Shown here piece after piece: positions 1-42,125 of a stretch of DNA of 42,125 bases. The stretch comes from an uncultured Allomuricauda sp. (GTDB taxonomy: Bacteria; Bacteroidota; Bacteroidia; Flavobacteriales; Flavobacteriaceae), in the NCBI GenBank assembly GCA_937899065.1, contig CALBPG010000162.1:1-42125 (forward strand), given 5' to 3'. Every line of letters starts with the position of its first letter. Position 1 is the first letter of the stretch. The notes beneath the pieces were generated by a model. That model saw only the letters and a list, made by a program, of their open reading frames with translations. It ran no database searches and was not told where the DNA came from. Made by a program: the position numbers and the translations under genes.

Positions 1-69
1 GTTAACCAATAGTTTGAGCAACTCTCCTCAGGTATACCCCGAACCGCCTATTATGCCTGCTTTAATCAT
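1..69 (-). pseudogene. argC: N-acetyl-gamma-glutamyl-phosphate reductase, N-terminus with an in-frame stop (partial)
   Basis: The minus strand opens with an ATG at 69 and encodes MIKAGIIGGSGYT, then TGA, then GELLKLLVN in the same frame. This is the Rossmann nucleotide-binding start of ArgC, which reduces acyl-glutamyl-phosphate to the semialdehyde in arginine synthesis. Family members read GYTGGEL or GYTAGEL here, so the TGA at codon 14 most simply reflects one substitution of a Gly or Ala codon. The gene lies 45 bp downstream of argG, the usual order in flavobacterial arg operons. The rest runs off the left edge, so I cannot tell whether further damage exists. It could be a true nonsense mutation or a base-call error. 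Confidence 0.75.
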
Positions 70-88
70 TTTTATCCTTTCTAATTAG

Positions 89-109
89 ACCCTGACTCAA
101 GTTCAGGGT
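89..109. repeat. Short palindromic intergenic repeat (REP-like)
   Basis: The arms ACCCTGA and TCAGGGT form a perfect 7-bp stem around a 7-nt loop, in the 45-bp gap between argG and argC. Palindromes of this kind are scattered between genes in many Flavobacteriaceae. No T-run follows on the minus strand, so it does not look like an intrinsic terminator. It may affect mRNA processing within the operon. Confidence 0.5.
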
Positions 110-114
110 GACGA

Positions 115-1320
115 TTACTTATTTTTTTGGTTGACATGGTTCGCAATTTTCCCTGGATTTGAAAGGATTTTGATAAATCCTTTGGCGTCATCGGCCGTCC
201 AGCCTTTGTTCATTTCGCCGTAGCTGCCAAAGGAAGCATTCATCAAATCATGGGGAGAGGCAATGCCATCCAACTCAAAGCGATAGGGATGTAAAGTCAC
301 AAATACATCTCCCGAGACATTCTTTTGGGTATCGGTCAAAAAGGCTTCGATGTTTCGCATGACTTCATCCAAATAGTTGCCTTCGTGCAAAAGCATACCG
401 TAAAAATTCCCAAGCTGCTCTTTTTGATATTGCTGCCATTTGCTGAGCGTGTGTTTTTCCAGCAAATGATGGGCTTTTACGATAATCAATGGTGCCGCTG
501 CTTCAAAACCTACTCTTCCTTTGATGCCGATAATGGTATCCCCAACGTGAATATCCCTTCCGATGGCATATTTGGATGCGATTTCAGACAGTTTTTCAAT
601 ATTGGCGACTGGGCTAGCGGTTTCACCATCGATAGCAGTAAACTCTCCGTTGGTAAACGTTAATCTTACCTTTTTGGGCAGTTCTTTTTCGAGCTGACTT
701 GGATAGGCGCTCTCAGGTAGTGCTGAGTGCGAGGTCAAAGTTTCGTCACCTCCGACGGAAGTACCCCAAAGCCCTCTGTTGATGGAATATTTAGCCTTTT
801 CCCAAGAATAATCAATCCCTTGACTTTGCAAATATTGGATTTCGGCTTCTCGGGATAGTTGGTTGTCGCGAATCGGTGTTATGATTTCAATCTCGGGAGC
901 TATAATTTGAAAGATCATGTCAAAACGCACTTGGTCATTTCCAGCGCCAGTACTCCCATGCGCTATGGCGTCAGCTCCTATTTTTTTGGCGTGTTTTACA
1001 ATTTCAATTGCCTGAACAATTCGTTCGGCACTTACTGATAGGGGATAGGTGTTGTTTCGCAATACATTTCCATAAATCAAATATTTCACCACCTGACTAT
1101 AAAAGGATTCTACTGCATCAATGGATGTGTAACTGGTCGCGCCGAGTTGTAAGGCCTTTTGTTCGATTGCTTGGATTTCGTCGGAAGAAAATCCACCCGT
1201 ATTTACACTTACCGCATGTACCTCCCATCCTTCTTCTTTTGATAGATATTTGGCACAATATGAAGTATCCAATCCACCGCTATAGGCTAAAACAAGTTTT
1301 TTCATTTGGTTTTTTTTCAT
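115..1320 (-). CDS. argG: Argininosuccinate synthase
   Basis: ArgG condenses citrulline and aspartate with ATP to argininosuccinate, the penultimate step of arginine synthesis, in the cytoplasm. The 401-residue product has the ATP-pyrophosphatase P-loop AYSGGLDTS at residues 12-20, and the length is normal for the family. A second ATG at codon 6 (1305) gives the more usual N-terminus MKKLVLAYSGG and may be the real start. It follows the GNAT gene by 57 bp and precedes argC in the same direction, forming an arginine operon. No defect is visible. Confidence 0.95.
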   Translation of the reverse strand: MKKNQMKKLVLAYSGGLDTSYCAKYLSKEEGWEVHAVSVNTGGFSSDEIQAIEQKALQLGATSYTSIDAVESFYSQVVKYLIYGNVLRNNTYPLSVSAERIVQAIEIVKHAKKIGADAIAHGSTGAGNDQVRFDMIFQIIAPEIEIITPIRDNQLSREAEIQYLQSQGIDYSWEKAKYSINRGLWGTSVGGDETLTSHSALPESAYPSQLEKELPKKVRLTFTNGEFTAIDGETASPVANIEKLSEIASKYAIGRDIHVGDTIIGIKGRVGFEAAAPLIIVKAHHLLEKHTLSKWQQYQKEQLGNFYGMLLHEGNYLDEVMRNIEAFLTDTQKNVSGDVFVTLHPYRFELDGIASPHDLMNASFGSYGEMNKGWTADDAKGFIKILSNPGKIANHVNQKNK

Positions 1321-1325
1321 TGTGT

Positions 1326-1367
1326 CACATTGAGCGTAGTCGAAATGTGTTATTCTCGACTGCGCTC
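1326..1367. repeat. REP-like inverted repeat between the GNAT gene and argG
   Basis: GAGCGTAGTCGA (1332-1343) and TCGACTGCGCTC (1356-1367) are 12-bp inverted arms with one mismatch. The first arm is itself flanked by CACATT/AATGTG. This GAGCGyAGTCGA motif is a dispersed intergenic palindrome in flavobacteria. It lies within the arg transcript, 10 bp downstream of the GNAT stop codon. Confidence 0.55.
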
Positions 1368-1377
1368 GAATTGACTG

Positions 1378-1992
1378 CTATTTGGTTTTTTTCTTTAGGA
1401 AAAGGTTCTGCTTCATTTCTTTTAATCGCTTAAATGCTTTTCCATTGATTTTTTTGGCGTTCTTTTTCTCTTCTTTGGGGTCGTGCAGCATACCTGTACA
1501 CAGGCACATTTTGCGTTCGGTTCGTGTAAGGATGTCGAAGTTTTTACAAGTTTGACAGCCTTTCCAAAAATCAGGGTCGTCGGTTAGCTCGGAGAAGGTT
1601 ACGGGTTTATACCCCAATTCGTAGTTCATTTTCATGACGGCTAACCCAGTAGTGATACCAAATATCTTGGCATCTGGAAACTTTTGTTTGGAAAGTTCGA
1701 AGATGGCTTTCTTGATTTTTTTGGCCAAGCCTTGATTTCGGAAATCAGGATGGACGATAAGCCCGGAATTTGCTACGAAGTTTTTGTTGCCCCATACTTC
1801 AATGTAACAGAAGCCGGCAAAAACATCGCCTTCCAAGGCAATGATGGCGTTTCCATTTTGAAGCCTTTGAATGATGTATTCCGGAGAGCGCTGCGCGATA
1901 CCGGTTCCCCGCACTTTGGCGGATTCGGTTATGGTGTCACTAATAATTTGCGCGTATTTAATGTGGGATTCGTTAGCAACTTCGATTTTCAT
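1378..1992 (-). CDS. GNAT-family N-acyltransferase of the arginine operon
   Basis: This is a 204-residue GNAT protein. The acyl-CoA-binding motif A shows as HPDFRNQGLAKKI around residues 81-93 (R85, Q87, G88). The C-terminal third is unusual: a cysteine cluster (Cys146, Cys149, Cys163, Cys165) that could bind zinc, followed by a Lys-rich tail. It is the first structural gene of the arg operon. Some Bacteroidota make arginine through N-succinylated intermediates and lack a classical ArgA, so I infer that this enzyme acylates glutamate in the first step. The sequence alone cannot tell acetyl from succinyl donor. Confidence 0.8.
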   Translation of the reverse strand: MKIEVANESHIKYAQIISDTITESAKVRGTGIAQRSPEYIIQRLQNGNAIIALEGDVFAGFCYIEVWGNKNFVANSGLIVHPDFRNQGLAKKIKKAIFELSKQKFPDAKIFGITTGLAVMKMNYELGYKPVTFSELTDDPDFWKGCQTCKNFDILTRTERKMCLCTGMLHDPKEEKKNAKKINGKAFKRLKEMKQNLFLKKKTK

Positions 1993-2040
1993 TGCTGATA
2001 CGATTTAAAACTTAAAATAAAATAGCTCTGGAGGTTTTGC

Positions 2041-2062
2041 GGAAATGGACTCACCTATTTCC
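2041..2062 (-). promoter_or_regulatory. Hairpin in the arginine operon leader
   Basis: On the minus strand, GGAAAT-A-GG and CC-ATTTCC pair to give an 8-bp stem with one bulged A and a 5-nt loop. It lies between the candidate leader peptide and the GNAT start, followed by an AU-rich stretch. A second possible pairing, GCACCTT (2119-2125) with AAGGGTGC (2074-2081), encloses the Arg codons of the leader peptide. Ribosome position could therefore decide which hairpin forms. Whether it acts by termination or by masking translation is not resolved. Confidence 0.4.
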
Positions 2063-2079
2063 ATAACTGAAGTGCACCC

Positions 2080-2160
2080 TTACGGGCGACGGCGGGGCGC
2101 GAATGTACGAACAGAAGCAAGGTGCTCAACTGAAATAAATATGTTCGCTTGTGTTTTCAT
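2080..2160 (-). CDS. Candidate arginine leader peptide (26 aa)
   Basis: A short reading frame starts at ATG 2160, ends at TAA 2080-2082, and lies 87 bp upstream of the GNAT-argG-argC operon. The last nine residues are RTFAPRRRP, so four of the last nine codons are Arg, three of them in a row (CGC CGT CGC). A codon run for the operon's end product just before a stop, followed by alternative hairpins, is the layout of amino-acid attenuators. I infer that ribosome stalling on Arg codons when charged Arg-tRNA is scarce raises expression of the operon. The call rests on position and composition only. Confidence 0.6.
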   Translation of the reverse strand: MKTQANIFISVEHLASVRTFAPRRRP

Positions 2161-2167
2161 GCTGGGT

Positions 2168-2175
2168 TAAAAGTA
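2168..2175 (-). promoter_or_regulatory. Possible -7 element of the arginine operon
   Basis: The minus strand reads TACTTTTA, one base from the Bacteroidota -7 consensus TAnnTTTG, with a few bases between it and the leader-peptide ATG at 2160. Transcription would start almost at the leader peptide, as expected for an attenuator. No convincing -33 TTG is seen at the right distance. Confidence 0.35.
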
Positions 2176-2194
2176 CAAATTAATTTTTTCCAGC

Positions 2195-3571
2195 CTAGTG
2201 ATGGGTGTTTTTTTTGAAGAATTGGAACAAATTCCCCCGGTTTCTTGAAATTTCATAAAATAAAAACCCAAACACAACAAGATATTCAACGCTGAGCAAC
2301 CACAAATTCTCTTGGTATTCAGGGTTTGCATAGGCTGCGTAGCTTAGGACAACAACAGTTGTCCACGCCAAAGTAAAGCGATAACCTCCTGCCAAACCTA
2401 AAAACAAAAGGGTAACCAAATACCACGGATGCAAGGTGCTGGATAACAGAAAATATAAAGTGAGCGCAAATAAAATTGAGGTCATGAGCGTTTTGGGTAG
2501 CTCATTTTTTCTAAAGAAAGCCATACCCGCCGTTACCAAAACCACCAGCAGTGCAATAGTGCTCCCATAACTTTTGACCAAAAGCCATGGCTTAGCATCG
2601 AAAAAGTGAACCCCGATAGCTTTGATTAAGTTATAGACACCTGCATTGAATTCAAAATTGGAAAACCACAGCCCAATGGTTTTACCATAATTACCTGCAA
2701 AGTTTGGGTCGTAGAATGGTAGAAAGAGTAGTACACAACTCGCAATAACCAGGAGATAAAAACCAATACTTTTTTGTATACCTAGAAACCTAAGAAATAA
2801 TGGCAAAAAAAGAATAGGCAAAAGTTTAGTGAGGATAGAAAGGGCGTACACCGGCGCCGCCAGACTCCAATTTTTCTTTAAGATGAGGTATAGCGCCAAA
2901 ACCATAAAAAACAGCATGACTCCCTCGAAATGAAGATTTCCAGTGAGTTCAATGATTACCAGCGGGTTTAAAAAGTACCAGAAAATAGTTTGTTTTGGTT
3001 TCCTTAGAATATCCAATAGTCTCTTTCCGAAGAACAGGATACCCAAATCTGCCAGAATGATTTGCAATCGTAACACGATGACACTCCCAAGAATACTTTT
3101 TCCGCCAAAAAGGGCAGCTAGGGCAAACAAGGCTTGATTGAAGGGAGGGTAATTGCTAAAATGCTTCGCGCTAAGTGCACCCATACCTTCATGGAGTTGA
3201 GTATAATTAGCGATGGGAATTTCCTTCCAATCTAGAATTTCGTTAGGGGTATACAAATATGGATTTAATCCGTTGATGACCAAGTTGCCATCCCAAATGA
3301 AACGATAAAAATCCTGAGAAAGATTCGGCGTAGCCCACAAAAAAACCAATCGAAAAAGCACGCCAACAACAACCAAGAATTTAAAATTCCATTGAGCGGT
3401 TTGAACCAGCTTTACACTAAAGAAAAAAAGTGCTCCGTAAAGCGAAATCAATTTGATAAAATCAGTCCGGACCAAATCATGTGCAAAGCTGATGTATAAT
3501 AAGATGCTTCCTATGGATAGGAGTAATGGAATTTTAAGTACTACGAAATGCTTGCGCAATGGACTGGGCAT
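2195..3571 (-). CDS. Polytopic membrane glycosyltransferase (GT-C/GT87-like, DUF2029-type)
   Basis: This 458-residue protein is mostly hydrophobic, with around ten or more membrane segments. Near residue 85 it has an acidic motif, SQDFYRFIWDGN followed by GLNPY. The D-x-x-R-x-x-WDG plus NPY pattern occurs in GT-C mannosyltransferases of the GT87/MptB type, which move a sugar from a polyprenyl-phosphate donor to a lipid or glycan on the outer face of the cytoplasmic membrane. Donor and acceptor cannot be read from the sequence. It lies upstream of the arg operon on the same strand but about 200 bp away, with the arg leader between, so it is probably transcribed separately. Confidence 0.7.
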   Translation of the reverse strand: MPSPLRKHFVVLKIPLLLSIGSILLYISFAHDLVRTDFIKLISLYGALFFFSVKLVQTAQWNFKFLVVVGVLFRLVFLWATPNLSQDFYRFIWDGNLVINGLNPYLYTPNEILDWKEIPIANYTQLHEGMGALSAKHFSNYPPFNQALFALAALFGGKSILGSVIVLRLQIILADLGILFFGKRLLDILRKPKQTIFWYFLNPLVIIELTGNLHFEGVMLFFMVLALYLILKKNWSLAAPVYALSILTKLLPILFLPLFLRFLGIQKSIGFYLLVIASCVLLFLPFYDPNFAGNYGKTIGLWFSNFEFNAGVYNLIKAIGVHFFDAKPWLLVKSYGSTIALLVVLVTAGMAFFRKNELPKTLMTSILFALTLYFLLSSTLHPWYLVTLLFLGLAGGYRFTLAWTTVVVLSYAAYANPEYQENLWLLSVEYLVVFGFLFYEISRNRGNLFQFFKKNTHH

Positions 3572-3731
3572 AGGTTGTCGCCTTGTGTGTCGCTAAAATA
3601 TGCCTTTCAAAAGATTTTGGTAGGCTCCAATCACCATTTTGCAGGGCTTAACATCTGAATGTTCTTAGGGTTGTATTTTTTTTATTTAGCTTCATACTAC
3701 GGATTGGTCATTCAGGTACAACGACTCTTTT

Positions 3732-4535
3732 ATGTTTTATAAACCGCAACATTCTGAAGTTCAAAAACATATTGACCACTATTGGTTATTGCGTGCATCA
3801 GATTTTTTTGGGTTCAATAGTAGAGACATGTTTGCCTATCCTGGGATTACTCCAGATTTGATTATTGTACTGGAGGGGCAATATGCCCTAACCTATAGTG
3901 GCAAAAGGTTTGTTTCGGACCAAAGTCTGCTCTTCAGTTTTATCCACGAAAAAATGCATGTTGATTTTTCCGCTTTGAAACGCTGTATCGTTGTGAAGTT
4001 CAAGTCTAGGGGAATTTCTTCCTTGATACCATTTGTTCGCGCCGATGTAGCTGCCATTATGCAAGACCCTGTATTGTTTGCCGAGGATGCCTTTGGCGCT
4101 AAAGTGCAAAAATTGAATGACCACTTAAAAAAGTGTGATCCAGAACGCTTGGTTTCAGAATTGGACCATTGGTTTGCCAAACAATATCGAAAGGAAAATG
4201 AAGGATTCATGGTCGAAATGTCACAGGAAGTAAGCGAAGCCTTCGACCTTGCCGCTATCATGGATGCTACGGGGTATTCCTATTCGACCTTGGAACGGTA
4301 TTTTAAAAAGGAAACTGGATTGACACCCAAAAATTTCCAAACCTTAAAGCGTTTCAAAAAAGTACTTCGCGAGCTTACCACCACCAAAAATCATGATTGG
4401 CAGCATTATGTAGTAAAGTATGGTTATTATGACCAGAGTCATTTTATTAAAGAAATGAAACGGTTCACGGGTCACACACCGTCGGTATTGATACAACTTC
4501 CAAGTCTTATTGGCATACGTCCGGATTATAGTTGA
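3732..4535 (+). CDS. AraC-family transcriptional regulator
   Basis: This 267-residue protein has an N-terminal ligand or cupin-like half and a C-terminal double HTH at about 170-260. The second HTH ends in the family signature YGYYDQSHFIKEMKRFTGHTP. It resembles the flavobacterial AraC subgroup with the DUF6597-type N-terminal domain. It is transcribed away from the glycosyltransferase gene and ends 56 bp before a serine hydrolase gene in the same direction, which is a plausible target. The inducer is unknown. Confidence 0.85.
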   Translation: MFYKPQHSEVQKHIDHYWLLRASDFFGFNSRDMFAYPGITPDLIIVLEGQYALTYSGKRFVSDQSLLFSFIHEKMHVDFSALKRCIVVKFKSRGISSLIPFVRADVAAIMQDPVLFAEDAFGAKVQKLNDHLKKCDPERLVSELDHWFAKQYRKENEGFMVEMSQEVSEAFDLAAIMDATGYSYSTLERYFKKETGLTPKNFQTLKRFKKVLRELTTTKNHDWQHYVVKYGYYDQSHFIKEMKRFTGHTPSVLIQLPSLIGIRPDYS

Positions 4536-4591
4536 CGAATTTTTACAATGCCGCCCAGCAGGAAAGCCCAATATTTGCGAAAAATAAATTC

Positions 4592-5734
4592 ATGAAACAC
4601 TTTTTGCTAGGATTGGCATTCATAGCAATCGCTTTCTCTTCATTAAAGGGAGTCGCTCAAGACAAAAGTCATGATGTGGCTTTGCAACGTATTTTGGACA
4701 AGGCGACTAAGTCCAAGAAAAACAATATCATTGGGGTTTCTTTAAGCATTAAAGCTCCTGTTTTTGGCATCGACTTTACAGGAAGTAGTGGTTTTGATAG
4801 CGCAGAAAAAACAGATTCATTAAGCGCAGCACAACCTTTTCGCATTGCCAGTTTGACCAAGGTTTTTGTCGCGACTGCAATTTTGCGTCTTCAAGAACAA
4901 CAAAAAATTGCTATTGACGACCCTATCACGAAATACATTTCGGATGCCCATGTCAAATTGTTGAAAGATGGCGGTTACGTTCCGGATAGCATTACGCTAC
5001 GACATTGCCTAAACCACACTAGCGGACTTTATGATTATGCGGTGGGCGGGAAAGAATATATTGCTGAAGCGATGCAGAATCCAAATAAGCGCTGGACGCG
5101 CACGGAGCAAATTAAGTTTGCTATGGATAATGGAAAACCCCACGCTTCCCCTGGACAAGAAGAACATTATAGCGATACCGGATACATTCTGTTGGGCGAA
5201 ATTTTGGAACGGCAAACCAACTCAGGACTAGCCGAAAGTTTACGAATCCTTTTAAAGTTTGATGCTTTGGGAATGTCATCTACTTATTTGGAGAGTCTTG
5301 AAGAACGACCTGATGGGCTTCCGCAAAATGTGAGACGCTACATGGGCGACTTGGATACCACCAATTGGGACAACTCCATCGACCTTTATGGAGGTGGAGG
5401 CTTGGTATCGACTACAGGGGATTTAACCCTTTTTCTCCAAGCCTTATTCAACGACCAAATATTTGAGCAAGAGGACACTTTGGACATTATGTTGCTGCTA
5501 AAAGATTACGATGGTGACCTGCTCCCCAACCAGCGGTTGGGATTTACCAGTATTATTGGTGAGAAGAGTGGCGTTACGGTCTATTTACATACAGGTTTTT
5601 GGGGAACGGTCTTTATCCACATCCCCGTATGCAATTGCAGCATTGCTATGAATTATACTAAGGATGGTGATAGCGATGCCATACAAAATACGGTTGATTA
5701 CATTTTGGAACAGGGTAAAAAATACAGGAAATAG
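4592..5734 (+). CDS. Secreted serine hydrolase, beta-lactamase/class C family
   Basis: I place the start at ATG 4592, because it gives a clean signal peptide ending near VAQ (residues 21-23). A further in-frame extension upstream to 4532 lacks such a signal. The 380-residue product has the nucleophile motif SLTK (S87, K90), the HTSGL motif (142-146), YSD in place of the usual YxN (Y193-D195), and a late HTG. The fold is that of D-Ala-D-Ala carboxypeptidases, esterases and class C beta-lactamases (PF00144), acting in the periplasm. Substrate is unknown. Asp in the third position of YxN suggests an esterase or peptidase rather than a true beta-lactamase, but that is inference. Confidence 0.8.
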   Translation: MKHFLLGLAFIAIAFSSLKGVAQDKSHDVALQRILDKATKSKKNNIIGVSLSIKAPVFGIDFTGSSGFDSAEKTDSLSAAQPFRIASLTKVFVATAILRLQEQQKIAIDDPITKYISDAHVKLLKDGGYVPDSITLRHCLNHTSGLYDYAVGGKEYIAEAMQNPNKRWTRTEQIKFAMDNGKPHASPGQEEHYSDTGYILLGEILERQTNSGLAESLRILLKFDALGMSSTYLESLEERPDGLPQNVRRYMGDLDTTNWDNSIDLYGGGGLVSTTGDLTLFLQALFNDQIFEQEDTLDIMLLLKDYDGDLLPNQRLGFTSIIGEKSGVTVYLHTGFWGTVFIHIPVCNCSIAMNYTKDGDSDAIQNTVDYILEQGKKYRK

Positions 5735-5931
5735 GGATGGCCCATATCGTCAGTTCGAAGTGTTTTCGATAGGAGTTGTTGAAAAGCGCATTGAGAACCA
5801 TCGCTTCTTTGCAAAACGATGTGCTCGGTTTTTTTCGTGATCGTGATGATGCTCAGTAAGCCGAAAAAACTCAAACTGACGATGTTTATGGCCCTTGTTT
5901 TTCAAAAGTGTTCGTTTTCTGATTGAAGTGA

Positions 5932-6390
5932 TTAAGCAGTAGCGACCAAAATCTCAGCTTCCCCATCGGTAAGGTCAATGGCTTTTTCGCCATAGATTTC
6001 GATATCCGTAGTATATGTTCGGTTCAAATCCGTACTCCAAATGGTCATCCAGGTTTTGATAACCGCATCTTTGGTCAGGTCTCCCTTAGCCATGAATTGG
6101 GTATACTTTGATTCAGGAATCAATATCACCGTCATGTCTTCGGGGATATTATCCAAACTGGCCACATTGCACCCGATGACGACAGTATAGGGTTGGGTAT
6201 GGTCTCCTTCATAGTTCGTGTATAGCGCATAGACTGTATCATCTACTTTATTGGGTATCCGTTGTAGGGTGTTTTCTGCCATGAATTTATTCCATAATTG
6301 CGGAATGTCTTTATCGGCTTTTCCTGGTTTGTTTAAAGTTCTTGTGGCAATACCTACAATGTTCAGGGCTTCTTTTTTGGTGTGTATCAT
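5932..6390 (-). CDS. GyrI-like/AraC effector-binding domain protein
   Basis: From ATG 6390 the 152-residue product begins MIHTKKEALNIVGIATRT and continues as a single effector-binding domain (GyrI-like, Cass2/PF14526 type). It has the typical VYALYTNYEGD segment and a C-terminal W-x-T-D-L-N-R-T-Y-T-T-D-I-E-IYG strand. Such proteins bind small hydrophobic molecules and have no DNA-binding domain. The frame stays open upstream to 6438, but the -7 element at 6414-6421 lies inside that extension, which supports the shorter start. It stands alone between two serine hydrolase genes. Confidence 0.75.
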   Translation of the reverse strand: MIHTKKEALNIVGIATRTLNKPGKADKDIPQLWNKFMAENTLQRIPNKVDDTVYALYTNYEGDHTQPYTVVIGCNVASLDNIPEDMTVILIPESKYTQFMAKGDLTKDAVIKTWMTIWSTDLNRTYTTDIEIYGEKAIDLTDGEAEILVATA

Positions 6391-6413
6391 GTGATTGATT
6401 TTAAAGTTTGACT

Positions 6414-6421
6414 CAAAATTA
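6414..6421 (-). promoter_or_regulatory. -7 promoter element TAATTTTG
   Basis: This is a full match to the Bacteroidota TAnnTTTG consensus on the minus strand, 24 bp upstream of ATG 6390, and it implies a very short leader. An upstream TTG sits at only about 14 bp, closer than usual, so the -33 box is uncertain. Confidence 0.45.
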
Positions 6422-6539
6422 ATCGCAGCAAATGACAAGGGTGTGTCAGGGGTTGTAAGAAGGTATCGAATTTATACTTTGTAATGTTAAAATGTAACAA
6501 TTCCTAGAACAGTTCGTCAGAAAATTGAACCTTCAATTT

Positions 6540-7637
6540 ATGAAACAACTTAGCTTACTTTCCATCATTCTACTCTTCACAAATTCCGTTCTTTTAGGAC
6601 AAAACAACACTTCCGAAGTAGTTAACCTTTTGAAAGAAGAGATGACGGAGAATAATATTCCTGGATTGCAGGTTGCGGTTATTCAAAACAATAAATTGGT
6701 TTTTTCAGAAGTGCTGGGACTAGCCAATGTTCAATTTAGTATCAAAGCAGAAACGCATACCATCTTTTCCATAAACTCCATTTCAAAAATATTCGCCGCA
6801 ACGGCGGCTATGCAATTGGTAGAGGACGGTAAACTTAACATCGCGCATCCGATATCAAATTATCTTGAAGGGTTACCTGATACGTGGCGAAAAGTGACCA
6901 TTACTCAATTATTGAGTCACACTTCCGGACTCCCCGATATTGAAGGGACTAGTTCAGGGGATTTGGTTGGAGGAAAAGCTATGGAGACCGCGTGGGTTAA
7001 AGTGCAGAAAATGCCCTTACAATTTGAAGCTGGAGAGCAATTTAGCTATAACGCCACCAATTATTTACTCCTTGAAAAAGTCATAGAAAAGTTGAGTGGA
7101 TTGAACTATGAAACGTTTGTGAAGCAAAAGCAGTTTGATGTAGCTAACATGGAAAAGACCTTTTATGGGGACAACTCATTTGAAGTAGTCCCTAATCGGT
7201 GTCCAACCTATAGTTTTTATGTTTTTGATAAAGAAGCGGACGATTATGTCCTAAAAGAAGACCTAATGGAAGTTAGGGAAGAATTCCCAGTAAAAACAGA
7301 TGCTGGCGTGTTTAGCACGGCCGAAGAAGCAGCGAAATGGGTTATGGTTTTGCAAAGTGGAAAGCTACTAAGTCAAAAAAGTATTGATACGATGTGGAAA
7401 CCCGTTCCATTGAACAATGGCCAATACGATGGTTTTGGAGGTTTATTAAATGCTTATGCCTTTGGTTGGCCGGTAATCAAAAGAGAGCAACATCCGGCAA
7501 TATCTGCGTTTGGAGGCGGACGGGCGTCACTTACGATTTATCCAGAGGATGATTTGGCGATAATCGTATTTACCAATTTGTCAGGGCTACCCACCTTCGA
7601 AATTGTGGAAAAGATTTCGAAGTTTTACTTAGATTAA
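6540..7637 (+). CDS. Secreted serine hydrolase, beta-lactamase/class C family
   Basis: The ATG at 6540 gives a 365-residue product with a signal peptide ending near LLGQ (residue 21); an in-frame ATG at 6525 is less likely. The motifs are SISK (S80, K83), SHTSGL (126-131) and SYNATNY (169-175). The YxN motif here reads Y-N-A (or Y-N-A-T-N), so the usual third Asn is missing or displaced, and the late HxG is replaced by AFGGG. The fold is clear but catalysis may differ from canonical members. It is a single gene, not closely linked to neighbours. Substrate is unknown. Confidence 0.8.
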   Translation: MKQLSLLSIILLFTNSVLLGQNNTSEVVNLLKEEMTENNIPGLQVAVIQNNKLVFSEVLGLANVQFSIKAETHTIFSINSISKIFAATAAMQLVEDGKLNIAHPISNYLEGLPDTWRKVTITQLLSHTSGLPDIEGTSSGDLVGGKAMETAWVKVQKMPLQFEAGEQFSYNATNYLLLEKVIEKLSGLNYETFVKQKQFDVANMEKTFYGDNSFEVVPNRCPTYSFYVFDKEADDYVLKEDLMEVREEFPVKTDAGVFSTAEEAAKWVMVLQSGKLLSQKSIDTMWKPVPLNNGQYDGFGGLLNAYAFGWPVIKREQHPAISAFGGGRASLTIYPEDDLAIIVFTNLSGLPTFEIVEKISKFYLD

Positions 7638-7819
7638 AGAGTATCCTCCAGTGCCCTAGCTAGTAAGGTTCAAAGGCTTGTTTTTTTGCCTTTTCCAGAG
7701 CAATTTTTTCAATGAAAATCCGTTAATCCTTTTTTTGTTAGTTGCAGAGAAGCGGAGCAAAAAGTATTTTAAAACTTCTTATTCAAAAATTAAACAATCA
7801 CAAAACAGTTTTATTCATT

Positions 7820-8440
7820 ATGAGAAAACAACTATTATTTATTGCCTCACTAGCACTAGGGTTAATGAATGTTTGCGCGCAGGAAAGTGGAGATTTTGAA
7901 CTCGGAGGAAATATAGGATTAAATCTAGCGAATGTCTCCTCTATCGATGGTCAAGATAATGCTAGTACAAGAATAGCCTTTAATGTCGGAGCCTCCGGAG
8001 AATATTATTTTTCAGATAGATGGGGATTGAAAATGAAAATTATATATGATGGTAAAGGATGGTCTGATGGGTTCATAATAGATGAAGATTCTAATACTAC
8101 CATAACAGATTTTGAACTTACTTATATCACTATTCCAGTAATGGCCAATTGGCACTTTGGCTCAAACAGAAATTGGTATTTGAATTTTGGTCCTTATGTC
8201 GGGATTTTAGTAAGTGCCGAAGATTCAGAATTGGGAATGGATGTTAAAGACGCTTTCAGTGGTACGGATATTGGTTTAGCGTTGGGAATTGGGTATAAAT
8301 TTAACATCAGTAATAATACCAGTCTGTATGTTGAATATGATGGTCAATCAGGATTTACCGACGTTTTCGAGGAGAATCTAGGAGATACGGTTAGAAATGG
8401 AAGAAGCAGCTTGAATTTGGGTGTATTGTTTAGTCTCTAG
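7820..8440 (+). CDS. Outer-membrane beta-barrel protein (PorT-like)
   Basis: I chose ATG 7820 because the residues before it do not resemble a signal peptide, while MRKQLLFIASLALGLMNVCAQ does. The 206-residue product alternates polar and hydrophobic residues in short strands rich in Gly and aromatics. It has the GGNIGLNLANVS start and the TYITIPVMANWHF segment typical of PF13568 outer-membrane barrels in Bacteroidota. It ends in a hydrophobic strand, LNLGVLFSL, as outer-membrane proteins do. No cargo or partner can be inferred. The gene stands alone between the serine hydrolase and an inverted repeat. Confidence 0.75.
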   Translation: MRKQLLFIASLALGLMNVCAQESGDFELGGNIGLNLANVSSIDGQDNASTRIAFNVGASGEYYFSDRWGLKMKIIYDGKGWSDGFIIDEDSNTTITDFELTYITIPVMANWHFGSNRNWYLNFGPYVGILVSAEDSELGMDVKDAFSGTDIGLALGIGYKFNISNNTSLYVEYDGQSGFTDVFEENLGDTVRNGRSSLNLGVLFSL

Positions 8441-8466
8441 CCAAGAAAATTTTGCAAATCCGGTGT

Positions 8467-8543
8467 AAGCATAATAAGGCATTTGGTTTTTCCAAAGGTG
8501 GTTGACCAAACTTCTAACCCCATTTAATTTACTTATTATGCTT
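8467..8543. repeat. 12-bp perfect inverted repeat enclosing a nested hairpin
   Basis: AAGCATAATAAG (8467-8478) and CTTATTATGCTT (8532-8543) are perfect inverted copies 53 bp apart. Inside them TTTGGT and ACCAAA form a second, nested inverted pair. The element fills the space between the convergent barrel and LysR genes. It may be a bidirectional transcription end, a small structured RNA or a MITE-like remnant. I see no target-site duplication. Confidence 0.5.
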
Positions 8544-8580
8544 GTGCTTCGATAGCAGGGGAGTAGATTTTCCTTTTCAA

Positions 8581-9486
8581 TTAGGTTGAATATCCTCCAT
8601 TAAAACTATCCCTATAGTTAGCAATAAAGTCATGCATATACTTCTTTGATTTATCTGAAGAACGAAAAACCAAGTAGTGCGTTCGTTTAATGCCATGAGG
8701 ACTAATTGGTTTGAATACCAAATCCTTGGAAAGTTTAAAGGCTTTCAAAGTCCATTTCGGTAAGCACAGGATACCCATGTTCGCAGAAACCATTTCCAAA
8801 GCCACTTCGGTCAAGGGTACTGCTGAAATTTTGAGTGGTGTAATTTTATTCGGCTTTAAAAAGCGTTCGTAAACGGATACTGTCTCCAAGGGAAAAGAGT
8901 GGATAATGAGATGAAGTTTTGCAAAATCATCCAATTCTAGACACTCCTTTTTGTTTAATGGGTTTTCGTTGTGCATTAGGGCGAAGATTTCGTCTTCATA
9001 AACGGCTAAGCTGGATAAAGTCGTGTTGTTCGGTTTTGAAGTGGTTATCGCGATGTCAATTTCGTTGGACAAAATCTTGGATATGGGTTGATGCGTAGCT
9101 TCCAGATTTAAATCAATCTGTATTTCGGGATACAACAACCCCATTTTCTGAATAAAAGCGGAAAGGCCTTGGTAAAAACTATAACACTCCGTACTTACTT
9201 TGATAGTGCCCGAAGAACCTGTTCGTATCTGCTCAATATTGTGAAAGCCCTTGGCAATACTATTCAGGATTTCATTTCCTACTTTATACAATTCGTTCCC
9301 TTCTTCGGTTAATTCCCAGCGGTTCCGGGTCCTGAGAAAAACTTTAAAACCGAGTCGCTCTTCCAAATCCTTAAGTTGATGACTCAAAGCGGATTGTGTC
9401 AGGAACAATTTTTCGGCGGAATTGGCCATGTTTCCTTCCTCGACAATAGTCTTGATAAGTCTGAAATATTTAATCTCCATAGCCAA
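8581..9486 (-). CDS. LysR-family transcriptional regulator
   Basis: This 301-residue protein has an N-terminal winged HTH (about residues 3-62, with LTQSALSHQLKDLEERLGFKVFLR) and a periplasmic-binding-like effector domain (about 90-295). ATG codon 3 (9480) is an equally good start. It is divergent from the NTF2-like gene at 9614, the classic LysR arrangement, and the 127-bp gap contains a perfect 14-bp palindrome. The effector is unknown. It probably controls the divergent gene and itself. Confidence 0.9.
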   Translation of the reverse strand: MAMEIKYFRLIKTIVEEGNMANSAEKLFLTQSALSHQLKDLEERLGFKVFLRTRNRWELTEEGNELYKVGNEILNSIAKGFHNIEQIRTGSSGTIKVSTECYSFYQGLSAFIQKMGLLYPEIQIDLNLEATHQPISKILSNEIDIAITTSKPNNTTLSSLAVYEDEIFALMHNENPLNKKECLELDDFAKLHLIIHSFPLETVSVYERFLKPNKITPLKISAVPLTEVALEMVSANMGILCLPKWTLKAFKLSKDLVFKPISPHGIKRTHYLVFRSSDKSKKYMHDFIANYRDSFNGGYST

Positions 9487-9550
9487 GCAAATTAGCGCTT
9501 TCTGAGGTATGATGTAGTTGAAAAGAATTCAAATAGGCATCAAGAGTTCT

Positions 9551-9564
9551 CAGTTTTAAAACTG
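9551..9564. promoter_or_regulatory. Perfect 14-bp palindrome, candidate LysR operator
   Basis: CAGTTTTAAAACTG is self-complementary over all 14 bases. It lies about 20 bp upstream of a -7 box, near the -40 region, where LysR proteins bind to activate. It sits between the divergent LysR and NTF2-like genes. Confidence 0.45.
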
Positions 9565-9585
9565 CAACGGGAATAGCTCTGCAGC

Positions 9586-9593
9586 TACTTTTG
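9586..9593 (+). promoter_or_regulatory. -7 promoter element TACTTTTG
   Basis: This matches TAnnTTTG exactly, 20 bp upstream of ATG 9614. With the palindrome at 9551-9564 it defines a likely regulated promoter for the NTF2-like gene. Confidence 0.5.
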
Positions 9594-9613
9594 AAAAGTA
9601 AACAGGAAGAATT

Positions 9614-10000
9614 ATGAAGAAACAAAACGACCTAACCCAAGACTTGTTAACAGCAGTACAAATGTATTTTGATGCGCTTTACTACTGTGACACGAAGTTG
9701 CTCAACAAGGTATTTCACGAAAGTTCCAGTCTCTTTGATGTGGATAGTGGGTCCGTATTTGTAGAACCTATCGCAAGTTTTAGTCGAGACGTGGGGGGAA
9801 GGGTTTCGCCCGCTAGCAAAGGCCAAACACCCGAGGCGGAGATATTGCTAATTGACTGGTTGTCATCCACTTGTGCAACGGTGAAAATACGAATTCGGGC
9901 ACATGCAAATATATTTGTAGACCATTTAGGGTTTGTACATGGAGAAGGTGGATGGCAGATAGTTTCCAAAATATGGCATTTGGAAAAAGTGGTGCAATAA
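9614..10000 (+). CDS. NTF2-like / lumazine-binding-like protein
   Basis: This is a 128-residue protein of the SnoaL/NTF2-like fold (PF12893 type). An N-terminal helix (LLTAVQMYFDALYYCD) leads to a C-terminal sheet ending in HGEGGWQIVSKIWHLEK. There is no signal peptide. Small proteins of this kind are often enzymes or ligand binders of unknown substrate beside regulators. The divergent LysR gene and shared operator region suggest it is the target of that regulator. Exact function is unknown. Confidence 0.75.
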   Translation: MKKQNDLTQDLLTAVQMYFDALYYCDTKLLNKVFHESSSLFDVDSGSVFVEPIASFSRDVGGRVSPASKGQTPEAEILLIDWLSSTCATVKIRIRAHANIFVDHLGFVHGEGGWQIVSKIWHLEKVVQ

Positions 10001-10167
10001 GGGATTTGTATTATTCTAGATTCCCTGAGTTTTATCTTTTCAAAGCCATGTTAGGAATAAAGGGGATAAGCGACTATCGACTAGTATTCGTGTACTGATA
10101 TAAGGCTATTCTGGATTATGGCAATCAAATGGATTACCTTTAAGTACATTGAAAAAAAAAGAAAACT

Positions 10168-10698
10168 ATGAGATTATCACTTATTCTGGTTCTTAGCTTG
10201 GTCTATATGACCGTAGCCTGCCAGACCAAAACCAGTTCCAAGACTGAAAACCAAATCTACCCCATTCAAAAGACAGAAGCGGAGTGGAAGAAGCTACTTT
10301 CAAAGGAACAGTTTTACATTTTGCGCCAGCAGGGCACAGAGTATGCATTTACGGGGGAGTATTGGGACAATAAGAAAAAAGGAACGTACTACTCAGCAGC
10401 TACAGGGCAACCTTTGTTCAGCTCCGAACACAAGTTTAAATCGGGCACGGGATGGCCTAGCTTTTACCAACCGATTGAGGAAAATGCTGTTAAAGAAATT
10501 GTGGACAAAAGCCATGGGATGGTCCGCACTGAAGTGGTAGATAGTGGCAGTGGTTCGCATCTGGGGCATGTTTTTAATGATGGCCCTGCACCAACCGGTC
10601 TTCGGTATTGTATGAATTCCGCATCGCTTATATTCGTTGCCGATGGCGCGGAATTGCCTCCCCTTGTAAAAGAATGGCAAGCGAATCATGAGGAATAG
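10168..10698 (+). CDS. msrB: Peptide-methionine (R)-S-oxide reductase, lipoprotein form without zinc cysteines
   Basis: MsrB reduces methionine-R-sulfoxide in damaged proteins. The 176-residue product has a lipoprotein signal with lipobox Cys18 (TVAC), so it works outside the cytoplasmic membrane. The core motifs are intact: SGTGWPSFY (92-100), [10 protein letters not shown] (131-140) and the catalytic RYCMNSASL with Cys148. Both CxxC zinc pairs of typical MsrB are gone (YSAAT near 75-79 and DSGSGS near 125-130). The only cysteines are Cys18 and Cys148, so there is no resolving cysteine and regeneration must rely on another thiol partner. It is a single gene. Confidence 0.92.
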
Positions 10699-10738
10699 TG
10701 CTATCTAAACCAAAGATTTAAGTCTTCAAAAAAGCGGG

Positions 10739-11458
10739 TTAGGAATGCTCTCCAGAGTAGTCCTCATTATACCTGTCATACGCCTTATAGTACTCCTCTA
10801 AGGTCATGTTGTGCGATTCAAAGGTCTCGTAGGTGTTGGTAATGTTTTGGATGTGGTCTATTCGAAATACGCGGAATGCTTTTCGAAGTCGGCAGTAGGC
10901 AATCAATAACCATTTTTCTTGGGTGCTTAGAAGGGCAAAAGGTTCTATATCCCGATTTGAGGCTGCATTGCTCAATGATAAATAATCAATATTGAGTACC
11001 TGAAAGTTGGTTAGGGCTGACTGTATGCGCATCAAATCCGTGCTAGTGCGTTGGTTCCTATAATTCTCCATAAAATAGATGCGGTCTTGCAACAGGTTAG
11101 CCTTATCTTTTTGGGAACCTTTTAAAAGCGCTTTTATCTTTAAAATGGCTTCGGAATAATATTGCACAAAGGAGGCATCCTTGTTTTTCAGAATCAACTG
11201 TTCTGCGGTAATCAAAGCGTTGGCTTCCTCCTCCGTGAACATCACTGGAGGAAGTTGATAGCCCTCCATCATGGAGTAACCTTTTCCTTCTTCGGTAATG
11301 ATGGGTACCCCCGACTTTTCCAAAGTTCGGATATCGCGATAAATGGTACGAATACTCACATTATGCCTTTCCGAAAGCATTTTGGCCGTAACCAATCTTG
11401 AGGATTGCAATTGGGTCAGAATCGCGGTGAGTCTGGAAAGTCTAGGTTTATCTTCCAT
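10739..11458 (-). CDS. YafY-type HTH/WYL-domain transcriptional regulator
   Basis: The 239-residue protein has an N-terminal HTH_11 domain (about 8-65, with RLVTAKMLSERHNVSIRTIY) and a C-terminal WYL-type domain (about 140-220, ending in FRVFRIDHIQNI). WYL domains sense nucleic acids or nucleotides and often control stress or defence genes. It is convergent with msrB and upstream of the glycosyltransferase operon, though that operon is transcribed from far away. No target is evident. Confidence 0.85.
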   Translation of the reverse strand: MEDKPRLSRLTAILTQLQSSRLVTAKMLSERHNVSIRTIYRDIRTLEKSGVPIITEEGKGYSMMEGYQLPPVMFTEEEANALITAEQLILKNKDASFVQYYSEAILKIKALLKGSQKDKANLLQDRIYFMENYRNQRTSTDLMRIQSALTNFQVLNIDYLSLSNAASNRDIEPFALLSTQEKWLLIAYCRLRKAFRVFRIDHIQNITNTYETFESHNMTLEEYYKAYDRYNEDYSGEHS

Positions 11459-11531
11459 ACTCCTCTAAAATAGGATTTCCTAACTAGTATTGGAAACGCA
11501 CTTGGTTGGTGCTTGTGTAAAAATTATGAGT

Positions 11532-13016
11532 TTACGCCTTTGAGGTCAAAGACTTGAAGAACACAAAACCAAAACCAAGGAACAACATCAAATGGAATGG
11601 AAACAATCCATAGTCATTCAAAGGAACAGCACTGTACATCCCGAACAAGAAGTACACCATCAAGGCGAACTCAATCACCATATTCGGAGAAAGTTTTTTA
11701 GCCAAATATTTGTTCCCTTTCCAGCTATCAGTAAGGCTATTGATGTTGAATTTAGGCGTTCTTACGAATTCACTACGCTTGCCCATATGTCCTTCCAAAA
11801 CAGCGATAGAGTTATGCAAAGAAAACCCTAGTGCTACGGAGAAAAAGGTAAAGAACAGTTTGATGTAATCCACAAAGTTGTCAAAACTACTGCCCTGTAT
11901 ACTTTTATAGGTAAACCAATAACAGATGAACAAAATAATGGTACTAACGATAAAGAAGCTGGTTACCTCAAAAATCCAACCCAAATGGCCGTAAGTATTT
12001 TTGATATACAACATTGGGATGCTCAACAAGGCTACGATGAATACGCACAAGAACATGGAACTGTTCAACAAATGCATTACCCCATGAAATTTGGTGCGGA
12101 AAGGGATGTTCTTCGCAGTGATAACACTCCAAACGGTCTTTCTAAAGTTTTCGGCGCCACCTTTGTTCCAACGGAATTGTTGTGAACGGGCTGCACTGAT
12201 AACCACGGGAAGTTCTGCGGGAGTTTCTACATCTTCCAAATACTTGAACTTCCAATTTTTCAATTGGGCACGGTAGCTCAAATCCAAATCTTCGGTCAAT
12301 GTATCGCCTTCCCAGTTTCCGGCATCCAAAATGCATTCTTTTCGCCAGATACCTGCGGTGCCGTTAAAGTTGATGAAATGCCCTTTGGAATTTCTACCTA
12401 CTTGCTCCAAGGTAAAATGTGCATCTAAAGCAAAAGCTTGGATACGGGTCAACGTAGAATAATCTCGGTTGATGTGTCCCCAACGGGTTTGAACCACACC
12501 GATTTCTTCATCCTTAAAGTAAGGAACTGTCTTTTTCAACCAATCGCTTTCTGGCAAGAAATCTGCATCAAAAATGGCTACAAATTCTCCCTTGGCAATC
12601 TCCAAGCCTTCTTTCAATGCACCGGCCTTAAATCCTTGACGATTTTCACGACGGATGTGTTGAATGTCCAATCCAGTTTTCTTTAGTGCTTCAATATGCT
12701 TGGCAGTATCGAACACGGACTCATCCGTGGAGTCATCCAAAACCTGGATTTCAAGCTTGCTTTTCGGGTATTCTATTTTGGAAATGTTTTCCAACAAACG
12801 CTCCATCACATATTCCTCGTTATAAATGGGAAGCTGTATGGTTACGTATGGAATTTCTTTTGGGTCGAGAAGATTGTATTTTGGTGCTTCTTCGTTCTGT
12901 CTTTTCTGTCCGAGGTAGTTGATTAGCAAATTCAACTGGGAGAGACTGTAGAAAAATATCAAAATCAGAGCGGTACTGTAAACGGCGATGATGATATAAG
13001 CGATAGTTAAGCCCAT
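11532..13016 (-). CDS. Membrane GT2 glycosyltransferase, cellulose-synthase-like
   Basis: This is a processive-type GT2 enzyme of 494 residues. It has an N-terminal membrane segment (about 4-27), a cytoplasmic catalytic domain and about four C-terminal membrane segments. The D,D,D,QxxRW signature is complete: D94-D95, DAD at 150-152, TED at 241-243 and QQFRW at 279-283. Such enzymes extrude a beta-linked glycan or glycosylate a membrane lipid. It is the last gene of a five-gene operon and overlaps the preceding gene by one base. Product is unknown. Confidence 0.85.
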   Translation of the reverse strand: MGLTIAYIIIAVYSTALILIFFYSLSQLNLLINYLGQKRQNEEAPKYNLLDPKEIPYVTIQLPIYNEEYVMERLLENISKIEYPKSKLEIQVLDDSTDESVFDTAKHIEALKKTGLDIQHIRRENRQGFKAGALKEGLEIAKGEFVAIFDADFLPESDWLKKTVPYFKDEEIGVVQTRWGHINRDYSTLTRIQAFALDAHFTLEQVGRNSKGHFINFNGTAGIWRKECILDAGNWEGDTLTEDLDLSYRAQLKNWKFKYLEDVETPAELPVVISAARSQQFRWNKGGAENFRKTVWSVITAKNIPFRTKFHGVMHLLNSSMFLCVFIVALLSIPMLYIKNTYGHLGWIFEVTSFFIVSTIILFICYWFTYKSIQGSSFDNFVDYIKLFFTFFSVALGFSLHNSIAVLEGHMGKRSEFVRTPKFNINSLTDSWKGNKYLAKKLSPNMVIEFALMVYFLFGMYSAVPLNDYGLFPFHLMLFLGFGFVFFKSLTSKA

Positions 13017-13705
13017 TATTTTACACTGTATTTAAAGATCCAACCCAAGATTTTTACGCCAGCAAATATAGTACCTTTTATGGTTCCTGAAACTTTTGAA
13101 ACCCCAATTCTGCGTTTATAACGCACTGGTACTTCGCAATATGCCATTTTTTTCTTGAGCACTTTCAGCTGCATCTCTACGGTCCACCCATAGGTTTTGT
13201 CCTGCATGTCCAAAATTTTGAGTTTTTCGTATTTAATTGCCCTAAAAGGTCCTAAATCCGTAAAACGTGCTCTAAAGAACAATCGCATTAAAAAAGTGGC
13301 CAATTGGTTGCCAAAAACCTGCTGAGGGGTCATGGAACCGGGTTCACGTAGCGCCTTGGTACGTGCTCCCACCACAAAATCAACGTCATCTTCCAAAATT
13401 GGAGCTACTACTTTATCCAACTCTTCCGGATAATCAGAGTAATCTCCGTCAATAAATACGATAACGTCTGGGCTTTTGGATTGTTGTTCGATGTATTGCA
13501 TTCCTTTCAGGCATGCGAAACCATATCCCTTGCGTTCTTCGAGCAAAACGGTAGCGCCCGCTTTTTGAGCGTTTTCATGGGTATCGTCAGTAGAACCATT
13601 GTTCACTACGATTATTTCATCAACGGATTTTGGGATTTCGGAAACGACTTTCCCTATGGATTCCCCTTCGTTTACAGCGGGGATAATCACTTTAATCGAC
13701 GGCAT
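13016..13705 (-). CDS. GT2 glycosyltransferase, dolichol-phosphate-mannose-synthase-like
   Basis: The 229-residue GT-A protein starts with the nucleotide-sugar-binding strand MPSIKVIIPAVNEG. It has the NNGSTDD loop (35-41) and the metal site DGDYSD (86-91). It resembles DPM1-type enzymes that load a sugar on polyprenyl phosphate. The C-terminus is hydrophobic and probably membrane-associated. It sits directly between the MORN gene and the larger GT2 gene with one-base junctions, so both glycosyltransferases probably act in one pathway, this one supplying the lipid-linked sugar. That pairing is inference. Confidence 0.83.
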   Translation of the reverse strand: MPSIKVIIPAVNEGESIGKVVSEIPKSVDEIIVVNNGSTDDTHENAQKAGATVLLEERKGYGFACLKGMQYIEQQSKSPDVIVFIDGDYSDYPEELDKVVAPILEDDVDFVVGARTKALREPGSMTPQQVFGNQLATFLMRLFFRARFTDLGPFRAIKYEKLKILDMQDKTYGWTVEMQLKVLKKKMAYCEVPVRYKRRIGVSKVSGTIKGTIFAGVKILGWIFKYSVK

Positions 13706-14185
13706 TTATTTTAAATCAGAAAGGTTGTTTTCTTTTTTGAAGCTGCTGAAGTCATACCATTCTTTTATTTTTTTACCGTCGCTATATTTTTCAGCCGAAG
13801 TTAACTTGGATTTTTCATATTTCAAGCAATACCCATCTTTGATGCCATTTCGCAATTGGCATTTGTGGTTGACCTTCCCTTGTTCATCATAAAACAACCA
13901 CCAATTTACTTTTTTGTTTCGAGTGAAATGTCCCTCATGGTCTAGACGGCCTGTTTCATTGAAAAAATACCAATAGCCGGTTTTCAGATTGTTTTGAAAA
14001 GGCCCTTTGGCCTTAATTTCTCCATTGGTATGGTAAAAGCGCCAATAGCCCTCTTTAGAAGTCATGTTTTTCCATCCTTCCGATTTGACCGCTCCATTTT
14101 CGTAATAGTTACGAAAGTAGGTTTCCGAACCTGAAAATGACAGGGTAAGAAAAAGGCCTAGTAAGATGAATATTGTTTTGGTCAT
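13706..14185 (-). CDS. Secreted MORN-repeat protein
   Basis: The 159-residue protein has a signal peptide (about 1-20) and at least four repeats of the MORN_2 type: NYYENGAVKSEG, YHTNGEIKAKG, NETGRLDHEG and YDEQGKVNHK. Such repeats form a small beta-sheet surface, and the proteins are often annotated as YwqK-like. It starts on the last base of the polyferredoxin gene and ends one base before the GT2 gene, so it is locked into the operon. Its role there is unknown. Confidence 0.75.
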   Translation of the reverse strand: MTKTIFILLGLFLTLSFSGSETYFRNYYENGAVKSEGWKNMTSKEGYWRFYHTNGEIKAKGPFQNNLKTGYWYFFNETGRLDHEGHFTRNKKVNWWLFYDEQGKVNHKCQLRNGIKDGYCLKYEKSKLTSAEKYSDGKKIKEWYDFSSFKKENNLSDLK

Positions 14186-15786
14186 TACTTTTGGTTGACA
14201 AGGTTCATAAGGTCAACGTCATTGCCCAACAAAACTTGGTTGGCGTCAATCCGGCCCTTTTGTGGACCATTTTCCAATTTCAATACGCCTCTTGGGCAAA
14301 CTGCAGAACAAATTCCGCAACCTACGCAGCTGGAGCGCACAATGTTTTCTCCTTTTTGTGCGTATGCTCTAACGTCTATACCCATTTCGCAATAGGTAGA
14401 ACAGTTTCCGCAAGAAATGCACTGTCCTCCATTGGTGGTAATTCTAAATCTTGAAAAAAGCCTTTGTTGGAAGCCCATCATTGCAGCCATAGGACATCCA
14501 AAGCGACACCATCCTCTATTTCCCAATATGGGATAAAATCCAGTTCCAATAACTCCAGAAAATATACTACCAATCAAGAAGCTATAAGATTTCCGTAGTG
14601 TGCCCGATTGAAAGAGGAACACATGGCCATCTCCACTGTAAAAATGAAATCCAATTAGTGCCAAAATAACGATAAGGTATCCTATGGCACCGTACTTCGC
14701 ATCTTTCTTGAATTCGTCTCGTTTGAATATCATAACCAAAGCAAAAACCGCAGTAAGCAGTACTCCGACCCCGATTAGGAAAGTTTTTTTGGTAAGCCAG
14801 TATTTGCTGGTATCATTTCCCAGGTAGGAATAAATAACGGCAGTGGTCATTAACGTAACGAAAACGACAACGCTGTGAACTACCCAGCGTTCAATATTCC
14901 ACGCACGCACGCTTTTGTCGCTGAGCTGTCGAAAGGAATCTCCCACGGTCTCCGCAAGTCCCCCACAGCCGCAAACCCAAGAACAGTACCATCTTTTACC
15001 AAATTTATACGTCAAAAATGGGGTAATTACAAATACCGAAGCAATAGCAAATATGAGCATGGCAAAGCCTATATCACCAGAGCTTAAAAATCCTTTTACC
15101 CTGTAGCTTTCAAAATTATAGTAGTTAAGGGGCCAAATATTTTTTAAATCCAAAAAGGGCAAACTACCCCCTTGCAATACGGAGCTTCCATTTAACCTTG
15201 CCATAAATTCAGGAATAAGGAACGCAAAAGCCGTTTGAAAAAACATCACGCTCATGGTGCGGATACGTTCATACCGGTTGTGCCTGTATTTCCACATAAA
15301 CTTGATGCCAAAGGCAAGTATCCCAACAGTGTACAATGTGCCATACACAAACCATTGGCTTGCAGGATTGCCGCTCAACATTTTGCTCAACGGGTCAAAA
15401 AGAGCTATTATTCCAGTATTGGGCCCTTTTTTGGCAAGACCTAGATATTCTGGATAGAAATAAAGAATAATGTAGAAGGCCGTAATTCCGATGCCGAGCA
15501 ACCATCCGCCTAGGCCCAGGTTGGATATGGACCGAAACCAGACCTTATCGTTTTTGATACCAGGGTATTTTCCTCGGTATAAATCCCATGAGAACCAGAC
15601 CGTGCCCGCAAAAATACTGGTCAATGCCGTAGTCAACCATAGTCCCCTATTTGGAAATTCAACATTAAAACCTGCCAATAGGATGATACATAAACCGAAC
15701 ATACCCAATAAAATGGATAGCTTCTGATGCCATTGAATATTGGCCGGCGGTCCTGCAAGTGACATACTTCTATCGTAAGTGCTCAT
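14185..15786 (-). CDS. Membrane polyferredoxin, NapH/NosR-like
   Basis: This 533-residue protein has roughly eight membrane segments and several iron-sulfur motifs. They are C268xxxC272xC274 (CSWVCGCGG), C427xxxCP (431), and two ferredoxin motifs near the C-terminus: C456xxCxxCxxxC466 and C487xxCxxCxxxCP. This is the layout of the NapH/NosR/MauN/CcoG families, which carry electrons from quinol across the membrane. It follows the FAD oxidoreductase by 42 bp and is probably its electron partner. Physiological acceptor is unknown; nitrate and nitrous oxide reductase genes are absent here. Confidence 0.82.
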   Translation of the reverse strand: MSTYDRSMSLAGPPANIQWHQKLSILLGMFGLCIILLAGFNVEFPNRGLWLTTALTSIFAGTVWFSWDLYRGKYPGIKNDKVWFRSISNLGLGGWLLGIGITAFYIILYFYPEYLGLAKKGPNTGIIALFDPLSKMLSGNPASQWFVYGTLYTVGILAFGIKFMWKYRHNRYERIRTMSVMFFQTAFAFLIPEFMARLNGSSVLQGGSLPFLDLKNIWPLNYYNFESYRVKGFLSSGDIGFAMLIFAIASVFVITPFLTYKFGKRWYCSWVCGCGGLAETVGDSFRQLSDKSVRAWNIERWVVHSVVVFVTLMTTAVIYSYLGNDTSKYWLTKKTFLIGVGVLLTAVFALVMIFKRDEFKKDAKYGAIGYLIVILALIGFHFYSGDGHVFLFQSGTLRKSYSFLIGSIFSGVIGTGFYPILGNRGWCRFGCPMAAMMGFQQRLFSRFRITTNGGQCISCGNCSTYCEMGIDVRAYAQKGENIVRSSCVGCGICSAVCPRGVLKLENGPQKGRIDANQVLLGNDVDLMNLVNQK

Positions 15787-15828
15787 ATTCTTTTACTTAT
15801 CTGGTGGTGTTATACTTTGCTATCCGAT

Positions 15829-17178
15829 TTAAGAGGAAACAAAAATGCGTTTCAAACTCTTTTTGCGGGATTTGACTTGCTTGTTGAATTCAGCATTATA
15901 CTGGGCGACTATCGCCGCTTCATGATGCTTGTAAAACTCTGGGTCGAAATTGGCATCTATCAAATGTTCGATGACATAATCCATGTCTCGGTTTTCGGTC
16001 AACCAACGGTCAAAAACCTCATGGCGCATGCGAATGCCAAACGTATTGATACCTAAAAACTGCTGTGTGTCGTTATGGAATGAAATGGTCACACAGATTT
16101 TCTCTTTCGGATGTCGCCAATGGAATTGCGCTTCGTAGTCTTTTCGTCCACGTTCTGAAAACACCCAGCCATACGTTTGGTATTCGATATCCAAGAATTT
16201 GGCCGAATTGAACCAATGTCCCGGTTTGTATTCGATGCGATTGCCGCATAGGGTTTGTGCCAAGGTTTCACACATCATGCGTCCAGTGTACCACACTGGT
16301 TCAATAGGTCTTCGGTATCCAATGGCTACATGTTGTTCGGCGCAATCACCGATAGCGTAGACGTCTTTCGCACTCGTTTCCAAAAAACGATTGACCTTTA
16401 CACCTCGGCCTAGTTCAATTCCTGAGTCTTTCAGAAAATCGATGTTTGGGGTAACCCCGGCAGTAAGGCCCACCATATCACAGGGTAGTTCTTCTCCGGT
16501 TTCCGCAATAATGATGGATTTTACTTTGCCATTTTCATCGGATACGATTTCCTTTAAATTGGTCGCCAATCGCAAATCAATATGGTGCTCTAAAATATGT
16601 TCGTTTATCATTTTGGATTCTCCCTCGGGTAGGACTCCATTCCAAAAATTCTTCTCGCGAACCAAAAACGTCACGGGAATATCGCGACTGCGCAGCATTT
16701 CGGCCAATTCAATTCCTATCAAACCGCCTCCCACAATAACCGCACGTTTGCATACCTCTTTGTTTGGTGCATTGACTTCCAATAAATCCAAATCTTGCTT
16801 GGAATATAGTCCTTGTACACCGTGCAAATCTTGACCGGGCCATCCAAATTTGTTTGGTTTGGAACCCGTGGCGACAACCAGATTGTCATAAGGCAAGGCT
16901 CTGGAACCGTCAATGAGTAGTTTTTTGTTTGCAACATCCACATGGTCCACGTAGCCTCGTACCAATTCAATCCGATTCTTTTCCCAAAACCAATTTTCAT
17001 AGGGTTGAATGTGCTCAAACTTCATGTGCCCCATATATACGTACATGAGGGCAGTGCGTGAAAAGAAGTAATCGGTTTCGGCAGAAACGATGATTATCCG
17101 TTTGTCTGAAAGTTTTCGGATATGACGTGCCGCAGAAACCCCGGCAATGCCATTTCCAATGATAACAATAGTTTCCAT
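15829..17178 (-). CDS. NAD(P)/FAD-dependent oxidoreductase
   Basis: The 449-residue enzyme has an FAD-binding GNGIAG (8-13), an NAD-binding GGGLIG (150-155), the ATG motif (VVATGSKPN, about 101-109) and a second FAD motif, AIGDCAEQ. It resembles the FAD domain of NirB-type nitrite reductases and AIF/rubredoxin reductases. The C-terminal 130 residues are an extra domain without a recognisable cofactor motif. It is the first gene of the five-gene operon and probably passes NAD(P)H electrons to the polyferredoxin that follows. Substrate is not known. Confidence 0.85.
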   Translation of the reverse strand: METIVIIGNGIAGVSAARHIRKLSDKRIIIVSAETDYFFSRTALMYVYMGHMKFEHIQPYENWFWEKNRIELVRGYVDHVDVANKKLLIDGSRALPYDNLVVATGSKPNKFGWPGQDLHGVQGLYSKQDLDLLEVNAPNKEVCKRAVIVGGGLIGIELAEMLRSRDIPVTFLVREKNFWNGVLPEGESKMINEHILEHHIDLRLATNLKEIVSDENGKVKSIIIAETGEELPCDMVGLTAGVTPNIDFLKDSGIELGRGVKVNRFLETSAKDVYAIGDCAEQHVAIGYRRPIEPVWYTGRMMCETLAQTLCGNRIEYKPGHWFNSAKFLDIEYQTYGWVFSERGRKDYEAQFHWRHPKEKICVTISFHNDTQQFLGINTFGIRMRHEVFDRWLTENRDMDYVIEHLIDANFDPEFYKHHEAAIVAQYNAEFNKQVKSRKKSLKRIFVSS

Positions 17179-17237
17179 GAGGATTTTATTGGTTGATGCT
17201 ATTTGTGTCGCTCTTCAAGATATGAACTTAACGCGCA

Positions 17238-17270
17238 CTGTTAATTTAGAATGAGTTTAAATTTTAACAG
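17238..17270. promoter_or_regulatory. 33-bp dyad in the divergent promoter region
   Basis: CTGTTAA (17238-17244) and TTAACAG (17264-17270) are perfect inverted arms. AT-rich inner sequence extends the symmetry imperfectly. The dyad lies 60 bp upstream of the FAD oxidoreductase operon and 146 bp upstream of the divergent DUF547 gene. It could be an operator for one or both units. It does not match the FNR/CRP consensus. Confidence 0.35.
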
Positions 17271-17415
17271 ATTATGTAAGGTAGAAGCTTATAATTCGTA
17301 CCTCAAAATCCTGATTATGAAATTCTTAATTAAATCATAAAAATTGGGTCTGCAGTGTATGCTCTGGAAACATCGTTCGACTCAACGTCCAGTTTAAAAT
17401 GCTAAACCTAGTATC

Positions 17416-18138
17416 ATGAAACACTTACCATTACTTCTTTTTTGCCTGTTCTCAGGAATCTCGAGTGGGACTAATGCGCAGGATACGGAGACTTTTTTCA
17501 ACAAAACGGATTCGTTCCTTAAGGTCCACGTAAAGGAAGGTCGGGTAGCCTACAAGGATATTAAGTCAAATCCCGCCGAGCTGAACGAACTTATCGCTCT
17601 TGCTGAAAATATCTCCATATCAAAATCGGATGCGAAGGCGTATCAAGCCTTCTGGATAAATGCTTACAACCTTTTGGTTATTAAAAGTATTGTAGAAAAT
17701 TATCCTATTGCTTCGCCCTTAAATAAAGCGGGCTTTTTTGATAAGACCAAACATAAGATTGGGGGAAAAGAAGTCACCCTGAACGGTATTGAAAACGACC
17801 TTTTACGGGCTGTGTTCCCAGATGAATCCAGATTTCACTTTGTACTCGTCTGTGCTCGATTGGGATGACCTCCCAATATATCCGCTGCCTATAAGCCCGA
17901 AAAATTGGAAGCGCAGTTACAAAAGCAGACCGAACTAGCGCTAAACCGCCCTGACTTTGTCAAGGTAAAGGGAAAAAAAGTATTGCTTTCCCAAATCTTC
18001 GAATGGTACAACGGAGATTTTACAAAAAACAACACCTCTTTGGTGGACTATGTAAACCGCTATCGTACCGAAAAACTGGATGCCAAATCCAAAGTGGGTT
18101 ATTACCCTTATGATTGGACCTTAAACGAAATCAAATAA
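17416..18138 (+). pseudogene. DUF547 protein interrupted by an in-frame TGA at a family cysteine
   Basis: The frame encodes a signal peptide (about 1-22) and a DUF547 domain with the landmarks YQAFWINAYNLLVIKSIVENYP. It reads VCARLG, TGA at codon 151 (17866-17868), then PPNISAAYKPEK in the same frame to 18138. The paralogue at 22083 has C146-ASYS-C151-P; here C146 is present and TGA falls exactly on position 151. Nothing else is broken over 241 codons. The TGA lies in the loop of a perfect hairpin, ATTGGGA-TGACC-TCCCAAT. It is either a TGC/TGT nonsense change or, less likely, selenocysteine. It heads a plus-strand unit, 15 bp before the next gene. DUF547 function is unknown. Confidence 0.8.
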
Positions 18139-18153
18139 CAATTTACCATAACG

Positions 18154-19032
18154 ATGAAAAAGACAACTACAACCCTTGGAATACTGTTTTTCTTTGCTTT
18201 TGCAACGCTAACGGCCCAAACGGATGCACCTGACCAACAAGGCAGTAATATCCAAAACCTGACGCCTTCCAAATTGATTGGAAAGGGGCAATGGGACATC
18301 AAATGGTTCAATAACATTTACACCGAGACCGAGGATACCTTCAATGGAGACATCCCGAGGAATACCTTCTTCACTTCCACGTTGGATATTTTCACTGGGG
18401 TAGGTGAAAGTAGAAGGGTAAATGTGGGGCTGCTTTTGGAATTTCGTTCCAATACAGTAGGCGGGCGCGGTATTTTTGACTTTTTATCCTTTGATGGGGA
18501 AGAAGGCACGGCACGTTCTGGATTTACTTCTTTTGCGCCTGCCGTGAAGTTTACGCCCTTTGCCAGCGTGAATAATTTCTCGGTACAGAGTGCTTTCTTT
18601 ATTCCTTTGGTAGACAACGAGGTGGAGAATGGCGTCTTTTTGGATCAAAATGGGTTTACCTGGCAAAACCGCTTCTTCTATGACTACTCTTTTGCGCAAG
18701 GAAAATGGCAACTGTTCAGTGAATTGAACACGGAATGGAATTTTGGAACAGCTGAAGACAGTTTTGCAAACAATAGTTTGCGCTTGACGCCTGGGGTATT
18801 TCTTAGTTATTTCCCTAGTTCCAAATTCACCGTTTTGGGCCTTTTACAGCACATTCAACTATTGGATATCGGGGGAACCGAATTTTCCCAAGACTTGACG
18901 GCATATGGAGGTGGTGTTAAATATCAATTGACGGACGTACTCAACATTGAAGGCCTATACACCAACTTTTTCCGTGGAAATGATACCGGATTAGGACAAA
19001 CTTTTAACATAGGTTTACGAGCCGTGTTTTAG
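18154..19032 (+). CDS. Secreted outer-membrane beta-barrel-like protein
   Basis: The 292-residue protein has a signal peptide cut near LTAQ (about residue 22). The rest is beta-strand-rich with aromatic and Gly alternation, ending TFNIGLRAVF, a typical outer-membrane C-terminal strand. It resembles the transporter-like barrels of Bacteroidota that lack a TonB plug. It lies in a plus-strand unit with DUF547, the GH113-like lipoprotein and the BamA-like protein. Function is unknown; a channel for the product of this cluster is one possibility. Confidence 0.65.
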   Translation: MKKTTTTLGILFFFAFATLTAQTDAPDQQGSNIQNLTPSKLIGKGQWDIKWFNNIYTETEDTFNGDIPRNTFFTSTLDIFTGVGESRRVNVGLLLEFRSNTVGGRGIFDFLSFDGEEGTARSGFTSFAPAVKFTPFASVNNFSVQSAFFIPLVDNEVENGVFLDQNGFTWQNRFFYDYSFAQGKWQLFSELNTEWNFGTAEDSFANNSLRLTPGVFLSYFPSSKFTVLGLLQHIQLLDIGGTEFSQDLTAYGGGVKYQLTDVLNIEGLYTNFFRGNDTGLGQTFNIGLRAVF

Positions 19033-19080
19033 TCCTTCAAGCGCATAAAAGCCTAAATTAGAAGCTTTGATTCTTTCAGT

Positions 19081-20082
19081 ATGAAGAAATTAGGGCTTCT
19101 TTTTTTGTGTTTTCTCCAGTTTTCGTGCAATAGTCAGAAACCAGAAAAAATAAACGGAGTCAGTTTCGTGGGTTCACGTGACCGAGTAGACCAATCCCAT
19201 GTTGATCCCGTGTTGAACGTCAATGCCAATTACGCTGCGGTGATGCCTTTCGGGTTTCTTCGAACTTTGGATTCTCCAAAAGTCATCTTCGACACCGAAC
19301 GGCAGTGGTATGGAGAAACCAAACAAGGAGCGGAACAATACATTGAGTTCTTGCAGAAAAACGGTGTCAAGGTGATGCTCAAACCCCAAATTTGGGTTTG
19401 GCGCGGGGAATTTACCGGAGAAATCGAAATGACTTCTGAAGCAGATTGGCAAGAATTGGAAAAAACCTACAGCGACTTTATCCTCACTTTCGCACAATTG
19501 GCCCAAAAGACCCAAGTAGAATTGCTTTGTGTGGGCACAGAGTTGGAGCGTTTTGTAAAACACCGACCCGAATATTGGAGCAAACTAATTGAGCAAGTAC
19601 GTCAAATCTATTCAGGGAAACTCACTTATGCGGCCAACTGGGACGAATACAGTCGTACCCCATTTTGGGAGCAACTGGATTTTATTGGTGTAGATGCTTA
19701 CTTTCCGTTATCTGAAAAACGGTATCCCACAACCACTGAAATGCACTCCGGATGGCAAAAGTGGAAAACCAAGTTGGTAGACTTAGCATCCGTTGAGGAG
19801 CGCCCTGTGCTTTTTACCGAATTTGGCTACCGCAGTATGGACTATACCGCCCATAAACCTTGGTTGGTAGACCAAAACGATACGGCCGTAAATCTTAAGG
19901 CACAGGCCGAAGCCACTCAAGTTATTTTTGATGAATTTTGGAAAGAAGACTGGTTCGCTGGAGGCTTTGTCTGGAAGTGGTTCATCCATCATGGGGACGT
20001 AGGAGGCGAGAAAGACAATCGTTTTACCCCACAAAATAAGCCTGCAGAAAAAGTTATTCGTAATTTTTATGGGAGTTTGTAG
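19081..20082 (+). CDS. GH113-like glycoside hydrolase lipoprotein
   Basis: The 333-residue protein has a lipoprotein signal (lipobox FSC, Cys16) and a TIM-barrel domain. GVSFVGSRDRV starts the barrel, VGTELERF carries a candidate acid/base Glu154, GVDAYFP follows, and LFTEFGYRS carries a candidate nucleophile Glu247. This matches family GH113 and related enzymes that cleave beta-mannan or similar glycans. It lies in a plus-strand unit between two outer-membrane proteins, so it probably acts at the cell surface or in the periplasm. Actual substrate is not shown by the sequence. Confidence 0.75.
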   Translation: MKKLGLLFLCFLQFSCNSQKPEKINGVSFVGSRDRVDQSHVDPVLNVNANYAAVMPFGFLRTLDSPKVIFDTERQWYGETKQGAEQYIEFLQKNGVKVMLKPQIWVWRGEFTGEIEMTSEADWQELEKTYSDFILTFAQLAQKTQVELLCVGTELERFVKHRPEYWSKLIEQVRQIYSGKLTYAANWDEYSRTPFWEQLDFIGVDAYFPLSEKRYPTTTEMHSGWQKWKTKLVDLASVEERPVLFTEFGYRSMDYTAHKPWLVDQNDTAVNLKAQAEATQVIFDEFWKEDWFAGGFVWKWFIHHGDVGGEKDNRFTPQNKPAEKVIRNFYGSL

Positions 20083-20112
20083 ACCAAGGTCTTGAATACC
20101 CAATAAAAAACG

Positions 20113-21381
20113 GTGAAACACCAGGTCCTACTTTTTGTTTTGGTGTTATGCTTAGGCATAAAAACGGCCTTTGCCCAATCAGGAACGGTTAGCGTCGTCA
20201 ATATTCAAGGCAACGAAAAAACCAAAACCAGTTTTCTTAAAAAAGTGCTTTCCGTACAAGAGGGGCAACAACTGGATAGCCTAGCCTTGGACGAAGACAT
20301 TTATCGGCTGAAACGCCTTCCTTCCATAGCCCATGCGTATTATGAAATCAAAACGGTAAGCGAAAATGCCTACGCTGTGGTGTATGGTGTGGAAGAAAAC
20401 TTTACGTTGATTCCTTTTGCGAATGTATATACCTCCAACAACGATGAGTTCGCGTTTCGCGTAGGGCTTCAAGAATTCAATTTATTTGGACAAAATGTTA
20501 CGGTAGGAGCCTTCTACCAAAAAGACGTATTTGGTTCTTTCGGGGCAAATATTCGAGCGCCTTATCTTTTTGGGAGACGATGGGGGTTGGCCTTGAATTA
20601 TCAAGATTTAACGACCCAAGAACCTGTTTTTTTAGAGGCAGGTTCGGCCCAATACCGCTACAATAATGAATCTATCGAACTGCTGGGATAGTATCAACTG
20701 AATTTTCGAAATAGAATCGAATTTGGGATGAACCTCTTCACGGAGGACTATCTATATATCTCAGGGGAGACTGACCCTACAGTTCCACAAGCCTTGAAAG
20801 TTGACAAACACCTATTCAAATTGATTTATGATTACGATGGCTTGCGCTACTTCTATCATTATTTGGAAGGGTTTCGCAGTGTTTTGAATCTACAATATGT
20901 GGGAAGTACCGATACGCAACTTCCTGAGTTTTGGATTGGCTTTAATGATTTCTTGTATTTCAAAAGAGTGGGAAAGCGGGGCAACTGGGCCTCTCGTTTA
21001 CGTTTGGGCCTCTCAAGCAATATTGATACGCCGTTTGCACCATTTGCTGTGGACAATAACCTAAATATCCGAGGGGTTGGAAACATAATAGACCGAGGTA
21101 CCGCAGCGATTGTGCTCAATACGGAATTTCGCTATACCCTTTATGAAAAAGATTGGTTTGTGCTTCAGAGCAATGTTTTTGTGGATGGTGGGTCGTGGCG
21201 AAATCCAGGAGGAGATTTTGGGGATTTTGGAGATTCTCATAACTTAAGGATATATCCAGGCGTAGGCTTACGCTTCATCCATAAGCGGATTTTCAATGCC
21301 ATTTTTCGAATTGATTATGGTCACGGTATTACCGAAAGCCCTGCTCGGGGTGTCGTTTTTGGTATTGGCCAGTACTTCTGA
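20113..21381 (+). pseudogene. BamA/TamA-like outer-membrane protein interrupted by an in-frame TAG
   Basis: A GTG start at 20113 gives a signal peptide (about 1-22), then one POTRA-like domain (VVNIQGNEKTKTSFLKKVL through about residue 95), then a 16-strand-type barrel. The barrel has the family motif GVGLRF and the C-terminal strand GVVFGIGQYF. Reading stops at TAG 20689-20691 (codon 193), yet the same frame continues without any other fault to 21381, 422 residues in all. CAG or AAG to TAG would be a single change. BamA relatives insert or translocate proteins or lipids in the outer membrane. It is the last gene of the unit and converges on the glycosyltransferase gene at 4 bp. Confidence 0.78.
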
Positions 21382-21385
21382 GCAA

Positions 21386-22093
21386 TTAGGTCAAAAGATT
21401 TTTGCGGTAGTATTGGTATAGTTCTTCCGGACCTGCTCCCAAATAATTCTTCAGATGAATCATGGCAAAGTGGAATTGCACTTTTAGCCATCCTTTTTCA
21501 CGATATTTTCTGGCGGAAGTAACCACGTGCTGTGGTAAAATTGTAAACGGATTTTCGGCATAAAGGCGGGTGATGAATTCAGTATCCTCATAAATGCGAT
21601 ACGATTCATTAAAGCCGCCCGAAGCTAAAAAAGTACTTTTCTCAACAAACAAGGATTGGTCACCCCCACGGCATAAGGTGTGATTGATTCTGGATAACCA
21701 AGCGAAAAAACGAAGAATTGGATTTTGGGTATCGAACTGCATTCGAAAGCAACCGGCCACGCTTTTGCTTTGGATGGCATCCAAAATATAAGTGTCAAAG
21801 TTCTTCGGGGGATAGGTATCCGCATGAAGAAAGTATAAAATGTCTCCTTTAGCCTCCCGGGCACCCGCGTTCATTTGTTTCGCCCTTCCTTTTTCAAAAG
21901 AAACCAACTTCACGTCCTTGGAATTCAAAATTTGTAAGGTGCCATCGGTACTTCCTCCGTCCACACAAATCACTTCCAAAATAGTTCCCGTTCCGCTTTT
22001 GGCAACGTTCAAATGCTCTATAAGAGGGGCAATGCCTCTGGCTTCATTCCAAACAGGAATAATAATGCTGATTTGCGGAGGATTACTTTTCAT
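21386..22093 (-). CDS. TIGR04283-type glycosyltransferase (arsenosugar-associated)
   Basis: The 235-residue GT2 enzyme begins with ISIIIPVWNEARGI. It has DGGSTDGT (45-52), the EKGRAKQMNAGA segment (67-78) and the metal site LHADT (89-93). These features match the 'transferase 2' family that co-occurs with ArsM and ArsS and is annotated for arsenosugar synthesis. It overlaps the DUF547 gene by 11 bp and closes the operon. It would transfer the arsenic-bearing ribose or a glycerol aglycone; the exact reaction is inferred from gene context. Confidence 0.85.
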   Translation of the reverse strand: MKSNPPQISIIIPVWNEARGIAPLIEHLNVAKSGTGTILEVICVDGGSTDGTLQILNSKDVKLVSFEKGRAKQMNAGAREAKGDILYFLHADTYPPKNFDTYILDAIQSKSVAGCFRMQFDTQNPILRFFAWLSRINHTLCRGGDQSLFVEKSTFLASGGFNESYRIYEDTEFITRLYAENPFTILPQHVVTSARKYREKGWLKVQFHFAMIHLKNYLGAGPEELYQYYRKNLLT

Positions 22094-22799
22094 TTAGGCG
22101 CCAATCATAGTCCATAAATGAGATTTTCGCCGCCTTGCCTAAAGGGTTTTCGACAAATTGGTTCACATAACTTCTCAAACTCCCATTTTCCGTAAAATCT
22201 GGCCTGTACCACTTGAAAATTTGGGAAAGCTCGGCATTATCTCCTTCAAAACGATTTCTTTTAGGGTCATTGACGAAGTCTACCGAAGCCTTATCCAGAA
22301 GCCGTTCCACATTGTCCGAAGTGAACGCTTGGTTCAGTAATTTAGGACAGGAGTAGGAAGCACAATTGATGGCGAAATGAATCCTAGGCTCGTCCATCTT
22401 CCGAAGGATTTTATGCTCAATATCATTAAGTGAAGTGGTTTTATCTCCGAGGACAATCCATTTTTGTTTCCAGCGATTGGGAATTTCCTTGATGCTTTGT
22501 ACAGGGTAATGGTCCAACACCAAGGCTACTGTTGCTGCATTGTACAAGTTGATGTAGTACGCTAGGGTTTCTTTTTGGGTCCAATTCGCATCGGGTATCG
22601 TTTCCTCAAGCAAGTCTAGATAATCCTGAAGTTTTTCCCTTTCGGTAAGGAAACCTTTATAATCCACATTTCCCGCATCATCCACATAAGTTTGCAGAAG
22701 TTTGTCCCAGTTTGAATGGTCGGGTTTATTGGCGAACAATGTGCCATAAAAACCCACTGTCAACACCAGAAAAATATATATAGTTTTCCTGTTCAACAC
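22083..22799 (-). CDS. DUF547 protein (intact paralogue)
   Basis: This 238-residue protein has a signal peptide (about 1-24) and a complete DUF547 domain. It shows YYINLYNAATVALVLDHYPV (81-100), the conserved INCASYSCPKL with Cys146 and Cys151, and the C-terminal DYDWRLN. The invariant Cys and the fold suggest an enzyme, but no activity is established to my knowledge. It sits between arsM and the TIGR04283 glycosyltransferase, and a second copy opens the neighbouring plus-strand unit, so both may serve the same export or modification step. Confidence 0.82.
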   Translation of the reverse strand: MLNRKTIYIFLVLTVGFYGTLFANKPDHSNWDKLLQTYVDDAGNVDYKGFLTEREKLQDYLDLLEETIPDANWTQKETLAYYINLYNAATVALVLDHYPVQSIKEIPNRWKQKWIVLGDKTTSLNDIEHKILRKMDEPRIHFAINCASYSCPKLLNQAFTSDNVERLLDKASVDFVNDPKRNRFEGDNAELSQIFKWYRPDFTENGSLRSYVNQFVENPLGKAAKISFMDYDWRLNEK

Positions 22800-22857
22800 G
22801 CAATTTTTAAGTATAGTCCCGAAATCATACGGAACCTTTCAAAGGGTGCCGAAAAAA

Positions 22858-23823
22858 TCAGCAGCACCCTCCCCCGTTATAATGCCAAGTGCTGGGGCTC
22901 ACATGAATTTGGTCCGAGGCTTTACCTAAGGCAGCAGCAGTTTTATCACACACCGCTAAAGGTTGATTTTGTAGCAAAACGTGGCCTAGCCCGTCGTCAA
23001 AATACTCCTCATCTCCATAGTAAATCGCGGTTTTGCCGGTAAATACACAAGGTCCATCCGCTGGCATTGGGTCTTTTATCGCAGCAATTTCAATGGATTC
23101 AATATGAATGAGTTCATCCGTTGGGAAATGATTAGGTGTCAATACCCGATATGATTTCCGTGCACGAATTTCAATAGTTCCGAAACCAGCGTCTGTCAAT
23201 ACTTTTACATAATCTTTGATTGGAATACTTCCGCTCAAGCAAAGCGCACGCAAGCGGTCGTCGTTTCGCAATTCATCATTCATGGGTTCTTCACAGGTGG
23301 GGTCACTCATGACTAAACGCCCATGAGGTTTCAATACCCGATACATTTCAGCTACTGCTTTTTTCAAATCTTCCATTTTGAAGATGTTGAAAAGGCAGTT
23401 CTGCGCGGCTACATCAATGGTTTCATCTTCTATAGGCAGTTCCAAAGCGTTTCCTTTGACCAGTTTCACATACTCGCTTTTGAACCAGTCGTTTTCTTCT
23501 TCCGCGATTTTAAAGTTCTTCCGAGAAGCCTCTAGCATTTCATCAACAGTATCTACCCCGATGACGCCTTCAGGCTGTCGTGAGAAATATGAAAATTGCA
23601 ACAACTCCATTCCACCGCCCACACCCACATACAGTACTTTGGGGTCATTGACCAAATCTTGCGCGGAAACGGTACTCCCACAACCGTAGTTCATCTCTTG
23701 CATGATTTTAGGGATGGAAAGTCCAGGAAACTGCCAAATAGGATTGGTAGTACAACAAAGCCCAACAACTGGGGTCAAGGCTGCTTCTTTGTTAAAATCC
23801 TGTGTTGCGTCTAAATAGCTCAA
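22858..23823 (-). CDS. arsM: Arsenite S-adenosylmethionine methyltransferase, arsenosugar type
   Basis: ArsM methylates trivalent arsenic using SAM. The 321-residue protein has the SAM loop VLYVGVGGGMELLQF (63-77), and the following DTVDEM carries the ribose-binding acid. Cysteines that could bind arsenic are Cys23-Cys24, Cys48, Cys143, Cys177 (DPTCEEP) and Cys195. The C-terminus is the Cys pair GGGCC. This form is the one found with the two arsenosugar transferases. It follows the nucleoside phosphorylase gene by 14 bp. Whether it makes mono- or dimethyl arsenic cannot be read from the sequence. Confidence 0.87.
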   Translation of the reverse strand: MSYLDATQDFNKEAALTPVVGLCCTTNPIWQFPGLSIPKIMQEMNYGCGSTVSAQDLVNDPKVLYVGVGGGMELLQFSYFSRQPEGVIGVDTVDEMLEASRKNFKIAEEENDWFKSEYVKLVKGNALELPIEDETIDVAAQNCLFNIFKMEDLKKAVAEMYRVLKPHGRLVMSDPTCEEPMNDELRNDDRLRALCLSGSIPIKDYVKVLTDAGFGTIEIRARKSYRVLTPNHFPTDELIHIESIEIAAIKDPMPADGPCVFTGKTAIYYGDEEYFDDGLGHVLLQNQPLAVCDKTAAALGKASDQIHVSPSTWHYNGGGCC

Positions 23824-23837
23824 ATTTCGTTTATTAA

Positions 23838-24635
23838 TTATTTGAACAATTGTTTCTTTTTGGGTTCGGTCGTAGCGGCTATTTCAATGATTTCGTTGAT
23901 ATCAACGGGTTGCAGATTGTCTGGATCACATTCGTCAGTCAAAACGGATACGGCGACAATCGGCAATTCCAAGTGATTGGCTACGATGACCTCGGGTACA
24001 GTGCTCATACCGACGGCATCGGCGCCCAATATTTTCAGCATCCGATATTCTGCTTTGGTTTCCAATTGCGGTCCAACCACTGAAACATACACTCCTTTTT
24101 GCACGGAAATGGCGTTTCTTTTGGCAATAGCCTCAATCTTCTTACGCATTTCCACATCGTAAGGTTCACTCATATCCACAAAACGGTTGCCAAATTCTGC
24201 GACGTTTATGAACGCCAAAGGGGAACCCCCTAGCATATTGATATGGTCTTCAATCAACATAATATCTCCTATTTAAAAGGAAAGGTTGATGGCGCCCGCT
24301 GCATTGGAAACGAACAGTTTTTGAACCCCCAAGGCGTGCATTACGCGGATGGGATAGGTGACATCGATAAAATCATACCCTTCGTACAGGTGAAAACGCC
24401 CCTGCATCACCACCACTTTTTTTCCGGAGATGGTGCCGTAAATGAGTTTGCCAGAATGAAATTCAACCGTAGCTAAAGGGAAGTAAGGGATATGGTTGTA
24501 GTGCGCCTCAACGGGATTCTCGATTTCTTCCGTGAGCTTGCCTAGCCCTGTACCCAATACAATACCGATTTCAGGCTTGTCAAAGCCTCTTTTGTGAAGA
24601 TATTCTACCGATTCGTCAACCTGTTTTTTTGTCAT
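23838..24635 (-). pseudogene. Purine nucleoside phosphorylase interrupted by an in-frame TAA
   Basis: The frame from ATG 24635 encodes a PNP/MTAP-family protein with GIVLGTGLGKL, VVVMQGRFHLYEGY, LFVSNAAGAINLSF, the substrate motif AVGMSTVPEVIVA and VSVLTDECDP. After NLSF it reads TAA (24273-24275, codon 121), then IGDIMLIEDHIN in the same frame to 23838. Related proteins read SFKxGD here, so AAA to TAA explains it. Total length, 265 residues, is normal. The start overlaps the CofC-like gene by ATGA. In an arsenosugar pathway this enzyme would remove adenine from the 5'-deoxyadenosyl-arsenic intermediate. A downstream ATG with AGGAG before it might restart translation. Confidence 0.85.
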
Positions 24636-25267
24636 TCGTTTAGGTGTGTTAAAAAGGGTTTAAAGACTGCAATGTCTTTAATATCTTCATAATAATCAAC
24701 ATCATTTTTCACTTCCAAAAGAAAATAGGAGGTGTCTTTCAAATCAGCTAGGGAATCTTCCAACACGGTTTCAGTGCCCCATTGCTTGTTTTGAAACAAT
24801 GCGTCATGCATTCTTGAAAGTCCCAATAGGTAATAGCCGCCATCTTCTGCCGGTCCTAACACCACTTCATTCTTCTCTAAGGCGTTAAAGGCTCCTTCCA
24901 AATCCGAGGTGTTGAGGTCGTACATATCACTGCCAATGATGAGAATGTGCTTATACCCTTCTGCAAAGCCTTCCGCGAAAGCGTTTTGCATACGCAGGCC
25001 TAAATCCTCGCCGACTTGCTGTTTTTTCTCATATTTGTCCGACGACCAGAGGTCATCTTGGGCAATTTCTTCAGAATAATAGACCTGTTTGGTGGCGTTT
25101 AAGGGACTGGTAATTTTTCGGGTGTGCTCTAAGAGAAAAACATACACATCAAGTGCAGCTTGGTCACCAATTTTAGCAGCCAAACGGGTTTTGCATTTAC
25201 CCAATTCAGGGTTGCGTGTAAAAATCAAAAGCAGTCTTTTGGATTTGGGGTCAGTTTTCAATCCCAT
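24632..25267 (-). CDS. TIGR04282-type CofC-like transferase (arsenosugar-associated)
   Basis: The 211-residue protein has a GT-A/nucleotidyltransferase fold. LLLIFTRNPELGKCKTRLA (12-30) is the nucleotide-binding start, then GEDLGLRMQNAF, IIGSDMYDL with the metal-binding Asp, and LGPAEDGGYYLLGL. This is the 'transferase 1' family linked to ArsM/ArsS clusters and related to CofC. It is the first gene of the operon. I infer that it activates an arsenoribose 1-phosphate released by the phosphorylase, ready for the TIGR04283 enzyme. Confidence 0.85.
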   Translation of the reverse strand: MGLKTDPKSKRLLLIFTRNPELGKCKTRLAAKIGDQAALDVYVFLLEHTRKITSPLNATKQVYYSEEIAQDDLWSSDKYEKKQQVGEDLGLRMQNAFAEGFAEGYKHILIIGSDMYDLNTSDLEGAFNALEKNEVVLGPAEDGGYYLLGLSRMHDALFQNKQWGTETVLEDSLADLKDTSYFLLEVKNDVDYYEDIKDIAVFKPFLTHLNE

Positions 25268-25379
25268 TGCATTTACCGGGTATTGGTCAGGAAGATTTTG
25301 ATAAACTTACTCAAAAGATTAATTTTTATTCCCAGAAAGTATCTTTTTGGGAAAAACCATCCTTTTAAATTTCATCATC

Positions 25380-27014
25380 ATGCGCCAAAACCTTCATTGC
25401 GATTCATTTTCTTTTAATCAGGCTTCGAAAATTTGGTTGTTTTTTTGGCTTTGTGCGGTACAGTGTCTTTTTGTGGGCTGTCAAACCAAGAAAACCAAAA
25501 CTTTGGAGGTTATGGAAGAGGAACAAGCTTGGCATGAAGAACCGTACCGTCCTCAATACCATTTTACGCCACAGCAGAATTGGATGAACGACCCCAACGG
25601 TTTGGTGTTTTATAGAGGATGGTATCATCTGTTTTATCAATACTATCCGGATGATACGGTTTGGGGTCCCATGCACTGGGGGCATGCCCGGAGCAAAGAC
25701 ATGGTGCATTGGGAGCACTTACCTATTGCCCTGTATCCCGATGAATTAGGTTTGATTTTCTCGGGAAGTGCTGTGATAGACCAGCAAAATACTTCAGGAT
25801 TTGGGTCCGTTGAAAATCCAGCTATGGTTGCGATGTACACCTATCACCTTATGGAAGGCGAAAAAGCGGGACGGGATGATTTCCAAACCCAAGGCATTGC
25901 CTACAGCTTGGGTGAAGGGGCTACGTGGACCAAATACGCAGGAAATCCGGTTATCGCTAACGAAGGAATCAAAGATTTTAGAGACCCCAAGGTATTTTGG
26001 CACGAGCCTACAAAAATGTGGGTTATGGCCTTGGTTGCTGGTGACCATGTAAAGTTTTACGAGTCTCCTAACTTGAAGGAATGGTCCCATATGAGTGATT
26101 TTGGAAAGGAAGTAGGTGCCCATGGGGGTGTTTGGGAGTGTCCAGATCTTTTTCCCTTAACCGATGCAAAGAGCGGGGAACGCAAATGGGCCTTGTTGGT
26201 GAGTATGAATCCCGGAGCGCCGAATGGCGGAAGCGGGACCCAATATTTTATCGGCGATTTTGATGGAAAAGAATTTGTTTCGGCACAAATAGAAGCCAAA
26301 TGGCTGGACTATGGCACCGATAATTATGCAGGAGTTACCTACAATAATCTTCCCGAAGCAGAACGCGTTTTTATCGGTTGGATGAGCAATTGGGATTATG
26401 CGCGGGATACTCCTACCGAAAGTTGGCGCAGTGCAATGACCCTTCCTCGAAAACTATCTCTTGAAAAAGACGAGGCCGGTTATTGGCTTAAAAACCTTCC
26501 TCTGGCATCAGTGGAGAACTTAATTGCTAAGACAGATATGAATCCCGAAACGATTCAACCAAAAGATAGCCTAACGCTAACTGGTAAGGATTTCAATCAG
26601 GGTTTGGGCCGCTTTCAAACAGCAACCCAAAACTTTCGATTGGAGTTTTCCAATGGGAAAAAGAACTTTCTGATTTTAGAGATGGATGGCTCAACAGGAA
26701 CATTTACCCTAGACCGAAGAGCGTCAGGCAAAATTGGGTTCCATCCCGAGTTTGGAAACAAAGAACATACCATGCCCATCCGAATAACCAAAGGACAAGT
26801 GTATGATGTCTCCCTGTATTTGGACAAAAGTTCCATAGAGGTATTTATAGATGGCGGTAAATATGTGATGACCCAGCAAATTTTTCCAGATGTTGATTAT
26901 GACCAACTTGAAGTACATAATTTGGATAAGGTTTCGGCTATAACCGATTTAAGCGTTTACCCCATGGCATCCGTTTGGATAGATGCCAAAGAAAAAAGGC
27001 CAGTTGAAAACTGA
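25380..27014 (+). CDS. GH32 glycoside hydrolase lipoprotein (exo-inulinase/levanase-like)
   Basis: I start the gene at ATG 25380, which gives a signal sequence with lipobox FVGC (Cys34); the frame is open upstream to 25347. The 544-residue product has all GH32 marks: WMNDPNG with nucleophile Asp71, the FRDPK stabiliser (200-204), ECPDL with acid/base Glu253, and a C-terminal beta-sandwich with SIEVFIDGG. It releases fructose from fructans or sucrose-like sugars at the cell surface. It is divergent from the arsenosugar operon and stands alone. No SusC/SusD pair is nearby. Confidence 0.93.
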   Translation: MRQNLHCDSFSFNQASKIWLFFWLCAVQCLFVGCQTKKTKTLEVMEEEQAWHEEPYRPQYHFTPQQNWMNDPNGLVFYRGWYHLFYQYYPDDTVWGPMHWGHARSKDMVHWEHLPIALYPDELGLIFSGSAVIDQQNTSGFGSVENPAMVAMYTYHLMEGEKAGRDDFQTQGIAYSLGEGATWTKYAGNPVIANEGIKDFRDPKVFWHEPTKMWVMALVAGDHVKFYESPNLKEWSHMSDFGKEVGAHGGVWECPDLFPLTDAKSGERKWALLVSMNPGAPNGGSGTQYFIGDFDGKEFVSAQIEAKWLDYGTDNYAGVTYNNLPEAERVFIGWMSNWDYARDTPTESWRSAMTLPRKLSLEKDEAGYWLKNLPLASVENLIAKTDMNPETIQPKDSLTLTGKDFNQGLGRFQTATQNFRLEFSNGKKNFLILEMDGSTGTFTLDRRASGKIGFHPEFGNKEHTMPIRITKGQVYDVSLYLDKSSIEVFIDGGKYVMTQQIFPDVDYDQLEVHNLDKVSAITDLSVYPMASVWIDAKEKRPVEN

Positions 27015-27022
27015 CCTTTTTT
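26992..27022 (+). terminator. Intrinsic terminator overlapping the GH32 stop codon
   Basis: Two arms, AAAAAAGGcCAGTT and AACTGaCCTTTTTT, pair around a GAA loop with six Ts at the end. The GH32 stop codon TGA lies within the 3' arm. The A-run on the other side lets it work on both strands, which would also end the small gene at 27088-27192. Confidence 0.8.
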
Positions 27023-27087
27023 ACGATTGAGAATGTAGATGAGACCCTTTCGGGAATTGAGCTTACTGTTGCAATATCCCCTAACTA

Positions 27088-27192
27088 TTAAAATAGGTAG
27101 TGATATAGACTGCTAATAAGGGAGCAGATGGACCCTGTGATAACGAGATACCAAAACAAGTATCCCATTTTTTCTTCAATAGCGTTCGTCAT
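27088..27192 (-). CDS. Small single-span membrane protein (34 aa)
   Basis: The minus strand has ATG at 27192 and TAA at 27088-27090. The product has an acidic start, MTNAIEEKMG, followed by one hydrophobic helix (about residues 11-33, including LFWYLVITGSICSLI) and a short end, SLYHYLF. About 40 bp upstream the minus strand reads TTTTTGCTACTTTCG, one base off the TAnnTTTG box. The bidirectional terminator at 26992-27022 lies downstream. Codons look normal for the region. Nothing longer occupies this roughly 370-bp gap. It could be a real small membrane protein or chance. Confidence 0.45.
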   Translation of the reverse strand: MTNAIEEKMGYLFWYLVITGSICSLISSLYHYLF

Positions 27193-27389
27193 TTCTAACA
27201 AGTGTTTGTTTTGGTTGTGATTTTATAGTGAACCGAAAGTAGCAAAAACCCAAAGGCGAGAGGAGGGGTTTCTTATTTGTGGAAGTAAAGATCTTGTGAT
27301 TGGTATAAAAAGCGTGATAATTGGAAATTGAAAATTCAGGGCTTGAACCCGAAGAAATTCCCCTTTACCTTTAGGACATACAAAACACT

Positions 27390-27839
27390 ATGGATTATAC
27401 TAAAATCGACCAGTACATCGCGGCCCGGATGCGCCATTGGGGCGAACCAGCTGTCCGAATATCCTTCGCTATCATTTTCTTTTGGTTTGGAATTTTGAAA
27501 CCCTTGGGCAAGTCTTCTGCTGAAGGTCTTTTGAAAGCCACCGTGGCATGGTTGCCTTTGGGCACTCCCGAACTGTGGTTGATGGTAATTGGCTATTGGG
27601 AAATGGTCATTGGAATCGCCTTTCTGTTTCGCAGTACTACGCGCTTGGCCATTGCGTTGCTATTTCTTCAAATGATAGGTACTTTTATGCCTTTGGTATT
27701 TTTACCTGAAATTACGTTTCAAGAAGGCAATTATCTATTACCCACCTTGGAGGGACAATACATTATCAAAAACGTAATGATTATCTCCGCTGCGTTGGTG
27801 TTAGGGGGATACTTTTATCGAAAGAAGTCAAAAAAATAA
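27390..27839 (+). CDS. DoxX-like four-helix membrane protein
   Basis: The 149-residue protein has four hydrophobic helices (about 21-40, 57-77, 82-101 and 125-142). The FFWFGILKPLG motif near residue 30 and the ELWLMVIGYWEMVIG segment match the DoxX-like family. Such proteins are inner-membrane proteins of uncertain function, sometimes linked to redox stress. It ends 7 bp before the convergent small gene at 27847. Confidence 0.75.
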   Translation: MDYTKIDQYIAARMRHWGEPAVRISFAIIFFWFGILKPLGKSSAEGLLKATVAWLPLGTPELWLMVIGYWEMVIGIAFLFRSTTRLAIALLFLQMIGTFMPLVFLPEITFQEGNYLLPTLEGQYIIKNVMIISAALVLGGYFYRKKSKK

Positions 27840-27846
27840 AGGGGAA

Positions 27847-28074
27847 CTATACTAAAGGCGTCCCTTTGAGGCGCTTCTCTATTTTCTTCTTTTTGACGGT
27901 AAGGCTCTTCATAAGATCCATTAATTTGGAGTCTTTCGTCTTTTTATAGATTTCGTTGATGGATAGAATCAATTGCTTTGCCTCTCTCGATGCTTTCACC
28001 CTATCACTGGTAGACATGTGACTGAGGGTTCTGTTTTGAAACTCTTCTGCCTGGGCTAATAACTCTTTGGTCAT
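27847..28074 (-). CDS. Small conserved helical protein, paralogue of 35113-35334 (75 aa)
   Basis: The 75-residue product is charged and helical with no signal or membrane segment. It shares most residues with the protein at 35113: the stretches LSHMSTSDRV, ASREAK, INEIYKKTKDSKLMD and TVKKKKI are the same or nearly so. The C-terminus is very Lys-rich, which suggests nucleic-acid or ribosome binding, but no known domain is recognised. The minus-strand region before it has TATATTTA, close to a -7 box. A third, decayed copy lies at 31152-31373. Confidence 0.7.
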   Translation of the reverse strand: MTKELLAQAEEFQNRTLSHMSTSDRVKASREAKQLILSINEIYKKTKDSKLMDLMKSLTVKKKKIEKRLKGTPLV

Positions 28075-28325
28075 TTTTATTTAAAATTAATCTCAATTGG
28101 GTAAATATAAACCTTAGTTCGATATATAAAAGTTATTGCACCATTCATTTATCATATTTATGAAAATGTTAAGAATTCGTAGGAGTATTCCCTATAATTT
28201 TTTTGGTTTGTTGTCTGAAAAGGGTCATCCATTAACTCAAAATGGGGTTGTGTGAAGTGCTTTAATGAAGCAAACCAATAGTTCAGTTACTTGGCGAGAA
28301 ATAACCATAGTAATTTCAAATCGCC

Positions 28326-28781
28326 ATGAATTTAATAGCAAAAACCCTTCTTAAAAACAGTCTAGTCTCTATTTGTTTTGTTTTAATGATGTTGCTTTCG
28401 TCCTGCGGAAACGATGATGGCCCCGTAAACGACACCAATATTATTGGGGTTTGGCAACTATCAGAAATTACTATCGATGGGGAAGAAGATGAGGTTTCTG
28501 ATTGTACCTATCAAGATACCGTAGAATTCAAGTCAGATAACACCTATATTGAAACGGTGTACGTCACTCCAGACCCAAATGTAACGACCTGCATCACGGA
28601 TGATGATTTAATCACCATGGGTACTTGGTCAATCCCTTCCGATGGGAGGTTAAACGTCACTATTGCTTTAGGAGAAGACTCTTTTACTCAGACTGCAAAT
28701 TATTCTATCTCTGGAAAGACCTTATCTATAACCTTCAATATAGGTAGCATAGAAAATATAACTACTTATACCCGCGTTTAA
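28326..28781 (+). CDS. Lipocalin-like lipoprotein
   Basis: The 151-residue protein has a lipoprotein signal with Cys27 (LSSCGNDD). A small beta-barrel domain follows, with the lipocalin-like start IIGVWQLSEITIDG, the mid-strand MGTWSIPSDGRLNVTI and a C-terminal strand. An aspartate-rich linker follows the lipid Cys, as often in surface-exposed Bacteroidota lipoproteins. Ligand unknown. An intrinsic terminator follows at 28811. Confidence 0.7.
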   Translation: MNLIAKTLLKNSLVSICFVLMMLLSSCGNDDGPVNDTNIIGVWQLSEITIDGEEDEVSDCTYQDTVEFKSDNTYIETVYVTPDPNVTTCITDDDLITMGTWSIPSDGRLNVTIALGEDSFTQTANYSISGKTLSITFNIGSIENITTYTRV

Positions 28782-28810
28782 GACAACAACTCCTAGCCTT
28801 TATTAATATG

Positions 28811-28837
28811 AAAACCCGGCATCACCGCTGGGTTTTT
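28811..28837 (+). terminator. Intrinsic terminator after the lipocalin-like gene
   Basis: AAAACCCGGC and GCTGGGTTTT pair with one G-T wobble around a 6-nt loop, ending in five Ts. Confidence 0.8.
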
Positions 28838-28871
28838 GAATCATTCTGTATTAAACCAATAATTATTCATT

Positions 28872-29306
28872 ATGACACCAGAAGAATTTAAAGCGGAACT
28901 AAAAAAGCATGTAATACTATCTCTTGAAGAATTTGCACTTGAGGTAGAAGGAGAAGAGATGCGCGCGTTTGACTTGGGTATATTCCCATGGCATCAAGAT
29001 ATTATATTTTCATTTCTTACTACGGAAGATTTTAATGATCTCGGATGTCATCCATACGCGGAAAATTGGGAGCATTTTAATTTTTCCGATGACAATTACT
29101 CCCATTTATTTAAAGTCAATGAAAAGTTATTTCGAACAGATTATGAAAAAGAGATGTGGTATTTTGGTTTAGGAGCAGAAGTTTTGCATGATTCCGAGGT
29201 TAAGCTAGCTTTTGGGCAATATAAACTATCTCCTGATTTTGAATTTTACGTATTCCATCCAGACGAAAGAGAAGGTGCCAATTATTACTTAGAAATCAAA
29301 AAATAA
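28872..29306 (+). CDS. Hypothetical acidic cytoplasmic protein (144 aa)
   Basis: I do not recognise a family. The product is acidic and rich in aromatics, with no signal or membrane segment. It starts MTPEEFKAELKKH and contains FPWHQDIIFSFLT and GAEVLHDSEVKLAFGQY. A decayed tandem copy follows at once (29309-29707), and the pair is bracketed by two CCCGGC-type terminators. The small acidic, aromatic make-up and tandem duplication recall immunity or SUKH-like proteins of toxin loci, but no toxin gene is adjacent, so this is only a possibility. Confidence 0.65.
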   Translation: MTPEEFKAELKKHVILSLEEFALEVEGEEMRAFDLGIFPWHQDIIFSFLTTEDFNDLGCHPYAENWEHFNFSDDNYSHLFKVNEKLFRTDYEKEMWYFGLGAEVLHDSEVKLAFGQYKLSPDFEFYVFHPDEREGANYYLEIKK

Positions 29307-29308
29307 AC

Positions 29309-29707
29309 ATAACACGAGAAGCATTTAAATCCAAACCGAAAAAATATCTGACTTCTGAACTTCAGCCTTTTGCAACCAAAGTGAAAGGCATCGAAATGCG
29401 GGCTTTAAAATCGGCATTTTTCTATGGTATGGACACGTTTATTTTTCATTTATGACAGCAAAAAAAAGTGATATCATACATGGATATGCAGAGAACCGAT
29501 TTTGATATTTTCAATACAGAGAATGAAACAGTAGAAGGAGAAGGTTATTTTAAGGTTTGCGGAGAACTATTGCATGACCAAGATGTACTTGAAGCATTCG
29601 AGCTATACAAAAAGTCCCTACATTTTGAATTTTTGGTATTTAACAATGACGAACCCACTCGGGACGACAGTACTAACTACTATTTGAAGGTTGTTTCAAG
29701 CACTTAG
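29309..29707 (+). pseudogene. Decayed tandem paralogue of the preceding gene
   Basis: Two bases after the previous stop, a frame reads ITREAFKSKPKKYLTSELQPFA, aligning with the MTPEEFKAELKKH start of its neighbour. The start codon is ATA instead of ATG. The frame then runs to an internal TGA at 29453-29455 (after FIFHL) and continues in the same frame with GELLHDQDVLEAFELYKKS, matching GAEVLHDSEVKLAFGQY, to TAG 29705-29707. Some middle residues are missing relative to the neighbour. Loss of the start plus an internal stop marks a genuine dead copy, though the second half could still be translated from GTG 29468. Confidence 0.7.
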
Positions 29708-29734
29708 AAAAATGTCTTGCAATCTGAAGATAAG

Positions 29735-29759
29735 AAACCCGGCATTTGCCGGGTTTTTT
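29735..29759 (+). terminator. Intrinsic terminator
   Basis: AAACCCGGC-ATTT-GCCGGGTTT is a perfect 9-bp stem with a 4-nt loop and six Ts. It closes the tandem pair and resembles the terminator at 28811, which lies just before the pair. Confidence 0.88.
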
Positions 29760-29770
29760 ATAGCATTAAT

Positions 29771-30196
29771 TTACTGAAAAGAAACTTTCACACTCCTCAC
29801 TTCTGAGTAAAAATGCTCTACCGCGAGTTGAGGCTCATTTTTGGGCGCGTCAATGCGAAACGAAAGCTCCAGTTTTTCATCTAGAATGCACAAATGACCA
29901 TCTTCCAAAGGGTGCGGTAATTGAATCATGCTTTCGGTTTGCCCGGCCAAAATTTTGGGCAGGCTAATGTGAAACGAAAACCGAAACAGCAGGTTGTCCA
30001 TCACCTTGATTTGGGCGATATGATGTTTGGACGTTTTGACCACGATGATGCGGCTTTTTCGTTTTTCGGCTTGGTTGAGCAAGTGGCCGTCGCGGTAGTT
30101 GATAATGTCGTGCACCCCAAAGGTGATTTTAAGGGACGAAAAATACGATTGTGCCTGAAAGTCGGCCAAGGTTTGCAGCAGGTTCGGTTTGGGCAT
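29771..30196 (-). CDS. Hypothetical protein (141 aa)
   Basis: I recognise no family. The product has no signal or membrane segment and looks alpha/beta, with RKSRIIVVKTSKHHIAQIKVMDNLLFRFSF in the middle and a C-terminal beta-rich part ending VRSVKVSFQ. Base composition is a little GC-richer than its neighbours. It is convergent with the tandem pair and about 160 bp downstream of the NYN-domain gene on the same strand, so co-transcription with it is possible. Confidence 0.55.
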   Translation of the reverse strand: MPKPNLLQTLADFQAQSYFSSLKITFGVHDIINYRDGHLLNQAEKRKSRIIVVKTSKHHIAQIKVMDNLLFRFSFHISLPKILAGQTESMIQLPHPLEDGHLCILDEKLELSFRIDAPKNEPQLAVEHFYSEVRSVKVSFQ

Positions 30197-30355
30197 GTTA
30201 TTAAAATTTTTTCGAATCCATCAAAGATTTGAATAATTCTTAGCATTTGATGAATTGCAAACAACCTGTTGAGTGCAACTACTGCGGAGCTGGGTAGAAT
30301 AGCTACTTATTTTGAATTGAGTATTCCCGAGTTTTTTGGTGAGGGTTTTTAAGCA

Positions 30356-30997
30356 CTAGTGCCATTCAGGTGGAATCAGAGCTGAATCAGTTCCGTCCTC
30401 TTTTGTTACCACGTATGGCATTATTGCATTGTGAAAGCAGGACCAACTTCTTTCTAGCTGTGTTACCTTACCTCTATCCGCAATATCACGTAGGTCGTTG
30501 CTATAGTTGGTCGGAGGGAAGAAAATCCGCAACTTTTTATCAGGATAGTTGGTTTTAATGAATTCCAAAGGAGGGACCAAGTCACTGTCTGCCGAAACTA
30601 AAATTAGTTTGTCCACCCTATTCAAGGCACAGTCACCAATCAAATTTACCGCAATATTAACATCGGTTCGTTTTTCTTCCGGTTTGGTAAAGTCCGTGTG
30701 ACAGTTATTGCAATGAACAGGTTTGTCGATATACTTTCCTTTGATTACCTTAAATTTTTCTCCATTTATTAAATCATTTGCTTTGAAAAGCGCACTTTGC
30801 CTAATCCTTTTTTCTAAGGACAAAGGTGGTGCGGTAAAATACTTTACCTGAAGAAGCGTATCCTCTGGGGCTAAAAATTGTTGAAAGAGTTTGCAAAAAT
30901 CAATCCAATAATATGCACCCCATCTTTCATCTAACCTTTTCTTTCTTTTAAGGCCATAGTAAAAGTTAAATCCATCCACATAAACAATTGTTCTCAT
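30356..30997 (-). CDS. NYN-domain (PIN-like) protein, putative RNase
   Basis: The 213-residue protein is a NYN/LabA-type domain. It starts MRTIVYVDGFNFYYGL with the first catalytic Asp (Asp9), has KRTDVNIAVNLIGDCAL with a second acidic site, and LILVSADSDLVPPLEFIK with two more Asp residues. A short CNNCHTDF (CxxC) insert may bind a metal. NYN domains fold like PIN nucleases and are expected to cut RNA with Mg2+ held by these acids. It has its own promoter and an intrinsic terminator only 9 bp upstream of its ATG, so expression is probably controlled by readthrough. Confidence 0.85.
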   Translation of the reverse strand: MRTIVYVDGFNFYYGLKRKKRLDERWGAYYWIDFCKLFQQFLAPEDTLLQVKYFTAPPLSLEKRIRQSALFKANDLINGEKFKVIKGKYIDKPVHCNNCHTDFTKPEEKRTDVNIAVNLIGDCALNRVDKLILVSADSDLVPPLEFIKTNYPDKKLRIFFPPTNYSNDLRDIADRGKVTQLERSWSCFHNAIMPYVVTKEDGTDSALIPPEWH

Positions 30998-31005
30998 ATT
31001 ATTGC

Positions 31006-31035
31006 AAAAAAAAAGCTGTCCTTAACCAGACAGCT
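31006..31035 (-). terminator. Intrinsic terminator just upstream of the NYN gene
   Basis: On the minus strand AGCTGTC and GACAGCT form a perfect 7-bp stem with an 8-nt loop, followed by nine Ts. It ends 9 bp before the NYN start codon and in the same direction, so it must be bypassed for NYN expression from the upstream promoter. Confidence 0.85.
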
Positions 31036-31065
31036 GTACCTAGTCCAACGACGAGGCGATGCGTT
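31006..31065 (-). ncRNA. Short terminated leader or sRNA upstream of the NYN gene
   Basis: A promoter (31072-31102) and a strong terminator (31006-31035) define a transcript of about 60 nt with no plausible reading frame. Between them a second hairpin can form, CCTcGTC with GACtAGG (31039-31056). It may be an attenuator controlling the NYN gene, or a separate small RNA processed with or by it. It matches no known RNA family that I recognise. Confidence 0.55.
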
Positions 31066-31071
31066 ATGCAT

Positions 31072-31102
31072 CAAAGTTACAAAAATGGTACCATTTAAAC
31101 AA
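31072..31102 (-). promoter_or_regulatory. Promoter with a perfect palindromic operator in its spacer
   Basis: The minus strand has TTG (31100-31102), a 20-bp spacer, and TAACTTTG (31072-31079), an exact -7 match. The spacer contains AAATGGTACCATTT (31083-31096), self-complementary over 14 bp. A repressor bound there would cover both promoter boxes. Confidence 0.7.
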
Positions 31103-31151
31103 TAGGTTTAAAAGCATGGTCTTTCTAATTGGCAGTGACTCAACAACTTTC

Positions 31152-31373
31152 TCTTAAAGAAATTTGGATGAAGATTATGAAGAGTCTGTTAAAATATTCC
31201 CAAACTCTAAATTATCTCGCAACCCCAACGACCAATTAACATCTTTGTTGAGTAAAGCAGAAGTTTAGTTCAACAAAATCTACAAACATTAGGGGCGAGT
31301 AGATGGATTGTGCGCCACGGTTTACTTGGAATACAAAACCAACGTGGTTAAGGAGTTTCCCCCAGTGCTGTAG
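31152..31373 (+). pseudogene. Decayed third copy of the 73-75-aa protein gene
   Basis: One frame runs 31167-31373 with two internal TAG codons (31266 and 31290) and ends at TAG 31371-31373. This gives about 68-73 codons, the size of the intact genes. Weak but ordered matches are visible: FNKIYKH against INEIYKK, and VVKEFPPVL-stop against RIKAVPRV-stop. At the DNA level CGGtTTACttGgaA matches CGGaTTACggTgAA. The sequence directly after it is clearly homologous to that after 35334. The downstream match supports the call more than the coding part does. Confidence 0.45.
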
Positions 31374-31438
31374 ATACATACAAGGCGTTTTCAAGTAGTA
31401 TACGTATCCACCTCTAAATTGCTATGAGAGGGAATTTT
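31373..31438 (+). repeat. Diverged repeat copy A (pairs with 35337-35402)
   Basis: Over 66 aligned bases without gaps, about 49 are identical to 35337-35402. The shared core is CTAAATTGCTATGAGAGGGA against TTAAATTGTTATGAAAAGGA. Differences show no codon-position bias. A short stem, CCTCT with AGAGG, flanks the shared loop. It follows the decayed copy of the small gene as copy B follows the intact one. The rest of the gap to 31650 shows nothing I can support. Confidence 0.6.
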
Positions 31439-31653
31439 AAGTTTGAGTTAGTTTTATATAGGATACAACTCTTGGGAACGCTTTCCTTTAGTTGGTATTG
31501 AAGTAATTGACAGCCTTACCTTAGAAACTGAATCCTTTTTTCTTTCCCTTATTTGAGACTTCTCCTCTAGTTCCAATTCTTTTTCAAAAACATTGAACCT
31601 TTTTGAAATTGAGGTGTACTTCATTATAATAGGAACCAAATAATTCTAGTACG

Positions 31654-32232
31654 ATGAGGGCAACCAAAATTTTAAGCATCGGTGTTTGTACGGTTCTTTT
31701 GATTGGTCTTTGCGCTTTCACGGTGCAGGACGTCAAAGGATGGTTTGTGGCGGGAAGCAAACCAGAATCGTATAAAATCGGTGTGGAAAAAGATGCCTAT
31801 TTGAAACAGAATGTGGGTTACATCGCGTCTTCAAAAAATAAAATTGATGGTTTTGGGGTGATGATGCAAACGTTCATTCCTGAAGATTATTTGGGTACAA
31901 CCGTAAAGCTGACCGCTTTTATCAAAACAAAAGATGTAAAAAATTGGGCGGGCATGTGGATGCGTGTCGACGGGAAATCCAGAAAGGTATTGGGCTTCGA
32001 TAACATGCAGAACAGGCCTATTAAGGGCACTACGCAATGGAAAAAGCACTACATCATTTTAAAGGTTCCCAAAGAGAGCAAGTTTATTTCGTATGGAGCA
32101 ATCCTTAATGGTACGGGAAAAGTATGGTTTGATAATGTCAAGTTCACGGTTGTTCGCGTAGATGACCCAAAAGCCAGAAAGAAAGGTTATCCGCGAAAGC
32201 CACAGAATACAAGTTTTGAAGAATTCAACTAA
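31654..32232 (+). CDS. Secreted carbohydrate-binding-like beta-sandwich protein
   Basis: The 192-residue protein has an N-terminal signal or anchor (about 7-22) and one jelly-roll domain. The domain motifs are GWFVAGSKPESYKIG, FGVMMQTFIPEDYLGTTVKLTAFIKTKDV, WAGMWMRVDG, FDNMQNRPIKGTTQWKKH and GKVWFDNVKF. The same domain is found at the C-terminus of some Bacteroidota regulators and peptidases, where a ligand role is assumed. It lies 14 bp before the sigma-factor gene in the same direction and is probably part of that transcript. Confidence 0.7.
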   Translation: MRATKILSIGVCTVLLIGLCAFTVQDVKGWFVAGSKPESYKIGVEKDAYLKQNVGYIASSKNKIDGFGVMMQTFIPEDYLGTTVKLTAFIKTKDVKNWAGMWMRVDGKSRKVLGFDNMQNRPIKGTTQWKKHYIILKVPKESKFISYGAILNGTGKVWFDNVKFTVVRVDDPKARKKGYPRKPQNTSFEEFN

Positions 32233-32246
32233 CCAATGGTGTAGAA

Positions 32247-32828
32247 TTGGGGTTCTTCAAATCCATACAATTAAAAAAGCTCTCTGACGAAAAATTGGTT
32301 TCTCAGGTAAGAAACGGAGTGGAAAAAGCATTTGAGGTGCTGTACCGACGCTATGCCAAGCGAATGCTTTTCTTTTTCGCTCAAAAATTACAGGGTGACC
32401 AACAGTTGGCTCAAGATTTTTTGCAGGATTTGTTCATCAAAGTATTGGAAAAATTGGATACCTATAATGTGGAAAAAAGTTTTGCGGTCTGGATATATTC
32501 CATAGCCAACAACATGTGCAAAAACCATTATAGAAAAGTAGGAAGAAGTAGCGTGGAATGGAATGATAAAAGCGCAACGCCATATGAAACAAGCTCGGAT
32601 TTTGGCCATGACGATTCGAACGAAGTCTTTTTGAAACGACTAAACCTGGCTTTGGAAAGTATGGAAGAAAGTTATCGTGAAATATATACTTTGAGATATA
32701 GGGAAAATCTGACCATACAAGAAATATCAGAGTTTATGCAATGTCCTCAAGGAACGGTGAAGTCTCGCTTGCACTATGCAATTAAGGCCCTATCAGTAAT
32801 AATAAACAAACAATCCAATGGAAACTAA
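32247..32828 (+). CDS. ECF-type RNA polymerase sigma factor
   Basis: The 193-residue sigma-70 factor has region 2 (about 30-95, with FEVLYRRYAKRMLFFFAQKL and FAVWIYSIANNMCKNHYR) and region 4 (about 135-185, with LTIQEISEFMQCPQGTVKSRLHYAIKAL). The chosen start is TTG 32247; no ATG lies closer in frame upstream of region 2. It overlaps the next gene by 11 bp, which points to a sigma/anti-sigma pair. It would direct transcription of an envelope or stress regulon; the signal is not visible. Confidence 0.9.
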   Translation: MGFFKSIQLKKLSDEKLVSQVRNGVEKAFEVLYRRYAKRMLFFFAQKLQGDQQLAQDFLQDLFIKVLEKLDTYNVEKSFAVWIYSIANNMCKNHYRKVGRSSVEWNDKSATPYETSSDFGHDDSNEVFLKRLNLALESMEESYREIYTLRYRENLTIQEISEFMQCPQGTVKSRLHYAIKALSVIINKQSNGN

Positions 32829-33309
32829 GCTATATCAATTGCTCGAAAGCAAAAGTTTCAACGAATTGAACACCACAGAGAAGAGTTATGTTCTGGGTTT
32901 GATGTCTCAAAAGGAGTATGAAAGCAGCCATTTTTTACTAAAACAAACAAAGGCTACTTTTTCTGAAGGACTCGAAGTTATGGAGCCCAACCCGTTGATT
33001 TTCAAAGATTTAAAAGCAGTTTTCAATAAAAAGTACGGTGCCAAATCGAGAAACCGAAGCTTTAATTTGGAAAGTATTTTAGAGATTTTTTTAATACACA
33101 AAAAGTGGTCCTTGGTTGGTCTGGGAGCTTTGATTACCATCGGTTTTGTGCTATTTGAGTTTTCAAAAGAATCAGAGATTACCACAACCGCAATGGACAT
33201 CTCCAAGATTAAAAACTTTTCAGAAATGAACAAACACCTATATCTGGATGACATTTATATGGAACCAGATTCAATAACACCAATAAATGAACTAAACGAG
33301 ATGGAATAA
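32818..33309 (+). CDS. Putative membrane anti-sigma factor
   Basis: The 163-residue protein has a cytoplasmic N-terminal part of about 95 residues, one membrane helix (about 97-115, LVGLGALITIGFVLFEF) and a short acidic outer tail. The order (cytoplasmic domain, one helix, exterior) and the 11-bp overlap with the ECF sigma gene suggest an anti-sigma factor. I see no zinc-binding ZAS motif, so the assignment rests on context. Confidence 0.6.
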   Translation: METKLYQLLESKSFNELNTTEKSYVLGLMSQKEYESSHFLLKQTKATFSEGLEVMEPNPLIFKDLKAVFNKKYGAKSRNRSFNLESILEIFLIHKKWSLVGLGALITIGFVLFEFSKESEITTTAMDISKIKNFSEMNKHLYLDDIYMEPDSITPINELNEME

Positions 33310-33389
33310 CATTAACGTAAGGGTCGCATGGTTGGCCCAATAACATAAGATGGTGTCTACAAAGACCTATCTATTTAAAACACGATGGG

Positions 33390-34973
33390 ATGATGCGTAT
33401 AACTGTACTCGCTTTTTTGCTTTTGTTTCAGTTTTCTGCCTTCGCGCAAGAGGACTTTATTCACGGTAAACTTTTGGATGCTAATACTAACGAGCCTGTC
33501 GTTTTTGCCACCTTACGGCTAAAGCACAAGGCCATGGGGGTAATCACCAATCAAGATGGTGGATTTCGCTTTCCTAAACGGTTTCAACAACTGGATGATA
33601 TATTGGTGATATCCTGTATGGGATACGAAAAAAAGGAAATTCCTTTATCGAGACTATCCCCTAACGGAATCAACACCATTCGTATTAAACCGGGGGTACT
33701 TGCTTTGCAAGAAACGATGGTCACCGCCAAAAAGAAACGTGGACTTTCGGCTCGCGCAATCGTAAAAAGAGCTATTGCCGCCATACCCCAAAACTATCCC
33801 AAAAACACCTTTTCGACCGTGGTATATTACCGCGACTATCAAATGAGCAACGGTCAATACGTGAACTTGAACGAAGCTATTCTGGAAGTGTTCGATGAGG
33901 GTTTTGATACGGTGGATACCACAGATACTAAGGTAATGCTATATGACTACAAGCAAAACAACCAGTTCAAACGCGATACCCTGGCCGACAATCCATACGA
34001 TTACACGAATTTGGAGAAAATCATTGAAAATGCATACATGCCCGCCCATGACGGGAACGAGTTCAACATTTTACGCGTGCATGACCCCATTCGTAACCAT
34101 AACATCAATTCATTTGATTTGATTAACAAAATGGAGGAAGATTTTATCAAAAACCACTCCTTTAAAAAAGAACCGGACGTTGTGTTGGATAATGAACTGC
34201 TCTTCAAAATCAGAATTAATAGAATACACCCCATTGCCAAAGTGATCGGTTGGATTTACATTTCCAAAACGGATTACGCGATTCATAAAATTGAATACTC
34301 GGTCTATGATAGGCTAAAGAAGATAGTAGGCGATGTTTCGGAGCGCAAGAAAGGGAATCTTATTTTTGAAACAACAGCTGAATACAACAGAGACCCGGAA
34401 CAAAAAATGTTCTTAAACTATGTTTCATTCTACAACAAATTTCGGTTAAGCCCACCTCCAATTTTCACTATAGATAGTATCGCCTTTGTACCCTCTAAAA
34501 AGGGGTTTATGGTGTATTTGAACCAAAAACTCAGGCAAAATGATGAACCCGAAAACAAAGCGAACTATGAGGTGAAATTCAAGGGGAATGCTTTAAGATT
34601 GAAGAAAATCAAGGTATATCGAAACAGTTTTAAGGTGTTTCAAGATTCGTTAATGATTTATTTAGACGTTTCAATGGTGAAGCTGAGCAAGATGGCTAAC
34701 GAAATAGCAACAGCATCCGCTAGTGAAGATGTATTGGAAATCAAAATTGAAAACCTTACTGACATTCAAGGAAATCTTTTGAACGAGTGGAAAAGTTTGG
34801 AATTCAATCAATTCAGGGAATATTTTGTCCAAAAAGTGAAGCCTTTTGCCCAAATTCCCAAGGATGCTTTGTTCATGCGAAAGAACAAACCCATTTTTGA
34901 GTCACAACCGTTAATACGTCCTAAAAACTCGGAGGAGTACTGGATGAATACACCTTTAGTGAACAATGAATGA
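33390..34973 (+). CDS. CarboxypepD_reg-like domain outer-membrane-associated protein
   Basis: The 527-residue protein (ATG 33390 or 33393) has a signal peptide cut near FAQ (about residue 20). A CarboxypepD_reg-like domain follows (FIHGKLLDANTNEPVVFATLRLK to about 105), then a long region with ARAIVKRAIAAIPQNYP that matches the DUF5686-type proteins of Bacteroidota, rich in beta strands. It is in the same direction as the sigma and anti-sigma genes, 80 bp downstream, and may be a target or sensor partner. Function is unknown. Confidence 0.72.
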   Translation: MMRITVLAFLLLFQFSAFAQEDFIHGKLLDANTNEPVVFATLRLKHKAMGVITNQDGGFRFPKRFQQLDDILVISCMGYEKKEIPLSRLSPNGINTIRIKPGVLALQETMVTAKKKRGLSARAIVKRAIAAIPQNYPKNTFSTVVYYRDYQMSNGQYVNLNEAILEVFDEGFDTVDTTDTKVMLYDYKQNNQFKRDTLADNPYDYTNLEKIIENAYMPAHDGNEFNILRVHDPIRNHNINSFDLINKMEEDFIKNHSFKKEPDVVLDNELLFKIRINRIHPIAKVIGWIYISKTDYAIHKIEYSVYDRLKKIVGDVSERKKGNLIFETTAEYNRDPEQKMFLNYVSFYNKFRLSPPPIFTIDSIAFVPSKKGFMVYLNQKLRQNDEPENKANYEVKFKGNALRLKKIKVYRNSFKVFQDSLMIYLDVSMVKLSKMANEIATASASEDVLEIKIENLTDIQGNLLNEWKSLEFNQFREYFVQKVKPFAQIPKDALFMRKNKPIFESQPLIRPKNSEEYWMNTPLVNNE

Positions 34974-35069
34974 CCCTTAGCAGCATAAACTGCTTCTGAG
35001 GAATGTTCAACAATGCTGTTAAAATAATCTCAAAACCTATTTTCATAGCCTTTGCTATCCGTAGAATTT

Positions 35070-35104
35070 TATATTTGTTTAATGAATATTCATTATTATT
35101 AAAC
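35070..35104 (+). promoter_or_regulatory. Promoter with palindromic operator for the small protein gene
   Basis: TATATTTG (35070-35077) matches TAnnTTTG exactly. Directly after it lies AATGAATATTCATT (35081-35094), a perfect 14-bp palindrome. It is nested in GTTTAAT (35077-35083) and ATTAAAC (35098-35104), a second inverted pair. The palindrome covers the expected transcription start, a typical repressor position. Confidence 0.5.
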
Positions 35105-35112
35105 AAAATAGT

Positions 35113-35334
35113 ATGGATTTATTAGTTCAAGCGGAAGAATTCGAGAAAAGACCTATGAGCCATATGTCTACAAGCGACCGGGTGGAAGCCTCTCGCGAAG
35201 CAAAGGCATTGGTATTGGCGATTAATGAAATCTATAAAAAGACCAAAGATTCCAAGTTGATGGACGTTATGAAGCGGATTACGGTGAAGAAGAAGAAAAT
35301 TGACAAACGAATTAAAGCAGTGCCACGGGTCTAG
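35113..35334 (+). CDS. Small conserved helical protein, paralogue of 27847-28074 (73 aa)
   Basis: The 73-residue protein is helical and charged, with no signal. It starts MDLLVQAEEFEKRP, shares SHMSTSDRV and INEIYKKTKDSKLMD with its paralogue, and ends in a basic tail, KKKKIDKRIKAVPRV. No named domain is recognised. The two copies are about 7 kb apart on opposite strands. This copy has a distinct, palindrome-bearing promoter, which suggests separate control. The basic tail hints at nucleic-acid binding. Confidence 0.7.
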   Translation: MDLLVQAEEFEKRPMSHMSTSDRVEASREAKALVLAINEIYKKTKDSKLMDVMKRITVKKKKIDKRIKAVPRV

Positions 35335-35336
35335 TA

Positions 35337-35402
35337 GATTCATTCAAGACGTTCCTGAGAACAATACGTACCTTCCTTTAAATTGTTATGAAAAGGAATT
35401 TA
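35337..35402 (+). repeat. Diverged repeat copy B (pairs with 31373-31438)
   Basis: It lies just after the intact small gene and matches copy A at about 49 of 66 positions without gaps. TTCCTTT and AAAGGAA can pair around the shared loop. The presence of both gene and tail at the two sites indicates an old duplication of the whole locus rather than a mobile repeat. Confidence 0.6.
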
Positions 35403-35450
35403 ATTTAGTTAGTTGATGTTTGGTACGGCCCTTGGGAGCGTCTTTTTCTC

Positions 35451-37100
35451 CTACATTTTTTCAAACACCAACCCCATAATTTCTATACTAGTAACCTTTC
35501 CTTGTTCATTTCTTGTAAACTGAATGGGACTTATGGAGATTTCCAACAAATCTTTAGATAAAGAACCCATTCGCTGCTTGGAGGCACCATTTCGATAATA
35601 ATAGAACAATACGTCATCCTCTACCACCAACTTTTTGCCAATTTGAAAGTCGGCGTTGAAGTAGAGGCCTTCAAACTCCTTTAGCTCTTCTAAACTGTGT
35701 TCGTAGGGTTCATATTCTTGAAATACCCAGGGCGCTTCATTTTCAAAATCATCGTAGTTATACTGTTTGGTTTCTCCTTCGAGACTAAACCTAAGTATGG
35801 CATCCTTATCTTCTCCAAAATAAAAGCGATGGTCGCCTGCGGGAATCAATTTGGCAATTTCGTAACCGTCCAAAGTGTAGGCGTACAAGGCCCCATCTTT
35901 TAATTGGATGGTGTTGGCTTTTCGTTCTTCATCCGAACGGTAAAACAAATACGTGCCTTCATAGCGCTGCAAATCGTCAGAGCTGATTTCTTGGATGGTT
36001 TCGGCATTGTTAGGTTGTTTCTTCTCTGTTTTAGGCATATACAAATCCACTAATTCGAAAAAACGTTCCTTAAAATCCCAATCAAAGGTGTTTTGCGTGG
36101 TGAAAAAGGCCATATCCAACTCAGGGAAATACAAGTATTTGGAAACGAATCCGCTGGTAATCATGCCGTCAAATCCGTGGGCTTCGTACCCGTTATGCGT
36201 CTCGAATTCCACGCCTAAGCCGTAATTGATTTCAGTGCCGTTGTTCAATTTGGCCTTGGTCTGCATCCTTTTCCAGAGTTCAGGAGAACCTATGGTCGCA
36301 TTCTTGATACCCAAATGCCATTTGAACATATCCCTTGGGTTGGTGATGATTTGTCCATCCCCTTTGTACAGCAAACCGTAATAATGCGATTTGTAATACT
36401 CTTGTTCATCTTCAATGTACCCGATAGCTCGATTTTTAATGGTACGATATGCATCGGTGTTCACGAGGGTGTTTTGCATTCCAAGCGGTTCGAAAATTGC
36501 CTTATGCAGATACGATTCATAAGACATACCTGAAACTTCCTCGATAATTGATGCCAATAAAATATAGTTGGCGTTGGTATAGTTGAAGTATTCTCCAGGA
36601 GTAAACCGAAGTTCATCCACCTTGGTGATAATGTTCAGCAACATGGAATGACTGATGTAGTCGCGCCAAAAAACATCAACCACTTCCAAAAAATCGTCTA
36701 CTTCCTTGATGCCGCTGGTTTGGTTTAGCAAATGTTCGATGGTAGGGTCTCCTTTTTCGTATCTCGGGAGCACCTTGAAATATAAATGAGAAGGGTCACT
36801 TAGTGAAAGTTGACGCTCCGACTCGAACAACAAGATGGCTGCAGCCGTAAACTGTTTTGCGATGGAGCCAATATCAAAAACGGTTTCGGCAGTAACAGGC
36901 ACATCATGGTCTAAATGAGCATTGCCATATTGCTTTTCCATAAGGATTTGATTTCCCTTAAAAACAGCAATGGAAAACCCGGGTGCACCTTCGGGCACCT
37001 GATAGAGCAAGTCAATTTTAGATTCTAAGGTTTGGGAGAAAGCGGTATACGCTACTAGGTTAAAAAGGACAAAAAGAGTGAAAGCAGTTGCTTTGCGCAT
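35451..37100 (-). CDS. Secreted serine hydrolase with C-terminal beta domain, beta-lactamase family
   Basis: The 549-residue protein has a signal peptide cut near FSQ (about residue 23). A PF00144 domain follows with SIAK (S79, K82), LNQTSGI in place of HTSGL (125-131), the intact YTN (174-176) and a late HGFDG. The last 180 residues are a separate beta-rich domain (DLQRYEGTYLFYRS and LKEFEGLYFNADF mark two repeats), common in Bacteroidota serine hydrolases. The third such enzyme in this window, it alone keeps a standard YxN. Substrate is unknown. Confidence 0.83.
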   Translation of the reverse strand: MRKATAFTLFVLFNLVAYTAFSQTLESKIDLLYQVPEGAPGFSIAVFKGNQILMEKQYGNAHLDHDVPVTAETVFDIGSIAKQFTAAAILLFESERQLSLSDPSHLYFKVLPRYEKGDPTIEHLLNQTSGIKEVDDFLEVVDVFWRDYISHSMLLNIITKVDELRFTPGEYFNYTNANYILLASIIEEVSGMSYESYLHKAIFEPLGMQNTLVNTDAYRTIKNRAIGYIEDEQEYYKSHYYGLLYKGDGQIITNPRDMFKWHLGIKNATIGSPELWKRMQTKAKLNNGTEINYGLGVEFETHNGYEAHGFDGMITSGFVSKYLYFPELDMAFFTTQNTFDWDFKERFFELVDLYMPKTEKKQPNNAETIQEISSDDLQRYEGTYLFYRSDEERKANTIQLKDGALYAYTLDGYEIAKLIPAGDHRFYFGEDKDAILRFSLEGETKQYNYDDFENEAPWVFQEYEPYEHSLEELKEFEGLYFNADFQIGKKLVVEDDVLFYYYRNGASKQRMGSLSKDLLEISISPIQFTRNEQGKVTSIEIMGLVFEKM

Positions 37101-37206
37101 GGGTTGGTTTTTGCGAGGATTCTTGAAATGAACAATGCGATATTATCTCAAAATCCACTGGTATTTCTGTAGCTAAAGGTCGCAATAACCCATGGAATTT
37201 CAATAC

Positions 37207-37232
37207 AAAAAAAACCGGGCAAAATTGCCCGG
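37207..37232 (-). terminator. Intrinsic terminator of the 37263-37733 gene
   Basis: On the minus strand CCGGGCAA and TTGCCCGG pair perfectly around a 2-nt loop and are followed by eight Ts. It lies just after the hypothetical secreted protein gene and before the serine hydrolase on the same strand. Confidence 0.88.
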
Positions 37233-37262
37233 CCTTCATCAATCAAAAAACAAAAGTGGAAA

Positions 37263-37733
37263 TTATCCTATTTCCCTAAATTCGATTACGGAGAAGAAAT
37301 CTTCATCTTCATTGTTGATAAAGTAAATCCCTTCCCTGTCGAAACGTTGTCTGATGTTTCCATCGACCACTACCTCGAATCCGTTTTTGGTGGGTACTAC
37401 CTCAAAAGTATCGGCCACCGACCTTCGGTACTTCAATACAAAGTATTGGTCATAGGAGTTGTCGTTGTCGTTGTCCACCGCGATCATTTTGGTGACCTTG
37501 GCTTCCACGGTCTTTCTATCTTGGTCGATACGTCCCTTGTCCGCTTTGTTCCACGTCATGGGGTATCTTCGGTTTTCCATGATTTTGACGTTGTATTTGG
37601 TCTCGGTCCCATCTGTCTTTATGGTGAACGTCTTGTGCTCCGTCGCGCTCAGTTCGCCCGGTGTGCCCTCTTGGGCCAGCAGTGGAAAGGTTGAAAACAA
37701 GGTTAGTATGGATAATGCGATTATATTTATCAT
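37263..37733 (-). CDS. Hypothetical secreted protein (156 aa)
   Basis: A signal peptide (about 1-20, cut near LAQ) precedes a mature domain that is beta-rich and acidic, with DNDNDNSYDQYFVLKYRR in the middle and VDGNIRQRFDREGIYFIN near the end. I do not recognise a family. It follows the Dps gene by about 43 bp on the same strand and shares the terminator at 37207, so the two may be co-transcribed. Confidence 0.6.
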   Translation of the reverse strand: MINIIALSILTLFSTFPLLAQEGTPGELSATEHKTFTIKTDGTETKYNVKIMENRRYPMTWNKADKGRIDQDRKTVEAKVTKMIAVDNDNDNSYDQYFVLKYRRSVADTFEVVPTKNGFEVVVDGNIRQRFDREGIYFINNEDEDFFSVIEFREIG

Positions 37734-37776
37734 TTGATATGTTTTAAGGGTGAATAAATGTGTTGTGGCGGTGTTC

Positions 37777-38280
37777 TTACTTCAAGTAGGAAGTGAACAT
37801 CCAATTGCGCTTTTCGAGGGCTCTCAAAAAGTCGGTCAACATTTGCTCCGTGGCGATGTCTCCCGTGTCCAGTGCCGCTCCGATGGCGGATAGGATATCA
37901 TCATGGATGATTTCGAAGTCCTTCAATACCGCGCGCACCATTTCAATGGCACTTTTGCTCTCACTGGTCTCATCGATTTTGGAGAGTTCCAACGACTTCT
38001 TCAAGGTGAAGTTGGGCTTCACTCCGAATACGCGGATGCGCTCGGCAATGATGTCGATGTTCTCCTTTACCGTATTGTATTCTTTCTCGAACTCCTCGTG
38101 CAATTCGAAAAACTCTGGTCCTTCGATGTTCCAGTGGAAGTTTCTCAGCTTATTGTAGAAGATTTGGTAATCTGCCAATAAGGTGTTCAGGTTGACCACG
38201 ATTTCGGCGGTGTCCAAGTAAGAAAACCCCAAGGTTTTGAATGCTTTATTGTTTTTGATTTTAGTCTTTGCTAATTCCAT
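37777..38280 (-). CDS. dps: Dps-family ferritin-like DNA-protection protein
   Basis: I place the start at ATG 38280, which gives a 167-residue protein of normal Dps length; the frame stays open to 38406, but that extension does not resemble Dps. Ferroxidase ligands are visible: NFHWNIEGPEFFELHEEFE with His49, His61 and Glu65, then NIDIIAERI with Asp and Glu. The protein would form a dodecamer that stores iron and guards DNA from peroxide. The leader contains a hairpin at 38307-38330. No RNA-binding or export signal is present. Confidence 0.88.
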   Translation of the reverse strand: MELAKTKIKNNKAFKTLGFSYLDTAEIVVNLNTLLADYQIFYNKLRNFHWNIEGPEFFELHEEFEKEYNTVKENIDIIAERIRVFGVKPNFTLKKSLELSKIDETSESKSAIEMVRAVLKDFEIIHDDILSAIGAALDTGDIATEQMLTDFLRALEKRNWMFTSYLK

Positions 38281-38306
38281 TTTATGTTTTTTTATGTTCG
38301 TGAATA

Positions 38307-38330
38307 GTGTAGGGATAGAAAATCCTACAC
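38307..38330. promoter_or_regulatory. Hairpin in the dps leader
   Basis: GTGTAGG and CCTACAC form a 7-bp perfect stem, extendable by a G-T pair, about 27 bp upstream of the dps start. It could be an operator or a translational control hairpin. Confidence 0.35.
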
Positions 38331-38995
38331 GTTGGTTTACCTTCTGAAGAAGAAGGATTTGTTTGCGATAAAAAGGGAGAGGGCTACCAAAGGAATATAA
38401 GGTCAATTGCCCGACCTAGAAGACTAAAAGTGTGGAAGTAATTTCTTTGTGGATACTTTCAATATACAGGTTTCTTCCACAAAATCAAGTATTTAACAGG
38501 GTTTAACGGCTTAGGTAAGAGCTTTAACATCGTTTTTGGAGTTTGGGGAGGATGATGCTTTTCTTTTCGGCGCTATTAGATAGAAACCTGGTAGTTTTAG
38601 TTTAAAGTGTTGTAAATAATTTTAGAAAAAAAATTATCTAAAAAAGATGGCATTTTTGTGTTTCCACCAAGAATCGAACCAGGCACACACAGATTTTCAG
38701 CCCGTTACTCGATACTTTGCAAAAAATGTATCTCTGCATTCCATTAAACTTTACCACCATGCTTTTCGCCGATAAAAAGTAACGTTTCGTCGAATGGATG
38801 ATTTATGGGTTTATAACTTTCCTCAAAAAAAGTAGGTGTAAATTTTCTTGATCATATAATAGGTACTACAATTTTGATTCAGAATGCATTACATCGAAAA
38901 AACAGATTTTTCTTATAAAGAAGCAGGTAAACTCCCGTAATTAGGGTAAGCATTGAGAACGCTGTGTGAAGGTTTAAAAGTTTAACCAAACAAAC
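38331..38995. other. Non-coding stretch between dps and the DUF2341 gene
   Basis: This AT-rich stretch holds no convincing reading frame. Its only recognisable element is the tRNA-Phe-like relic at about 38655-38745. The 5' region of the DUF2341 gene begins near its right end. I see no insertion sequence or integrase. Confidence 0.5.
38655..38745 (-). pseudogene. Degenerate tRNA-Phe-like sequence
   Basis: On the minus strand the segment resembles the 3' two-thirds of bacterial tRNA-Phe. An anticodon loop CTGAAAA (GAA anticodon) is flanked by ACGGG and TCTGT, which pair with two G-T wobbles. Then, at exactly the spacing of tRNA-Phe, comes the T-loop GGTTCGATTC. GATAC/GTATC could be a D-stem. 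The acceptor arms do not match, the D-arm spacing is 4 nt too long, and no CCA end is seen, so it is unlikely to be a working tRNA. It may be a pseudo-tRNA or an old attachment-site remnant. Confidence 0.4.
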
Positions 38996-39096
38996 ACCTT
39001 GCACCCCAAATGCGCAACCTACAAAACAACGTCCCTCCTTTAGGACGACCTCATTTTAAAAACAACACCCTTACTAATTTTCTAAATCCTATTACG

Positions 39097-40638
39097 ATGA
39101 AAAGGTTTTTTTCATTGGCCTTGCTATTGGCAATGGCCCCACATTTTGCATTGGCCCTGAGCCCAAATTCAATTGACGACCCATCCTCCGCAGAACCTCC
39201 TATGTTCTTCGGTTTCGAGACTTGGGGTCGAAAACATGCCATTACCATCAACGCTTCTCAAGTACAGGGAAGTGGAAGCCATACCAACTTTCCGGTTCTC
39301 ATTACACTAGACCATCTCAATTCCGATGTGGTCGACGGTGGCGCAAATTCTGCCCTGAATGGTGGGGGTGATATTCGGTTTAGCAGTGATGCCGCTGGGA
39401 ACAGCCAGCTAGCCATCGAGGTCGTAGAGTTTGTTGCCAGCTCCAATGTGAACAACAGAAGATGCCAAATATGGGTAAAGGTGCCAAACCTTTCTACCTC
39501 ATCGAACACCACAATCTATATCTGGTACAACAAATCCGGGGAGACCCCGCCTGCCGCAAGTTCCACCTATGGAAGCCAGGCCGTCTGGTCCGACTACCAA
39601 GCGGTATGGCATATGGAGACTAATCCATCGAGCAATATCATCGATGCAACTGGCAATGGATACAACCTGGCCAGTACGGGTGGCATGGGTGCCGGTAATG
39701 TGGTTTCCGGGGCAATAGGGAACGCTATACAATTCGATGGTTCCAACGACCGATTTGACATCGCCACACCGGTGCCGTACAATTCCTCTTTCACGGTGAC
39801 CTCCATCTTCAACTGGTCTGGGAACGGACAATACAACGGAATTATCGCCAATACCAGCCCATGGGGAGGCCTTTGGGTGAACAATGGCGGTGGTGGCCGA
39901 ATTGTGTTTTACGATGGAACGGGTCAGGAATTCAGTAATTCAGGAAATTTCACGGCGAATTCCGTAGCCAAGTTCGCCTTTGTCGCCACCAATGGCGACC
40001 ACGAATACTTCTTCAATGGGAATCCCGACAACTCGGGAACCGCAACATTGACCTCGAGCGAGTTTGCCTATGTGGGCGCGGAAGGAAATGGTGCTTATTT
40101 CTCCGGTTGGTTGGACGAACTCAGGGTGACCACGCAAAGTCGTTCACAAGGATGGCTGCAAACCGAAAACAACAACCAATTAAACGCTGCCGCCTTTGCC
40201 ACATCAGGTGCTTCGGAAGATGTCGACAATGGAACTGGTGGAGGAAACACAGGTGGAGGTACCGGTGGCTACTGGACCCAAACCGGAAACGATATCCACT
40301 ACAACACCGGAAACGTTGGTATCGGCACCACAACCCCTGGCAGCTGGAAACTGGCCGTGAACGGAAACATCCGTGCCAAGGAAATCAAGGTGGAGACCGG
40401 CTGGGCCGACTACGTGTTCAAGGAAGGTTATGACCTCCCTACTCTGGAGGAAGTTGAAAAACACATCCAGGAAAAAGGCCACTTGATGAACATACCATCC
40501 GAAGCCGAAGTCCTGCAAAACGGCATCCAACTCGGGGAGATGAACAAGTTGCTCCTGGAGAAGATAGAGGAGCTCACCCTTTACATCATCGAGCAAGAAA
40601 AGCGAATTGAAGCGCTTGAAAACAACAGCAACAAGTAA
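39097..40638 (+). CDS. DUF2341/LamG surface protein with tail-fibre-like C-terminus
   Basis: From ATG 39097 (signal peptide, about 1-20) the 513-residue protein has a DUF2341 domain (about 40-160, ITINASQVQGSGSHTNFPVLITL) and a LamG/concanavalin-like domain (about 175-355). A Gly-Thr-rich linker follows (GGGNTGGGTGG). The C-terminal part resembles phage tail-fibre ends of Bacteroidota (GNVGIGTTTPG and a coiled coil in the last 40 residues). The region is GC-richer than its surroundings. It ends 14 bp before the RHS gene, so the two are probably co-expressed; its C-terminus could anchor or trimerise an adhesin at the surface. Confidence 0.78.
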   Translation: MKRFFSLALLLAMAPHFALALSPNSIDDPSSAEPPMFFGFETWGRKHAITINASQVQGSGSHTNFPVLITLDHLNSDVVDGGANSALNGGGDIRFSSDAAGNSQLAIEVVEFVASSNVNNRRCQIWVKVPNLSTSSNTTIYIWYNKSGETPPAASSTYGSQAVWSDYQAVWHMETNPSSNIIDATGNGYNLASTGGMGAGNVVSGAIGNAIQFDGSNDRFDIATPVPYNSSFTVTSIFNWSGNGQYNGIIANTSPWGGLWVNNGGGGRIVFYDGTGQEFSNSGNFTANSVAKFAFVATNGDHEYFFNGNPDNSGTATLTSSEFAYVGAEGNGAYFSGWLDELRVTTQSRSQGWLQTENNNQLNAAAFATSGASEDVDNGTGGGNTGGGTGGYWTQTGNDIHYNTGNVGIGTTTPGSWKLAVNGNIRAKEIKVETGWADYVFKEGYDLPTLEEVEKHIQEKGHLMNIPSEAEVLQNGIQLGEMNKLLLEKIEELTLYIIEQEKRIEALENNSNK

Positions 40639-40652
40639 ATCCCCGTCTTATC

Positions 40653-42125
40653 ATGAAAAGAGTAATATTAACCTTATTAGGGGTTGTCAGCACCTTTTTG
40701 TGCCTTGCCCAAGAGGATGTAACCGATATTGGAGTGCTGCCATCAACCCCTGAGGCAGCTAACTTCGAAAAATACGGAAACATACCTGTAGGTAACTTTT
40801 CAGGGATACCCCAGGTAGGCATTCCCATACATACCATAAAGTTGAAAAACATTTCCGTGCCCATTAACCTTAGCTACCACTCCTCTGGCATAAAGGTTGA
40901 CGAAACCGCAAGCAATGTGGGATTGGGTTGGGTATTGAATGCAAGCGGTATGATTTCTTGTAATACGCGTGGGAACCCCGATTTTGATACCTACGGATAT
41001 GCCAATGCAGGAAACCCTTCTCAACTTATTTACGATAGATATCTCGCCGGGGCATTCCAAGAAGATCAAATCAATGATGATGTGAATCCCAACAGTGATC
41101 ATACCTTACTTGATGATATTGCTGCTGGGTTAATTGATGGCGAACCAGATTTGTTCAATTTCAAATATCCTGGAGGATTGGGAAAATTCGTGTATGACGA
41201 GACGATTACGCCAAGAACCATACCATTTAAGGCCATTAAAATTGAACGTATTAACAACGGTGCAGGTTATCGTATCACCGATGAAAGAGGAAACGTTTTT
41301 GACTTTCTTGACAGAGAGACCTCATTGGTACGGCCTGCCACAGGCTCGGATTGTGATGTCATCAATGCGCAATATCCTACAGCTTCGATAACCCCCACCT
41401 GGCATTTATCCAAAATCACTACGCCACATAATGACACTATTGACTTTACGTATGAGACTATAAGTTACGAATACGAATATATCTCTAGCCAACAAGATTA
41501 TACTCTGGAGAGCGACATTTTTGGAAACCCTAGTAATGGTTGCGACCCGTTACCATTTAAGGAATGCAAAAACGTTATTGACGTCATAGTTGGTAAACGG
41601 TTGACTTCAATTGACTCTAGCGATGGAACTGAATTGACTTTCATCTATGACAATCAAGATAGATTGGATTTGGATGGGACCAATCGTTTGAGTGAAATCA
41701 GGTTATTTTTTGATAGTCAAGAAGTCGATAGTTGGACTTTACAACACGATTACTTTATTTCGGAAACAACACAACCGAGCGATGCCTATTATCGCTTGAA
41801 ACTGAATAGTGTTACGCAATCAGGTTACCCAGCCCATGAGTTTTTCTATGATGAAACCGAGACTTTGCCCAAGCGAAATTCATTTAGTCAAGATTCTTGG
41901 GGATACTACAACGGAAAGGCCAACAATACTTTTTTACCAGCAATAAACTATAAGGGCACATTTATGCCAGGGGCTGACCGTGCACCAGATTTTACTTATA
42001 CCAAAGCGGGCATTCTGAACAGAATTAAGTACCCAACTGGCGGAGAAACCTTATTGGAATATGAACCAAATGAATATTGGTTCGACGGTATTGAAATAAA
42101 TAGTCAGGTAAATAGTTCTCAAGTA
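40653..42125 (+). CDS. RHS/YD-repeat protein, N-terminal part (runs off the window)
   Basis: The frame starts at ATG 40653 with a signal peptide (cut near LAQ) and stays open for 491 codons to the window end. The start, FEKYGNIPVGNFSGIPQVGIPIHTI, then SYHSSGIKVDETASNVGLGW, is the standard N-terminal domain of large Bacteroidota RHS proteins. Later IKYPTGGETLLEYEPNEY shows YD-like repeats. Such proteins form a beta shell and often end in a variable toxin domain, which lies outside this window. No immunity gene can be seen. Confidence 0.88.
   Translation, partial: MKRVILTLLGVVSTFLCLAQEDVTDIGVLPSTPEAANFEKYGNIPVGNFSGIPQVGIPIHTIKLKNISVPINLSYHSSGIKVDETASNVGLGWVLNASGMISCNTRGNPDFDTYGYANAGNPSQLIYDRYLAGAFQEDQINDDVNPNSDHTLLDDIAAGLIDGEPDLFNFKYPGGLGKFVYDETITPRTIPFKAIKIERINNGAGYRITDERGNVFDFLDRETSLVRPATGSDCDVINAQYPTASITPTWHLSKITTPHNDTIDFTYETISYEYEYISSQQDYTLESDIFGNPSNGCDPLPFKECKNVIDVIVGKRLTSIDSSDGTELTFIYDNQDRLDLDGTNRLSEIRLFFDSQEVDSWTLQHDYFISETTQPSDAYYRLKLNSVTQSGYPAHEFFYDETETLPKRNSFSQDSWGYYNGKANNTFLPAINYKGTFMPGADRAPDFTYTKAGILNRIKYPTGGETLLEYEPNEYWFDGIEINSQVNSSQV

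What the first reader, a model, noticed from the sequence alone, without database searches (positions are those of the whole stretch)
2041..2160. Candidate arginine leader peptide and attenuator
A 26-codon frame (2080-2160, minus) ending in RTFAPRRRP-stop lies directly ahead of the GNAT-argG-argC operon, close behind a possible promoter. Two alternative hairpins follow or enclose the Arg codons: GCACCTT with AAGGGTGC, and the stem at 2041-2062. The composition and layout are seen in the sequence. That it works as an Arg-sensing attenuator is inference. I know of no standard description of such a leader in this group, but I could not search.
Basis: partly seen in the sequence, partly recalled or inferred. 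Interest (0 to 1): 0.75.

Follow-up and report, generated by a model that had tools for sequence, protein, structure and literature searches.

The report
Arginine-codon leader before arginine-synthesis genes
In many marine relatives of this bacterium the arginine-making genes are preceded by a tiny gene ending in arginine codons and by a conserved RNA hairpin, which together probably let a stalled ribosome report arginine shortage in a family where the usual arginine repressor was not found.

Summary
The 26-codon frame (2080-2160, minus) starts 7 nt after a Bacteroidota -7 box and ends RRRP-stop. The window and its 29 closest GNAT relatives all have such a frame; by a strict motif 94 of 110 family loci do.

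Leader Arg codons are nearly all CGC/CGT (402 of 420), against 277 of 926 in ribosomal-protein genes. This favours sensing of one Arg-tRNA.

The 2041-2062 hairpin (P3) has a covarying stem and a nearly fixed loop (GGUGNGUCC). It lies 23-28 nt after the stop in the 99 loci whose stop is in hairpin P2. The window has no terminator, unlike the hisG leader of the same genome; 13 of 120 loci have a T-rich tail after P3.

ArgR was found in 0 of 299 family genomes; in 12 other phylum genomes checked it precedes argG.

Best reading: a ribosome-sensing arginine leader working like Salmonella speF orf34, output unproved (Rho, mRNA decay or a factor binding P3). A new variant of a known kind.

The parts
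2168..2175 (-). -7 promoter box TACTTTTA (TAnnTTTG type); predicted start a few nt before the ATG, so the leader mRNA is leaderless or nearly so
   Evidence: sequence; TTGTAnnTT(T/A) followed by a nearby ATG in 42 of 138 loci, the in-frame ATG 7-10 nt after it; consensus from passages of PMC9723704 and PMC7366714; TSS itself inferred
2080..2160 (-). leader peptide ORF MKTQANIFISVEHLASVRTFAPRRRP-stop
   Evidence: third-position excess of differences in codons -5 to -10 (724/571/989 at positions 1/2/3 for 321 pairs chosen by nucleotide identity)
2086..2094 (-). control codons CGC CGT CGC (Arg-Arg-Arg), followed by CCG and the stop; a further CGT at 2107-2109
   Evidence: 103 leaders: codon -2 Arg in 103, codon -3 Arg in 99, CGC/CGT in 402 of 420 Arg codons of the last 14 codons
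2115..2127 (-). P1, weak hairpin inside the ORF (GAGCA-CCT-TGCTT)
   Evidence: similar hairpin at the same place in many relatives by eye, but mean folding z-score no better than a GNAT coding control (-1.04 against -0.97): suggestive only
2075..2088 (-). P2, hairpin CGCCC-GUAA-GGGUG holding the last Arg and Pro codons, with the stop codon in its loop
   Evidence: 93.5% of cells paired, one of 5 pairs with double changes (CG to AU in 5 rows); z-score -1.91; partly constrained by coding
2063..2074 (-). spacer between P2 and P3, fixed in length, not in sequence
   Evidence: stop end to apical GG of P3 is 23-28 nt in the 99 loci with the stop in the P2 loop
2041..2062 (-). P3, hairpin GGAAAU-A(bulge)-GG-UGAGU-CC-AUUUCC; near-invariant apical part, covarying stem, no U-run after it in the window
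1993..2040 (-). unstructured, G-poor stretch between P3 and GNAT
   Evidence: G 5%, C 17% over 118 loci; mean folding z-score +0.17 over 103 loci
1378..1992 (-). GNAT acetyltransferase, first gene of the operon (possible N-acetylglutamate synthase, inferred from place)
   Evidence: Pfam PF00583 over cut-off
115..1320 (-). argG, argininosuccinate synthase
   Evidence: TIGR00032 over cut-off; PF00764 and PF20979

Best explanation
It is a ribosome-sensing arginine leader of the GNAT-argG operon. Transcription starts almost at the leader's AUG. The first ribosome reads a short ORF whose CGC/CGT codons cluster at its end. When tRNA-Arg for CGY codons is poorly charged, the ribosome halts on the Arg codons that form the 5' arm of P2. 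When arginine is ample, it runs on to the stop in or just after P2 and leaves. The position or presence of that ribosome, at a fixed distance from hairpin P3, decides whether the operon message is continued and kept. The output is most likely not an intrinsic terminator. The likeliest forms are factor-dependent (Rho) termination or mRNA decay in the open stretch after P3, blocked when the ribosome halts upstream, as in Salmonella speF. Shown: the ORF, its conservation, the codon bias, P2/P3 and their spacing, the absence of a terminator in the window and of detectable ArgR in the family. Inferred: the TSS, the direction of control, the sensing of tRNA charging and the output step.
For: Conserved ORF with Arg codons directly ahead of the arg operon in 30 of 30 close loci (window included) and 94 of 110 family loci. 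One match per matching genome with model R1, some of which supplied its sequences. Codon-level selection: outside codons -2 and -3, 200 of 218 Arg codons are CGY, against 277 of 926 in ORFs of the ribosomal-protein cluster of 10 of these genomes and 69 of 251 in GNAT genes. Synonymous bias fits tRNA sensing (theory in PMC1183508, passages read). In 20 of 120 P3 loci the R-P-stop motif in the P2 loop is missing. In 17 of these the best frame still has Arg-Arg there, two have a single Arg, and one (L294) reads FRRPA-stop by eye; the stop lies elsewhere in most. So the codons, not the stop, are the fixed part. P3: 7 of its 8 pairs show double changes; for P2 and P3 together 0 of 500 shuffles reach the covariation score. 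In 99 loci the stop-to-P3 distance is 23-28 nt while P3-to-GNAT ranges 48-104 nt. ArgR: 0 of 299 family genomes; 72 of 198 phylum genomes; argG downstream of ArgR on the same strand in the 12 best-scoring loci held.
Against: No terminator in the window and no conserved pair of exclusive hairpins was found, so the step from ribosome to operon is not identified. But 13 of 120 P3 loci do have a T-rich tail (5 or more T in 8) after P3, so termination in some relatives is not excluded. A Pro codon before the stop and some conserved residues (F/P) with synonymous variation (Pro at -4, 26 leaders: CCA 9, CCT 8, CCC 7) suggest the peptide itself may also matter. In speF, the nearest parallel, frequent Arg codons worked as well as rare ones and the Arg codon next to the stop was not needed (PMC6386406, passages), so codon choice need not be decisive and the parallel is imperfect. 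In the commonest form a ribosome at the stop should not quite reach P3 (helix base 17 nt after the stop in the window; footprint size recalled). Minimum-energy folds of the whole leader contain P2 in 83 and the apical P3 pair in 60 of 99 loci. The C-over-G bias after P3 that would suit Rho is weak (C 17%, G 5%; loci classed as without P3: C 14%, G 9%). Model R1 finds nothing in 360 of 395 genomes of the order (strict filters), among them many of one large genus of this family (g128) that has GNAT but no such leader in the four genomes read. Leaderless mRNAs are only 5.5% in F. psychrophilum (PMC9723704, passage). No expression data.
Confidence: 0.65

Rival explanations
1. Nascent-peptide arrest (TnaC-like): free arginine, or the RRP-stop peptide itself, stalls the ribosome at termination, and the stalled ribosome controls the operon.
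For: Arg-Pro-stop in all 103 leaders collected by the P2-loop stop motif (the motif itself requires the CCN codon before the stop); recurrent FPRRP / F.PRRRP ends with synonymous variation at Pro. TnaC also ends in a Pro codon before its stop (recalled; only the start of the abstract of PMC8429421 was seen, in listings).
Against: A peptide sensor does not need CGY codons, yet 200 of 218 Arg codons outside codons -2 and -3 are CGY against 277 of 926 in ribosomal-protein genes. In 20 of 120 P3 loci the R-P-stop motif is missing; the stop is mostly several codons further on, and in one (L095) the residue before the stop is Thr. Upstream peptide sequence is poorly conserved.
Confidence: 0.15
2. 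Classical transcription attenuator with mutually exclusive terminator and antiterminator.
For: Leader peptide with control codons. The hisG leader of the same genome (SHHHL codons) has a hairpin followed by TTTTGTTTTT, so the organism appears to use the scheme. PMC9723704 section 19 (read) reports strong clues for it ahead of amino-acid operons in Flavobacterium psychrophilum. In 13 of 120 P3 loci the 8 bases after P3 hold 5 or more T; this raised the odds given here slightly.
Against: 0 terminator-like sites in window 1900-2300 (shuffles: mean 0.6); no such T-rich tail in 107 of 120 P3 loci, in a region that is 38% T anyway; the proposed alternative pairing is not conserved; the loop of P3 is conserved, which a terminator does not need.
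Confidence: 0.1
3. P3 is the site of a dedicated trans-acting factor (protein, or arginine itself), and the leader ORF only places or delays the ribosome, so two inputs are combined.
For: Bulge, two G-C pairs and UGNGU loop almost invariant while the stem varies (rows were mostly picked by that loop, which 101 of 110 loci have); the inner G-C pair is replaced by A-U in four rows and U-A in one; model R1 finds one match per matching genome.
Against: No factor is known; the loop conservation could also serve RNA geometry with P2, since P2-P3 spacing is fixed. GNAT with its Cys cluster and basic tail, one candidate, keeps the cluster in genomes without P3.
Confidence: 0.3
4. P3 is a DNA operator palindrome rather than an RNA hairpin.
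For: It is an inverted repeat near the promoter.
Against: Many G-U pairs kept in the stem (up to 26 rows at one pair), arms vary while the centre is conserved, and the position is locked to the leader stop.
Confidence: 0.03

Closest known systems
Salmonella speF leader orf34 (speFL; PMC6386406, abstract, outline and passages read)
   Same: Short ORF near the 5' end with consecutive Arg codons; no intrinsic terminator found in the leader; a hairpin downstream of the stop; ribosome place at Arg codons or at the stop decides RNA structure; Rho and RNase G are the outputs there.
   Different: Controls a decarboxylase; its Arg codons are rare ones early in the ORF (codons 12-13), could be swapped for frequent ones, and the Arg codon next to its stop was not needed; the ORF belongs to PF10940, and no Pfam or NCBIfam family matched the leader here. 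Here the control codons are CGY at the very end and P3 has a conserved loop.
Ribosome-mediated attenuators of amino-acid operons (trp, his type; theory in PMC1183508, passages)
   Same: Leader peptide just behind the promoter with codons of the pathway's product, and codon choice limited to one isoacceptor group.
   Different: No terminator in the window and no conserved competing pairing found.
TnaC and other arrest peptides ending at the stop codon (recalled; listing only)
   Same: Pro codon before the stop in most members.
   Different: Codon bias and moving stop codons speak against an obligatory stop-codon arrest.
Staphylococcus aureus rbfL (PMC13009471, passages read)
   Same: uORF that senses arginine limitation through Arg codons.
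   Different: Stalled ribosome covers the next start site; rare AGG codon; target is a biofilm regulator.
ArgR/AhrC arginine repressor
   Same: Stands ahead of argG in the 12 loci of other Bacteroidota that were checked.
   Different: Protein regulator; not found in the 299 genomes of the family searched.

Membership tests
Ribosome-mediated transcription attenuator (trp/his type) | short translated ORF close behind the promoter | tested here: met
   in-frame ORF directly behind the -7 box in 39 of 42 loci with that box; translation itself not shown
Ribosome-mediated transcription attenuator (trp/his type) | control codons for the amino acid made by the operon | tested here: met
   Arg at codon -2 in 103 of 103 and at -3 in 99 of 103 leaders collected by the stop motif; CGY in 402 of 420 Arg codons
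Ribosome-mediated transcription attenuator (trp/his type) | terminator hairpin with U-run before the first gene | tested here: not met
   0 terminator-like sites in window 1900-2300; 107 of 120 P3 loci have no T-rich tail after P3, 13 do; hisG leader of the same genome as positive control has one
Ribosome-mediated transcription attenuator (trp/his type) | conserved competing (antiterminator) pairing | tested here: not met
   pairing of the P2 3' arm with the upstream ORF equals shuffled control in 103 leaders; other pairings were not tested systematically
Ribosome-mediated transcription attenuator (trp/his type) | expression rises when the amino acid is short | not testable with these tools
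   needs reporter or RNA data
Arrest peptide acting at the stop codon (TnaC type) | stop codon and last residue fixed | tested here: not met
   100 of 120 P3 loci show the R-P-stop motif in the P2 loop; in the other 20 the stop mostly lies elsewhere and once the last residue is Thr
Arrest peptide acting at the stop codon (TnaC type) | amino-acid rather than codon conservation | tested here: inconclusive
   Pro at -4 varies synonymously, Arg hardly does
Rfam cis-regulatory family | match at gathering score | tested here: not met
   0 matches in the window; three hits far below gathering scores, E 1.3-4.3, in 1980-2230
ArgR control | ArgR C-terminal domain PF02863 in the genome | tested here: not met
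   0 of 299 family genomes; control genomes ring in 8 of 14
speF orf34-like leader | homologous ORF (PF10940) | tested here: not met
   no Pfam or NCBIfam match for the 26-aa leader up to E 10; a 26-aa query has little power

The most novel reading that the evidence does not exclude
A family-wide regulatory RNA took over from ArgR: a leader peptide that reads charging of one Arg-tRNA is geometrically coupled (23-28 nt) to a small conserved hairpin, P3, that is itself a recognition site for an unknown RNA-binding factor or for arginine. This would be a two-input leader class, mostly without a terminator, so far without a name.
Probability: 0.25. Interest if true: 0.78.

Novelty: new variant of a known kind. 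Interest (0 to 1): 0.62.

Why it matters
It offers an answer to how a large bacterial family without detectable ArgR could control arginine synthesis. It also gives a single-copy leader with a conserved hairpin of unknown partner and no terminator in the window, in a phylum whose translation start does not rest on Shine-Dalgarno sequences (PMC9723704, passages) and whose post-transcriptional control is little studied. The combination of CGY codons, fixed P2-P3 spacing and a conserved P3 loop makes precise mutants possible.

Tried and rejected
Second copies in the genome: patterns for P2 and for P3 with up to 3 mismatches gave only this site, apart from three P2-like sites at the mismatch limit. 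The bare loop AGGTGNGTCC occurs 12 times against 8 for the reversed-pattern control. Several of these fold by chance (one, L128, into a similar hairpin); by eye none of the others has the leader beside it.

Anti-Shine-Dalgarno pairing of the P3 loop (AGGUG): rejected, because four rows of A1 replace the inner G-C pair by A-U, which breaks AGGUG but keeps the hairpin.

P2 5' arm pairing with the P3 loop as a switch: considered; loci with another P2 sequence (CGCACG type) keep the same P3 loop (by eye), so not supported.

GNAT C-terminal Cys cluster and Lys-rich tail as P3 binder: the cluster is also present where P3 is absent, and the tail does not follow P3; left open, not supported.

P1: not above control.

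Rho site: weak composition evidence only. That control set of loci classed as without exact P3 also held loci with variant hairpins (L076, L080, L093, L104, L280) and two fragments (L304, L305).

A first codon-position count (482/387/783) kept only pairs sharing at least 3 of 6 amino acids, which favours third-position differences, and its shifted frames are no real control. It was redone with pairs chosen by nucleotide identity.

Rows dropped: 9 of 110 loci lacked the exact P3 loop. Six with variant hairpins (L093 doubtful) were put back into alignment A1; L070, L099 and L110 have none; near-identical rows (3 or fewer differences) were removed before A1. Upstream regions were read for 110 loci plus 28 more distant ones (two of them GNAT fragments), not for all 198 GNAT genomes. 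Only the 80 listed pattern loci were used at first; all 118 were checked.

Literature: no description of an arginine leader in this group in the listings of searches (open-access library only; supplements of PMC9723704 not readable here).

Full report
Observation. The frame at 2080-2160 (minus) encodes MKTQANIFISVEHLASVRTFAPRRRP-stop. It is followed by GNAT (1378-1992) and argG (115-1320) on the same strand. A Bacteroidota -7 box lies 7 nt before the ATG, so the transcript probably begins within a few bases of the start codon (inference from the TAnnTTTG consensus given in passages of PMC9723704 and PMC7366714).

Conservation. GNAT was found in 198 of 299 genomes of the family. The upstream region was read for 110 loci, the window's own included. 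The window and its 29 closest relatives all have a 22-29 codon ATG ORF ending R-R-P or R-P-R-P then stop, 84-98 nt before GNAT. By a strict motif 94 of 110 have such an end. In more distant loci the ORF often starts with GTG or TTG, or the stop lies elsewhere. Of 120 loci with P3 (from these 110 plus 28 more distant loci searched), 100 show the R-P-stop motif in the P2 loop. Of the other 20, 17 have Arg-Arg across the P2 zone in the best frame, L082 and L296 have a single Arg, and L294 reads FRRPA-stop by eye. Their stops lie mostly 6-16 nt before the P3 apex, in one case within P3 itself. GNAT lies 48-100 nt downstream on the same strand in 115, and the other 3 end 17, 74 and 108 nt after the element. 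The 80 listed titles include Maribacter, Zobellia, Muricauda/Flagellimonas, Winogradskyella, Cellulophaga, Kordia and Tenacibaculum. With covariance model R1, 35 of 395 genomes of the order match, 34 of them in this family, one match each; the one outside is marginal (E 7e-4). In the phylum draw 10 of 198 match, all in the family. Several of these genomes supplied sequences to the model, and the strict filters lose weak matches. A large genus of the family (g128, unnamed) has no R1 match in any genome listed; in four of its genomes GNAT is present but no such leader was seen.

Coding. After the promoter box the first ATG is in frame and open to the stop in 39 of 42 loci; the three others are ATGs 1-3 nt after the box. 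Differences in codons -5 to -10 peak at the third position (724, 571, 989 over 321 pairs with at least 50% nucleotide identity among 50 loci; 58, 41, 121 at 70%).

Codon choice. In the last 14 codons of 103 leaders 402 of 420 Arg codons are CGC or CGT. Leaving out codons -2 and -3, which also serve P2, it is 200 of 218. ORFs of at least 60 aa around rpsC (the ribosomal-protein cluster) in ten of these genomes use CGY for 277 of 926 Arg codons and prefer AGA, and 30 GNAT genes use it for 69 of 251. The sequences are related, so the counts are not independent, but the contrast is large. Selection on synonymous Arg codons fits sensing of the tRNA that reads CGY (theory: PMC1183508, passages) and is not expected if only the peptide mattered. 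It is not proof: in speF, frequent and rare Arg codons worked alike (PMC6386406, passages).

Structure. On alignment A1 (101 rows) hairpin P3 has double changes in 7 of 8 pairs and 95% of cells paired. Together with P2, 0 of 500 shuffles reach the covariation score and 5 of 500 reach the number of doubly changed pairs; this control ignores relatedness. A separate count gives 5.85 contiguous pairs per row against 3.76 with arms shuffled. The apical part GGUGNGUCC is in 95 of 101 rows, but rows were mostly picked by that motif: 101 of 110 loci have it, 6 more have variants, 3 have none. G-U pairs in the stem speak for RNA. P2 (CGCCC-GUAA-GGGUG) is kept with one doubly changed pair. P1 is not above control. 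In the 99 loci with the stop in the P2 loop, the distance from stop to P3 apex is 23-28 nt, while P3 to GNAT ranges from 48 to 104 nt. P3 is therefore placed with respect to the leader, not to the next gene. In minimum-energy folds of the whole leader, P2 appears in 83 and the apical P3 pair in 60 of 99.

No classical attenuator in the window. No terminator-like site is present in 1900-2300. The hisG leader of the same genome, read as a control, has a His-rich peptide and a hairpin followed by a U-run.

ArgR. The ArgR C-terminal domain is in 0 of 299 genomes of the family and in 72 of 198 of the phylum. In the 12 best-scoring ArgR loci, which alone were checked, argG lies downstream on the same strand; in one of them (L311) about 600 nt away, in the others close. 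None of the 10 genomes with R1 matches in the phylum draw has ArgR. The leader thus sits at the operon head where other Bacteroidota carry ArgR; replacement is inference.

Mechanism. The best-supported part is the sensor: ribosomes slow at CGY codons on the 5' arm of P2 when the Arg-tRNA is short. The output is not shown. The nearest tested parallel is Salmonella speF, whose orf34 leader has Arg codons, a hairpin behind the stop and no intrinsic terminator, with Rho and RNase G as outputs (PMC6386406, abstract, outline and passages). By analogy, halted ribosomes here would keep the operon message going or intact. The conserved loop of P3 goes beyond that parallel and suggests a binding partner.

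Known or new. Rfam has no family for it; Pfam and NCBIfam have none for the peptide. PMC9723704 (section 19 read) reports strong clues for leader-peptide attenuation ahead of amino-acid operons in Flavobacterium psychrophilum, without naming arginine in that section. The arginine leader with P3 was not found described in the searches listed under Tried and rejected. I file it as a new variant of ribosome-sensing leaders.

The T-rich tails in 13 loci led me to raise the classical-attenuator rival from 0.07 to 0.10 and lower the main reading from 0.66 to 0.65.

Noticed in passing
window 28-30 (minus), argC start at 69: The presumed argC frame (MIKAGIIGGSGYT; name from recall of the ArgC start) meets an in-frame TGA 13 codons in, close to the end of the contig; a broken gene or an end-of-contig error.
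   Followed up: no
L277 (own genome C241), upstream of hisG: His leader peptide MKRTTSHHHLYSCAQAR-stop with a classical hairpin and U-run terminator; also starts a few nt after a likely promoter box (read by eye).
   Followed up: partly
L292, L293, L295, L297 upstream of GNAT: Four genomes of a genus without the Arg leader (g128) have instead what looks by eye like a long open frame, nearly free of Arg codons in three of the four, that runs into the GNAT start.
   Followed up: no
window 1378-1992 and GNAT relatives: The GNAT protein carries a C-terminal GCxxC...CxC cluster and, in most of those printed, a Lys-rich tail beyond the acetyltransferase domain; the cluster is in all relatives printed.
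   Followed up: partly
window 2195-3571: The gene upstream of the leader looks like a GT87/MptB-like mannosyltransferase (MptB just over, GT87 just under its cut-off); by eye the close relatives show a similar coding end at the same place.
   Followed up: no
L062, L065, L068, L072, L084, L086, L089, L100, L281, L286, L290, L294, L296: In these 13 loci P3 is followed by a T-rich tail, so P3 might act as a terminator in some lineages.
   Followed up: no
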